In this document: piece by piece, positions 1 through 45,209 of the stretch
Layout: every line of letters starts with the position of its first letter
Numbering within the stretch: the stretch's first letter is position 1
Made by a program: the position numbers and the translations under genes
Assembly (NCBI GenBank): GCA_005772955.1
Contig: SXID01000024.1
Coordinates: 1-45,209 of the forward strand
DNA length: 45,209 nt
Direction of reading: 5' to 3'
Source: Planctomycetia bacterium
Lineage (GTDB): Bacteria > Planctomycetota > Planctomycetia > Gemmatales > Gemmataceae
The notes under the pieces: model-generated
Databases searched by the model: none
What the model saw: only the letters and a program-made list of their open reading frames with translations
What the model was told of the DNA's origin: nothing

Positions 1-1666
1 CTCGAGCCACTCGTGGGCCTTCCAAATGTCTTTTGGCCCGCCATCCCCGTTATACAGCAGCGACCCGAGGTCGTTCTGGGCGTCCGCGTGGTTCTGCTGG
101 GCCGCCTTCTCGTACCACTCTCGCGCTGCCACGTAGTTCTGCGCCCCACCGGACCCGCGGGAGCACATCTTGCCGAACTTGAACTGCGCTGCCGCGTTGC
201 CGAGCTTCGCGGCCTTCTCGTACCACTCGCGCGCCTTCTCGAAGTTCTGGTTCTTGCCGTTTCGCCCGATGTTGTAATCCTCGCCCGCCTCGAAGTCGGC
301 CTTTGCCTGAACCAACTTCTTCTCGGCTTCTTTCTTCTCGGCCTCGGTGGGTCCAGCAGCAACCGGGCCAGGTGTGGGCGCGGCTGTGTCCGGCTTCGGC
401 ATTGTTCGTTTGGACATCCCCACCGCGAGGAGAACCACCACGGCCACGGTACCCGCTCCGAGACTTAGCCACAGAGCGAGCGGAGGGCCGCGTTTCTTCC
501 CTATGTTTAGACCGACGCCCGGTTTTACGCTTCGTTGTTGTGAGTGTCTTTTGCTTCGTCGTCTCCTCGTCTTCGTCCTCGTCCAGGGTGGCAGCGACCG
601 GCTTTGGCGGGGTGGGTGGCGTTGGGGCCGGCACGCTCACGGACTTTTTCGCGACTACCTCGAATGCCGGCTCGGTTGGGCTTTTGGGTTTCGCTTCGGC
701 AGCGGGCGGGAGGATGATCTGTGAAACCGAGCCGCCACGCTCGAGCAACATCAGGTAATCAGCGAGTGCCTGCGCGAACGCCTTCGCTGACGCGTAGCGG
801 TCCGCGGGGTGCTTGGCCATCGCCTTGAGCACGATGGTGTCCAGTTCAGGATCGACGCCGAGGCGCATCTGGGAGGGTAGCGGTGGGGTGGTTTCGCAGT
901 GGTCTCGCATGACCTCCCACACCGAACCGGTAAACGGCACCTTACCGGTCAACATCTCGTAGAGGATCACGCCGAGGCTGTAGATGTCCGATAGCGTGCC
1001 GACCTCATCGGCTCGCCCGCGTGCCTGCTCCGGCGACATGTACGTGGGCGTTCCCTTCGCCACGCCGTTGCTCGCGTCGGTGGCTTGGTCCGCGAACCGA
1101 GCCAGACCAAAGTCGGCAATGAGCACCTCGCGGTTGGCCTCGTCGTAAAGCACGTTCGCGGGCTTCAGGTCGCGGTGAACCACCTTCTGTGCGTGAGCGG
1201 CCACGAGACCCAACGCGAGCTTTCTCGTGACCGCCGCAGCGTTCTTGGGCGGCATGGGCTCCGGGAGACGCTTGAGCAACGCGCTGAGGGTACTCGGAAC
1301 CAGCCGCATCACAATGTAAGGGGAACCGCCGTCTGTGCCGACCTCGTACACCGGACAGATGTTGGGGTGCTGAATGATGGCGGCGAGTCGGTTTTCACGC
1401 AGGAACGACTCGCGGAACTCCGGCGTCAGGTCTGCGCCTTTGGGTACCTTGATCGCAACCTCACGATCCAGTTCCGGGTCCACACCCAGATAAACGCGAG
1501 CGAACGCACCTTCCCCCAACAGGCTTTTGACGCGGAACCGGCCGATGCAGTCCGGAGTGCCGGCTTTGGCCGCGTTGAGCGATCCGGCCGGTCCGGTGAG
1601 TTTGTTGTTGACCGTGTCCGGTGTGCTGACAATGGTCATGTCGTCAGGCGGAGTCGATTCGGGCAT
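1..1666 (-). CDS. Ser/Thr protein kinase with C-terminal membrane helix and Sel1-like repeats (frameshifted, partial)
   Basis: Pkn-type kinase, 3' end cut by the window edge. Starting at the ATG at 1666, all catalytic motifs are present: glycine loop GEGAFARVY (residues 51-59), VAIK lysine 73, HRDLKPAN (164-171), DFG (185-187) and the SPE motif (211-213). A Pro/Ala-rich linker and an acidic stretch follow (about 320-390). In this frame the sequence then becomes Arg-rich nonsense and stops at position 50. In the +1 frame, from about 495-520 leftward, it reads KKRGPPLALW, then a transmembrane helix, then two Sel1-like units (AREWYEKAA... twice) that stay open to position 1. The full product was therefore probably kinase, one transmembrane segment and extracytoplasmic Sel1-like repeats, split by one extra base. 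A sequencing error, a real mutation or recoding are all possible. The gene is divergent from rimO. Confidence 0.85.
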
Positions 1667-1871
1667 GATAACGCCTTGGTGGGGGTGTCTAAGTACAGTC
1701 CGCAGACAAAACGATCTTATATCAGATTCCGTGTCAGGATGTGGTGGGAAAAGGTGTCCGATCGGATCGCACTCGAATGTTACCGTGTGGCACGAGCCGG
1801 AAATCGCTGACGGTCGCGCTGAGGTAGGAGGTCGATCCGGTGGCGAAGTGGACCCGTGAGCCGCGCGTTGC

Positions 1872-1900
1872 TTGTATTGGCCGCGCCGCGCTACTATAAA
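1872..1900 (+). promoter_or_regulatory. Candidate sigma-70-type promoter of rimO
   Basis: TTGTAT (1872-1877), a 17-base spacer and TATAAA (1895-1900) give a plausible -35/-10 pair in an otherwise very GC-rich intergenic region. The start of transcription would be near 1907, leaving a leader of about 37 bases before the rimO ATG at 1944. This is sequence match only. Confidence 0.45.
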
Positions 1901-1943
1901 TACAGTTCGACCTTCGCCGAACACCACGCCGGGCCGCAACCGA

Positions 1944-3392
1944 ATGTCCGTCAAGAGTCTGCCGCTGACGACCTCACATCAGGGGGCTGACGTTCCCCAT
2001 TCACCTGAAGCGAAAGGCAACTACGCCTTCATTAGCTTGGGCTGCCCGAAGAACACCGTCGATAGCGAGCGAATGCTCGGCAAACTCGCGCAGGATGGTT
2101 ACACGTTCCAGAACGGGGCCGACGGCGCGGACGTGGTCATCGTTAACACGTGCGGGTTCATCGAACCTGCACGGCAGGAGTCGCTCGCGGTTATTCGCGA
2201 AATGCTCGCGCTCAAAGCCGCCGGCAAGGTCGGGTCCGTCGTCGTCGCGGGGTGCATGGCCGAACGCCAGCGAGAGGTGTTGTTGGAGCAGGTGCCCGAA
2301 GTCGATCAGATCGTCGGCGTGTTCGGGCGCGAAGAGATCGTCGATGTCGTGGACCGCGCCACAAGCCCGCGGCGCAAGCAAGGGTCACAAGAACAAGGCG
2401 AACTCGCCTACGAACAGAAGTCCCTGTTCCGCCCAGCCCCGGTGCGCGCGCTCGAAGACACCGCCCGCCTTCGCATCACGCCGCAGCATTTCGCGTATCT
2501 CAAGATCAGCGAAGGCTGCGACCGGCTTTGTACCTACTGCGCGATCCCGAAGATGCGCGGCAAGCACGTCACGAAGCCGATTGAGGAAGTGATTCGCGAA
2601 GCAAACGAACTCGCCGCCGACGGCGTCCGCGAACTCATCATCGTCGCGCAGGATACCACCTACTACGGCATGGACCTGTACGGCCGCACGCGACTCCCAG
2701 AGTTGCTTCGCGAACTCAACCACGTTGAGGGGATCGAATGGATTCGCACGCTCTACGCCTACCCCGAACACATTTCCGATGATCTCATCGAGACCTTCGC
2801 AGGCGCGAAGAAGATCATTCCGTATCTGGACATGCCACTGCAGCATATCAACGATCGCGTGTTGAAGCGGATGATCCGGCGCGTGGACCGTGCCGCGACA
2901 GAGTCGCTTCTTCACCGGCTGCGAGCGAAGTGGCCGGACCTCGCCATTCGGACGACGTTCATCACCGGTTTCCCTGGCGAAACGGATGCGGAGTTCGAGG
3001 AGTTGAAGCAGTTCGTCGCGGACTTCAAGTTCGAGCGTGCGGGCGTGTTCCCGTACTCGCTCGAACCCGGCACGCCGGCGGAGAAGCTCGACGGCCACAT
3101 GCCCGAAGACGTGAAGCAAGCCCGCGTCGCTGCGATCATGGAAGTGCAGCAACAAGTGGCGTTCGGGTGGGCCGAGTCGCAGGTCGGCAAAGAGCACCCC
3201 ATCCTAATCGACGCGCCAGACCCGGAGTTCGCGAGCCACTTCCGCGGGCGCACGTATGCAGACTCGCCAGAGATCGATTGCGAGGTGCGCGTGAAGGGCA
3301 AGAACCTGAAGTCGGGCGACTTCGTGAAGGCGAAGATCACCGCCGCCGATGGTTATGACCTTGCTGCGAAAGCCGTCGGTAAGCCGTGGTGA
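1944..3392 (+). CDS. rimO: Ribosomal protein S12 methylthiotransferase RimO
   Basis: Radical-SAM methylthiotransferase of the MiaB/RimO family, which adds a methylthio group to an aspartate of ribosomal protein uS12. The N-terminal UPF0004 domain supplies three cluster cysteines: SLGCPKNTVDSERMLG (C34), NTCGFI (C70) and AGCMAER (C104). The radical-SAM motif CDRLCTYC (C192, C196, C199) follows, and a C-terminal TRAM-type beta domain covers about 410-480. SLGCPKN with EGCDRLCTYCAIP favours RimO over MiaB. The length of 482 residues is slightly above the usual 430-450 because of about 20 extra N-terminal residues and a polar insert before the radical-SAM core (about 140-165). A longer frame begins at a TTG at 1872, but this overlaps the likely promoter, so the ATG at 1944 is preferred. 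Confidence 0.93.
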   Translation: MSVKSLPLTTSHQGADVPHSPEAKGNYAFISLGCPKNTVDSERMLGKLAQDGYTFQNGADGADVVIVNTCGFIEPARQESLAVIREMLALKAAGKVGSVVVAGCMAERQREVLLEQVPEVDQIVGVFGREEIVDVVDRATSPRRKQGSQEQGELAYEQKSLFRPAPVRALEDTARLRITPQHFAYLKISEGCDRLCTYCAIPKMRGKHVTKPIEEVIREANELAADGVRELIIVAQDTTYYGMDLYGRTRLPELLRELNHVEGIEWIRTLYAYPEHISDDLIETFAGAKKIIPYLDMPLQHINDRVLKRMIRRVDRAATESLLHRLRAKWPDLAIRTTFITGFPGETDAEFEELKQFVADFKFERAGVFPYSLEPGTPAEKLDGHMPEDVKQARVAAIMEVQQQVAFGWAESQVGKEHPILIDAPDPEFASHFRGRTYADSPEIDCEVRVKGKNLKSGDFVKAKITAADGYDLAAKAVGKPW

Positions 3393-3470
3393 CGTGAACG
3401 CGCGTGGGCAAACGCGCCCGCACCGCTAGAATACCGCTTTCGCAATCACGCTTACCGGAGAACCGACGAA

Positions 3471-3581
3471 ATGGGCATTCAACACGCGCCGAAGAGTCAG
3501 CGGAACGCGAACAAGAAGCGGGTCCGTGCTCGCAAGCACAAGCTCCGCAGTACGAAGAAGTACAAGGGCGGCATGAAGTAA
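3471..3581 (+). CDS. 36-residue highly basic protein
   Basis: Short frame starting MGIQHAPKSQRNANKKRVRA and ending KKYKGGMK, preceded by GGAG at 3457-3460 (spacing 10) and followed directly by a hairpin with a T tract. Sixteen of 36 residues are Lys or Arg, there is no cysteine and no acidic residue. The composition resembles small ribosomal proteins or nucleic-acid-binding peptides such as bL34 or bL36, but it matches neither by motif. It sits 78 bases after rimO, whose product modifies a ribosomal protein, which fits a ribosome link without proving it. It is easily missed by gene callers with a length cut-off. Function unknown. Confidence 0.7.
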   Translation: MGIQHAPKSQRNANKKRVRARKHKLRSTKKYKGGMK

Positions 3582-3594
3582 CGAAACGCGAGCG

Positions 3595-3625
3595 GGGTGG
3601 CGGAGAGCCACCCTGTTTCATTTTT
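3595..3625 (+). terminator. Rho-independent terminator after the basic protein gene
   Basis: Stem GGGTGGC (3595-3601), loop GGAGA, complementary GCCACCC (3607-3613), then the T-rich run TGTTTCATTTTT. It ends the rimO/basic-protein unit and faces the end of the methyltransferase gene on the other strand (stop at 3632). Confidence 0.65.
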
Positions 3626-3631
3626 GTGCGT

Positions 3632-4573
3632 TCAGGCCGCGTGGCGAACCGGCATTTCGGTGGCTTTCACGTCGGGCTTGCGTGCGAGGAGCGACAGTTC
3701 GTCCGCCTGGCCCCGCCATTGGGTCCAGTTCGTGAGTACGCTGCGGAAGAACCGCACGCGGGCCGCGCCCAACCACCATCGCGGACGGCTCTTCCGCGCG
3801 CGATCCACCGAGTAGCCCATCCAACGTGTGTGCGCCTTCGTCGCAACCGTGTCGATCGTGAACCCGTTTGTCGCAACAGCGCGCGAAAGCGTGTCCGGCG
3901 TGAAGTGGAGCAGGTGCCACGGGAGGCGCAGCGGGAACCACGCCGGCCCGAATGCGCCGAATCCCCACGCCGCGAGGTTCGGCACCGCAACGAACAACCA
4001 ACCGCCCGGCTTCATCGCGTCGAACGCGGCACCGAGCATCTTCGCCGGGTTGTGAACGTGTTCGAGTACCATTCGCAGCGTGATCACGTCGACGGAGCCG
4101 GGCGGAACCTCCGGGTGCGGAAGCGACCCTTCCACCACTCGCAACCCGTAATGCGAGCGTGCCGTCGCCGCCGCGTGTGGGCTGAAGTCCATCCCGAACG
4201 CGTCCCACCCGCGGGTCCGCATTTCTGCCGCGAATGCACCGGCGCCACAGCCACAGTCGAGCAACCTCCCACCCGGCGTTACCGGAATGCGGTCGGCAAG
4301 TGTCTTCTCTGCGTGGCCCAACAGCTTGTGTTTGAGGGCGCGCAACATGCTGTGCTTCCGCGCGGGCGCCTGGTACTGGGGGTAATCTTCGGTGTACAAC
4401 AGACCGACGGTTGCTTCATCCGGGCGCGGGTTCTGGAACACCATCGCGCACCGCCGGCACTTTGCGAGTCGGTATTCGACGCCGTCGTCGCCCGGCGCGC
4501 GCAGGAACTCTTCTTCGTCGTGCGACCCGCACGACGGGCACGCGGTCTGTTCCCACCGGACTCCGTCCGCCAT
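3632..4573 (-). CDS. Class I SAM-dependent methyltransferase with N-terminal zinc-ribbon
   Basis: Predicted small-molecule or lipid/sugar methyltransferase, 313 residues from the ATG at 4573. Residues 12-42 hold two Cys pairs, CPSC and CRRC, as in the zinc ribbon found before the methyltransferase domain in many Methyltransf_11/12 proteins. SAM motif I is LLDCGCGAGAF. It is followed by GMDFSP (acidic end of strand 2), RMVLEHVHNP (motif III region) and a KPGGWLFVAVPN strand. The C-terminal third contains HLLHFTPDTLSRAV, as in methyltransferases acting on polyprenyl or sugar intermediates. A longer start at 4630 is in frame; neither has a clear Shine-Dalgarno, and the shorter one fits family N-termini better. 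The substrate cannot be read from context. Confidence 0.82.
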   Translation of the reverse strand: MADGVRWEQTACPSCGSHDEEEFLRAPGDDGVEYRLAKCRRCAMVFQNPRPDEATVGLLYTEDYPQYQAPARKHSMLRALKHKLLGHAEKTLADRIPVTPGGRLLDCGCGAGAFAAEMRTRGWDAFGMDFSPHAAATARSHYGLRVVEGSLPHPEVPPGSVDVITLRMVLEHVHNPAKMLGAAFDAMKPGGWLFVAVPNLAAWGFGAFGPAWFPLRLPWHLLHFTPDTLSRAVATNGFTIDTVATKAHTRWMGYSVDRARKSRPRWWLGAARVRFFRSVLTNWTQWRGQADELSLLARKPDVKATEMPVRHAA

Positions 4574-4700
4574 GCGACACCGAATAGTTTCGAGTTGCGA
4601 AAACGCGCCCCGCGCCTTAAATGCTGACATCGACCGCTGGAACGTCGGAATTTACCCTTCAACACCCAAACAACTGGCCACGACGCGGAGGACCCGGCAA

Positions 4701-5477
4701 ATGGCGGAAACTGGGATAGCGATGCGGTTCGTTGTCAAGCGACTGAACTGGACGGAACACTACGGTGGGCAGCGCACGCGCCAGCCGGGCGAGGTCGCGG
4801 TCGTGTCCTTCGCCACGTTCGACGAGGCCGAGGCGGAACGCGCGAAGCGAGAAAACGAGTTCCGCAAGAAGATCAACCCGTTCAACTGCGGCGCCGTGGC
4901 CCATTACTGGACGCACCTCGACGAACCGCGATTACGCGACTGGCTGATGGATCACGGTATCGACCCGCCCGCTGCGAAGAAAGACGGCACGACCGACTGG
5001 TCCGCGTGGTGGAAGGCCCACCACAAGAAGCTGAGCGCTGAAAAGCGCGCGGTGGTTTGGGAAGTGCTCGACAAGGTGCGGTTCTTCGCCGTGCGCGAGG
5101 AGCCGGTGCGCCCGGTTGGCTATGCGGTGATGGAACTCAACTGGGAATACAACGACGAGAACTACTCCGCCAGTTCGGACGGCGGGCGCCTGTTCAAGGT
5201 GTACCGCACCCGCGAGCGCGCCGAAGCCGAGTGCGCGGCGCGCAACGAAGAAGCTCGCGAGGAGTGGAGCTTCGTGGACGACATGATGGGCGACTACGAC
5301 GAGTTAGACGAGGACGAAGACGACATGATGGCCGCGTTCGACATGCAGGACCGACTCCGCCACCAGCGCGGAATGACCGATGATCAGAAGTTGAAGAAGG
5401 GCGAGGGGCTTTTCAACAGCAGCGAGAAGGTGCCGTTCTTCGAGATCATCGAGGTCGAACTGGAGGGCCTGGAATGA
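4701..5477 (+). CDS. Uncharacterised soluble protein, first gene of a three-gene operon
   Basis: 258 residues with no signal peptide or membrane helix. The ATG at 4701 has GGAGG at 4687-4691. The N-terminal part (about 8-130) contains NPFNCG, a DWLMDHGIDPP segment, a WSAWWKAHH tryptophan cluster and LSAEKRAVVWEVLDKV. The same ordered landmarks recur in the next gene, so the two share a domain. The second part (about 140-195) starts YAVMELNWEYNDENY and has an R-ERAEAECAARNEE helix resembling the FDEAEAERAKRENEF helix of the first half, suggesting an internal duplication. An acidic stretch (YDELDEDEDDMM) follows. The stop overlaps the next start by four bases (ATGA), so the genes are translationally coupled. 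No function is recognised. Confidence 0.8.
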   Translation: MAETGIAMRFVVKRLNWTEHYGGQRTRQPGEVAVVSFATFDEAEAERAKRENEFRKKINPFNCGAVAHYWTHLDEPRLRDWLMDHGIDPPAAKKDGTTDWSAWWKAHHKKLSAEKRAVVWEVLDKVRFFAVREEPVRPVGYAVMELNWEYNDENYSASSDGGRLFKVYRTRERAEAECAARNEEAREEWSFVDDMMGDYDELDEDEDDMMAAFDMQDRLRHQRGMTDDQKLKKGEGLFNSSEKVPFFEIIEVELEGLE

Positions 5478-5950
5478 CCCAGAAAGCAAAACCCACGAAG
5501 ACGGCCAAGGCGCCCGGGAGCAAGGCCAAGGCGCCAAAGAAGGCCGCGCCCAAGCCCGCGAAACCCAAGAGCGTGGCGGTCTATACGGTGGTGCGAAAAA
5601 TCCCCGCCGAGTCGCCGATGCACACCAACCCGAATCGCGTGTTCGCGTCGAAAGCCGCGGCGCAGCTGTTCGCAGACGATCGCAACCGCGAACTGCGCGC
5701 TCTCACCAACCCGTTCGACGGCGACGACCCAGACACCGCGATGAAGGGCGGCGAGAAAGCGTTCCTTGCGCTGCTGAAGAAACTCGGGATCGCCACTCCA
5801 ACGAAGCAGAAAGGCTACTCGTACATCATCTGGAAGAGGTGGTGGGACCACGCTTTCCTCGACCTGACCGACAAACAGCGCAGCGACCTTTGGGACGCGT
5901 TCGACGAGTACGATTGGTACAAGGTGAAGAACACCACACTGGAGAACTGA
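5474..5950 (+). CDS. Uncharacterised protein with Lys/Ala/Pro-rich tail, paralogous domain to preceding gene
   Basis: 158 residues. The first 33 are a disordered, very basic KAKAPKKAAPKPAKP-type tail that could bind nucleic acid or acidic partners. The rest matches the landmark order of the upstream protein: FASKAAAQLFADDRNRELR helix, NPFDG, KKLGIATP, WKRWWDHA, then LTDKQRSDLWDAFDEYDWYKV. The coupled ATGA start and the shared domain suggest the two proteins act together, perhaps as a heteromer. The acidic stretch of the first protein and the basic tail of this one could attract each other, which is inference. Function unknown. Confidence 0.8.
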   Translation: MTQKAKPTKTAKAPGSKAKAPKKAAPKPAKPKSVAVYTVVRKIPAESPMHTNPNRVFASKAAAQLFADDRNRELRALTNPFDGDDPDTAMKGGEKAFLALLKKLGIATPTKQKGYSYIIWKRWWDHAFLDLTDKQRSDLWDAFDEYDWYKVKNTTLEN

Positions 5951-5952
5951 CC

Positions 5953-6300
5953 GTGTCGAAGGCCTGGGTTCACGCGCAGTCGTCCGCGAAGCGGTGGGGC
6001 GGCACGCCGGAAGACTACATCGACATTCACGAGCGCATCGACAGCACCAAGAGCGCGCACGCGGAGGTCACGCACCGATGCGTGTTCCACTCCGCGTTCG
6101 GCATCTACATCATCGAAGAAATCTTCGGCCGGTTCGTCACCAACTCGGACGGCAAGCAGGTGTTCGTTCGCGACATCGCGGAGCAGCACGTCCTCGAAGA
6201 CTTGGGCTTCATCCCGAGTTTGAGCGACTGGTTGAAGGAGATGCCGTCGCAACCGTGGATGGCCGGTCAGCGCAAGATGAACGTGAAGATCGTGGACTAA
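5953..6300 (+). CDS. DUF6915-like protein
   Basis: 115 residues from a GTG at 5953, with GGAG at 5941-5944. The start WVHAQSSAKRWGGTPEDYID, the HxxxDSTKS-HAEVTHRC segment, FGIYIIEEIFG and EQHVLEDLGFIPSL match the pattern I recall for the DUF6915 family of small soluble proteins. Conserved His residues in the THRCVFHSAFG region hint at metal binding, but no activity is known to me. It lies two bases after the preceding stop and is the third gene of the operon. Its stop overlaps the stop of the convergent TPR gene by four bases. Confidence 0.78.
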   Translation: MSKAWVHAQSSAKRWGGTPEDYIDIHERIDSTKSAHAEVTHRCVFHSAFGIYIIEEIFGRFVTNSDGKQVFVRDIAEQHVLEDLGFIPSLSDWLKEMPSQPWMAGQRKMNVKIVD

Positions 6301-7616
6301 TCCGCTTCGCCGATCTTGGCGTCCTTCAGCGAGAAGAGGTAGCTTTCGGGGTCGGTGCGGTTGAGCACGAGCGTGCCGGTGATCTTGATCAGCCCCTTGC
6401 GGAACTCCGCCGTTTTGCCGGCTTTCAGTTCCACGTTTAGCAACCCGGTTGGGTCGGGCACCTCGCAGAACCAACAACCCACTGGGTACTCCAGTAGCAA
6501 GAAGCCGGTCGCGGCGAGTTCGTCCTTCACTGGTTGCATGAAGCCGGTGAGCGTGACCGTCTTGCCGTCGAGTTGTTCCAGGTACTTCGCAAACGACGCT
6601 TGCCCCTTCGCGTTGATGCTCGTCGCGCCGAGCACCGGCCACGGGAGCGCGTTCACCTTGTCGTTCTCGATCGCGGGCAACAGCGACTCGTCGAACGCCT
6701 TGATCAGCGGGCGCGACGACTTCGTTTTGATCGCGCCGCGATGTTGCTCGTGCCCCGGCTTCTTCGCGAGTTCGTCCGCCGCAGCGCGGTAGATGAGGCG
6801 GCGCTTGCGCAAGTCCGGCGAGCCGAGCGCGAACTCCGTGACGCATCCATCGAGCGCGGCCGCGGCGGATCGCACGTCGCCGAGCGCATTGCACAGTTCG
6901 CCGAGTTGCCAGAGCAGCCGTGCGTCCGCGGGAAGCCACAGCGCGAGTTGCTGAACTGTGATGATCGCGTCCGCGGGTAGTTTCTTTCGCTCTGCCTCTG
7001 CAAGCGTTCCCGCTTCCGGCGCGCCGGATGCGCCAACGTACTTCACACCGAAGAGATTATCCACCGTCGCGGGTTGATTTGCGGCCTTGCCTTCCTTCAG
7101 CCGGAGCGTGACGAGTTTGAGATGCGATTGCTCGAACGGCTTGAACTTCGCGGGCGAGAGCCGGACGGCTTCTTCTAATTGCGTGGCGGCGCGTTCGAGA
7201 TCGCCGGAAAGCTGGAACGCGGTGCCAAGGTTAGCCGCGATGCGGAAGTGTTCCGGGAACCTGCGCACGGCCGGCGCGAGCACGTTGAGCGCCTTGTCCG
7301 GTTTGCCTAGCCGAACGTGAACCGCGCCAAGGTCGGCGATTTCGTCGGCGGTCAGCGCGCGGGCCTTCGCGAGTTTCTCCAGTCTCGCGGAGGCAGCGAC
7401 ATAATCGTCGCGTAGTGGTGAGGGCAGTCCGTCCGGGCGCTCGTACCCCGCGGCGCGCAGCGCGCGATGATCTGTCAGAAACCCCGATGGCCGACTCGGT
7501 AACTCCGCGAACACCTCACCGGAGTAGTGCAGCCCGGCGCTGGCGTGTGGCGTGGGGAACGCGAGTGTCACGAGTGCGATCGTGAGCGTTCGTCCATAGA
7601 ATGAGTTCGTCGTCAC
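6297..7616 (-). CDS. Secreted TPR protein with C-terminal DUF3299-like domain
   Basis: 439 residues from a GTG at 7616 (GAGGG about 8 bases upstream). A hydrophobic start (LTIALVTLAFPTPHASA) is a probable signal peptide. Residues about 75-160 contain TPR-like helices (ADLGAVHVRLGKPDKALNVL, ANLGTAFQLSGDLERAATQL) and a further helical unit with LLWQLGELCNALGDVRSAA. The last 130 residues fit a DUF3299-like beta domain: KTVTLTGFMQPV, LLLEYPVGCWFCEVPDP, and ITGTLVLNRTDPESYLFSL. The family is of unknown function, usually periplasmic, sometimes beside transporter genes. Longer in-frame starts upstream overlap the divergent SDR gene region and look non-coding. Confidence 0.78.
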   Translation of the reverse strand: MTTNSFYGRTLTIALVTLAFPTPHASAGLHYSGEVFAELPSRPSGFLTDHRALRAAGYERPDGLPSPLRDDYVAASARLEKLAKARALTADEIADLGAVHVRLGKPDKALNVLAPAVRRFPEHFRIAANLGTAFQLSGDLERAATQLEEAVRLSPAKFKPFEQSHLKLVTLRLKEGKAANQPATVDNLFGVKYVGASGAPEAGTLAEAERKKLPADAIITVQQLALWLPADARLLWQLGELCNALGDVRSAAAALDGCVTEFALGSPDLRKRRLIYRAAADELAKKPGHEQHRGAIKTKSSRPLIKAFDESLLPAIENDKVNALPWPVLGATSINAKGQASFAKYLEQLDGKTVTLTGFMQPVKDELAATGFLLLEYPVGCWFCEVPDPTGLLNVELKAGKTAEFRKGLIKITGTLVLNRTDPESYLFSLKDAKIGEAD

Positions 7617-7736
7617 GTCCAGCCCTCGTGGTGGCTCGCCCCTGTTCCCACTATACCCGGTTCGACGACGCGAACCTTGCCGTTCACTCGTCGTTTCACA
7701 ACATCGGTTTCTCAACCGAGCAGAATGCTCCGCACA

Positions 7737-8756
7737 ATGGCGCACACAATTCTACTCACCGGCGCGACTGGGTTCGTGGGTTCGCACATCGCGGAGGCGC
7801 TGGTCCGGCGCGGCGAGACGGTTCGCACGCTCGCTCGCGAAGGCAGCGATACCGCGTTTCTTGACTCACTTGGTGTCGGGGTTGTTCGCGGCGATCTGAC
7901 CAACCCTGAAGCGCTCAAACACGCCGTCGAAAGATGCGATGTGGTCGTGAACTGCGCCGCGAAGGTCGGCGACTGGGGTCACGTGGATGGCTACCGCGCC
8001 GTAAACGTCGAAGGACTGCGCCACCTCTTTGACGCGACCCTCGGTCAGCCGCTGCACCGGTTCGTTCATGTCAGCTCGCTCGGCGTATACGAGGCACGCC
8101 ACCACTACACCACGGACGAAACCGAACCGCTGCCGAACGATCACATCGACGGGTACACGCAGTCGAAGGTCGAGGCGGAGCGGCTCGCGATTCAGTACCA
8201 CCGCAAGCAGAAAGTTCCGGTCACGATCCTGCGACCGGGGTTCGTGTACGGCCCGCGTGACCGCACGGTACTCCCGCGACTTTCCGACCGGCTGAAAGAG
8301 CGGAGCATTATCTACATTTCGCGCGGCCGGTTCGCGCTGAACACCACGTTCGTGGGCAACATTGCGGACGCGGTGTTGCTTGCCATCGACGCGCCAGCGG
8401 AAGTGACCGCGGGCGAGGTATTCAACATCACCGACGGTGAGTTCGTGAGCAAGCGCCGGTTCTTCGAGGCGGTGGCCGACGGGCTGGGCCTGAAACGCCC
8501 ACGCGGGTTTCCCCCCGTGCCGGTGTGGTTCGCGCGGATCATGGCGAACTGGCGCGAGGGCGTCTTCCGGCGCAAGAACGCGCCGCACCCGCCGCGCATC
8601 ACGCAAGCGCAACTGAAGTTTGCTGGTTTCAACCTCGACTTCTCCATCGCGAAAGCCCGCACCAAACTGGCTTACACCCCGCGCGTGTTATTCGATGAGG
8701 GCATGAAGCAGGCGCTGGAGTGGTATCGCGGTCAGTCCCTGGTCGCGCGACCGTAA
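7737..8756 (+). CDS. NAD(P)-dependent extended SDR / epimerase-like protein
   Basis: 339 residues. The N-terminal Rossmann motif is TGATGFVGSH (8-17), the catalytic tyrosine and lysine are in YTQSK (Y140, K144), and the upstream VSSLGVYEA strand supplies the serine. RPGFVYGPRDR and the TFVGNIADAVLLA segment are typical of extended SDRs of the 3-beta-HSD / dihydroflavonol reductase type. The substrate could be a sterol, sugar nucleotide or polyketide-like alcohol. The ATG at 7737 is chosen because it directly precedes the Rossmann strand; an ATG at 7725 is also possible. It is divergent from the TPR gene. Confidence 0.88.
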   Translation: MAHTILLTGATGFVGSHIAEALVRRGETVRTLAREGSDTAFLDSLGVGVVRGDLTNPEALKHAVERCDVVVNCAAKVGDWGHVDGYRAVNVEGLRHLFDATLGQPLHRFVHVSSLGVYEARHHYTTDETEPLPNDHIDGYTQSKVEAERLAIQYHRKQKVPVTILRPGFVYGPRDRTVLPRLSDRLKERSIIYISRGRFALNTTFVGNIADAVLLAIDAPAEVTAGEVFNITDGEFVSKRRFFEAVADGLGLKRPRGFPPVPVWFARIMANWREGVFRRKNAPHPPRITQAQLKFAGFNLDFSIAKARTKLAYTPRVLFDEGMKQALEWYRGQSLVARP

Positions 8757-8834
8757 CAACCCAACACAGCGCGGTTGCGGTGCGTTATTATTGTTGTGGA
8801 ACTCGATCGGTCCCAATTTCGCGGGGTGATATCC

Positions 8835-9923
8835 ATGTTCACGCGCGTGATTCCTTTCGCTCTGTTGGTTGCGCTCATCGGATGCGAAAGGCCGGCCGGC
8901 CAGCCACCGAACGCTGCCAGCACACAGCCTTCAAAAGGCATCAACCCTGATAAGGGTCCGCCTGAAACGAAGGGCGGAACGGCGGACGTGAAGCCGCCCA
9001 AGGTCAACGCGAAGGACGAACCGACGTCGTTCGAGATTCGCATGGTGGACGATACCGTGATGAAAGTGCTGCTGCTCGAATCGAACCTGTCGGTCGTGAC
9101 GAAGTACGGCAAACTGTCCGTGCCCGCGAACGAGGTCCGGCGGCTGGAGTTCGGGTTCCGCTACCCGGACGGCGTGGAAGCGAAGATCGACAAAGGGATC
9201 AGCGACCTCGCCTCGTCCGACTTCCGCACCCGCGAAGACGCGGAACAGGCGCTCGCGGAGATTGGCAAGTTCGCGATCCCCGCGCTGCGGCGCGCGGCCA
9301 AGAGCGAGGACGCGGAGGTGAACCGCCGCGCGAAGGCGGTTCTCAAACTCCTCGAAGGCAAACTCCCGGCGGATCAACTGGAGGTGCGCGACCACGACGT
9401 TGTCGAGACGGCCGAGTTCACCATCAAGGGGCGGATGGACGCGAATACGCTGAAGGTGCGCACCAAACACTTCGGCGACGCGACTGTGAAACTGACCGAC
9501 ATCCGCACCTTCCGGGCGGTCGGTTCGGCGTCGGCCGCGGAATACGCGCTGGACGCGGCCAAGTACGCAAAGTTGACACAGTCGGAGTGGATGGAGACCG
9601 CGATCGAGATCGGTTCCGGGCAACAACTGGAAGTGACCGCGAGTGGGCGCATCGACCAGTGGCCGCAGGGACCGGGGCAGTACATGTGTGGCCCGGAGGG
9701 GCAAGGTGGCGGGTTCAACCAGCCGGGCGGCGTTCAGCGGATCGGGCTGCCTGGTCAGGTGATCGGGCGAATCGGCGCGAACGGCACTCCGTTCGCCATC
9801 GGCGCGTCGTACAAGGGTAAGCCGACCGAGAACGGCAAACTCTATCTGCGCATCGCTCCCAGTCCGTGGAGTTGCGACTCGTCTGGCTCGTTCAAGGTGA
9901 ACGTGAACGTCACGACCCCGTAA
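8835..9923 (+). CDS. Lipoprotein with HEAT-like segment and PA-IL-like C-terminal domain
   Basis: 362 residues with a lipoprotein signal: MFTRVIPFALLVALIGC, lipobox LIGC with Cys17. Residues about 55-100 (IRMVDDTVMKVLLLE...YGKLSVPANEVRRLEFG) resemble the small beta motif often found before HEAT segments in planctomycete proteins. A helical pair follows (about 115-170, LASSDFRTREDAEQALAEIG, IPALRRAAKSEDAEVNRRAK), then a repeat of the beta motif (ADVKLTDIRTF type). The last 120 residues (ASGRIDQWPQGPG, GQVIGRIGANGTPFAIG, NGKLYLRIAPS, SGSFKVNVNV) match the fold pattern of the galactose-binding PA-IL/LecA lectin family. Surface sugar binding is likely but not shown. Confidence 0.75.
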   Translation: MFTRVIPFALLVALIGCERPAGQPPNAASTQPSKGINPDKGPPETKGGTADVKPPKVNAKDEPTSFEIRMVDDTVMKVLLLESNLSVVTKYGKLSVPANEVRRLEFGFRYPDGVEAKIDKGISDLASSDFRTREDAEQALAEIGKFAIPALRRAAKSEDAEVNRRAKAVLKLLEGKLPADQLEVRDHDVVETAEFTIKGRMDANTLKVRTKHFGDATVKLTDIRTFRAVGSASAAEYALDAAKYAKLTQSEWMETAIEIGSGQQLEVTASGRIDQWPQGPGQYMCGPEGQGGGFNQPGGVQRIGLPGQVIGRIGANGTPFAIGASYKGKPTENGKLYLRIAPSPWSCDSSGSFKVNVNVTTP

Positions 9924-10077
9924 GGGAAGAAACCTACACCCCTCCGTGAAGGGAAGGGGAGCAAGAACTTGCTTGACTGAGATGCTTGCGGCTTCGCGAG
10001 TGTTCCGGTAGCGCAACTCGCGAAGCCGCGAGCGGCTCTTTCGCCCCTTCCCTTCAGGGCAGGGGTAGGTCTTCTTC
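9924..10077. repeat. Nested palindromic intergenic element
   Basis: Outer imperfect arms at about 9924-9966 and 10038-10077 share GAAGAA, CCTAC, CCCCT and TGAAGGGAAGGGG. Inside is a perfect 14-base inverted repeat, 9988-10001 with 10016-10029 (GCGGCTTCGCGAGT and its complement). It fills the gap between the lipoprotein stop and the MutS-like gene. It could terminate transcription, but the nested build resembles a miniature mobile element and is shared in style with elements near 24.0 and 43.5 kb. Confidence 0.7.
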
Positions 10078-10116
10078 GCGCCGCGCCATAAGTTAACCCG
10101 CCTCTATGTTCCCACC

Positions 10117-11925
10117 GTGAGTGACACTCCTCTGTCACAGATTTCACCCGCTTCCGTTTACACCGAGCGATTGGCCACGCGCAGGGCGACCGTCGCCGCG
10201 CTCGCGGCCCGTCTCGACACGCTCAGTTACGCGCGACTCGGTGCGTTCCTCGTTGTTCTCGTTGTCGCGGGGTTAGCGTTCGGCGCGCAACTCTATTCGC
10301 CGTGGATAACGCTGCTCCCCGCGTTCGCGTTCGTGTACTTCGTGGCGACGTTTGAAGCGGCTCGCGGGCAGAAGGCATGGGCCGAGCGCGCGGCGCGGTT
10401 CTACGCGAGCGGCCTCGACAGGCTCGCGGGCAAACCCTCCGGTGTGGGTGGTGGCGAACGGTTCGCGGACGTGACGCACCCGTATTCTGACGACCTCGAC
10501 CTGTTCGGCCCCAGCTCCGTATTCGAGCGCGTGACCGCCTGCCGCACACGCGCCGGGGAGGACATGCTCGCGGCGTGGCTGCTCAACCCGGCTTCGCCCG
10601 TGGAAGTAATCGCACGCCAAGAAGCGGTTGCCGACCTCGCGGCGCGGCTTGATTTGCGCGAAGCGGTCGCGGTGGCCGGCGCGGACACGCCCGCGGCGGA
10701 TTACCACCCGCTCGCGGAGTGGGGCACGACACCGCTCGATGCTCCGCCACGGTGGAAGTGGTGGACCGTGGAACTGCTCGGTTTGCTGAACGTATTCGCG
10801 TGGTTCGGGTGGTTCTTCATTGGTACCTCGGCGCTACCGGTACTTGCGTTTGGCTTGCCATCGCTCGCCATCGCGCTACCGCTGATGGCGTGGTCGCGGA
10901 AGGTGCTCAAGCCACTCGACCGCGCGGCCGAGAACCTCTCGTTGTTCGAGGCGGTACTCAGCCGGCTCGAACGCGAAGCGTTCACCGCGCCGCGCCTTAA
11001 AGAACTGCAAGCCGCGATGCGGGCCGACGGGTTCGCCGCCGCGGAACAGATCCGGCAACTCCGCGTGCTGCTCGACGGGTACAACGCGCGGCGGAACGCG
11101 TTCTTCATCCCGGTCGCGGTGCTGCGCATCTGGAACGTGCGGTTCGCGTTCAAGTTGGAAGCGTGGCGCGCACGCTCCGGTCCCGCGATCGCGCAGTGGC
11201 TGCGCGCCATCGGCGAAGCGGAATCGCTGTCGTCGCTCGCGGGCTACGCCTACGAGAACCCGACCGACATTTTCCCCACTGTCGAGAATGGTCCGGTGCG
11301 GCTCGCGGCGGTTGGCATCGGGCACCCGCTGATCCCAGCGGAGAAGTGCGTTCGCAACGACGTGACGCTTGGCGGCGAGGGCGGGCCGCGTGTGCTGATC
11401 GTGAGCGGGTCGAACATGTCCGGCAAGAGCACGCTGTTGCGCGCGGTCGGCGTGAACGCGGTTCTGGCGCTCGCCGGCGGCGTGGTTCGCGCAACGAGTT
11501 TCACACTCACGCCACTCGCACTCGGCGCGACGATGCGAGTTCAGGACTCCCTTCAAGAAGGGCGGTCGCGGTTCTTCGCGGAAGTCACGAAGGTGCGACT
11601 CTTGCTCGACATCGCAACCCGCGAAGGCGGCCCGCCTCTACTCTTCCTACTCGATGAACTATTCGCGGGGACGAACTCGGCGGACCGCGTTGCGGGTGCG
11701 GAAGGCGTAACACGCGCACTGCTCGCGGCCGGCGCGATCGGCTTCGTGACGACACACGACCTGAGCCTGACGGCGGTAACCGATGCGATCCCCGGAGCCG
11801 CGAACGTTCACTTCTGCGACGGCTTCGCAGGTGGCGAACTGAAGTTCGACTACACGATGCGCGGGGGGGTGGTACCGCATGGCAACGGCCTCGCGCTCAT
11901 GCGCGCCGTCGGACTGAAAGTGTGA
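10117..11925 (+). CDS. Membrane-anchored MutS domain V-like ATPase
   Basis: 602 residues from a GTG at 10117. Two hydrophobic segments near 41-58 and 61-78 and a second pair around 216-262 predict a membrane protein, unlike true MutS. The C-terminal half has a MutS-type ATPase: Walker A GSNMSGKST (431-439), a Q-loop-like MRVQDSLQEGRSRFFAEV segment, Walker B LLFLLDELFAGTNSADR (D513, E514) and a TTHD switch histidine. MutS mismatch-recognition and connector domains are absent; a lever-like helical region lies between. This layout matches the 'DNA mismatch repair protein MutS-related' proteins of Bacteroidetes and planctomycetes. Its role is unknown, and mismatch repair is unlikely. Confidence 0.85.
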   Translation: MSDTPLSQISPASVYTERLATRRATVAALAARLDTLSYARLGAFLVVLVVAGLAFGAQLYSPWITLLPAFAFVYFVATFEAARGQKAWAERAARFYASGLDRLAGKPSGVGGGERFADVTHPYSDDLDLFGPSSVFERVTACRTRAGEDMLAAWLLNPASPVEVIARQEAVADLAARLDLREAVAVAGADTPAADYHPLAEWGTTPLDAPPRWKWWTVELLGLLNVFAWFGWFFIGTSALPVLAFGLPSLAIALPLMAWSRKVLKPLDRAAENLSLFEAVLSRLEREAFTAPRLKELQAAMRADGFAAAEQIRQLRVLLDGYNARRNAFFIPVAVLRIWNVRFAFKLEAWRARSGPAIAQWLRAIGEAESLSSLAGYAYENPTDIFPTVENGPVRLAAVGIGHPLIPAEKCVRNDVTLGGEGGPRVLIVSGSNMSGKSTLLRAVGVNAVLALAGGVVRATSFTLTPLALGATMRVQDSLQEGRSRFFAEVTKVRLLLDIATREGGPPLLFLLDELFAGTNSADRVAGAEGVTRALLAAGAIGFVTTHDLSLTAVTDAIPGAANVHFCDGFAGGELKFDYTMRGGVVPHGNGLALMRAVGLKV

Positions 11926-11991
11926 GGGTTGCCGAACCAGCGAAACACTATTTGTTGCGCCGAAGCACAGCCGCAACCTCAGAGTGATTCG

Positions 11992-12028
11992 ATCGCGTGA
12001 TCGCGTAGCCGCGACGCGATCACGCGAT
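11992..12028. terminator. Perfect 15-bp hairpin downstream of the MutS-like gene
   Basis: ATCGCGTGATCGCGT (11992-12006) pairs exactly with 12014-12028 around a 7-base loop. There is no T tract, so it may be a stalling or terminator-like hairpin or a short palindromic repeat. A related AGCCGCGA loop context occurs near 17125. Confidence 0.5.
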
Positions 12029-12147
12029 GTGTGAACGTCTCGTGGCTGCTTCTGGCGCGCAATTCGTTACGCGAGGCATAATCGGTTCAAGTCGCGCGAC
12101 CGTAACGCTCGATCAGAGAATACTCATCCTCTCGCAAGGCGTGACAA

Positions 12148-12906
12148 ATGAACCAGTTCATTCGCGGGGTCGCGCGCGCGGCGGTCGAATCGTTCGACCT
12201 CCCGGACACGGTCCTCGAAATCGGCTCCTATCAGGTCGCGGGGCAAGAAGGCCTCATCGACCTTCGCGGGCTGTTCGCGAACCGGCCGTACACCGGGGTG
12301 GACTTCCGCGCCGGGCCGGGTGTCGATCTCGTCGCGAACGTGGAGAAACTGCCTCTCCCTGATGCGTCCGTCGGGACGGTGGTCGCGTTCAGCGTGTTCG
12401 AGCACGTGAAACAGTTCTGGAAGGGCTTCGACGAGGTGCGCCGCGTGCTTCGGCCCGACGGCGTGTTCCTCGTGTGCTGTCCGTTCTACTTTCACGTCCA
12501 CTCGTACCCGCACGACTACTGGCGGTTCACACCCGAAGCGTTCGATTCGCTGCTCGAACCGTACCCGACGCGCATCCTCGGCTGGCACGGCCCCGAGCGC
12601 CGACCACTGAACGTGTGGGCCATTGCGTTCGGCGAAGAGGCGAAAGTGCCGACACCGGCGCAGTACGAAACGTATCGCGCGAAGTTGACCGAGTACGCGA
12701 AGGAACCGCTCGGCTTGGGCCGCCGGTTGCGGTTCGGGTTGGGTCGTGTACTCTGTGGGCGCCGGCCGTTCGCGCCGCACCTGGACCGCGACAAGTGGAC
12801 CACAGTGCTTCACCAGACGCCGCGTCCCGCCGTTCGGCACTGGGTGCTGCCGTTCGTCCGGCCGCCGGTCGTGGTCACATCGCACGCCATCCAGAAAGTC
12901 GCGTGA
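12148..12906 (+). CDS. Class I SAM-dependent methyltransferase (Methyltransf_11-like)
   Basis: 252 residues. Motif I is TVLEIGSYQVAGQEGL, the acidic residue after strand 2 is in GVDFRAGPGVD, and LPLPDASVGTVVAFSVFEHV is the usual strand 4 region. RVLRPDGVFLVCCPFYFHVH follows, and YWRFTPEAFDSLLE is typical of methyltransferases linked to glycan or polysaccharide clusters. The ATG at 12148 has AAGG about 10 bases upstream. The next gene starts 27 bases after the stop, so the two may be co-transcribed. Substrate unknown. Confidence 0.83.
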   Translation: MNQFIRGVARAAVESFDLPDTVLEIGSYQVAGQEGLIDLRGLFANRPYTGVDFRAGPGVDLVANVEKLPLPDASVGTVVAFSVFEHVKQFWKGFDEVRRVLRPDGVFLVCCPFYFHVHSYPHDYWRFTPEAFDSLLEPYPTRILGWHGPERRPLNVWAIAFGEEAKVPTPAQYETYRAKLTEYAKEPLGLGRRLRFGLGRVLCGRRPFAPHLDRDKWTTVLHQTPRPAVRHWVLPFVRPPVVVTSHAIQKVA

Positions 12907-12933
12907 GAACCATTCTTTGTGGAGCAGGGCCAC

Positions 12934-14004
12934 ATGAATCCGAGCGAACTCCTGGCCACAATACTCGCGAACCCCGCGGACGACGCGCCGCGATTGGCCT
13001 ACGCAAAGTGGCTGAAAGCCAACGGCCAGCCGGAGCGCGCCGACTTCATCAAGGTGCAGTGCGACCGCGTCGCGAAGAACCGCTTCGACCCGGCCCAGGA
13101 GCGACTCGCGAAGAAAGAGAAGTCGCTGCTCAAGAAGCACGAGGCGAAGTGGCGCGCGAAACTGCCGAAGTGGGCGACGGTCGCCCGGTTCCGCCGCGGG
13201 TTCCCCATCCTCGGCACCGATCTTGAGACGTTCGCGAAGCGGGCCGCGGAACTGGTCAACATCTCCCCAATCGAGGGCATCGAACGGTCCAGCGGCGGCG
13301 CGACCGTGGAGAGCGTGAAAGAGTTGGCGAAGTGCCCGCAGGCGGCACAGTTCACCGAGTTGAGCCTCTGGTTCAACGACGTGAAGGACGTCGGAGCAAG
13401 AGCCATCGCCGCTTCGCCGTACTTCGCGGGACTGAAGACACTTCAACTCGGCGCGGTGGGGATTACCGGTCGAGGCGTGAAGGCGCTCGCGTCCTCACCA
13501 CATCTCACGGGCCTCACCGAACTGAACCTCAGCACCAACAAGGTCAGAGCAGAGGGAGTGAAAGCCGTCGTCGCGAGTTCGTGGAAGCTGAAGTCACTCA
13601 AATTCCACGGTACGACGCTGGGCGTTGAGGCGCTCAGCGAACTGGCTCACTGGGAAGGATTGGCATCCGTTGAGGAACTCGGCCTCGGCAGTTGTCAGAT
13701 CGGCCCGGATGAAGCGAAGGCGTTCGCGGCTTCGCCGTACCTGAACAACCTTCGCGTACTCGACCTCTCCGACAACACACTCACGGCGGCCGGCGTCGAA
13801 GCGATCATGCACGCGCCGTGGGCGAAGAACCTGATCGAATTGCACCTTCAGGCGAGCAGGCTGGACAACGCAGCGGGGCTGGTGATCGCTCGCGCACCGG
13901 AGATGCCGAACCTGAAGGAACTCTGGGTGGTGAACAACTACTTCGAGGACGAGTCGCGTGAGGAAATGATCAAGCGGTATGGAAAGATGGTCGCGCCGTA
14001 TTGA
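12934..14004 (+). CDS. TIGR02996-domain leucine-rich-repeat protein
   Basis: 356 residues. The first 75 (LLATILANPADDAPRLAYAKWL, RADFIKVQC) are the TIGR02996 repeat-companion domain, a planctomycete-specific N-terminus that I know mainly from Gemmata. It is followed by seven or so LRR units of the ribonuclease-inhibitor type, for example LTGLTELNLSTNKVRAEGV and LNNLRVLDLSDNTLTAAGVE. There is no signal peptide, so it is probably a cytoplasmic protein-binding scaffold. GGAGCAGG precedes the ATG at 12934. The paralogue families are large in this lineage and the partners are unknown. Confidence 0.85.
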   Translation: MNPSELLATILANPADDAPRLAYAKWLKANGQPERADFIKVQCDRVAKNRFDPAQERLAKKEKSLLKKHEAKWRAKLPKWATVARFRRGFPILGTDLETFAKRAAELVNISPIEGIERSSGGATVESVKELAKCPQAAQFTELSLWFNDVKDVGARAIAASPYFAGLKTLQLGAVGITGRGVKALASSPHLTGLTELNLSTNKVRAEGVKAVVASSWKLKSLKFHGTTLGVEALSELAHWEGLASVEELGLGSCQIGPDEAKAFAASPYLNNLRVLDLSDNTLTAAGVEAIMHAPWAKNLIELHLQASRLDNAAGLVIARAPEMPNLKELWVVNNYFEDESREEMIKRYGKMVAPY

Positions 14005-14015
14005 GCGAGCGTGTT

Positions 14016-14384
14016 TCAGATCGGCAGGATGCGAACGCGCGAGCGGAGGGGATCAACAACGACGAGCGCCCCGGAAGTCAGTTCAGTGGCGTACTGTTGG
14101 ATCGCGCCGAGTACCTGATTCCGAACGCCTGTTGCGTTCGGGTCGTCGGCGCGAATGATAATGACACTTGGTCGCGAGGCGTGCGTTTGGGCGAGGATCG
14201 TTCCGAAGTTGAGGTCGTGTGTCAGAACAAGGTGTTCGTTGTTCCGCGCCCATTCCACGAGTTCCGGGTCGAGCGCGCGAACGTCGCCCACCGCAGACCA
14301 GTGAACCGCGTTGTGCCCCGCAGCGACCAGTACCGCAATCCAGTCCGGCGACAGGTTCATGTCCACGAGAATCGAGAAGTTCAT
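14016..14384 (-). CDS. DUF5615 PIN-like toxin protein
   Basis: 122 residues. It has the features of the Mut7-C/DUF5615 PIN-like family: LVDMNLSPDWIAVLVAAGH (first acidic residue), HWSAVGDVRALDPELVEWAR, VLTHDLNFG (second acidic site) and PSVIIIRADDP. The fold is that of PIN-type ribonucleases. It lies 88 bases downstream of a DUF433 gene on the same strand, which is the usual antitoxin-like partner, so RNase toxin activity held in check by the partner is likely. Start at 14384. Confidence 0.85.
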   Translation of the reverse strand: MNFSILVDMNLSPDWIAVLVAAGHNAVHWSAVGDVRALDPELVEWARNNEHLVLTHDLNFGTILAQTHASRPSVIIIRADDPNATGVRNQVLGAIQQYATELTSGALVVVDPLRSRVRILPI

Positions 14385-14472
14385 TTTCGCCCCAGTTGCG
14401 GTTCAACGCAGACTCGTGGCGTAATTCTGGCGTAGCGGGTTGCCCGGATGAAAGTGAAAGTTGAACGCAGTC

Positions 14473-14703
14473 TCACGCTGACGCCAGAGGCAACTCGCGC
14501 TCTTCCAGTCGCCACGCGGCATAGGCGAGTGCTTGCGTCAGGTCTTCGGCTTCGAGATACGGGTACGCTTTCAGAATTTCTTCGTGCGTGCGCCCAGCGG
14601 CGAGTAGCCCGACGATCAGCCCCACGGTCACGCGCATCCCGCGAATGCACGGCCGCCCGCCCATCTGAAGTGGGTTGTGTGTGATCCGGTCGGAATTGTG
14701 CAT
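14473..14703 (-). CDS. DUF433 antitoxin-like protein
   Basis: 76 residues. It begins with ITHNPLQMGGRPCIRGMRVT and continues VGLIVGLLAAGRTHEEILKAYPYLEAEDLTQAL, the signature of DUF433, a small winged/helix-turn-helix-like domain found as antitoxin to DUF5615 proteins. It probably binds DNA as well as the toxin, so the pair is likely autoregulated from the region upstream of 14703. Confidence 0.88.
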   Translation of the reverse strand: MHNSDRITHNPLQMGGRPCIRGMRVTVGLIVGLLAAGRTHEEILKAYPYLEAEDLTQALAYAAWRLEERELPLASA

Positions 14704-14740
14704 GGCGCCTCCGGTTAGTGCGCTTCATTGTAGCAAACGC

Positions 14741-14768
14741 GAACCGGGAGCCACTTGGCTCCCGGTTC
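14741..14768 (-). terminator. Terminator hairpin of the DUF1501 gene
   Basis: Perfect 12-bp stem, GAACCGGGAGCC at 14741-14752 with 14757-14768, and a 4-base loop. It lies 25 bases past the DUF1501 stop on the minus strand, before the DUF433 gene. On the other strand it is followed by TGTGTTGTCGTT. Confidence 0.65.
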
Positions 14769-14792
14769 TGTGTTGTCGTTGTGGCAGCTCGC

Positions 14793-16088
14793 TTAGATCA
14801 GTTCTTCGACCTTGTTGCGGTCGTCGAGGATGTACATCGGGCGGCCGGCGCCGTTCGGGAACGTGTAGCCCGCGTCGATGCCCATCGCGCCGTAGATCGT
14901 GCTGAGCAGGTGCGACGGCTTGTACGGCCGGTCTTTCGGGTACTCGCCCTTCGCGGAACTCGTGCCGATCGCCTGACCCATCTTCAAGCCGCCACCGGCG
15001 ATCATCGCGCCCATCACCGGCGACCAGTGGTCGCGACCGCCACCGTCCTGATTGTTGATCTTCGGCGTGCGGCCGAACTCGCCCCACATCACCGTCACCA
15101 CATCGTCCTGCATCCCGCGGTCGTGTAGGTCGTTGATCAGGTTTGCGATGCCGCGGTCCACCTGCGGCAGCATCCGCTTGAGTTCCTTGAAGTTACCCGA
15201 GTGCGTGTCCCACCCGCCGATGGAGAGCGTCACACACCCGACGCCGGCTTCGACGAGACGGCGAGCGGTGAGGAACTGCTCGACGCCCTTGTAGCGGTCG
15301 CGAGTCTTCGGGTCTTCGTTCTTGAGGTCGAGCGCGCGGCGAACGTTGCCCGAGGCGATCATGTCGAACGCGCGACCGGTGAACGAGTCCATGCCCTTCA
15401 TGGCGCCGCTGGCGTCGATCTCGCGGCGCGCCGTGTCGAACTTGCCAAGCAGGTCTTTGCGGTCGTCCATGCGGTCGCCGGTGACGCCGCTAGCGAGCCG
15501 GAGGTTTTCCATCCCGGCGCCGCTCGGCGTGAACGGCCGGTGCGCGACGCCGAGGTAACCCGGCTCGGTGCCCATGCTACCGCCACCGCGGAGCGACACG
15601 AACGGCGGCACGTCGTTGGCGCTGCCGCTACGGAGTTTCGAGATCACGGAGCCGAAACTCGGGTGCGACGCGATCCGGTTCGTGTTCTCGCTGTAACCGG
15701 TGCTGACGAGCGAGTCGGAGTGTTCGTCAACGGAGATGAGCGAGCGGACGCAGGCCAGTTTGTCCCACATGCGGGCTTGCAGCGGCATGTGTTCGCAGAT
15801 TTGCACGCCGGGCACGTTGGTCTTGATCGGGTTGAACTCGCCGCGGAACTCCATCGGCGCTTCGGGCTTGAGGTCGTACATGTCCATGTGGGACGGCCCA
15901 CCGGGCAGGTAGATCATGATTGCCGCTTTCTGCGGCGTCGGCTTCACGGTGGTGGCCGGGTCTTGCGCGGCCTTGAGCCTGAGCATGTCGGCGAGCGTCA
16001 GCCCGGCCCCGAACGCCCCGAGTTGCAGGAAGTTACGGCGGCTTACGTTGTCGCAATACCGTTGCGAGTTGCCCCAGAAAGTCAGCAT
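14793..16088 (-). CDS. DUF1501 domain protein with Tat signal
   Basis: 431 residues. The twin-arginine signal is SRRNFLQLGAFGAGLTLADM (from residue 16). The DUF1501 signatures follow: KAAIMIYLPGGPSHMDMYD, VPGVQICEHMPLQARMWDKL, LVSTGYSENTN and GGWDTHSGNFKELKRMLPQ. VTVMWGEFGRTPKINNQDGGGRDHW is also present. The family belongs to the alkaline-phosphatase/sulfatase superfamily, is exported, and is abundant in planctomycetes, often with DUF1549/DUF1553 partners. No partner of that type is intact here. The actual substrate is unknown. Confidence 0.93.
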   Translation of the reverse strand: MLTFWGNSQRYCDNVSRRNFLQLGAFGAGLTLADMLRLKAAQDPATTVKPTPQKAAIMIYLPGGPSHMDMYDLKPEAPMEFRGEFNPIKTNVPGVQICEHMPLQARMWDKLACVRSLISVDEHSDSLVSTGYSENTNRIASHPSFGSVISKLRSGSANDVPPFVSLRGGGSMGTEPGYLGVAHRPFTPSGAGMENLRLASGVTGDRMDDRKDLLGKFDTARREIDASGAMKGMDSFTGRAFDMIASGNVRRALDLKNEDPKTRDRYKGVEQFLTARRLVEAGVGCVTLSIGGWDTHSGNFKELKRMLPQVDRGIANLINDLHDRGMQDDVVTVMWGEFGRTPKINNQDGGGRDHWSPVMGAMIAGGGLKMGQAIGTSSAKGEYPKDRPYKPSHLLSTIYGAMGIDAGYTFPNGAGRPMYILDDRNKVEELI

Positions 16089-16149
16089 GACAGGCTCCGA
16101 GTGGAGGAGAACAGGTGGGAAGTAAGCAGTGCGGAAGGTTCGGCGGTTG

Positions 16150-16436
16150 TTACCTAATCATGAAGAATAGCTTGAACGCGATCTTGTCGCAATCGGAAAG
16201 TCCTGAATGTTCCACCTGGTAAATCGGCATCGAGTCATCGTCCCGACCGGACGTAGATCGCGTCTTGTTCCAGAGGAACGCCGGGATGTCTGGGCCATGT
16301 AGTCTCGCATCTCCGCGAGGCTCACCGGGCGGTACTCGGACGCGCCCACGCCCACGTTACGCACCATCTTGTTCAGGTTCGCCACGTCCTCGCGATGAAG
16401 CGTCCCCGTGGACGGGCCGTGAATCAGAATTGCATG
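16150..16436 (-). pseudogene. Broken gene fragment, frameshifted
   Basis: On the minus strand one frame reads ILIHGPSTGTLHREDVANLN, continues EYRPVSLAEMRDYM, then degenerates. A second frame picks up as GPDIPAFLWNKTRSTSGRDD, runs through MPIYQVEHSGLSDCDKIAFK and ends at a TAA (16150-16152). Both parts have protein-like composition and join at about 16285. This looks like the C-terminal end of a gene that has lost its 5' part and gained a frameshift. I do not recognise the family. Spacing from the DUF1501 start is about 60 bases on the same strand. Confidence 0.45.
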
Positions 16437-16493
16437 GTTTGGCAGTGGGTAGTGTGCAGGGAAGAGGAGACACAAGGAACCGGCCCTTGCTTC

Positions 16494-16521
16494 AACTGCC
16501 AACTGCCAACTGCCAACTCCC
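16494..16521. repeat. 7-bp tandem repeat (AACTGCC x4)
   Basis: Three exact copies of AACTGCC and one AACTCCC run head to tail, ending three bases before the stop of the DUF1080 gene. It is a short simple repeat of the slippage type, next to the broken gene fragment. Confidence 0.8.
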
Positions 16522-16523
16522 AG

Positions 16524-17087
16524 CTATTTCGTGTTGTTGATGCGGACGTTCTTGATGGCGATGCCGCCGAACTCGGCGCGGACGGTGAACGGTCCCTTCT
16601 CCATCGTCGTTTTCTTGGTGCCCGCGGCTTCGCTGTTGATCGTGTACGTGACCGTGCCACCCTTCGCCACGATCTCCATCTTGTTCCACTCGCCGACCTT
16701 GATCTTCAGATTCTTGGCGGTAGGGTTGATGTCGAACTTGGTACCGAGGAACAGGAGGTCGTTGTTGCACTTGTCGTCCGGCTTGAAATCGAACCGGATG
16801 GTGAAGTCGCCACTCACAGGCGTCACGGTCTCGATGTACCGGTCGCCCTTCACGGCGGGGTCGATGATCAGTTCGCCGTCCTTCACCACGTAGCGCTTGT
16901 CGAAGGCCTCGGTCTTGCCTTCGAGCAACACGGGCTTGCCGTCCTTGCCGGCGCCCTTCTGTTGCCAGCCGTCCAGGTTCTTGCCGTTGAAGATGAGCGT
17001 GAAACCCGGTTCGAGTTTGAAGTCGTCGGCCGCGACGACAAATGTCGCGGTCGCGCACAGGAACATCGCACAGGAGAGGAGACGCAT
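16524..17087 (-). CDS. Secreted DUF1080 (3-keto-disaccharide hydrolase-like) protein
   Basis: 187 residues with a signal peptide (LLSCAMFLCATATFVVAADD). The DUF1080 hallmarks are FTLIFNGKNLDGWQQKG, VVKDGELIIDP, GDFTIRFDFKPDDKCNNDLL, VGEWNKMEIVAKGGTVTYTI and EFGGIAIKNVRI. The fold is a concanavalin-like beta sandwich. Some members cleave 3-keto-glucosides in periplasmic sugar breakdown, but many planctomycete copies are untested. The usual 'GFNS.LFLRG' loop is shortened here to NNDLLFLGTK. It stands alone as a unit. Confidence 0.9.
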   Translation of the reverse strand: MRLLSCAMFLCATATFVVAADDFKLEPGFTLIFNGKNLDGWQQKGAGKDGKPVLLEGKTEAFDKRYVVKDGELIIDPAVKGDRYIETVTPVSGDFTIRFDFKPDDKCNNDLLFLGTKFDINPTAKNLKIKVGEWNKMEIVAKGGTVTYTINSEAAGTKKTTMEKGPFTVRAEFGGIAIKNVRINNTK

Positions 17088-17379
17088 CGGAACATCCTCG
17101 AGTTAGGAAGGAAGAGAATCGCGTAGCCGCGACTCGAAGAGGAGCGTGACAGGTCACATCGCGCCGCGCGACCTCCCAACACGCCCATCCGTGAAGTGGA
17201 CAGAGTACCGCGCCGCAGGGAGTGGTGCCAGATGCGGCGCGAAACGGAAACCGCGCCAGATGAGATCCGAATGATAGTGCACGCTGGGTGTCGCAACGCG
17301 AGTCGCGTTCCGTTTACCTTCCATTAGACGGCGCGGATTGAACCACCGCGCAACAACAGGCGCAGGGGAAGCGTCATTT

Positions 17380-18753
17380 ATGGGTACCTGGAAAGTGGGG
17401 ATCGTTGGCGGCGGTCCTGGCGGCTTGATGACCGCGTACTGCCTGCAAAAGTGCGCGACCGTTCCGTACACGACGACCATCTTTGAAGCAAGCCCGCGTC
17501 TGGGCGGGAAGATCCTCACCAATCGGTTCACGAGCGCTGGGGCCAACTACGAGGCGGGCGCCGCGGAACTGTACGACTACTCGCCCGTGGATGAGGACGC
17601 GCTGCGCGAACTGGTCGAAGAACTCGGCCTGTCGGTCCACCCGATGCGCGGGTCCGCGGTGATCATGAATCACCGCGTCTTGTCCAACCTTGAAGACGTT
17701 CGCGACCAACTCGGGGCCGGCGCGTGCGACGCACTGAGCGTGTTCGACCGCAGCGCGAAGGACCGGATCAGTCCACACGAGTTCTACCACTCCGACGATC
17801 CATCCGGCGCGGACCCCGACCCGACCAATCGCCGCTTCGATGTACTTCTCGCGGGTATCCCGGAACCGGGCACGCGGCACTATATCCAGAACATGATTCA
17901 CAGCGATCTGGCGACCGAGCCGGAGAAGACCAGCATCGTCTACGGCCTTCATAACTATTTGATGAACGACCCGGCCTACATGCAGTTGTACAGCATCGAG
18001 GGTGGCAACGAACTTCTGCCACGCGAACTGGCCGCGCGCATCCGCGCAACGAAGCACATGGAACACGCGGTCACTACCATCGGCAAAGGGCGCGATGGGA
18101 AACTGTCCGTTGCTTCCGCGCACCAGGGGCACGAGCGGCACGAGGAGTTCGATTTCGTCGTGGTCGCACTGCCGAACAACTACTTGCCATCGCTCACGTA
18201 TCGCGGCGAACGATTGTCCCAAGCGATGAAGGAACATTGCGCCCACTACGATCACCCCGCGCACTATTTGCGCGTCACCATTCTGTTCGCTAGAAATTTC
18301 TGGCGCGAGGTGCTCACCGATTCCTACTGGATGCTCGACCGGTTCGGTGGGTGCTGCCTTTACGACGAATCCTCGCGCGAGACGGGCGCCACGCACAGCG
18401 TGTTGGGCTGGCTGGTCGGCGGCGATGCGGCCCGCGACATGAGTATGTTGAACGATGAGCAACTGATAGAGGCGGTGCTCGATTCGTTACCACAATGTCT
18501 ATCTCACGGCCGAAATTTCTATATCGAAGGTCGGATCCATCGCTGGGTCGGCGCGGTCAACGCGATGCCTGGCGGGGTCGTGAAGCGGAGCTTCGATCGG
18601 CGGCACCAGCCCGAACCTCTCGAGCACCCGAACCTGTTCTTCGTTGGCGATTACTTGTTCGATTCCACACTCAACGGTGCCCTCGATTCGGCCGAATACG
18701 TTGCCGGGTGGGTCGCCTCGCGGATGGCCGAGAACTCTGGAGCACGAGATTGA
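17380..18753 (+). CDS. FAD-dependent amine-oxidase-like oxidoreductase
   Basis: 457 residues. The N-terminal dinucleotide motif is VGIVGGGPGGLMTAYCLQ with the acidic end in IFEASPRLGGKI, and the C-terminal flavin motif is LFFVGDYLFDSTLNGALDSA. This layout fits the amine oxidase/phytoene desaturase superfamily. The start at 17380 has AGGGGAAG upstream; a TTG at 17338 is in frame but lacks a ribosome site. It is the first of three tightly linked genes: the next begins inside its stop codon, and the one after that three bases further. The substrate is unknown; an amine, a polyene or a protoporphyrinogen-like ring are possibilities. Confidence 0.85.
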   Translation: MGTWKVGIVGGGPGGLMTAYCLQKCATVPYTTTIFEASPRLGGKILTNRFTSAGANYEAGAAELYDYSPVDEDALRELVEELGLSVHPMRGSAVIMNHRVLSNLEDVRDQLGAGACDALSVFDRSAKDRISPHEFYHSDDPSGADPDPTNRRFDVLLAGIPEPGTRHYIQNMIHSDLATEPEKTSIVYGLHNYLMNDPAYMQLYSIEGGNELLPRELAARIRATKHMEHAVTTIGKGRDGKLSVASAHQGHERHEEFDFVVVALPNNYLPSLTYRGERLSQAMKEHCAHYDHPAHYLRVTILFARNFWREVLTDSYWMLDRFGGCCLYDESSRETGATHSVLGWLVGGDAARDMSMLNDEQLIEAVLDSLPQCLSHGRNFYIEGRIHRWVGAVNAMPGGVVKRSFDRRHQPEPLEHPNLFFVGDYLFDSTLNGALDSAEYVAGWVASRMAENSGARD

Positions 18754-19589
18754 ACGACCACACGCAATCGCTCAGCAGTTCGGAGTTCGAACACGTCACC
18801 TTTGTCGCCGAGGTCGCCGCTGGGCAAACTGTGCTGATGGAATTTCCCGAGCCGATCAAGCGCCGCGCGGTACTGGTTCGGAGTGGTCCCGCCGGCACGC
18901 ACCCACAACCGGTTCCCGCCGACGATCTGTTGATTCTGTCCGTTCCCGCGCCCGTCCAGGAAGACGCCGATTTGCTGGCCCACGTGCGGGCTTGGGTCGA
19001 TGCGGCAACTCCAGATAACGATCGCAAGAGTCAAATGATCGCGCTTCAGGGCGCGCAGATTTTCTGGGCGCCGGGATGCGCTGCGCTGCTCACGCACGCG
19101 GACCGGCACGCCACGGTCCGGAAGGCGCTGATCGAGTTCTCGTACTACGAAGGCGAGTTGCGCGCGATCGAGCGCGACCTGGGCGGACTCTGGCCGGAGC
19201 TGGAAGCGGACGCACCGCTTGCGTTCGAGTTCAACGAGAAGTCGGTCCGCAAGCGGCAGTTGCTCTCGAGGCGGTTCCAGCAGGTACTCGCGATCCGCTC
19301 GCGCCTGGCCTGGATCACGCCGCATGTGCTCTGCCCGCACCTTCACCCGCCCACGCTCGCGAGTCAGGTCGGCGAACGCCTCCGCGAGCGCACGAGGCTG
19401 ACGCACCGCCTCGAATTCATCAGCGGGCAATTGGAGATCTTCGAGCGCGTCTATGAGTTGTGCGGTCAGCGTGCGAGCGACTTCATGCACGCCCGAATGA
19501 GTCATACGTTAGAATGGGTGATTATTATACTACTCCTGGCACAGACCATCCTCGTGAGCGTCGATCTCATGTCCACTCTGGGGAAGTGA
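18750..19589 (+). CDS. RMD1/DUF155-like protein with C-terminal membrane helix
   Basis: 279 residues from a TTG at 18750 that overlaps the preceding stop (TTGA), with TGGAG 8-13 bases upstream. The middle has FSYYEGELRAIERDLGGLWPEL, and the end has LTHRLEFISGQLEIFERVYE, then MSHTLEWVIIILLLAQTILV, a single C-terminal membrane helix. That order matches the DUF155 family of yeast Rmd1/Sif2 and mitochondrial RMND1, which supports organelle translation or meiotic division in eukaryotes; the bacterial role is unknown. Translational coupling ties it to the oxidoreductase. Confidence 0.75.
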   Translation: MNDHTQSLSSSEFEHVTFVAEVAAGQTVLMEFPEPIKRRAVLVRSGPAGTHPQPVPADDLLILSVPAPVQEDADLLAHVRAWVDAATPDNDRKSQMIALQGAQIFWAPGCAALLTHADRHATVRKALIEFSYYEGELRAIERDLGGLWPELEADAPLAFEFNEKSVRKRQLLSRRFQQVLAIRSRLAWITPHVLCPHLHPPTLASQVGERLRERTRLTHRLEFISGQLEIFERVYELCGQRASDFMHARMSHTLEWVIIILLLAQTILVSVDLMSTLGK

Positions 19590-19592
19590 GAC

Positions 19593-20675
19593 ATGCGCTA
19601 TGCCTCGATTGATATTCTCCGAACGATCGCGATATTCTTGATGGTTATCGTTCACTTCATGGAGAACCTGTCGGGTGCGGATTGGGCGCCAGCCGGGTTT
19701 GGGGCGCCGCTCTTCACCTTTCTCGTGGGGGCGAGTTACCGGCTCTGGCTCAACGCACAAGAGGGTAAGGGGAAGAGTGATAGTGAAATCTCAAAAGTTA
19801 CAATCCGCCGCGGACTGTTTCTCTTCACGCTGGGGTTCGCGTTCAACATTTTCGTGTGGCTCCCGGAAGACACGTTCAACTGGGATGTGTTGACGCTGAT
19901 CGGCGCCTCGTTATTGATGTTGAACGTTGTGCGCAACCTCCCGCTCCCGATACTCGTGCTGATCGGCATCGTCGCGTTCATGTTAGCCCCGATGCTGCGG
20001 GCCCCGACCGACTACCCGACGTACTGGACGCAGGGCTATTTCGACCCCGATCTCACGCTCTCGGACGTGATGCTCGGATTCCTGGCGGTCGGCTATTTCC
20101 CGGTGTTCCCGTGGATCATGTTCCCGGTCGCGGGCTTCGTGACCGCGACGCTGTTTTTCACCGACCCGCCGGAAAACGGACCGCCCACGGCGCGAACCGC
20201 TCACTTCGGCGCGGTGCTGATTGTGATCGCGATGATCGCCCGGTTGCTCCGCCCCCACGAATCCGATCCGGTCACGACGAACGTCTTCAAAGGGTGGACC
20301 ATGTTCCCCGCGTCGCTCGAATATGTTACCGGGATGCTCGGATTGACGCTGTTGCTGTTCGCGCTCGGGCACCGTTGGATCGACCGGAGTCCGAAGTTCG
20401 CGGAGCGGAAGGGTGTGCTCAAATTCGTGGGCACGTTCAGCAAGTATTCGCTCTCGATGTATTTGCTGCATCACATCGTTCACCTCTGGCCGCTCTGGAT
20501 ATACGGTGCCGTTATGGGAACCGAGCCAACGCAGTTCTGGCGGAACGCGATCTCGGTGTGGTTCGCGATTCCGCTCTCGGTTTTATGTTTGGCGAGTTGT
20601 TATTGGTTGTTTCGTTGGATGGATCGCACCGATCGCGGCGGAGTCGAATCCTGGATGCGATCCTTGTGTGATTGA
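19593..20675 (+). CDS. HGSNAT-like (DUF1624) membrane acyltransferase
   Basis: 360 residues with about 9-10 hydrophobic segments. It begins with MRYASIDILRTIAIFLMVIV followed by HF, the first helix and histidine of the heparan-alpha-glucosaminide N-acetyltransferase catalytic domain family. Later landmarks are FGAPLFTFLVGASYRLWL, RRGLFLFTLGFAFN and KYSLSMYLLHHIVHLWPLW. Such proteins carry acetyl groups across the membrane to a sugar or another acceptor. It starts three bases after the DUF155 stop. A few TTAT-rich stretches make it slightly less GC-rich than its neighbours. Confidence 0.82.
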   Translation: MRYASIDILRTIAIFLMVIVHFMENLSGADWAPAGFGAPLFTFLVGASYRLWLNAQEGKGKSDSEISKVTIRRGLFLFTLGFAFNIFVWLPEDTFNWDVLTLIGASLLMLNVVRNLPLPILVLIGIVAFMLAPMLRAPTDYPTYWTQGYFDPDLTLSDVMLGFLAVGYFPVFPWIMFPVAGFVTATLFFTDPPENGPPTARTAHFGAVLIVIAMIARLLRPHESDPVTTNVFKGWTMFPASLEYVTGMLGLTLLLFALGHRWIDRSPKFAERKGVLKFVGTFSKYSLSMYLLHHIVHLWPLWIYGAVMGTEPTQFWRNAISVWFAIPLSVLCLASCYWLFRWMDRTDRGGVESWMRSLCD

Positions 20676-21035
20676 AGCAACGTCCGGTCAGGTGCGGGTG
20701 GGGTGGCCCGCGACCCGTGCGGCGGCGTGCGGGCTGTAGGTGACGAATCCGTTACTGAGTCGTGCGGGTTCGGTTCGAAACGACTTGAGTCACCGCGGAC
20801 CGCAGACCGGCGGTGCGGGATTCGTGCCCCATTTGGCGAGTGAGCCAGTGGGGTCCGCAGTGGTTCTCCCAAGTCGGCTCTCGGTGAGCCAGCCCAACGC
20901 TGGGTCTTCGATCGCGGGAGACGCCGGTGTTGCGTTCGTCACGAGATAGCCCTGACTTCCGATTACTGTGGCGAGCCGCTTCCGCAGTGTAAACGAAGAC
21001 ACCCAGGTTTCCCTGGGTGACTTCTTCGGGCCGTG
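20676..21035. other. 360-bp intergenic region between convergent genes
   Basis: Both flanking genes end here, so no promoter is required. Apart from the hairpin at 20995-21025 I see no gene. A minus-strand frame at 20790-21002 has no ribosome site and no recognisable family, and is listed under rejected items. Confidence 0.5.
20995..21025 (-). terminator. Terminator hairpin of the peptidase gene
   Basis: ACCCAGG (21001-21007) pairs with CCTGGGT (21012-21018) around a TTTC loop. An outer GAAG/CTTC pairing extends the stem with a mismatch. It sits just past the stop of the minus-strand peptidase. Confidence 0.55.
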
Positions 21036-22094
21036 TTACGGTTTCGCGGGTCGCGGAAGTTCCGGCGGAAGCAACAGGGAGGGCGGAGGGACTTCTGGTG
21101 CCGTGGGGCGCACCACCGGGCTGCTATCGAAAGCCGTGGGGTCGGGCGGCGGCAGGTACGCGGGTCGCGCCAGTTCACGGTCCGGGGCGGTTCCGCGAAT
21201 GGCCTTCACCGGCGGTTCGAGCAGCGGCATCGACGGCGCGGCCGACGTGCGGAGTTCGGTCTTCGGGGCGCTGCCGCTACTCGTCAGCTCGCCTGGCGGG
21301 TTGGTGTCGCGAGCGACCACGCGGGTCGGCGGCGTCTTCAGCGCGGTCAGCCACGCTTCTTCGAGCGCGTCAACAGTCTCGATGCCGTACACCTTGTTCG
21401 CGGCCGCGTTCCAACTCTCTGCGCTGTTGCCCTGCATTCCCAGGCCGAGGAACTGAAGCAACTTGCCGCGTCCTTCCCGGCCGTCGCCGCCCTTCTTCAC
21501 GAGGTACTGCGACACGGAGTAACCCTGCGCGTAAAGCACGATCATGTCGCGAGGGTATTCCGTCAGGCGGAACAGCACGCGAAGGCGAATCCCGCGACCG
21601 GCGTTCAGCAGTTCGCGGCACCGCACGTCATGACTGAATCGCTCTTCGTCGTTCTCGCTGAGAACGCTACCGCCTTCGTCGGCCCATCGCGGGACCGGGC
21701 GCCCGAAGTAGTGCGCGAACACGGTGTGCGTCACTTCGTGCGGCAACACGCTGTGAAGGAGTTGCTTCGCGTCGCCGCGAATCTCCATGCGAAGACTGGT
21801 GACGACCGGCTTGCCGCCGTCTTGACCAAAGGTGAACGTGGTGGCGCCGCCCGCGGAGCCTTGCGTAATCTGCACCTGGAGTGGGCACCGGCGAGACCAC
21901 TGTGGCATCTCTTTCCCGGTCCACTCGATGGCCTTTTCTCTGCGGTAGAATTCCGCCATGTCGCCAAACTTCTTGGCGAGTTCAGCGGTTGGCGCTTCGG
22001 TGCTGAAGTTGGCCGTATCGTAGTTCGCGGCGGACGCGATCGCGGGTGCCAGAAGCACCGCGACGAACGCGCTGAAGTGCCGACGAAGAGTCAT
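21036..22094 (-). CDS. Secreted HExxH metallopeptidase-like protein with Pro-rich tail
   Basis: 352 residues from the ATG at 22094, with GGAGG upstream. A signal peptide (FSAFVAVLLAPAIASA) precedes a peptidase_MA-like domain: HEVTH (119-123), then FGRPVPRWADEGGS with the likely third zinc ligand E140. A second helical segment with VLYAQGYSVSQYLV is typical of gluzincins of this group. The last 90 residues are Pro/Ser/Ala-rich (PPPDPTAFDSSPVVRPTAP) and look disordered. The product is likely exported zinc peptidase; the target is unknown. It is divergent from the ApbE gene. Confidence 0.82.
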   Translation of the reverse strand: MTLRRHFSAFVAVLLAPAIASAANYDTANFSTEAPTAELAKKFGDMAEFYRREKAIEWTGKEMPQWSRRCPLQVQITQGSAGGATTFTFGQDGGKPVVTSLRMEIRGDAKQLLHSVLPHEVTHTVFAHYFGRPVPRWADEGGSVLSENDEERFSHDVRCRELLNAGRGIRLRVLFRLTEYPRDMIVLYAQGYSVSQYLVKKGGDGREGRGKLLQFLGLGMQGNSAESWNAAANKVYGIETVDALEEAWLTALKTPPTRVVARDTNPPGELTSSGSAPKTELRTSAAPSMPLLEPPVKAIRGTAPDRELARPAYLPPPDPTAFDSSPVVRPTAPEVPPPSLLLPPELPRPAKP

Positions 22095-22411
22095 TCCCTT
22101 GACCTCCGTAGTGAATGACGACCGACCGCGAAAATCCGCGGCCGTAGTGCGGTGAAGCAAGGGTCATCGGAAGTCTAACCGCAACCGCTGTGCCGGGAAC
22201 ATGCGAGTCGTCCCGCGTGCGGAAATGTCACCGCGCAAATTCCGGTGAGGGCAGCAGTTCGGGATTCGGCGAGTCGTGCGGGTCGGAGCGGATCGCGTCG
22301 TGCCCGGTGTAATAAGTACAGGTGGACGCGGTCCATACCGGCTTTGTAAGTGTTACAAGGAAAAGGTTTCTGATCGCACTCGCATTTTGAGCCGCACCCA
22401 AAAGGTATTCG
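22095..22411. other. 317-bp divergent intergenic region (peptidase / apbE-like)
   Basis: It must hold the promoters of both flanking genes. On the plus side an AT-richer patch around 22335-22375 (TTTGTAAGTGTTACAAGG) lies about 60-70 bases before the ApbE-like start, and contains a small inverted repeat, TTGTAAgtgTTACAA. This could be an operator or promoter element. Nothing else was recognised. Confidence 0.4.
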
Positions 22412-23950
22412 ATGTCAATCCGCGTTCCGCTCTTCGCTGTTCTCATGCTCGCTCTTGCCATCGACTCCGTGAACTCGCAGCCGGTTGCCGCGCCCGCGCC
22501 GAAGTTGGTCGAGTTCGCGTTCCACCGTGACCACATCATTGGCACGTCGCTCGACCTGAATGTTGTCGTGCCCGACGAAGCCACGGCGGAGGAACTGGAA
22601 CTGACCGTGCTCAACGAGATTGAGCGCCTGCGAAAAATCTTCAGCACCTACGACGCCACGAGCGAGATCAGCAAACTGAACGGCACGCGCGAACCGGTGA
22701 AGGTGTCGGGAGACATGGCCGAAGTTCTGGAGCGGCACGAGGTGTGGCAACGGAAGTCCGATGGCGCGTTCAACGGTCAGGTGGGCGAACTCATTCGCGT
22801 GTGGAAGGACGGCGAGAGGGTCAACTGCGTACCGGACGCGACCACGCTCGACCGCATCGCGGCCGAATTGAAGAAGCCGGGCTGGACGCTTGACGCGAAC
22901 ACCAACACCGTGACGCGCCTCAACGACCAACCCTTAAACCTGAACGCGGTCGCGAAAGGCTTCATCATTCGGAAGGCCGCGCACAAGGCACTGAAGAAAC
23001 ACCCGACCGTGCGCGGGTTGCTGGTCAACTTGGGCGGGGACATCTTCGCATGGGGTTCGCCGCCGAGCAGCACGAGCGGCTGGGCCGTCGGCATCCAAGA
23101 TCCATTCAGTCACTTCGACAACGCGGCCCCGCTCATCGGTTTGCGTCTCAACGATCAGGCGGTTGCCACCAGCGGCGGTTACCAGCGGTTCTACACCATC
23201 GACGGCAAACGCTACTCGCACATCTTCGACCCGCGGACCGGGCGCCCGGCGGAGGGCGTCGCGAGCGCAACCGTGGTCGCGAACGACAACACCACCGCGA
23301 ACGCACTCGCGACCACGCTCTGCGTGCTGTCGCCGCAGGAAGGGTTGAGGTTGGTCGCGGGCGTGCCGGGCGCGGAGTGTCTCATCATCGCGCCGGACGG
23401 CAAGCAGTTCCGCAGCACCGGGTTGAAGGCGTTCGAGGTGAGTCCGGTTCGCACGCTCGCGCCACAGGAGAAGAAGGACGAACCGAAAGCCGCGGCGTGG
23501 CCGAAAAGTTATCAGGTAACGGTCGCGGTGGAACTGCCGCGGATCGATTCCAAGCGTTACCGCCGGCCGTACACCGCAATCTGGATCGAAGACGACAAGG
23601 GCAAAGCGGTCCGCACGCTCGCGGTCTGGGGCAACGCCCCGAAGTACCTCAAAGACCTCAACGACTGGTGGAGGATTGGCAAAGGCGACGCGGACCTCGT
23701 GAAAGCGGTAACTCGCGCGACCCGCGGCCCGGGGAAGTACGATCTCGCCTGGGACGGCAAGGATGATAAGGGGAACGCGCTGTCCCAGGGCACGTACACG
23801 GTTCGCGTCGAGGTTCACCGCGAGTTTGGCGAACACCTGCGGCAATCGGGCAAGATCGAGTGCAAGGACCGCCCAGCGACAACAAAACTGGAGAAGAACG
23901 CGGAGACGGCCGAGACGGTGGTGGACTTCAAGGAGGCGAAGAAGAAGTAA
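22412..23950 (+). CDS. ApbE-type FAD:protein FMN transferase fused to DUF2271
   Basis: 512 residues with a signal peptide (VPLFAVLMLALAIDSVNS). The ApbE domain (about 30-350) has TSLDLNVVVPDEATAEE, STYDATSEISKLNG, LNAVAKGFIIRKAAH, VNLGGDIFAWG and the metal-binding Thr/Asp region IDGKRYSHIFDPRTGRP. ApbE proteins attach FMN to threonines of exported redox proteins, such as NqrB/C and RnfD/G. The C-terminal 150 residues are a DUF2271-like beta domain: YTAIWIEDDKGKAVRTLAVW and LNDWWRIGK, with a FlgD-like GPGKYDLAWDGKDDKGN. DUF2271 often occurs next to PepSY proteins, and the next gene is one. Confidence 0.88.
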   Translation: MSIRVPLFAVLMLALAIDSVNSQPVAAPAPKLVEFAFHRDHIIGTSLDLNVVVPDEATAEELELTVLNEIERLRKIFSTYDATSEISKLNGTREPVKVSGDMAEVLERHEVWQRKSDGAFNGQVGELIRVWKDGERVNCVPDATTLDRIAAELKKPGWTLDANTNTVTRLNDQPLNLNAVAKGFIIRKAAHKALKKHPTVRGLLVNLGGDIFAWGSPPSSTSGWAVGIQDPFSHFDNAAPLIGLRLNDQAVATSGGYQRFYTIDGKRYSHIFDPRTGRPAEGVASATVVANDNTTANALATTLCVLSPQEGLRLVAGVPGAECLIIAPDGKQFRSTGLKAFEVSPVRTLAPQEKKDEPKAAAWPKSYQVTVAVELPRIDSKRYRRPYTAIWIEDDKGKAVRTLAVWGNAPKYLKDLNDWWRIGKGDADLVKAVTRATRGPGKYDLAWDGKDDKGNALSQGTYTVRVEVHREFGEHLRQSGKIECKDRPATTKLEKNAETAETVVDFKEAKKK

Positions 23951-23973
23951 ATTGCGGACGTTGCTTTATCTTT

Positions 23974-24102
23974 CCCTCCCCCCCTTGCGGGAGAGGGTGT
24001 CGGCGCTTCGCCGACGGGTGAGGGGTGACGTTAACCCTCGCTGAGCCTCACCCCTCACCCCACCGCGAAGCGCGGCGACTCTCTCCCGCAAGGGGAGAGG
24101 GC
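23974..24102. repeat. Long imperfect palindrome between apbE-like and PepSY genes
   Basis: Arms at about 23974-24028 and 24047-24102 pair through CCTTGCGGGAGAG, the GCGCTTCGC tip and GGGTGAGGGGTGA. Each arm has its own small hairpin (GGCGCTTCGCC at 24002-24012), so the whole folds as a branched structure. The CCCTCACCCC/CTCTCCCGCAAGGGGAGAGG type is a common dispersed repeat in this lineage. Confidence 0.75.
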
Positions 24103-24156
24103 AAATACAAAACGGTTTCCGGTCGCGGCTCGTTCCATCACCTACCCCACCCACTC

Positions 24157-24855
24157 ATGTCGCGTATCCACCGCTGGCTGCTCAAGACGGCACGCACGAT
24201 TCACGTGTATCTCACACTGTTCGGGCTGACGCTGATTCTGTTCTTCGCAATCACCGGATTCATGCTGAACCACACGGAATGGTTCCTGCCGGACGACGCG
24301 AAACTCGAAGCTCAGACGCGCAAAGAATCACGCCCGCTCCCGCTGGACAAGATGCCAAGCGGGAAGTTGCCCGTGCCGTCGGAGTCGTCCGACGAAGCCA
24401 CCGGCGAGGAGAAACTCGCGGTAATCGAGGCGCTGCGCAAGGAGTTCGACGTGCGCGGCGAGATGAGTTCGTTCACGTTCGTGAAGGGTTACGACGACAA
24501 ACTCCAGATCGACCGGCAGCAGATCAAGGTGGAGTTCAAGCGCGCCGGCGGCGAAACGGTCGCGACGATCGACGTGGAGACCGCGAACACGGAGGTCGCT
24601 TCGACCTATCAAGGTTTCGCGATCGTGATGACCGACCTGCATCGCGGCAATCGCGGGAACATGACGAACGAGGTGAAACGCACCGGGTGCGTGTGGAGTT
24701 TCGTGATCGACGGGACGTGCATCCTGTTGCTGATCATCTCCGCGACCGGCCTTGTGATGTGGTGGTCGCTGAAGAGTCGCGGCAAGTGGGGCGCACTGCT
24801 GTTCCTCGTAGGCACCGCGGCAAGCGTCGCAGTGTACTACTGGTTCGTGCCGTGA
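24157..24855 (+). CDS. PepSY-associated membrane protein
   Basis: 232 residues. It starts RIHRWLLKTARTIHVYLTLF and continues with a membrane helix and FAITGFMLNHTEW, the first helix and histidine pattern of PepSY_TM proteins. A periplasmic PepSY-like middle follows (about 85-165), then TDLHRGN, a second helix pair with LLLIISATGLVMWWSLKSRG and a last helix ending YYWFVP. Members are linked to siderophore/ferric-iron reductases and membrane redox chains. Together with the ApbE-DUF2271 gene upstream, this suggests a flavin-dependent electron-transfer module in the membrane. No ribosome site is obvious before 24157. Confidence 0.82.
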   Translation: MSRIHRWLLKTARTIHVYLTLFGLTLILFFAITGFMLNHTEWFLPDDAKLEAQTRKESRPLPLDKMPSGKLPVPSESSDEATGEEKLAVIEALRKEFDVRGEMSSFTFVKGYDDKLQIDRQQIKVEFKRAGGETVATIDVETANTEVASTYQGFAIVMTDLHRGNRGNMTNEVKRTGCVWSFVIDGTCILLLIISATGLVMWWSLKSRGKWGALLFLVGTAASVAVYYWFVP

Positions 24856-24973
24856 GTTAGCGGAAGCGAATCACAAACCCTACTGGTGCCGAGGCCCCAT
24901 TCCTGGGAATCTCATTGAACCACCGATACGCAATGGTTAGTTTTCTCACACCCAATCAATTCGAGGAGTTCCC

Positions 24974-25558
24974 ATGTCACGAACTGTCCGGTGCTTTGCT
25001 CTGTTCTTCGGCTTCGCGGCTCTCGTCGCGGTCTCCGCGACCCGGACCGAGGGGCAAGACAAGAAGGACAAGAAAGGCCCGACCGCCGTCGTCGAGTCGA
25101 CCGAAAAGTCGGGCAAGAAGTGGAGCGTCTGGCAGGCGAAGACCGGCCTGAAGATCGTGGTGGACAAAGACTACGTGCTCTCCGCAGTCCCCAAAGAGAT
25201 GGTGGGGAGCACGTTTCTCACGCGCGAATCCCCCGAACTCGGGAAGTGGCTGCTGGACGGCTCGCTGAAGGCCAAGGGCGACCTCACGGCCTACGCGATG
25301 ATCATGACCAAGGCTCGGGGCAAGGAGCAGTTCGGGGAGGACCGGCAGAAAGCCCTCATCAAGGAGGGCTGGAGTGAAGTGGACGGCAAGGTCGGCACGA
25401 CTTTCCCCAGCGGCGAGGCGTGGGAGTGGAAAGCCTTCAAGAAGAGCGTTGACGATGGAGAGATCTACTTGCAACTGAAGGATCTGAGTTGGGACAAGCA
25501 CGGGGCACCAGTGCTGTTCTTCTCCAAGACAAGGGAGAAAGAAAAGGCGAAGCCCTGA
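24974..25558 (+). CDS. Small secreted protein of unknown function
   Basis: 194 residues. An N-terminal signal peptide (FALFFGFAALVAVSATRTEG) is followed by a Lys-rich segment and a soluble domain with WSVWQAKTGLKIVVDKDYVL, LTAYAMIMTKARGKEQFGED and GEAWEWKAFKKSVDDGEIYL. No family is recognised. GGAG precedes the ATG. The last codon (Pro) and the TGA lie at the join with the decayed copy of the PepSY gene end, so the C-terminus KTREKEKAKP may have been altered by that duplication. Confidence 0.7.
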   Translation: MSRTVRCFALFFGFAALVAVSATRTEGQDKKDKKGPTAVVESTEKSGKKWSVWQAKTGLKIVVDKDYVLSAVPKEMVGSTFLTRESPELGKWLLDGSLKAKGDLTAYAMIMTKARGKEQFGEDRQKALIKEGWSEVDGKVGTTFPSGEAWEWKAFKKSVDDGEIYLQLKDLSWDKHGAPVLFFSKTREKEKAKP

Positions 25559-25640
25559 TCTCGGTGTCCCGCCTCATCGTGGAGTGGTCGCTGAGGAGTC
25601 GCGGCAAGCGTTGCGGTGTGCTACTGGTTCGTGCCGTGAG
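25555..25640 (+). pseudogene. Decayed duplicate of the PepSY gene 3' end
   Basis: In the frame offset from the preceding gene this stretch reads LISVSRLIVEWSLRSRGK, against LIISATGLVMWWSLKSRGK in the PepSY protein. The DNA continues identically in type to CTACTGGTTCGTGCCGTGAG. Relative to 24735-24856 it lacks 38 bases, exactly the distance between two CGCGGCAAG copies in the intact gene (24778 and 24816), so the loss happened between direct repeats. Confidence 0.75.
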
Positions 25641-25662
25641 CGGAGGGCGGAACGCCCTCCGC
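25640..25662. terminator. Hairpin between convergent genes
   Basis: GCGGAGGGCG (25640-25649) pairs with CGCCCTCCGC (25653-25662) around a 3-base loop. It lies just past the stop of the minus-strand aminotransferase and at the end of the plus-strand unit, so it could serve both. Confidence 0.6.
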
Positions 25663-25675
25663 CATCTTGCTGCGG

Positions 25676-26812
25676 TCACTGCGCGGTTGCATACGCCTTC
25701 TGGAACGCGGCGACGCCCGCGCCGGCTTCGAGTTTGAAGCCCGATTCGAGCAGCACCAACTCCAGCGCGCTGAGCGCGCCGAGCACGTCGAACGCGTCCA
25801 TGTAGCCCATGTGCGACAGCCGCCAGATGTGGCCCTTCAGCGTGTCCTGGCCGTCCGCGAGTTTGTAGCCGTACTTCTTTTCCAGCGTCTTCAGCACCGC
25901 GGTGCCGTCCACGCCCTGCGGCACCGCGATCACTGTCAGCGCGCTGTTGGGGCGTTCCGCGAACACCGTCAGGCCCATCGCTTCCACACCGGCGCGGCAC
26001 GCGATCGCGATCTTCGTGTGGCGCGCCCACAAGTTCTCGATACCTTCCGTGCGGATCTTCTTCAGGCTCACGCGCTGCGCCTTGATGAGCGTGTTCCCCG
26101 GCGTGAATGGCGTGTCACTTTCCAGTAGCGACTTCCGGTAACGCCGCAGGTCGAGGTAGAAGCCGCGCGGCGCGGTCGCGTCGATCTTCTTCCACGCCTT
26201 GTCGCTCGCGGAAACGAAGGCCAGGCCCGGCGGCATCATCAACGCCTTTTGCGAACCGGTCACGACAACGTCCAAGCTCCACGCGTCCATCTTGCATTCC
26301 ATCGCGCCAACGCCGCTGATTCCATCGACGGCGAGCAGCGAGTCGGTCTTCGCAACAATCTTCCCGAACGCTTCGAGATCGTGCCCGACGCCGGTGCTCG
26401 TTTCGCTCAGCGTGGTGAACACCACCTTCGTGTCGGGATTCGCGGTCAGCGACTGCGACAGCATTTCGGGCGTGACCGCTTTGCCGTAGGGCACTTCGAC
26501 CGTGACGATGTTGGCCGCGAATGCTTTGAGGATGCCGCGCCAGCGCTCGCCCCAGCGCCCCGCGGTGCAGAGGATCGCCTTCTCGCCAGCCGCGAGCGTG
26601 TTGCTGACCGCCGCTTCCATGCCGCCGGTGCCAGAGCATGTGAGTGTGAACACCGGCTGTGCGGTCTGGAAGACGTACTTCAGGTCTTCGCTCACCTCCG
26701 CGAGGATTGCTTTGGCTTCCGCGGCGCGGTGGTACGTCACCGGCTTCGCGAGTTCGAGGAGTGTTTCTTCCGGCACGGTGGTCGGGCCAGGGGTGAACAG
26801 ACGCGGCTTCAT
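25676..26812 (-). CDS. Class V aminotransferase (alanine-glyoxylate / serine-pyruvate type)
   Basis: 378 residues from the ATG at 26812, with AAGGAAG upstream. The start MKPRLFTPGPTTVPEETLLE is typical. It has CSGTGGMEAAVSN (cofactor phosphate region), AVDGISGVGA with D163, the PLP-lysine motif TGSQKALMMPPG (K189) and the C-terminal GTAVLKTLEKKYGYKLADGQ. The enzyme is a pyridoxal-phosphate aminotransferase that probably uses glyoxylate or pyruvate with alanine or serine. A hydrogenase-linked or phosphonate homologue is less likely. It is divergent from the rbfA-like gene. Confidence 0.92.
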   Translation of the reverse strand: MKPRLFTPGPTTVPEETLLELAKPVTYHRAAEAKAILAEVSEDLKYVFQTAQPVFTLTCSGTGGMEAAVSNTLAAGEKAILCTAGRWGERWRGILKAFAANIVTVEVPYGKAVTPEMLSQSLTANPDTKVVFTTLSETSTGVGHDLEAFGKIVAKTDSLLAVDGISGVGAMECKMDAWSLDVVVTGSQKALMMPPGLAFVSASDKAWKKIDATAPRGFYLDLRRYRKSLLESDTPFTPGNTLIKAQRVSLKKIRTEGIENLWARHTKIAIACRAGVEAMGLTVFAERPNSALTVIAVPQGVDGTAVLKTLEKKYGYKLADGQDTLKGHIWRLSHMGYMDAFDVLGALSALELVLLESGFKLEAGAGVAAFQKAYATAQ

Positions 26813-27032
26813 CGCACTTCCTTTCGTGGAACGAACAGAACGTCCGTTGTTGTATGCGTGGCGCCGCGGCTCGTCGCGCCGCGAACCTCTTCGTCTCGGC
26901 GGTGTCGTTGTTGGACGCCGCTTCGCGTGCTGAAGCGGCGTTTTCGCCTGGAAGGAAGGTGTCCCATGCGTGCTCTTGTGATCACTGTACGCGTGGCTTT
27001 CAACATCCTTCCTTTTTCCGAGGCGGTTTCCG

Positions 27033-27434
27033 ATGAGTCGGAGGCGACAGAAGGCGGACGAGTTCCAACATCTCGCGGGTGACATCAGCCCCGAGGACGG
27101 CAGCGACCCGAAGGAGTTTCACGCGAAGCCGTGGAACGCGCCGAAGCAAGCTGGCCGCAAATCACAACAACTGTGCGAACAGGTGAAGAACGCGCTCTTG
27201 GGCGCGTTCGCCGCGTGCGGCGACCCGGCGGTGCAGGCCGCGATGGTAGTGGCCGTGCAACCGGCGCCGCATTCGGGCCGGTTGCGGGTATTGGTGGGTG
27301 TGCCCCTGGACTTCGAGCGCGCGAGCGTGGTCGAAGGCGTGGAGCGCGCCGCCGGGTTCCTGCGGAGCGAAGTGGCCGCGGCGATCAGCCGGCGCCACGC
27401 GCCAGAGCTGGTGTTCGAGGTGCTTCCGATTTGA
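27033..27434 (+). CDS. rbfA: Ribosome-binding factor A-like protein
   Basis: 133 residues. The N-terminal 40 are polar and variable. From about residue 43 the KH-type fold of RbfA is seen: LCEQVKNALLGAFAACGDPA, VVAVQPAPHSGRLRVLVGV and VERAAGFLRSEVAAAISRRH, closing with APELVFEVLP, which resembles the family ending 'VPEL.F..D'. RbfA helps 16S rRNA maturation in the cold. The 'LLR..V..AI...' helix is kept, but the N-terminal MSRRRQ-type start is longer than in standard RbfA. A hairpin terminator follows at once. Confidence 0.72.
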   Translation: MSRRRQKADEFQHLAGDISPEDGSDPKEFHAKPWNAPKQAGRKSQQLCEQVKNALLGAFAACGDPAVQAAMVVAVQPAPHSGRLRVLVGVPLDFERASVVEGVERAAGFLRSEVAAAISRRHAPELVFEVLPI

Positions 27435-27436
27435 CG

Positions 27437-27472
27437 TACAGCGGGCCGCCGGAATGTCGGCGGCCCGCTGTA
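27437..27472 (+). terminator. Perfect 15-bp terminator hairpin of rbfA
   Basis: TACAGCGGGCCGCCG (27437-27451) pairs exactly with 27458-27472 around a 6-base loop, three bases past the rbfA stop. Confidence 0.7.
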
Positions 27473-27500
27473 AGTAGTGTTGGGGGTACTGTATATCAAA

Positions 27501-27596
27501 AGTGCGCGCTGAACGACCGTGGCCGAATTGAAGTCAATACATGGTCACGTTAATCGTTGCTCGTCCGCACGTCTCCACGGTCGTTCAGCGCGCACT
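27501..27596. repeat. Perfect 22-bp inverted repeat spanning the end of the FG-GAP gene
   Basis: The 22 bases at 27501-27522 are the exact reverse complement of 27575-27596. The right arm contains the last codons and stop of the FG-GAP gene (Ser-Ala-Arg-stop) plus 10 bases beyond. The loop of 52 bases is AT-richer. It can fold as a long-looped hairpin after that gene, or mark an inverted duplication. Confidence 0.8.
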
Positions 27597-28829
27597 CTGA
27601 TTCCAATAGATCTTGCAATTCCCGGTCGCTCTTCCCACCGCGATGATGTCGGGCTTGCCGTCGCCGTCGAGGTCGGCCACGGTCAGGTCTTCGACCGCCA
27701 CGCCTCCATCGTCCAGAATCGTTCGCTCCCACTTCGCGCCCTTGCCGTCGGTGCATTTGTAAACGCGCACCCCGCGGCGCTCCTGGAACGTGTCGCCCAT
27801 CTTCGGGTTCGGGTCGTCGCGCACGCCGATGACGAGTTCGTTGGCGCCGTCGCCGTCGAGGTCCGCGAACCACACACCGTGGCCCCAGCGCAGTTGCTCG
27901 TCGATGACGTGCCGCTCCCACAGTTTTCCGGCTTCCTTCGGCGGCGTGTACGTCACCACTTGGTTGCCGTGCCACGGCTCGATGGTCGCGATGACCGGCT
28001 TGTTCACGCCGACGTTACTCATCTTGATTTCACTCGCGCCGCGATTGCCTTTCGGATTTGCCTGGTTCCCCTCCCCGGTCTTGGTTGTTACCCACTTGTC
28101 CTTTTCGCGGGCGATGATGTGAACGCCGTCGTAGCTCGTCACCAAGATTCCGAACACGTGTGTACCGCTGAACAGCGGCCAGAAGTTGTGGCACACGTTC
28201 AGCTCCTCCGACAGCACCTGCGTCTTCCAGTTCTCCTTCTTCTCCGGCTCTTTCGCGGGCACCTTCAGCGCGACGACGCGGACCGGTTTGCCGTCGGTCC
28301 ACAAACCCTTCGCGCTCGACCCGCGGCCCATCAGCGGCACGTGAACGATCTCGGGTTTGCCGTCACCGTCGATGTCGAAACAGCGGACGCGGTGAACCGT
28401 CGGCTCGTCGCACGGTAGCTCGTGCATGGTCCATTCGTCAGTGACGACCTTGCCGCGTTTCAACCAGACGAGTTGCGCCGGGTTCGCGGTGTCGAACGGC
28501 TTCCACGCCGCACCCACGACCAACTCCGGTAAGCCGTCAGCGTCGATGTCGATGGCCGCGATGCACACGTTGTCCGGTCGCGTCTTGCCGTCGAGGATGA
28601 CGTGCTTCTTCCACGCGCTGTCCGCTTTGCCGGGGTTCTGATACCACACGATCTTGTGTTGATCGACAACGACGATGTCGAGTTTCTTGTCGCCGTCGAT
28701 GTCCGCGGTGATGACCGCGTAGCCGATCTTCAGCCCGGTATCGATCTCTTGCGTTTTGAATTTGGGTAGGTCCGCCGCGAATACCGGGAGTGCGGACAGC
28801 GCGACGAACGCCGAGAAGAGGTAGCGCAT
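27585..28829 (-). CDS. Secreted FG-GAP/VCBS beta-propeller protein
   Basis: 414 residues with a signal peptide (FSAFVALSALPVFAAD). At least five calcium-binding Dx(D/N)xDG motifs occur at blade turns: ADIDGDKKLDIVVV, AIDIDADGLPELVVG, CFDIDGDGKPEIVHV, FADLDGDGANELVIG and VADLDGDGKPDIIAVG. This gives an integrin-alpha-like seven-blade propeller. Such proteins are exported and serve as adhesion or binding modules. The last residues lie inside an inverted repeat. Divergent from the TolQ-like gene. Confidence 0.87.
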   Translation of the reverse strand: MRYLFSAFVALSALPVFAADLPKFKTQEIDTGLKIGYAVITADIDGDKKLDIVVVDQHKIVWYQNPGKADSAWKKHVILDGKTRPDNVCIAAIDIDADGLPELVVGAAWKPFDTANPAQLVWLKRGKVVTDEWTMHELPCDEPTVHRVRCFDIDGDGKPEIVHVPLMGRGSSAKGLWTDGKPVRVVALKVPAKEPEKKENWKTQVLSEELNVCHNFWPLFSGTHVFGILVTSYDGVHIIAREKDKWVTTKTGEGNQANPKGNRGASEIKMSNVGVNKPVIATIEPWHGNQVVTYTPPKEAGKLWERHVIDEQLRWGHGVWFADLDGDGANELVIGVRDDPNPKMGDTFQERRGVRVYKCTDGKGAKWERTILDDGGVAVEDLTVADLDGDGKPDIIAVGRATGNCKIYWNQSAR

Positions 28830-28988
28830 TGAGAGGATTCTCCGTAAGTTTGAAACAGGGCGTCTAGCTTACCACACCGGCACGATCGGTACACAATCGC
28901 TTGCGGTGCGACAGTTGTGGTCCGACAATATCGCTCTAAGATGGTGCGTGGCACTTGGGCCGCGCAATCAGGAGTCGAGGGCCGGTTG

Positions 28989-29786
28989 ATGTTGGTACCC
29001 ACGTCTCACCGCCCGGCACGCGAGTGGCTGTTGCTGGTGATCGCGCTGGTGATTGTCGGGGGGTTCATCGCCCCACTGTGGCAACTTGTGGGCAACCCCG
29101 AGTCGCGAGAGGAACTCGCGGTCCGATGGACCCCGGAACGCCTCGCGCGACTGTTCCTCGGCTTCGAGCAGGTATTGTGCTACGTTTGCGCCGTGTGGGC
29201 GGCTCTCATTTTGCAAAGCCGGTATCGCGAGGTGTTGGGCCAGCGCCGTGCTTTCGGGATGGAACTGCTGCCGACCGACGAGGGCGCGCGGATTCTACCC
29301 GAAGACGCCCGCCCGCTGGCACGGAAAGTGGAGCAGGTGACCGCGGGGCGGCCGTTCGTGCTCGCGAACATGATCCGGCTTGGGCTGGGGAAATTCGCGG
29401 TGAGCAAGTCCGCGACCGACGTGGCGGAAGTGGTCCGCAACCAGGCCGATGTGGAGTTGTCGCGGCTGGTCACGGGGATGTCCACGGTGCAATACCTCAC
29501 GTGGGCGATCCCCGCAATCGGCTTCGTCGGCACAGTGCGCGGTCTCGGCGGCGCGTTCGGTGTGAACGATCCCGACATCGCGGAGTTCACCCGGCAGGCG
29601 AAGGACCAACTGAAGATCGCGTTCGACTGCACTCTCGTGGCGCTCGTGCTGAGTCTGGCGCTGATGTATTTCGTTCACATGGTTCAGCGTGCGGAGGAGA
29701 CGCTGGTCACGGACGCGCAGCAGTATTGTCAGGAGCACTTGCTACTGCGGTTGTACGATCCGTCGGCGGAACATGCGGGCGGGTGA
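28989..29786 (+). CDS. MotA/TolQ/ExbB-like proton-channel protein
   Basis: 265 residues from the ATG at 28989 (GAGGG upstream; an ATG at 28941 is also in frame). Four predicted helices lie at about 12-31, 56-76, 167-190 and 207-230. The last two carry the family signature: AIPAIGFVGTVRGLGGAFG (T182) and LKIAFDCTLVALVLSLALMY (T215), matching the pore-lining threonines of TolQ/ExbB. A 90-residue cytoplasmic loop separates helices 2 and 3, as in TolQ/MotA. It would form a pentamer around the single helices of a partner. The third gene downstream supplies such a helix, so this is probably an ion-driven motor subunit. Confidence 0.85.
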   Translation: MLVPTSHRPAREWLLLVIALVIVGGFIAPLWQLVGNPESREELAVRWTPERLARLFLGFEQVLCYVCAVWAALILQSRYREVLGQRRAFGMELLPTDEGARILPEDARPLARKVEQVTAGRPFVLANMIRLGLGKFAVSKSATDVAEVVRNQADVELSRLVTGMSTVQYLTWAIPAIGFVGTVRGLGGAFGVNDPDIAEFTRQAKDQLKIAFDCTLVALVLSLALMYFVHMVQRAEETLVTDAQQYCQEHLLLRLYDPSAEHAGG

Positions 29787-29847
29787 CAACCGTTTTCGTG
29801 GGTGATTTTGGTTTTCACTCACACGCGCACTCACACTCACACTACCT

Positions 29848-31083
29848 ATGCTCTGGTCCCGTAAGTTGCCCCCCGTTCACGACCGCGCGCGAGCGGTCGG
29901 CATCGATCTGACCGCGAGTCGCGTACTCGCGGAAGCCATCGGCGGGAAGTCGCGCGCAATCATCCTCAACGAGCCGGACGCGGAACTGGCACTCTTCATT
30001 TCCGGTGACCGCCGCACACCGGAAATCGGCCGCGCGGGGTTCGCGCTGTGTCGCAAGATGCCGCACGTCGTCTGCTCCAACTTCCTCCCGGCCATCGGGC
30101 AATCGCGTGAGTGGAAGATCGGCCGGCACACGCTCATCGCGGAAGCCGCGCTGAACCTCGTCTTCGAGAAGATTCGCGGCCCGATCGCGAACGAGTCCGA
30201 CGCCGTCGCGCTCGCGCTTCCGGTGTACCTCGGGCCGTCGCAGGTGACGCGTGTGGGGATCACCGCCGGACGCGCCAAACTTCCGCTAAAGGGGACCGCG
30301 GTCGGCGCGCTGGCGATCGCCGCGGATCGCGCCGCGACGCTCCTCGCCGGTAAGCCCGCGACGCCGGAAGCGGGCGCGGCCGATTGGGTGGTCCCGCTGC
30401 GTCCCGCGTCTGGTGGTCCCGGTGCGGTCGTCGTCATCGATGCGGACGAGTTTGCCGTGTCCGCCGTGCTCGTCTCCGTCGAGGGCGAAGTTGTTCGCGT
30501 GGTCGGTTCGGCTGTGTGGCCGCGACTGGCAGTGAAGGTGTGGAAAGACAAGCTCCTCGACGCGATCTCCGACCGGTGTGTGCGGCTGTGCCGGCGCGAC
30601 CCGCGTGACTCCGCAGAAGCCGAGCAGGCACTTTTTGAGCAACTCGACGAGGCGCTCGACAGCGCCCGCGCCGGGCAGCGCATTGGCCTCACGGTTCGCA
30701 CGGCGCACTGGTTCCAGGATGTGGTACAACAGCCGGAAGAGTTTGAATCGCACTGCGCCGCGCTGACTCGCCTCGCGGGCGATTCGGTGCGCGACTTCGT
30801 GAACGGTATCGGGCTGGCCGAACCGCCACGTGCGGTGTGGCTGACGGACGCCGCCAGCCGGTTGCCCGGCTTCGTGCGCGCGGTTCACGCGAACACGCCC
30901 GAAGGCACCGCGGTCGAGATTCTGCCGCCGAACGCGATCGCGCTGGCGGCGGCGGCGCTCGTGCCGCGCTGGCTCGCGGGCGACCTGCCCCGCGCGCACC
31001 TCGACAGTATGATCCCGCTGCCGAAGGATTCCGCCGCGCCGCCCGAAGCCGCGAAGAAGTCCGCGCCGCGCACCGGTGGCTGA
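29848..31083 (+). CDS. Divergent actin/Hsp70-fold protein
   Basis: 411 residues with no signal or membrane helix. Three motifs sit in the order expected of the actin/Hsp70 ATPase fold: AVGIDLTASRVLAEAI (phosphate-1-like, D20), GAVVVIDADEFAVSAVLVSV (phosphate-2-like, D198) and RAVWLTDAASRLPGF (adenosine-like, about 328-342). The usual DLGTT is DLTAS and the glycines of the adenosine loop are absent (TDAASRLP), so catalytic activity may be weak or lost. The gene begins 61 bases after the TolQ-like stop and ends 25 bases before the vWA gene. A role as assembly or control factor of the membrane complex is inferred. Confidence 0.65.
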   Translation: MLWSRKLPPVHDRARAVGIDLTASRVLAEAIGGKSRAIILNEPDAELALFISGDRRTPEIGRAGFALCRKMPHVVCSNFLPAIGQSREWKIGRHTLIAEAALNLVFEKIRGPIANESDAVALALPVYLGPSQVTRVGITAGRAKLPLKGTAVGALAIAADRAATLLAGKPATPEAGAADWVVPLRPASGGPGAVVVIDADEFAVSAVLVSVEGEVVRVVGSAVWPRLAVKVWKDKLLDAISDRCVRLCRRDPRDSAEAEQALFEQLDEALDSARAGQRIGLTVRTAHWFQDVVQQPEEFESHCAALTRLAGDSVRDFVNGIGLAEPPRAVWLTDAASRLPGFVRAVHANTPEGTAVEILPPNAIALAAAALVPRWLAGDLPRAHLDSMIPLPKDSAAPPEAAKKSAPRTGG

Positions 31084-31108
31084 TCTTGCTCGTGTGAGGA
31101 GGAACCCG

Positions 31109-32707
31109 ATGCGAGTCCGTCACAAACAGCCGACGCTGGTCAGCATGTGGATGCTGGACGTGTTCTGCTGCGCGCTCGGCTGCGTCACGCTTCTGTTCCT
31201 CCTGAACAGCCGCATGGCTATCGACAGCGCGAAGGCCAACCGCGCCGCGCTGGTCGATCTGGAACACACCGGCAAGAAACTCGCGGCGGCACTGTCCGCA
31301 CTCGAATCGACCAAACTCAAACTCACAGACGAAGCAGTTGAGCGCGGGAAACTGGCCGCTTCGCTCACCGAACTCGAAGGCATTCGGCTCAAGCTCACGG
31401 ACGAATCGCGCCAGCTCGTGGACCAACTTCGGATCGCCCGCACCGAGCGCGACGATACTGGCCGCAAACTCGCCGTTGCACGCGACGAGACGAAAGTGGC
31501 TCAGGTACTACTCGACAAAACTCAGCTCGATCTCACCGCGACCGAGAAGAAGGCGGACGCGACCGCGAAAGAACTCGCCACCGCACGCGCCGAGATGACC
31601 GACGCGGACCTGCTGCTCAAGAAAAAGCAGCGGGACATCGAGTCTTTGCTGAAGAAGGACTTGGCAAGCGATGTGAAACTCGACAGCCTTCAGCGGCTCA
31701 TGCTCGCGAAGGATACCGAGCGGCTCGCGCTTGAGTCGCGCCTGACCGCAACGCGAAAGGAACTTACCGACCTCGACGCGCGGGTGCGTCTCACGCAGCG
31801 CGACCTCGATGCGCAACTCGCCGCGGCGCAAGCGGCGGCGAAAGCCGCGGCCGAGGAACTGGCGAACGCGCAAGCCGCCGCGAAGACCGCCGCCGCGGAC
31901 CTCGCGAACGCGAAAGCCGGGGCCGCCAAGACCGGCGACGAACTCGGCACCGCCCGTGCGCAGATCAAAGACCTCAGCAAGAAGATCGACGAAGCGAACG
32001 TCACCATCATCGACCTGCAAGGCGACAAGGCGAAACTGGCCGACAAGTACAACAAGTTCCAGAAGGAGAGCGAGTCGCGGTTCGCCGGCATCGCGATGAC
32101 CGGCACGAAGGTCGTGTTCCTCGTGGATATGTCCGGCAGCATGGGCAGGCGCGACCTGAAGACCCTCGACGGCACGAAGTGGCCGTTGGTCGTGGACACC
32201 GTGTGCAAGGTGATGCGGAGCATCTCCACACTGGAACAGTACCAAATCGTTGTGTTTTCGAGTTCGGCACAGTGGGTGTTCGGCAGCGGCGACTGGAGAA
32301 CGTTCGACGGCGAGAAGTCGGTAGCGAGCGTCAGCAGCGCGCTTCTCAAGATCAAACCGGAGAACGACACGAACATGTACTCGGCGTTCGAGAAGGCATT
32401 CGCCCTCCGCGCCACCGGGCTGGACACGATGTACCTCTTCTCCGACGGTCTTCCGACGAGCGGACCGGGGCTAACGGTGGCGCAGCAGAACGCGAACCCG
32501 CCGCTCTCGGAGTCCGATCAGGGCACGATTCTGGGCCGACACGTGCGCGACACGCTCGACCGCACCTGGAACCGCCCAGTCGCGGGCCAGTCGCGGGTCC
32601 GCATCAACGCAGTCGGATTCTACTTCGAGAGCGTGGAGGTCGGAGCGTTCCTCTGGGCGCTGGCACGCGACAACAACGGCAGTTTCGTCGGCATGTCGAA
32701 GCCTTGA
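31109..32707 (+). CDS. TolR/ExbD-like helix, coiled coil and von Willebrand A domain protein
   Basis: 532 residues with a very strong ribosome site (GAGGAGG). The short cytoplasmic start is followed by one helix, MWMLDVFCCALGCVTLLFLL (residues 13-32), with an aspartate at position 17, the place of the proton-carrying Asp of ExbD/TolR/MotB. Residues about 35-325 are Lys/Glu/Ala/Leu heptads, a long coiled coil. The C-terminal vWA domain has the complete MIDAS set: DMSGS (D340, S342, S344), T421 in NDTNMYSAF and D446 in FSDG. The vWA domain takes the place of the OmpA/periplasmic domain of classical stators. Confidence 0.88.
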   Translation: MRVRHKQPTLVSMWMLDVFCCALGCVTLLFLLNSRMAIDSAKANRAALVDLEHTGKKLAAALSALESTKLKLTDEAVERGKLAASLTELEGIRLKLTDESRQLVDQLRIARTERDDTGRKLAVARDETKVAQVLLDKTQLDLTATEKKADATAKELATARAEMTDADLLLKKKQRDIESLLKKDLASDVKLDSLQRLMLAKDTERLALESRLTATRKELTDLDARVRLTQRDLDAQLAAAQAAAKAAAEELANAQAAAKTAAADLANAKAGAAKTGDELGTARAQIKDLSKKIDEANVTIIDLQGDKAKLADKYNKFQKESESRFAGIAMTGTKVVFLVDMSGSMGRRDLKTLDGTKWPLVVDTVCKVMRSISTLEQYQIVVFSSSAQWVFGSGDWRTFDGEKSVASVSSALLKIKPENDTNMYSAFEKAFALRATGLDTMYLFSDGLPTSGPGLTVAQQNANPPLSESDQGTILGRHVRDTLDRTWNRPVAGQSRVRINAVGFYFESVEVGAFLWALARDNNGSFVGMSKP

Positions 32708-32929
32708 CGGCTCAGATTGAATTTTCACATTTCGTTCTTGCCATCCGTGGCCAACTGCTTTAGAAGGGAAGTTATAAGTCGTTGTTTTGTGGCCGATTCT
32801 CGCTCTCCAACTCATTCGTTTTGCGGTCACATAACCACACGCTCTCGCATGTGTACCGACGGTTCGGTTTTCACTGTTCGCCGAAATTGTTGTTTCATTT
32901 CCTCTTGTGTTCACGTCGGAGGGTTTGTG

Positions 32930-33910
32930 ATGTTACGTTTCATGACTAACCACACGGCGAAGTTGCGCCGTGGGTTCACGCTGATCGAGTTGCTGGTGGT
33001 GATCGCGATCATCGCGATTCTCATTGGGTTGTTGCTCCCCGCCGTGCAGAAGGTGCGCGAGGCCGCGGCCCGCACGCAGTGCACCAACAACATGAAGCAG
33101 CAAGGCCTCGGCCTGCACGCGTTCCACGACACCAACAGCGCGCTGCCGCAGGGCCACCGCCCGTGGGCCAACCCAGGCGTGACCACCGCGCCGTTCGAGG
33201 GTTCGATCTCGTGGATGGCGTACATCCTGCCGTTCATTGAGCAGGACAACGTCGGGAAAGCGGCCAAGGCGTGGCAAAACAGCGCGGCCAACTACTACTC
33301 GTGGAACAACCCGGTCTGCCCGATCAAGATGAAGATCTACACTTGCCCCGCGGACCCGCGCGGAACCCAGGTGTTCGTCGGCGCGCCCTATGGCATCGTC
33401 GATCAGGCTCTGACCACGTACCTCGGCAACTCAGGCACAACCTCGACCTCGCTCAATGGCGTCCTCTTTGGAGCGACAACAGGCACGGTGGGCTCCCAAG
33501 TCAAGTTCACCGACATCACCGACGGGACCAGCAACACGCTCATGGTTGGCGAGCGCCCGCCGAACTCGAACCTGGAATTCGGCTGGTGGTACGCGGCCTA
33601 CGGGTATGACGGCCGCGGCAACGCCGACTGCGTAATGACCTCGAACGACGTAGCCGTTGTGAACTACTTCATCGCCAACTACAACACCGCCCCCAACCTC
33701 CCCTGCAATCGGCCAGCTGCCCAAAAGATCGGGTTGCAACCGGGCCACCCAGACGTCGGGTGCGACGCAGGCCACTACTGGAGCTTCCACCCAAGTGGCT
33801 CGCTGTTCCTGATGGGCGACGGATCCGTCCGGCTAATCTCCTATAACAACAACAACCTCATTCCGGCGCTCTCGACGCGGAACGGTGGTGAGGTCGCCAA
33901 TCTCAACTGA
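32930..33910 (+). CDS. DUF1559 pseudopilin-like protein
   Basis: 326 residues. The prepilin signal is RRGFTLIELLVVIAIIAILI with G/F cleavage site, then the DUF1559 helix LLPAVQKVREAAARTQCTNN. The body has FHDTNSALPQGHRP, the ILPFIEQDN motif, FTDITDGTSNTLMVGERPP and the C-terminal HPSGSLFLMGDGSVRLIS. The family is expanded by the dozen in planctomycete genomes and is exported by a type II/IV pilus-like route. Individual roles are unknown. GGAGG precedes the ATG. Two small lipoprotein genes follow. Confidence 0.95.
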   Translation: MLRFMTNHTAKLRRGFTLIELLVVIAIIAILIGLLLPAVQKVREAAARTQCTNNMKQQGLGLHAFHDTNSALPQGHRPWANPGVTTAPFEGSISWMAYILPFIEQDNVGKAAKAWQNSAANYYSWNNPVCPIKMKIYTCPADPRGTQVFVGAPYGIVDQALTTYLGNSGTTSTSLNGVLFGATTGTVGSQVKFTDITDGTSNTLMVGERPPNSNLEFGWWYAAYGYDGRGNADCVMTSNDVAVVNYFIANYNTAPNLPCNRPAAQKIGLQPGHPDVGCDAGHYWSFHPSGSLFLMGDGSVRLISYNNNNLIPALSTRNGGEVANLN

Positions 33911-33996
33911 GTTCGTCTTGCCCCGCCCGTTGGCTGTTGACCAACGAAGCGGGGCGGTTCACCCACCTCCATTTTGCTGCCACCAGGAATCGCGTC

Positions 33997-34167
33997 ATGA
34001 AAGCGGTGCTCCTCGTTGTTGTGTTTGCGCTTGGGCTTGCGTGCCTAGGCGGTTGCTCCTCGTCACCCCCGTCCAAACCTTCAGAGGTCACGCCCGAAGA
34101 CTCGGGCGGTGGCGGAGAAGACGCGAACAAGAAGGCGGGGGTAGGACGCCTCCCGAAGAAGCCGTAG
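33997..34167 (+). CDS. 56-residue lipoprotein A
   Basis: Hydrophobic lipoprotein signal MKAVLLVVVFALGLACLGGC with lipobox LGGC (Cys20), then a short Pro/Ser/Gly-rich acidic tail and a basic end (ANKKAGVGRLPKKP). AGGA precedes the ATG. It is the same length and build as the next gene, so the two are tandem paralogues downstream of the DUF1559 gene. Function unknown. Confidence 0.72.
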   Translation: MKAVLLVVVFALGLACLGGCSSSPPSKPSEVTPEDSGGGGEDANKKAGVGRLPKKP

Positions 34168-34208
34168 TCGTCGCCGTCTCCGCTCTCATTCCCGTCGGAT
34201 GACTGAAT

Positions 34209-34379
34209 ATGAGAAAAGCATTGTTGGGTCTGGTGATTGCCTTTGGTTGCACGCTACTCGGTGGGTGTGGTCCGAGCCAGCCGACCAACGACCCCCCGCC
34301 CCCGCCGCAAGACTCCGGCGCGGACAAGAACAAGAAGGCTCTCTTTCCAATCCCGGAGGAGCCGGGGCCAAAGAAATAG
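34209..34379 (+). CDS. 56-residue lipoprotein B, paralogue of lipoprotein A
   Basis: Signal MRKALLGLVIAFGCTLLGGC with lipobox LGGC (Cys20), then GPSQPTNDPPPPPQDSGADK and NKKALFPIPEEPGPKK. Length, lipobox position and the DSG-(G/A)DxNKK segment match the preceding gene. It lies 41 bases after that gene and is followed by a terminator hairpin, so it ends the DUF1559 unit. Confidence 0.7.
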   Translation: MRKALLGLVIAFGCTLLGGCGPSQPTNDPPPPPQDSGADKNKKALFPIPEEPGPKK

Positions 34380-34388
34380 ACCCGTGAG

Positions 34389-34413
34389 CGGAGCGGGCAG
34401 CGTTCCCGCTCCG
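34389..34413 (+). terminator. Terminator hairpin after lipoprotein B
   Basis: CGGAGCGGG (34389-34397) pairs with CCCGCTCCG (34405-34413) around a 7-base loop, ten bases past the lipoprotein B stop. Confidence 0.6.
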
Positions 34414-34513
34414 CCCGTTGCACCGGTCGCCGGCTCTCCCCGGCGGCCGGTGCCGTTTTCGCGTCCGCTGGCGACAATGACCCCGCGCCTGGCCTCGTCG
34501 CAAAGGGTCACAC

Positions 34514-35095
34514 ATGTCCGCTCCCGCTCCCGAATCACTTCTGAACGTTCCCAACCTCCTCTCGTTCGCGCGTGTGCCGCTCGCGGTGGTGGTGTTCGCG
34601 TGCATCGTTCACGAAGCGTGGCTCGCGGGTCTGCTCGTGTTCCTCGTCGCCACCGCGACCGACTGGCTCGACGGTTGGTGGGCGCGGAAGTACGGCCCGC
34701 TCACGCTCGTCGGCCGCAACCTCGACCCACTCGCCGACAAGATTCTCGTGTGCGGCACCTTCATCTACCTGATCCCGGTGGAGAAGGCCGGCATCCTCCC
34801 GTGGATGGTAACGGTGGTGGTGTGTCGCGAGTTGCTGGTGACCGGCATTCGCGGGATGGTGGAAGCGACCGGCAAGAAGTTCGGCGCGGACTGGTTCGGC
34901 AAACTGAAGATGGCGCTCCAGTGCGCGGTGCTGATCGGCGTGTTCCTGATCGCGTGGTTGCGCACAGTGGCCGGTACAGCCGACGCGCTCGCGGTGCTGG
35001 ACCCGGTGCAACTAGTTCTGCTGTGGGCGATGCTCACGGCCACGGTGGGCAGCGGCGCGCAGTACGTCGTGAAGGCCGCGAAGCTGTTGCGGTGA
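34514..35095 (+). CDS. pgsA: CDP-alcohol phosphatidyltransferase (PgsA-like)
   Basis: 193 residues, about 4-6 membrane segments. The CDP-alcohol phosphotransferase motif D-x2-DG-x2-AR-x8-G-x3-D-x3-D is complete: DWLDGWWARKYG followed by LVGRNLDPLADK. The start NVPNLLSFARVPLAV is typical of phosphatidylglycerophosphate synthase, and the overall length matches PgsA. It would join CDP-diacylglycerol to glycerol-3-phosphate in the inner membrane. A different alcohol acceptor cannot be excluded. Confidence 0.83.
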   Translation: MSAPAPESLLNVPNLLSFARVPLAVVVFACIVHEAWLAGLLVFLVATATDWLDGWWARKYGPLTLVGRNLDPLADKILVCGTFIYLIPVEKAGILPWMVTVVVCRELLVTGIRGMVEATGKKFGADWFGKLKMALQCAVLIGVFLIAWLRTVAGTADALAVLDPVQLVLLWAMLTATVGSGAQYVVKAAKLLR

Positions 35096-35118
35096 AGCGC
35101 CAACGGCCGTTGGGACGT

Positions 35119-35310
35119 GATATACTCTACACGACCAGGAATGAGCCAGGCGATTCCAACGAGCCGCGACCACCAGGGAGCGGGAAAGCTAACCGCTCCC
35201 TTGCGGTCGCGGCTCGTTGATACAAACTGTTGCGGGAAAGCTAACCGCTCCCTTGCGGTCGTGGCTCGTTGATACAAACTGTTGTCTCATTCCTGACCGC
35301 GCGGAGTATC
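35119..35310. repeat. Nested palindromic element with 52-bp tandem duplication
   Basis: Outer arms at 35119-35145 and 35286-35310 are inverted repeats sharing CAGGAATGAG and a GATA-CTC end. Inside is the pair AACGAGCCGCGACC.../...GGTCGCGGCTCGTT with GGGAGCGG/CCGCTCCC. The unit CGGGAAAGCTAACCGCTCCC-onward (35181-35232) is repeated immediately at 35233-35284, 52 bp each with one C-to-T difference. The inner sequence recurs at 41137-41198. No coding potential. Confidence 0.85.
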
Positions 35311-35334
35311 ATCGCGGGCGAGGAGGATTCACAC

Positions 35335-35514
35335 ATGCTCACGCTGTACATCGGGGCGCAAAAGGTCGAATGGGCAGACGCCGGACGCGCGCTCGCAGCG
35401 GATGGAATCGATTGGGACGAAGTCGTGATCCGCGACGAAACGGGAGCAGTGCGATGGCGCGTTGAAGCGGTCGAGCAGGAACCGGAACCGCTGATTGTCG
35501 ATGATCGGTGCTGA
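35335..35514 (+). CDS. 59-residue acidic protein of unknown function
   Basis: GAGGAGG is 7 bases or so before the ATG at 35335, a very strong ribosome site. The product begins MLTLYIGAQKVEWADAGRAL, is rich in Asp/Glu and Trp, and lacks signal or membrane segments. The frame extends upstream into the palindromic element, but the ribosome site fixes the start. It lies just downstream of the nested palindrome and 42 bases before the next gene, with which it may be co-transcribed. No family recognised. Confidence 0.65.
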   Translation: MLTLYIGAQKVEWADAGRALAADGIDWDEVVIRDETGAVRWRVEAVEQEPEPLIVDDRC

Positions 35515-35556
35515 CAGCCGCTACAATCTCCCGCGTATCCACTCACGGGAGACACC

Positions 35557-36612
35557 ATGCCCGAACCACTCGGATTCGCACTCGTCGGCTGCGGGATGAT
35601 CGCGCGGTTCCACGCGAAGGCCATTCAAGAGATTCCGTCCGCACGCGTCGCGGCGCTGGTCAGCCGCACAAATGAGAGCGGGAAGAAACTTCTGGCGGAC
35701 ACGGGACTGCCACCATGCCCGATATTCGCGACCGTCGAAGAAGCCGTGAAAGCCAAGGGCGTCGATGCAGTCATCATCACCACGCCCAGCGGCGCGCACA
35801 GCGAGCCGGCGATTGTCGCGGCCCAAGCGGGTAAGCATGTCGTCGTCGAGAAGCCGCTCGAAATCACCGGCCCGCGGTGTCAGGCGATCATCGAGGCATG
35901 CGATCGCGCGAAGGTGAAACTCTGCACCATCTTCCCGTCGCGATTCGGTGACGCGAACAACACCCTCAAGGCCGCCGTGGACGCGGGCCGGTTCGGGCAC
36001 CTCACGCTCGGCGAAACCACCTGCAAATGGTGGCGCACGCAGGCGTACTACGACGAGGGCGGCTGGAAGGGGACGCAGGCGCTCGACGGTGGCGGCGCGA
36101 TGATGAACCAGGCCATACACAACGTCGATCTGCTGCTGTGGATGATGGGCGAAGCCACGCACGTGAGCGGGTTCACGGCCACGCTCGCGCACGAGCGCAT
36201 CGAGGTCGAAGACACGGCGGTCGCGGTGATCCGCTTCGCGAGCGGGGCGCTCGGCGTGATTCAAGCGACGACGAGCGTTCACCCCGGCTACCCGAAGACA
36301 ATCGCGGTTCACGGCGATAAGGGTTCCGCGGTCATCGAGCAAGACGACGTGATGCGCTGGGACTTCACCCCGTCGACGGCCGACGACGCGAAGGTGAAAG
36401 AGCGGTTCGCGCAGAAAGTGGGCGCGACCGGCGGGTCTTCTGATCCAAAGGCGATCAGCCACGAGGGGCACCGGCGGCAACTCGCTGACTTCGTGGATGC
36501 AGTGCAGACGAACCGCGTGCCGAAGGTGGACGGCCGCGAAGGGAAGAAGGCGGTCGATCTGATCTGCGCGATCTACGAGAGCGCCAAGACGGGGCGGACA
36601 GTGGCGCTGTGA
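35557..36612 (+). CDS. Gfo/Idh/MocA-family NAD(P)-dependent oxidoreductase
   Basis: 351 residues. The Rossmann start is FALVGCGMIARFHAKAI. VDAVIITTPSGAHSEPAIVA and HVVVEKPLEIT (the EKP motif) follow, then GGWKGTQALDGGGAMMNQAIHNVDLL, with the histidine and aspartate of the catalytic C-terminal domain (QAIHNVD). The 'WR..YYDEGGWKGT' segment is typical of the sugar dehydrogenase/hydrolase branch. GGGAG precedes the ATG. Substrate unknown, probably a sugar or inositol. Confidence 0.92.
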   Translation: MPEPLGFALVGCGMIARFHAKAIQEIPSARVAALVSRTNESGKKLLADTGLPPCPIFATVEEAVKAKGVDAVIITTPSGAHSEPAIVAAQAGKHVVVEKPLEITGPRCQAIIEACDRAKVKLCTIFPSRFGDANNTLKAAVDAGRFGHLTLGETTCKWWRTQAYYDEGGWKGTQALDGGGAMMNQAIHNVDLLLWMMGEATHVSGFTATLAHERIEVEDTAVAVIRFASGALGVIQATTSVHPGYPKTIAVHGDKGSAVIEQDDVMRWDFTPSTADDAKVKERFAQKVGATGGSSDPKAISHEGHRRQLADFVDAVQTNRVPKVDGREGKKAVDLICAIYESAKTGRTVAL

Positions 36613-36619
36613 TTGCTTC

Positions 36620-36695
36620 TTCGTTTAGCGTTGGCCCCGACGGGGCCGACCTCGCACAAGACGAAGCCGGCCCGTCGGGGCCAACGCTAAACGAA
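36620..36695 (+). terminator. Long terminator-like inverted repeat
   Basis: Arms at 36620-36648 and 36668-36695 pair over 28 bases with one unpaired G; the core is GCGTTGGCCCCGACGGG. It starts seven bases after the Gfo/Idh stop and is followed by AAAAATC. It could be a strong terminator or a palindromic repeat. Confidence 0.65.
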
Positions 36696-36768
36696 AAATC
36701 GCCCGCGCCGTCGGGGTTGTGTGGCTTCCCTTGAGTGCGGTAGAATCGCGCGCTTTAGGAGGCCACAC

Positions 36769-37620
36769 GTGGCGAACGCGCTGCCCGAACCACCGCCGTA
36801 CTTCGACGCGCTCCTGGAGCGGCTCGCGGCTGGTGACCCGGAGGCGACCGCAGCGTTCGGGCGGCACGTCCACTGGGGCTACTGGGCTAACCCCGACGCG
36901 GACCCCGGCACCGGTGCGAACTACGCGGTCGCGGCCGAAGAGTTGTGCCGCCGCGTCTGCGACGTGGCTCCCGTACGTGATGGGATGTGTGTCCTCGATG
37001 TCGGCTGCGGGTTCGGAGGTACAATCGCCAGCCTCAACGAGCGGTTCCAGAACCTTGACATGACGGGCGTGAACATCGACGCTCGCCAACTGGCCCGCGC
37101 CGCGGAGACGTTCACCCCCACGAGCGGGAACCGGGTCGCGTGGGTGGAAGCTGACGCCTGCGCGCTGCCATTCGCGGATGCACAGTTCGACGCGGTGCTC
37201 GCGGTGGAGTGTGTGTTCCACTTCCCAAGCCGCGCCGCGTTCCTCGCCGAGGCCGCGCGCGTACTCAAGCCCAAAGGTCGGCTCGCGCTCTCGGACTTCG
37301 TCCCCACCACCGAGGGACGGGACGCGCTGCGGAAGTATGACAACGGCGGGACAGAGACGCGAGACAGTTACGGGCTGGTGAATGTTTTGTGCGCAGAAGA
37401 CGAGTACCGGGAACTGGCGCGTGCGGCCGGGTTTGGCGTACCGGGGTTCGAGGACATCACCCCGCACACGCTCCCGACGTACAAGTTCATCAGGGATACC
37501 GCCGCTCGCTGGCAGGGAACCCGCGCGACGGCGTACACCCGCGCGACGCGCCGGTTGGAAGTGAGCAGCCGCGTGGGGTGGTTACGGTATGCGATTGTCG
37601 GCGCCACACGCGCCGCGTGA
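36769..37620 (+). CDS. SAM-dependent methyltransferase
   Basis: 283 residues from a GTG at 36769 with GGAGG seven bases upstream. Motif I is CVLDVGCGFGGTIASLNERF; VNIDARQL, ADACALPFADAQFDAVLAVE and VLKPKGRLALSDFVP follow. The domain resembles sterol/tocopherol and small-molecule C- or O-methyltransferases. HVHWGYW near residue 35 is a frequent N-terminal motif of that group. The next gene begins 26 bases after the stop, so they form an operon. Confidence 0.87.
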   Translation: MANALPEPPPYFDALLERLAAGDPEATAAFGRHVHWGYWANPDADPGTGANYAVAAEELCRRVCDVAPVRDGMCVLDVGCGFGGTIASLNERFQNLDMTGVNIDARQLARAAETFTPTSGNRVAWVEADACALPFADAQFDAVLAVECVFHFPSRAAFLAEAARVLKPKGRLALSDFVPTTEGRDALRKYDNGGTETRDSYGLVNVLCAEDEYRELARAAGFGVPGFEDITPHTLPTYKFIRDTAARWQGTRATAYTRATRRLEVSSRVGWLRYAIVGATRAA

Positions 37621-37646
37621 CCGATTGCACGGAGGAGGAGCCACGG

Positions 37647-38630
37647 ATGGCGAAGAAAACTCGTGCCCGCGCTACCGATTACGCGGTCTACCTCGCGGTG
37701 CGGTTGCTCGTGGCGATGGTGCAGATGGTGTCGCCGCGGATCGCCTACGCGGTGGCCGACTTCTTCGCGTGGCTGGCGTTCCTGACCGCGAAGAGCCGGC
37801 GCCGCATCGCGATGGAAAACGTTCACGCGGCATTCCCCGAACTCGCGGCGGACCCAGCCGGCGCCGAGCGACTCGTGCGTGCCATGTACCGCCACTTCAT
37901 CCGCGCCACCGTCGAACTGGTGCTCCTGCCGCGCAAACTGCACCCGACCACGATGCGGAAATACCTCGTTCTGCCGCACGGCTCGGACATGCTCCCGCCG
38001 TACTTGTCCGGGCGGGCCGCGCTGGTGGTCACCGCGCACTTCGGTAACTGGGAGATGGCCGGATTCACGCTCGGGCTGTTCGGGTTCCGCACCTACGCCA
38101 TCGCGAGGGTACTCGATAACCCATATTTGGAGCGGTTCGCTCTCCACTTCCGTCAGCGCACCGGACAAACGATCATCGCCAAAAACGACGACTTTGCTCG
38201 ACTCACGGACGCCCTGAAGGCGGGCGGGAAGGTGGCGACGCTTGCGGACCAGGACGCCGGGCCGCGTGGCGTGTTCGTGAACTTCTTCGGACGCCCCGCG
38301 AGCACGCATAAGGCGATCGCGCTGATGGCGTTGGAGTTCGACGCGGTGATGGTGGTGATCGGTGTGCCACGCGTGAATCGGGCCGATCACCCGCAGCGCG
38401 AGGACTTTGACCCCAGTAGCGCGCTTGCGCCGTTGTATTACGCAGTGAAGTGCGTCGACGTGATCGACCCGCGCGAGTACGCGGACGACCCCAACGCGGT
38501 GAAGCTCATCACCGCGCGTTACACTGCGGCGCTGGAGAAACTGATCCGCGAACACCCGGAGCAGTACTTCTGGCTACACAGAAGATGGAAGCACCAGCCG
38601 AAGGCGAAGACCGCGAAGCAGGCCGCGTGA
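37647..38630 (+). CDS. LpxL/HtrB-type lysophospholipid acyltransferase
   Basis: 327 residues. An N-terminal hydrophobic region (about 14-48) is followed by RRRIAMENVHAAFPELA, the typical start of the domain, and the catalytic HFGNWE (H131, E136; HX4(D/E)). LADQDAGPRGVFVNFFGRPA and the C-terminal EQYFWLHRRWKHQP are also standard. The enzyme adds a secondary acyl chain to a lipid-A-like precursor or related lipid. Lipid A-type genes occur in planctomycetes. GGAGGAGGAG gives a strong ribosome site; it is coupled to the methyltransferase upstream. Confidence 0.9.
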   Translation: MAKKTRARATDYAVYLAVRLLVAMVQMVSPRIAYAVADFFAWLAFLTAKSRRRIAMENVHAAFPELAADPAGAERLVRAMYRHFIRATVELVLLPRKLHPTTMRKYLVLPHGSDMLPPYLSGRAALVVTAHFGNWEMAGFTLGLFGFRTYAIARVLDNPYLERFALHFRQRTGQTIIAKNDDFARLTDALKAGGKVATLADQDAGPRGVFVNFFGRPASTHKAIALMALEFDAVMVVIGVPRVNRADHPQREDFDPSSALAPLYYAVKCVDVIDPREYADDPNAVKLITARYTAALEKLIREHPEQYFWLHRRWKHQPKAKTAKQAA

Positions 38631-38739
38631 CGATTTCGGAATTTCTCGCTCTCCGCGCGTGCGAACCGGCGGCGCGGTGTTACCATCAAACCACATTTCG
38701 CGTGACACGTCGTACCGCATTGGGGCATCGGCGACGCCC

Positions 38740-39071
38740 ATGATCGGCCAAACCACCCGCCGCTTCACCCGGTTGTTCAACGCCACACATAAGTCGAACA
38801 ATCGCCCCCGTCTGAACGTTGAGCTGTTGGAACCGCGCGAGACGCCGGCGCTGGTGTCCTGGTTGCCGAACACGGGCGGGAACTGGCACTCGCTCCAGAC
38901 TACACACCGCCGGTCGCCGCGGAGACGGCACCCAAAGGCCCCGAAGGGCGACTCGTCCCCGAAACGCACGTGTCGTTCACGCCGACGGCCGACGGCGTAC
39001 TCGTGGTGACGCTGACCCCGACAGGCGTCGCCCAGGTGTGGAAGGTGACCACGCCCAAGAAGAAGCCCTGA
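38740..39071 (+). pseudogene. Broken secreted-protein gene with 'LEPR.TPA' N-terminus
   Basis: From ATG 38740 the frame reads MIGQTTRRFTRLFN, then RPRLNVELLEPRETPALVSW, the N-terminal type shared by large secreted planctomycete proteins. After NTGG (about 38880) this frame becomes low-quality. The -1/+2 frame then reads ELALAPDYTPPVAAETAPKG and later THVSFTPTADGVLVVTLTPT, ending KKKP at TGA 39071. Read together this gives about 110 residues with one frameshift. It may be a short gene broken once, or two ends of a longer gene with the middle lost. Confidence 0.55.
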
Positions 39072-39264
39072 CCGCAATCACTTGACCCACGGGGCGATGC
39101 CACGCCCACGGCTTCGCGGTCAGCGCTCTGGCAACTCCGATTACGCCAGTTGGGGTTGCTACCGCCCTTTCAAAGCGGTCGGCGCACGGGTACAACTTAC
39201 CTTCACATTCGCTCCGACTCCGTCCCTCCGCGGGGCAGTCAGTGTTCGTGGGGAATACCACCCG

Positions 39265-40200
39265 ATGACAGCGCGGTTTACTGTTCTCGCCAGCGGCAGC
39301 AGCGGGAACGCTAGCCTGCTCGAACACGATGGTTTCGGCCTCCTCATCGACTGCGGTCTGCACCCGCGATTCCTCACCGCACGGCTCCAGTCGATCGGCG
39401 CAACCTGGGAACGCATCTCGGCCGTCGTCCTCACGCACACGCACACGGACCACTGGAAGGACGCAACCCTCGCCGAGTTCCGCGCCCGCCGCATTCCGAT
39501 GTACGCCCACCCGCAACACTTCGCGTACATGGAGCGGGCCGCTTCGTTCGCCGCGTTCAATGCCGCCGGGCTGACACGCGAGTACGCCGACGGTCGCCTC
39601 ATCGAACTGACGAAGAACCTCACCTGCCTGCCGGTTCGCGTGTCGCACGATTCCGTTCCGACCTACGCGTTCCGCGTCGATGGCCTCGACGCCCAGACTG
39701 GCCCGGAGTGGTCAATCGGGTACGCTTCCGACCTGGGGTGCGGCTCACCGGAGTTGGTCACCGCGTTCGCGGGCGTGGATGTACTCGCGTTGGAGTACAA
39801 CCACGACGAGATGATGGAGCGTGCGAGTTCGCGTCCGCGGTTCCTGGTCGATCGTGTGCTCGGCGACCTGGGCCACCTCTCGAACAAGCAGGCAGCGGAA
39901 CTGACCGCGACCATCGCGGAGCGGTCCGGCGAGGGGTTCCCTGGTCACCTCATTCAGCTTCACCTGAGTAAGGACTGCAACAAGCCAGAACTCGCGGCCG
40001 TAGCCGGGCGTGAGGCGCTGGTTGCGATGAACCCGGCGACGGAAGTCATCACCGCGAAACAGGACGTGGCCGCGAAGACGATTTACCTGGCGCGCCGGGC
40101 GAACGCCGAGAACCGCGCCACGGCGCGGGTGAAGCGGGTTGCGTTAAAGCGCGTCACGGTTCGGCCGTCGCTCCCGGGCTTCGATGGATCTGATTGGTAG
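39265..40200 (+). CDS. Metallo-beta-lactamase-fold hydrolase (WalJ/YycJ-like)
   Basis: 311 residues. It opens TARFTVLASGSSGNASLLE, the usual start of WalJ/YycJ and related phosphodiesterases. The metal site is THTHTDHW (H58, H60, D62, H63), with further ligands in VRVSHDSVPTYAFRV, IGYASDLGCG and ALEYNHDEMM. WalJ-type proteins are 5'-3' DNA exonucleases linked to mismatch repair in other bacteria. The C-terminal 50 residues after NPATEVITA are an extra basic tail. It reads alone. Confidence 0.86.
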   Translation: MTARFTVLASGSSGNASLLEHDGFGLLIDCGLHPRFLTARLQSIGATWERISAVVLTHTHTDHWKDATLAEFRARRIPMYAHPQHFAYMERAASFAAFNAAGLTREYADGRLIELTKNLTCLPVRVSHDSVPTYAFRVDGLDAQTGPEWSIGYASDLGCGSPELVTAFAGVDVLALEYNHDEMMERASSRPRFLVDRVLGDLGHLSNKQAAELTATIAERSGEGFPGHLIQLHLSKDCNKPELAAVAGREALVAMNPATEVITAKQDVAAKTIYLARRANAENRATARVKRVALKRVTVRPSLPGFDGSDW

Positions 40201-40350
40201 CCCTCTCGCAATTTTGGTAATTTGTGCCATTTGCGCCACCCGCTTGCCTGTTCTCCACCAAGGCAGAACCCCTTTGCTTTGCACTTCGCGCCTTCACCCG
40301 GTCGAAACTCCAAGGTGTTGAATCACGTTCGTCCGCACGGAGGCGGGACC

Positions 40351-41088
40351 ATGAAGCGGTTTTACATCGCGGCGGTGGCGCTGTTGTGTGCGGTCGGGTT
40401 CGCACACGCGCAGGACGGCGCGCTCGCGCCGACCGTGCCGGTCGTTCCGCCACCGATGTTGCAGAACGGGAACCTCGTCGCGCCGTCCGGCGGCATGTGG
40501 GGCGCGAGCGGACCGCGCCTGTTTTCGCGCACCACATGGTCGCCCGTGCGCAGTCCGGTCGTCGCAGGTGACATGAACCCCACCGCGCCCGCGACTGGTT
40601 ACCCGATGCCGCCGATGCCGGCCGGCATCGGCGGTGCGGATGGTCTTTGTGGTGCCGCCAGGTGCGGTCTCGCCCGCGGCGGTCTGAACTGGGATCGCAT
40701 GAAGGCGTGGCTGTCCTACCGCCCCTCGAAAACCGAACTGCCGAAGTTGCAACCGACACCGTACGTCCCCCCGCTCCAGGGGATGTTCAGTTGCGCGTCG
40801 GGTTCGGACTGCGTGTCCAGGAACGGATCTCCGCAGCAGCCAGCGTTCACCCCACCCGCACCGCCGATGATGACCCCGCCCGCCAGCGCCGGCGCCGGCG
40901 CGGTGGTGATGCCGCCGCGCGGCACGCAGGGCGCCGTCGTCCAACCGACCTGGCAGGGGCGCACGGTGCCTGCGGCGACCGACGCGGGTATCGCGGGCTA
41001 CCGGTTTGCGCAGCCCGAGAACAAAGCTGCGCAGAAACCGGCCCTGGGGCCGGTGGTGAGCGCGGCCTACCGACCGTGGCAAAAGTAG
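40351..41088 (+). CDS. Secreted proline-rich protein with 'AWLSYRP' segment
   Basis: 245 residues with a signal peptide (FYIAAVALLCAVGFAHAQDG). The rest is Pro/Ala/Gly/Met-rich and low complexity (PPAPPMMTPPASAGAGAVVM). One conserved-looking core stands out, LNWDRMKAWLSYRPSKTELP followed by PPLQGMFSC, which resembles a motif I recall in planctomycete exported proteins. Three cysteines in the first half may form bridges. CGGAGG precedes the ATG. Function unknown. Confidence 0.7.
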   Translation: MKRFYIAAVALLCAVGFAHAQDGALAPTVPVVPPPMLQNGNLVAPSGGMWGASGPRLFSRTTWSPVRSPVVAGDMNPTAPATGYPMPPMPAGIGGADGLCGAARCGLARGGLNWDRMKAWLSYRPSKTELPKLQPTPYVPPLQGMFSCASGSDCVSRNGSPQQPAFTPPAPPMMTPPASAGAGAVVMPPRGTQGAVVQPTWQGRTVPAATDAGIAGYRFAQPENKAAQKPALGPVVSAAYRPWQK

Positions 41089-41103
41089 GGCAAAGGAGTG
41101 GCC

Positions 41104-41233
41104 GATAGAGCGCTTTCCGGAAATGCGTAGCACCTCAACGAACCGCGACCGCAAGGGAGCGGCAAAGCTCAACCACTCCCTTGCGGTCGCGGCTCGTTAA
41201 ACAACGCTACACCGTTCCCAAACGCGCTCTAGC
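41104..41233. repeat. Nested palindromic element, second copy
   Basis: Outer arms GATAGAGCGC... (41104-41132) and ...GCGCTCTAGC (41205-41233) pair. Inside, AACGAACCGCGACCGCAAGG (41137 on) pairs with CCTTGCGGTCGCGGCTCGTT ending at 41198. The inner core matches the element at 35.2 kb, while the outer arms differ. Confidence 0.75.
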
Positions 41234-41235
41234 AG

Positions 41236-41272
41236 CCCAGGGTCAGCACGCGTCTTGCGTGCTGACCCTGGG
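41236..41272. terminator. Perfect 16-bp terminator hairpin
   Basis: CCCAGGGTCAGCACGC (41236-41251) pairs exactly with 41257-41272 around GTCTT and is followed by TTTCGGG. It lies between convergent genes and could stop transcription from both. Confidence 0.65.
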
Positions 41273-41310
41273 TTTCGGGATACAACTCGTAACGAGAAAG
41301 ACCTGCGAGG

Positions 41311-43455
<2,145 letters not shown>

Positions 43456-43829
43456 GGGTGTACCTCGTGAAGAGAAGAACCTCTCCCCCAACCCCCTCCC
43501 CTAAAAAGGGAGAGGGCAGAACCAAACACAGCGGCGCGAGCGCTACTGTCTTCTGCCGAAAGCCCCTCCTTCTTAGAGGGGAGGCAGGGGGAGGGGTTGA
43601 TTGCTCGTGCGCCGAGATTACGGCACGCGAAGCCGCGCGTCAATCGGGTGGGCTTGCCGAAACACGGGTGTGGTCGTTATTATTCCTATCTTCGGCACTG
43701 CACGTTATTTCAGCCGGCTCTCGCGTGATCTGCCGACACGCGGCAAGGCCCGGCCCGTGAAATTCGGACCGCACCGCACACTCCCCATTTCGTGGGTGTA
43801 TCGGTCGTTTAGGTCCGCGGGAGTCAGAC
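43456..43829. other. 374-bp divergent intergenic region
   Basis: It contains the palindromic element at 43482-43599 and then about 230 bases that should carry the promoter of the TPR/alpha-CTD gene. TTATTATTCCTAT around 43678 is the only AT-rich patch and may be a -10 region, at low confidence. No gene was seen. Confidence 0.4.
43482..43599. repeat. Palindromic intergenic element (CCCCTCCC type)
   Basis: Arms at about 43482-43521 and 43550-43599 pair imperfectly through CAACCCC(C)TCCCC and GGCAGAA. A small GGCGCGAGCGC loop lies inside. It is the same class as the elements at 9.9 and 24.0 kb and starts 27 bases upstream of the hydrolase start. Confidence 0.65.
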
Positions 43830-45206
43830 GTGACGGAATCTCTCATCGATTTGAAGGCGCTTCTGGTCGAGCGCGAAGACTTTGAAGGCGGCATGGTCGG
43901 GAAGCTCCGCGAGGGGCTGGCGCAGGGCGGACCGCAGGTCCGCAGCCTCAAAGACATCCTCGACACACTCACGAAGCGACTCGCCGTCGCCGCCGGACTG
44001 CAACAGAAGAAGATCCACCTCAAACTCGGTATCGCCAACTACTTCCTCGGCCACGTTCGCGCCGCCGTGGAACACCTGCACAAAGCCGAAGGCCCGCTGG
44101 CCGCGTTCTTCCTGGGTCAAGCCCACGTCGCGCTGGGCCAGGCGCGGCAGTACATGGAAGACGACTCCGACAACACCGATCACTACGACGCCGCAGTGAA
44201 AGCCTTCGAGAAGGCCGAGAAGTCCGGCTACGCGGCGCAACAGGTTCAACTCCAGCGAGCCGGCGTGATGCGCCTGCAAGGGCACCTCAGCGACGCGAAG
44301 TCGATCCTCACCAAGATCAAGGACGCGGCAGCCCACAACGCTGAGTACTACTACCAGGAAGGCGCGCTCGCGGAGTCCGAAGGCGACGGGCCGCGGGCCG
44401 CGAAGTACTACGAGCGGTCCATCGAACTCGAACCGCGTCACTCCGCCGCGCTTTTTCGTCTGGGCTTCCTGAACGACCAACAAGGGAACGATCACGACGC
44501 CATCGGCTACTACGAACGCTGTTTGAAATACCCGCCGGTGGGCAAGGGCGTGCTGTACAACCTCGGCGTGCTGTACGAAGACAACGACATGTACGACAAG
44601 GCCGCGGAATGCTACCGCCGGCTCGCAAAGGCAGACCCACGCGACGAACGCGCCAAGCTGTTCGTGAAAGACTCCGAAGCCTCGCTCTCGCAGTTCTACA
44701 GCCCGGAAGACGAGCAACTCAACCAGGCCAACCGTGTCGTACTGGAAATCCCGATCACGGATTTCGAGCTGTCCGTGAGGAGCCGCAACTGCCTCAAGCG
44801 GATGAACATTCGCACGCTCGGCGACCTGACCCGCGTCACCGAGTCGCAACTGCTCGCGAGCAAGAACTTCGGCGAAACGTCGCTCGAAGAAATAAGAGCC
44901 ATCATGAACGCGAAGCAACTGCGCATCGGCCAGTCGCTTGACCAGGGGCAGCAGTACGAGTTCCGCTACCGGCCGCAGCAGAACCTCAGCCCGGAAGAGC
45001 AGGCCACGCTCAACAAACCGGTGAGTGATCTGAATCTCTCCGTCCGCGCCCGCAAGTGCATGAACCGCTTGAGCATCGGCACGCTGGGCGAACTGGTGCA
45101 GCGCACCGCCGACGAACTGCTTGAAGCGAAGAACTTCGGCCAGACATCGCTGACGGAAGTCCGCGAGCGCCTCACGCAGTTCAACCTCAAGCTCCGCGGC
45201 GATTGA
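43830..45206 (+). CDS. TPR protein with two RNA-polymerase-alpha-CTD-like domains
   Basis: 458 residues from a GTG at 43830 with GGGAG upstream. Residues about 55-290 hold TPR units, for example KLGIANYFLGHVRAAVEHLH, AAKYYERSIELEPRHSAALF and YNLGVLYEDNDMYDKAAECY. The C-terminal third has two copies of the alpha-CTD helix-hairpin fold. The first (309-370) reads SVRSRNCLKRMNIRTLGDLT and KNFGETSLEEI; the second (398-457) SVRARKCMNRLSIGTLGELV and KNFGQTSLTEV. They match RpoA CTD 'SVRSYNCLKRAGI...L.N.G.KSL.EI'. No other RNA polymerase domain is present. It probably binds DNA or transcription factors while the TPRs hold a partner. Confidence 0.88.
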   Translation: MTESLIDLKALLVEREDFEGGMVGKLREGLAQGGPQVRSLKDILDTLTKRLAVAAGLQQKKIHLKLGIANYFLGHVRAAVEHLHKAEGPLAAFFLGQAHVALGQARQYMEDDSDNTDHYDAAVKAFEKAEKSGYAAQQVQLQRAGVMRLQGHLSDAKSILTKIKDAAAHNAEYYYQEGALAESEGDGPRAAKYYERSIELEPRHSAALFRLGFLNDQQGNDHDAIGYYERCLKYPPVGKGVLYNLGVLYEDNDMYDKAAECYRRLAKADPRDERAKLFVKDSEASLSQFYSPEDEQLNQANRVVLEIPITDFELSVRSRNCLKRMNIRTLGDLTRVTESQLLASKNFGETSLEEIRAIMNAKQLRIGQSLDQGQQYEFRYRPQQNLSPEEQATLNKPVSDLNLSVRARKCMNRLSIGTLGELVQRTADELLEAKNFGQTSLTEVRERLTQFNLKLRGD

Positions 45207-45209
45207 TCC

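Follow-up and report, generated by a model that had tools for sequence, protein, structure and literature searches.

What might a TolQ-like channel, an Hsp70-like protein and a vWA protein do together? Genes for the three lie side by side on the forward strand of the window analyzed here, a stretch of 45,209 nucleotides from a planctomycete of the Gemmataceae (contig SXID01000024.1, assembly GCA_005772955.1). A sequence-only reading had described them as a stator-like cassette; this observation is confirmed, and its coordinates and features hold. All three genes were present in 86 of the 102 Gemmatales genomes searched. In 75 of the 102 they were adjacent, in this order, on the same strand of one contig, so the arrangement is not a matter of chance, and the homologues are usually found together rather than apart, as that reading expected. 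No trio gene was found in eight genomes and only some of the three in another eight. Presence was defined by listed matches, with thresholds that included E 1e-40 and E 1e-32 for two of the searches, and the count excludes distant channel paralogues and second gene fragments (e.g., G064, G065, G079, G085, and G026). Loci L037–L084 were oriented and their starts trimmed by script. One genome (G099) has the trio dispersed on three contigs (164, 159, and 207 kb) with no gene lost, and another (G001) has a single ORF of 674 amino acids that represents genes 1 and 2 in frame, a single instance with a Met inside the ORF. For the order as a whole, the trio is nearly a core trait.

Neighboring genes were also considered. 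A divergent FG-GAP gene lies within 700 bp of the trio in 19 of 46 loci. Its candidacy as a fourth part (an integrin-like propeller accompanying the MIDAS) was dropped because an orthologue also occurs in genomes without the trio (e.g., G058, G068, and G069). Only loci L037 and L046 showed a DUF1559 gene on the downstream side of gene 3.

The channel and its Asp-bearing partner

Gene 1 (28989..29786, + strand, ATG start) encodes a channel protein of the MotA/TolQ/ExbB family with 265 amino acids. The assignment comes from PF01618 (MotA_ExbB; 33 bits, gathering cut-off 22.9), a 42-row alignment and hydropathy, which gave four hydrophobic segments at residues 13–31, 57–75, 174–192 (weak, 1.34), and 214–232. 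Four such segments are also found in the MotA channel subunit. Row comparison of channels (without L039, L083, and L084) located T182 in GTVRG (29532..29534, +) and T215 in CTLVAL (29631..29633, +), which we take, from what is known of TolQ/ExbB, to be pore threonines. Both were unchanged in all 42 sequences of the gene 1 alignment, which omits L039, L040, L042, L044, L050, L083, and L084. In the row comparison, Thr occupied the two positions in 46/46 Gemmatales rows, 3/3 rows of family f46 and 6/6 of families f58 and f30, and likewise in 6/6 cousin channels and 3/3 ExbB-like channels of the window's own genome. The four-helix channel with both TolQ/ExbB threonines is thus borne out. When the gene 1 profile was searched against PDB sequences, no solved structure was found at E ≤ 0.1. 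The same genome has five further PF01618 loci, in each of which a short ORF encoding a helix with an Asp (judged by eye) adjoins the channel; at the trio locus, gene 3 occupies the place of that ORF.

Gene 3 (31109..32707, +) encodes 532 amino acids that comprise an Asp-bearing helix, then a coiled coil, and finally a vWA domain, as judged from PF13519 and a 37-row alignment. The ORF opens at GTG 31076; because orthologues begin at ATG 31109 (M12 is nearly invariant), the latter is the probable start. The single transmembrane helix, WMLDVFCCALGCVTLLFLL (31148..31204, +), has a hydropathy of 2.24, and the sole other segment above 1.3 falls within the vWA domain (1.32). Near its start lies the candidate proton-carrying Asp (31157..31159, +), D17 from the ATG and D28 from the GTG. 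This residue was present in 83/83 proteins measured, as was the first MIDAS Asp; in 40 of the 83, the ORF had been chosen by its MIDAS pattern, and no locus failed. The proposal that Asp17 holds the position of the Asp of ExbD, TolR, and MotB in a single helix therefore withstood the comparison. Gene 3 gave no match to PF02472 (ExbD/TolR) at E 1. The charges that flank the helix (+3 before, +2 after) do not settle its topology.

The vWA domain (32105..32704, +) was delineated with Pfam, VIA-align, and the 37-row alignment. Only VWA families were matched, PF13519 (VWA_2) with 37.4 bits against a cut-off of 27. All five MIDAS residues (D351, S353, S355, T432, and D457 in GTG numbering) were invariant in 37/37 sequences, which upholds the claim of a complete MIDAS that includes D340, the ATG numbering of D351. 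The AF2 monomer model of gene 3 has a mean pLDDT of 71.7, and mainly its vWA part was used; this part superposed on the vWA domain of inter-alpha-inhibitor heavy chain 1 with an rmsd of 2.6 over 160 residues (VIA-align Z 17.1). The single vWA domain returned no match among PDB sequences. Like ExbBD, TolQR, and MotAB, the trio has a PF01618 channel, two pore threonines and an Asp near the beginning of the partner's single helix. It differs from them in that the partner lacks an ExbD/TolR or OmpA-type Pfam domain and carries a coiled coil and a vWA domain.

A rod with a guarded register

Between helix and head lies a coiled-coil rod of ∼280 residues (31223..32065, +), which was recognized from AF2 helices, scarcity of Pro and steps in length. 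The model has rod helices at 21–157 and 164–279, with pLDDT of up to 92 locally and below 50 at 275–326. The rod has no Pro in gene 3 of the window and 7 in 8659 residues across 37 proteins. Coiled coils rise by 0.15 nm per residue; fully extended, the rod would measure ∼40 nm here and ∼24–48 nm across species. Foldseek and VIA matches over the coiled coil (Smc fragments; 5nnv_B, Z 14.4) are typical of long helices and were set aside.

The distance from Asp to head ranges from 214 to 375 residues across gene 3 proteins, mostly in steps of 3.5. Among 78 Gemmatales proteins, 40 distinct Asp-to-MIDAS distances gave a best period of 3.50 (R 0.55), a value as high being reached in 0/20000 simulations. 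The length difference between nearest relatives was at most 0.5 away from a multiple of 3.5 in 56 of 61 cases (expected, 3/7). The 16 lengths unique to the second sample gave p 0.012 at 3.5, with a best period of 3.90 (global p 0.58); such p values, we stress, are too small because related proteins share events. The lengths of genes 1 and 2 showed no such 3.5 period. Since rod length mostly varies in 3.5-residue steps, its register is guarded. Indels that keep the register are to be expected in any coiled coil, and they are no proof of rotation.

In the AF2 monomer the coiled coil is broken at 158–163, which could fold the head back towards the membrane. Such a hairpin is disfavored by the prevalence of single indel blocks and by the first set of distances. 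Blocks of 14, 7, and 28 residues predominate, and 20 of 25 close pairs had one block only (pairs share members, and the aligner settings favor few long gaps). The first set, with 23 distinct distances, showed no periodicity at 7 (R 0.135, p 0.61). Differences between nearest relatives lean to multiples of 7 too (mean cosine 0.457), and a hairpin would give the same.

An Hsp70 relative without most of its nucleotide site

Gene 2 (29848..31083, +; 411 amino acids) matched no Pfam family above cut-off on its own. Its family profile (35 rows, leaving out L040, L042, L050, L052, L055, L061, and L068) matched DnaK structures in the PDB with E 6e-15. The alignment covers stretches 16–224 and 273–368 of 393 profile positions, and among the 60 PDB matches listed, 59 had Hsp70-type names and one was a "putative uncharacterized protein." The actin/Hsp70-type fold proposed for the middle protein is therefore right. 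The NBD aligns with that of Hsp70/DnaK, whereas the substrate-binding half is absent; the C terminus corresponds roughly to the end of the NBD.

A motif table (limited to the four most frequent residues in each column) set 40 trio proteins against eight Hsp70 controls. Most nucleotide-site motifs have been lost from gene 2, whereas the controls kept theirs wherever these could be mapped. The catalytic Lys and the phosphate-1 Gly were found in 0/40 proteins. The first Gly of phosphate-2 was replaced by Asp and its Thr was gone in 40/40. Adenosine and phosphate-1 motifs were mostly replaced. What remains is the phosphate-1 Asp (34/40), the phosphate-2 Asp (35/40), and the second phosphate-1 Thr (13/40). 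With most of the site lost, gene 2 probably encodes an adaptor, to judge from its residues, and an ATP-driven gate is unlikely. An AlphaFold2 model of gene 2 from five rows had a mean pLDDT of 37.4 and was used for no search.

Relatives, rival readings and a proposed motor

The core of the trio has precedents. Pairs of a TolQ-like protein and an Asp-helix vWA protein without TolR/ExbD were described in 2025, and direct rotation in a pentamer was proposed for them (PMC12204202, in the sections available), the only closely related work recognized. The channel/Asp-helix-vWA core is thus not unprecedented, and the claim that no named system has the three-part composition stands within the literature searched. 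By description, the TPH-vWA pairs resemble the trio in having a tolQ-like gene beside an Asp-helix vWA gene and no tolR or exbD. They are predominantly heterologous vWA pairs, mainly from Proteobacteria and Verrucomicrobia, and the word "hsp70" does not occur in the paper on them. The trio has one vWA gene in the window, a pseudo-Hsp70 gene in between, a register-locked rod, and a near-core distribution in Gemmatales. The available sections of another source treat Hsp70 and vWA systems and do not mention TolQ or MotA (PMC7159879).

Within the phylum, searches in which the best eight, four or three candidates per genome were scored (relatives may thus be missed) identified, outside the order, channel and Asp-rod-vWA neighbors without gene 2 in G172, G208, G190, G127, G224, and G152 (the last cut by a contig end). 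In the f58 and f30 genomes, no gene 2 lies between genes 1 and 3. The three f46 genomes fetched, which to judge from PF18582 probably belong to anammox bacteria, combine a channel and gene 2 with two Asp-vWA genes. Seven two-partner planctomycete stators (L088, L089, L092, L096, L100, L101, and L103) share channel homology with the trio (E 5e-29 to 2e-46) and also have helix-coiled-coil partners. They differ in having two Asp-helix partners with short end domains, and neither a vWA nor a gene 2 match was found in the seven loci. The trio as a marker of inner-compartment lineages (Gemmatales and f46) was not supported enough. The idea is weak because the two-gene form occurs in f58 and f30, and because PF18582, found in two of three f46 genomes (99 and 91 bits), also exceeds its cut-off in the window's own genome.

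We consider it rather probable that the trio is a proton-driven 5:2 motor, with gene 3 as a homodimeric axle that carries force to an outer vWA head. Five gene 1 subunits would form the pore, and the Asp helices of a gene 3 homodimer would pass through it as the axle. As protons pass D17 and T182/T215, the rod would be turned or pushed. The head, through its MIDAS metal, would hold on to a ligand, either a peptide or part of the wall, and would thereby hand force on from the energized membrane to the outer envelope. The gene 2 protein would bind the pentamer from the cytoplasmic side and serve as a scaffold, a plug, or a clutch, without burning ATP. We infer the stoichiometry, the proton as the ion, rotation, and the topology (N terminus inside, head outside), as well as an ion flow that moves an adhesion head. 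Even for the known 5:2 motors rotation has never been directly observed, according to the available part of PMC9389320. An outer head would agree by analogy with G043, in which a vWA of this type (E 3e-80) forms the end of a Ser/Thr kinase and follows a membrane helix recognized by eye.

That genome also bears on a different reading, in which the trio is a gated sensor: the vWA domain would read the wall or outer membrane and the rod would signal to the pore, with ion flow or a shape change passed to the cytoplasm via the pseudo-Hsp70. Genes 1 and 2 were not found in G043, where the vWA forms the outer part of the kinase. The adaptor-like state of gene 2, without most nucleotide-site motifs, would suit a sensor, and a rigid rod carries signals as well as torque. 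The trio has, however, kept every pore threonine and the Asp that energy-converting relatives have, and the available part of PMC9389320 holds such relatives to be ion-driven motors; we regard the sensor as unlikely. That gene 2 is an independent passenger, the machine consisting of genes 1 and 3 only, would fit the f58/f30 pairs that have no gene 2 between them, and the best gene 2 matches fetched from the f58 genomes G208 and G172 keep Hsp70 motifs and lie away from the pair. Gene 2 nevertheless accompanies the pair in 86 of 102 Gemmatales, even when the genes are scattered, as well as in the three f46 genomes fetched, and in G001 it shares a reading frame with gene 1, which makes a passenger improbable.

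Equally improbable is a TolA/TonB-like transducer, in which gene 3 would be clipped to the outside of a channel whose pore holds an unlinked ExbD/TolR. The PVC group is reported to have such a vWA family, which carries an SHLS motif and is linked to tolR-like genes (PMC12204202, sections available). Against this, there is no ExbD/TolR gene within the cassette, gene 3 itself bears the Asp (83/83), and the SHLS motif was not found in the 37 gene 3 proteins checked. A Zorya-like anti-phage system would be consistent with the PADLOC search of the three proteins, which gave a weak ZorA2 match for gene 1 (E 5.5e-4, 17 bits); both have a PF01618-type channel with a helix partner (PMC11890865, sections available). 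The other PADLOC matches, to LmuB (E 6e-7) and JetC, fall within the gene 3 coiled coil, the best one extending into the vWA domain, and were rejected; ZorC, ZorD, and ZorE were not among the matches of these three proteins. With these matches only, the view that the locus is not part of a defense island was sustained. The trio also lacks the cytoplasmic tail bundle of ZorA (only 33 residues follow the last hydrophobic segment of gene 1) and, by Pfam, the peptidoglycan-binding domain of ZorB. Its near-core distribution in Gemmatales and the lack of an effector-like gene beside it at most loci leave a Zorya-like role very improbable indeed.

Returning to the motor, we offer a fuller version only tentatively and think it somewhat doubtful as a whole: a near-core envelope motor of Gemmatales with a stiff register-locked rod, an integrin-like MIDAS head, and an ATP-free Hsp70 clutch or scaffold, the head having been re-used in the Ser/Thr kinase of one genus. 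Gemmatales have unusual envelopes. Given the near-core status of the system in this order, our guess at its role is envelope maintenance. Neither the pairing of a vWA axle motor with an Hsp70-derived pseudoenzyme nor the trio's composition, with its pseudo-Hsp70, register-locked rod, and Gemmatales distribution, was found in the literature searched. If the motor is real, the proton-motor family would gain a member that combines an Hsp70-derived pseudoenzyme with a single, homodimeric vWA axle. The natural rod lengths form a series in heptad steps, a measurable handle on the angular phase between pore and head, and the trio is a conserved candidate for a force or sensing device in the Gemmatales envelope.

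A three-gene unit of Gemmatales

The product of gene 1 (28989–29786, forward strand) is a channel of the MotA/TolQ/ExbB kind (PF01618, 33 bits against a cut-off of 22.9) with four hydrophobic segments by hydropathy, the third of them weak. Gene 2 (29848–31083, forward) is Hsp70-related by family profile. Gene 3 (31109–32707 from the ATG used for numbering, forward; the frame itself opens at a GTG at 31076) encodes a protein with a single membrane helix, then an extended helical region and a vWA domain (PF13519, 37.4 bits). The sequence-only reading had described a TolQ-like channel accompanied by a protein with an Asp-bearing helix, a coiled coil and a vWA domain; the two family matches, together with invariant Thr, Asp and MIDAS (metal-site) residues, bear this out.

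Gene 1 is present in 92 of 102 Gemmatales genomes; the counts for genes 2 and 3 are 90 and 89. The trio is complete in 86 and wholly absent from eight, five of which are less than 90% complete; another eight hold a partial trio, several of them in fragmented assemblies. The three genes are therefore mostly kept or missing together. They are adjacent on one strand in the order 1-2-3 in 75 of the 102. Eleven complete trios are split over more than one contig, part of them by contig breaks (in G028, for example, gene 3 begins at a contig end). True dispersal is seen at least in G099, where the contigs measure 164, 159 and 207 kb and every gene lies more than 20 kb from any end. Genes 1 and 2 form a single 674-aa open frame in G001. 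The gene 2 match in G026 (contig C1, 3273040–3274252) is broken into three, each piece in an open frame of its own, and genes 1 and 3 match whole; this reflects either sequencing errors or a decaying gene.

In 19 of 46 loci an FG-GAP/propeller protein (27585–28829, reverse strand, in the window) is encoded divergently from gene 1, and its orthologue also occurs in genomes that lack the trio. Elsewhere, the window encodes a MutS-V ATPase-like protein (10117–11925, forward), a DUF1501 protein (14793–16088, reverse) and an ApbE protein with a DUF2271/FlgD-like end (22412–23950, forward). None of the ten window proteins scanned matched a defence family above cut-off.

The middle protein as a pseudo-Hsp70

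Alone, gene 2 matched no Pfam family above cut-off. When a profile of 35 orthologues was compared with solved structures, it matched Hsp70s, with DnaK the best (E 6e-15). The profile also matches proteins throughout the phylum, and the eight that were fetched and compared carry Hsp70 motifs. Motifs of 40 trio proteins were compared with those of L125, the Hsp70 encoded by the window's own genome. The catalytic Lys was found in none, Leu taking its place in 38, and the phosphate-1 Gly was likewise absent from all 40. In phosphate-2, the first Gly is Asp and the Thr is lost in 40 of 40, and most of the proteins have other residues in place of the adenosine-motif Gly-Gly. What is left of the nucleotide site is the phosphate-1 Asp (34/40), the phosphate-2 Asp (35/40) and some phosphate-1 Thr (13/40). 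All mappable motifs are intact in the eight Hsp70 controls. Because these motifs are lost, binding or splitting of ATP in the Hsp70 manner is unlikely. The protein ends where the nucleotide-binding domain ends, and the Hsp70 fold is probably retained, since the profile aligns across both lobes.

Conserved residues, rod and head of gene 3

All 42 aligned rows of gene 1 have both T182 and T215, and the two threonines also recur in every relative compared, three ExbB-like channels of the same genome among them. In gene 3, the helix Asp (D17) and the first MIDAS Asp are Asp in 83 of 83 proteins; 40 of these frames were picked by means of a MIDAS pattern, which no locus failed. The full set of five MIDAS residues is unchanged in all 37 proteins aligned.

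The rod between helix and head varies in length but is locked in register. The distance from helix Asp to MIDAS Asp spans 214 to 375 residues, and the 40 distinct distances among 78 Gemmatales proteins have their strongest period at 3.50 residues (R 0.55), a value reached in 0 of 20,000 simulations at that period and in 0 of 300 at any period. The period of the first set (n = 37) was repeated in the second (n = 40, R 0.578); the 16 second-set lengths that were new relative to the first gave R 0.48 (p 0.012) at 3.5, with their own best period, 3.90, not significant. Lengths of genes 1 and 2 gave no 3.5 period. Nearest relatives differ in length by close to a multiple of 3.5 (within 0.5) in 56 of 61 pairs, which share members and are non-independent. 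In 25 close pairs, 20 of which have a single indel block, 28 of 35 blocks are multiples of 7 and 14 of these are exactly 14, under aligner settings that favor few, long gaps. Prolines make up 7 of 8659 rod residues. A monomer model suggests that the rod may instead be a folded-back hairpin, which would require a change in one arm to be matched in the other. We read the lengths as changing the way a continuous coiled coil does, which favors a parallel rod.

The helix position agrees with that of ExbD/TolR, whose C-terminal parts lie outside. In G043, a genome where neither gene 1 nor gene 2 was found, a 669-aa protein (L150, 4402–6411, reverse) carries a Ser/Thr kinase followed by a membrane helix (judged by eye) and, at its C terminus, a gene 3-type vWA (E 3e-80). 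With its kinase inside, its vWA head lies outside. Charge rules around the gene 3 helix left the side of the membrane undecided. We infer that the gene 3 head is periplasmic and that it has a ligand there.

Relatives, known systems and a proposed motor

Gene 3 relatives were sought in 392 genomes of the phylum by scoring three candidates in each. Matches in G190, G127, G224, G172 and G208 (E ≤ 3e-36) cover helix, rod and most of the vWA, and in each of these genomes the relative lies directly 3′ of, or overlaps, a gene 1-type channel. G152 has the same neighborhood, with the relative cut by a contig end; none of the six has gene 2 between the two. Three fetched genomes of the family f46 (L085, L086 and L087) have a four-gene form: besides the channel and gene 2 it includes a pair of unlike Asp-helix vWA genes. 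Their gene 2 proteins likewise have neither the Lys nor the Gly-rich motifs. The f46 family probably consists of anammox bacteria, because two of the three genomes match PF18582 (hydrazine synthase alpha domain), at 99 and 91 bits. The same domain is above cut-off six times in the genome of the window (C212, C229, C140, C196, C266 and C237), so the family name seems to read wider than anammox. Cousins in other parts of the phylum, at no fewer than seven loci, pair a channel with two downstream helix-coiled-coil proteins, neither bearing a vWA. A second stator type (L083, L084) has a long-tailed channel, about 24%–34% identical to gene 1 and found in many Gemmatales, with two helix proteins, one of which in L083 has a long glycine-rich stretch.

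Zorya is disfavored as an identity for the trio: gene 1 has no tail and gene 3 no peptidoglycan-binding domain, both of them Zorya features according to PMC11890865. In PMC12204202 (2025), vWA proteins are described whose transpore helix carries an Asp. Their genes adjoin tolQ-like ones with no tolR/exbD present, most of them forming heterologous pairs in Proteobacteria and Verrucomicrobia; the paper offers AF3 models and gives no known function. The gene 1–gene 3 core is of the same kind. The sequence-only interpretation, an ion-driven binding head with an actin-fold protein as possible gate and no named counterpart, holds in part, for its channel/Asp-helix core; its middle protein becomes a pseudo-Hsp70, and the core is of a kind already described. 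Four features are new here, none of them found in the literature searched, a body that lacks most subscription papers: the third part derives from Hsp70, a single gene supplies the proposed axle, the rod is locked in register, and the trio is close to a core trait in Gemmatales.

The main rival to a motor is a sensor built from the same parts. We interpret the trio as a 5:2 proton motor, in which gene 1 would form the channel pentamer and a gene 3 dimer the axle and shaft, with the vWA head as grip. What the sequences show is the composition, the constancy of the working residues, the co-occurrence of the genes and the register lock, from which we infer the 5:2 form, the proton as the ion and the movement itself. 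The pseudo-Hsp70 would be a partner at the inner face, where it may contact gene 1, a contact that the one fusion, in G001, favors.
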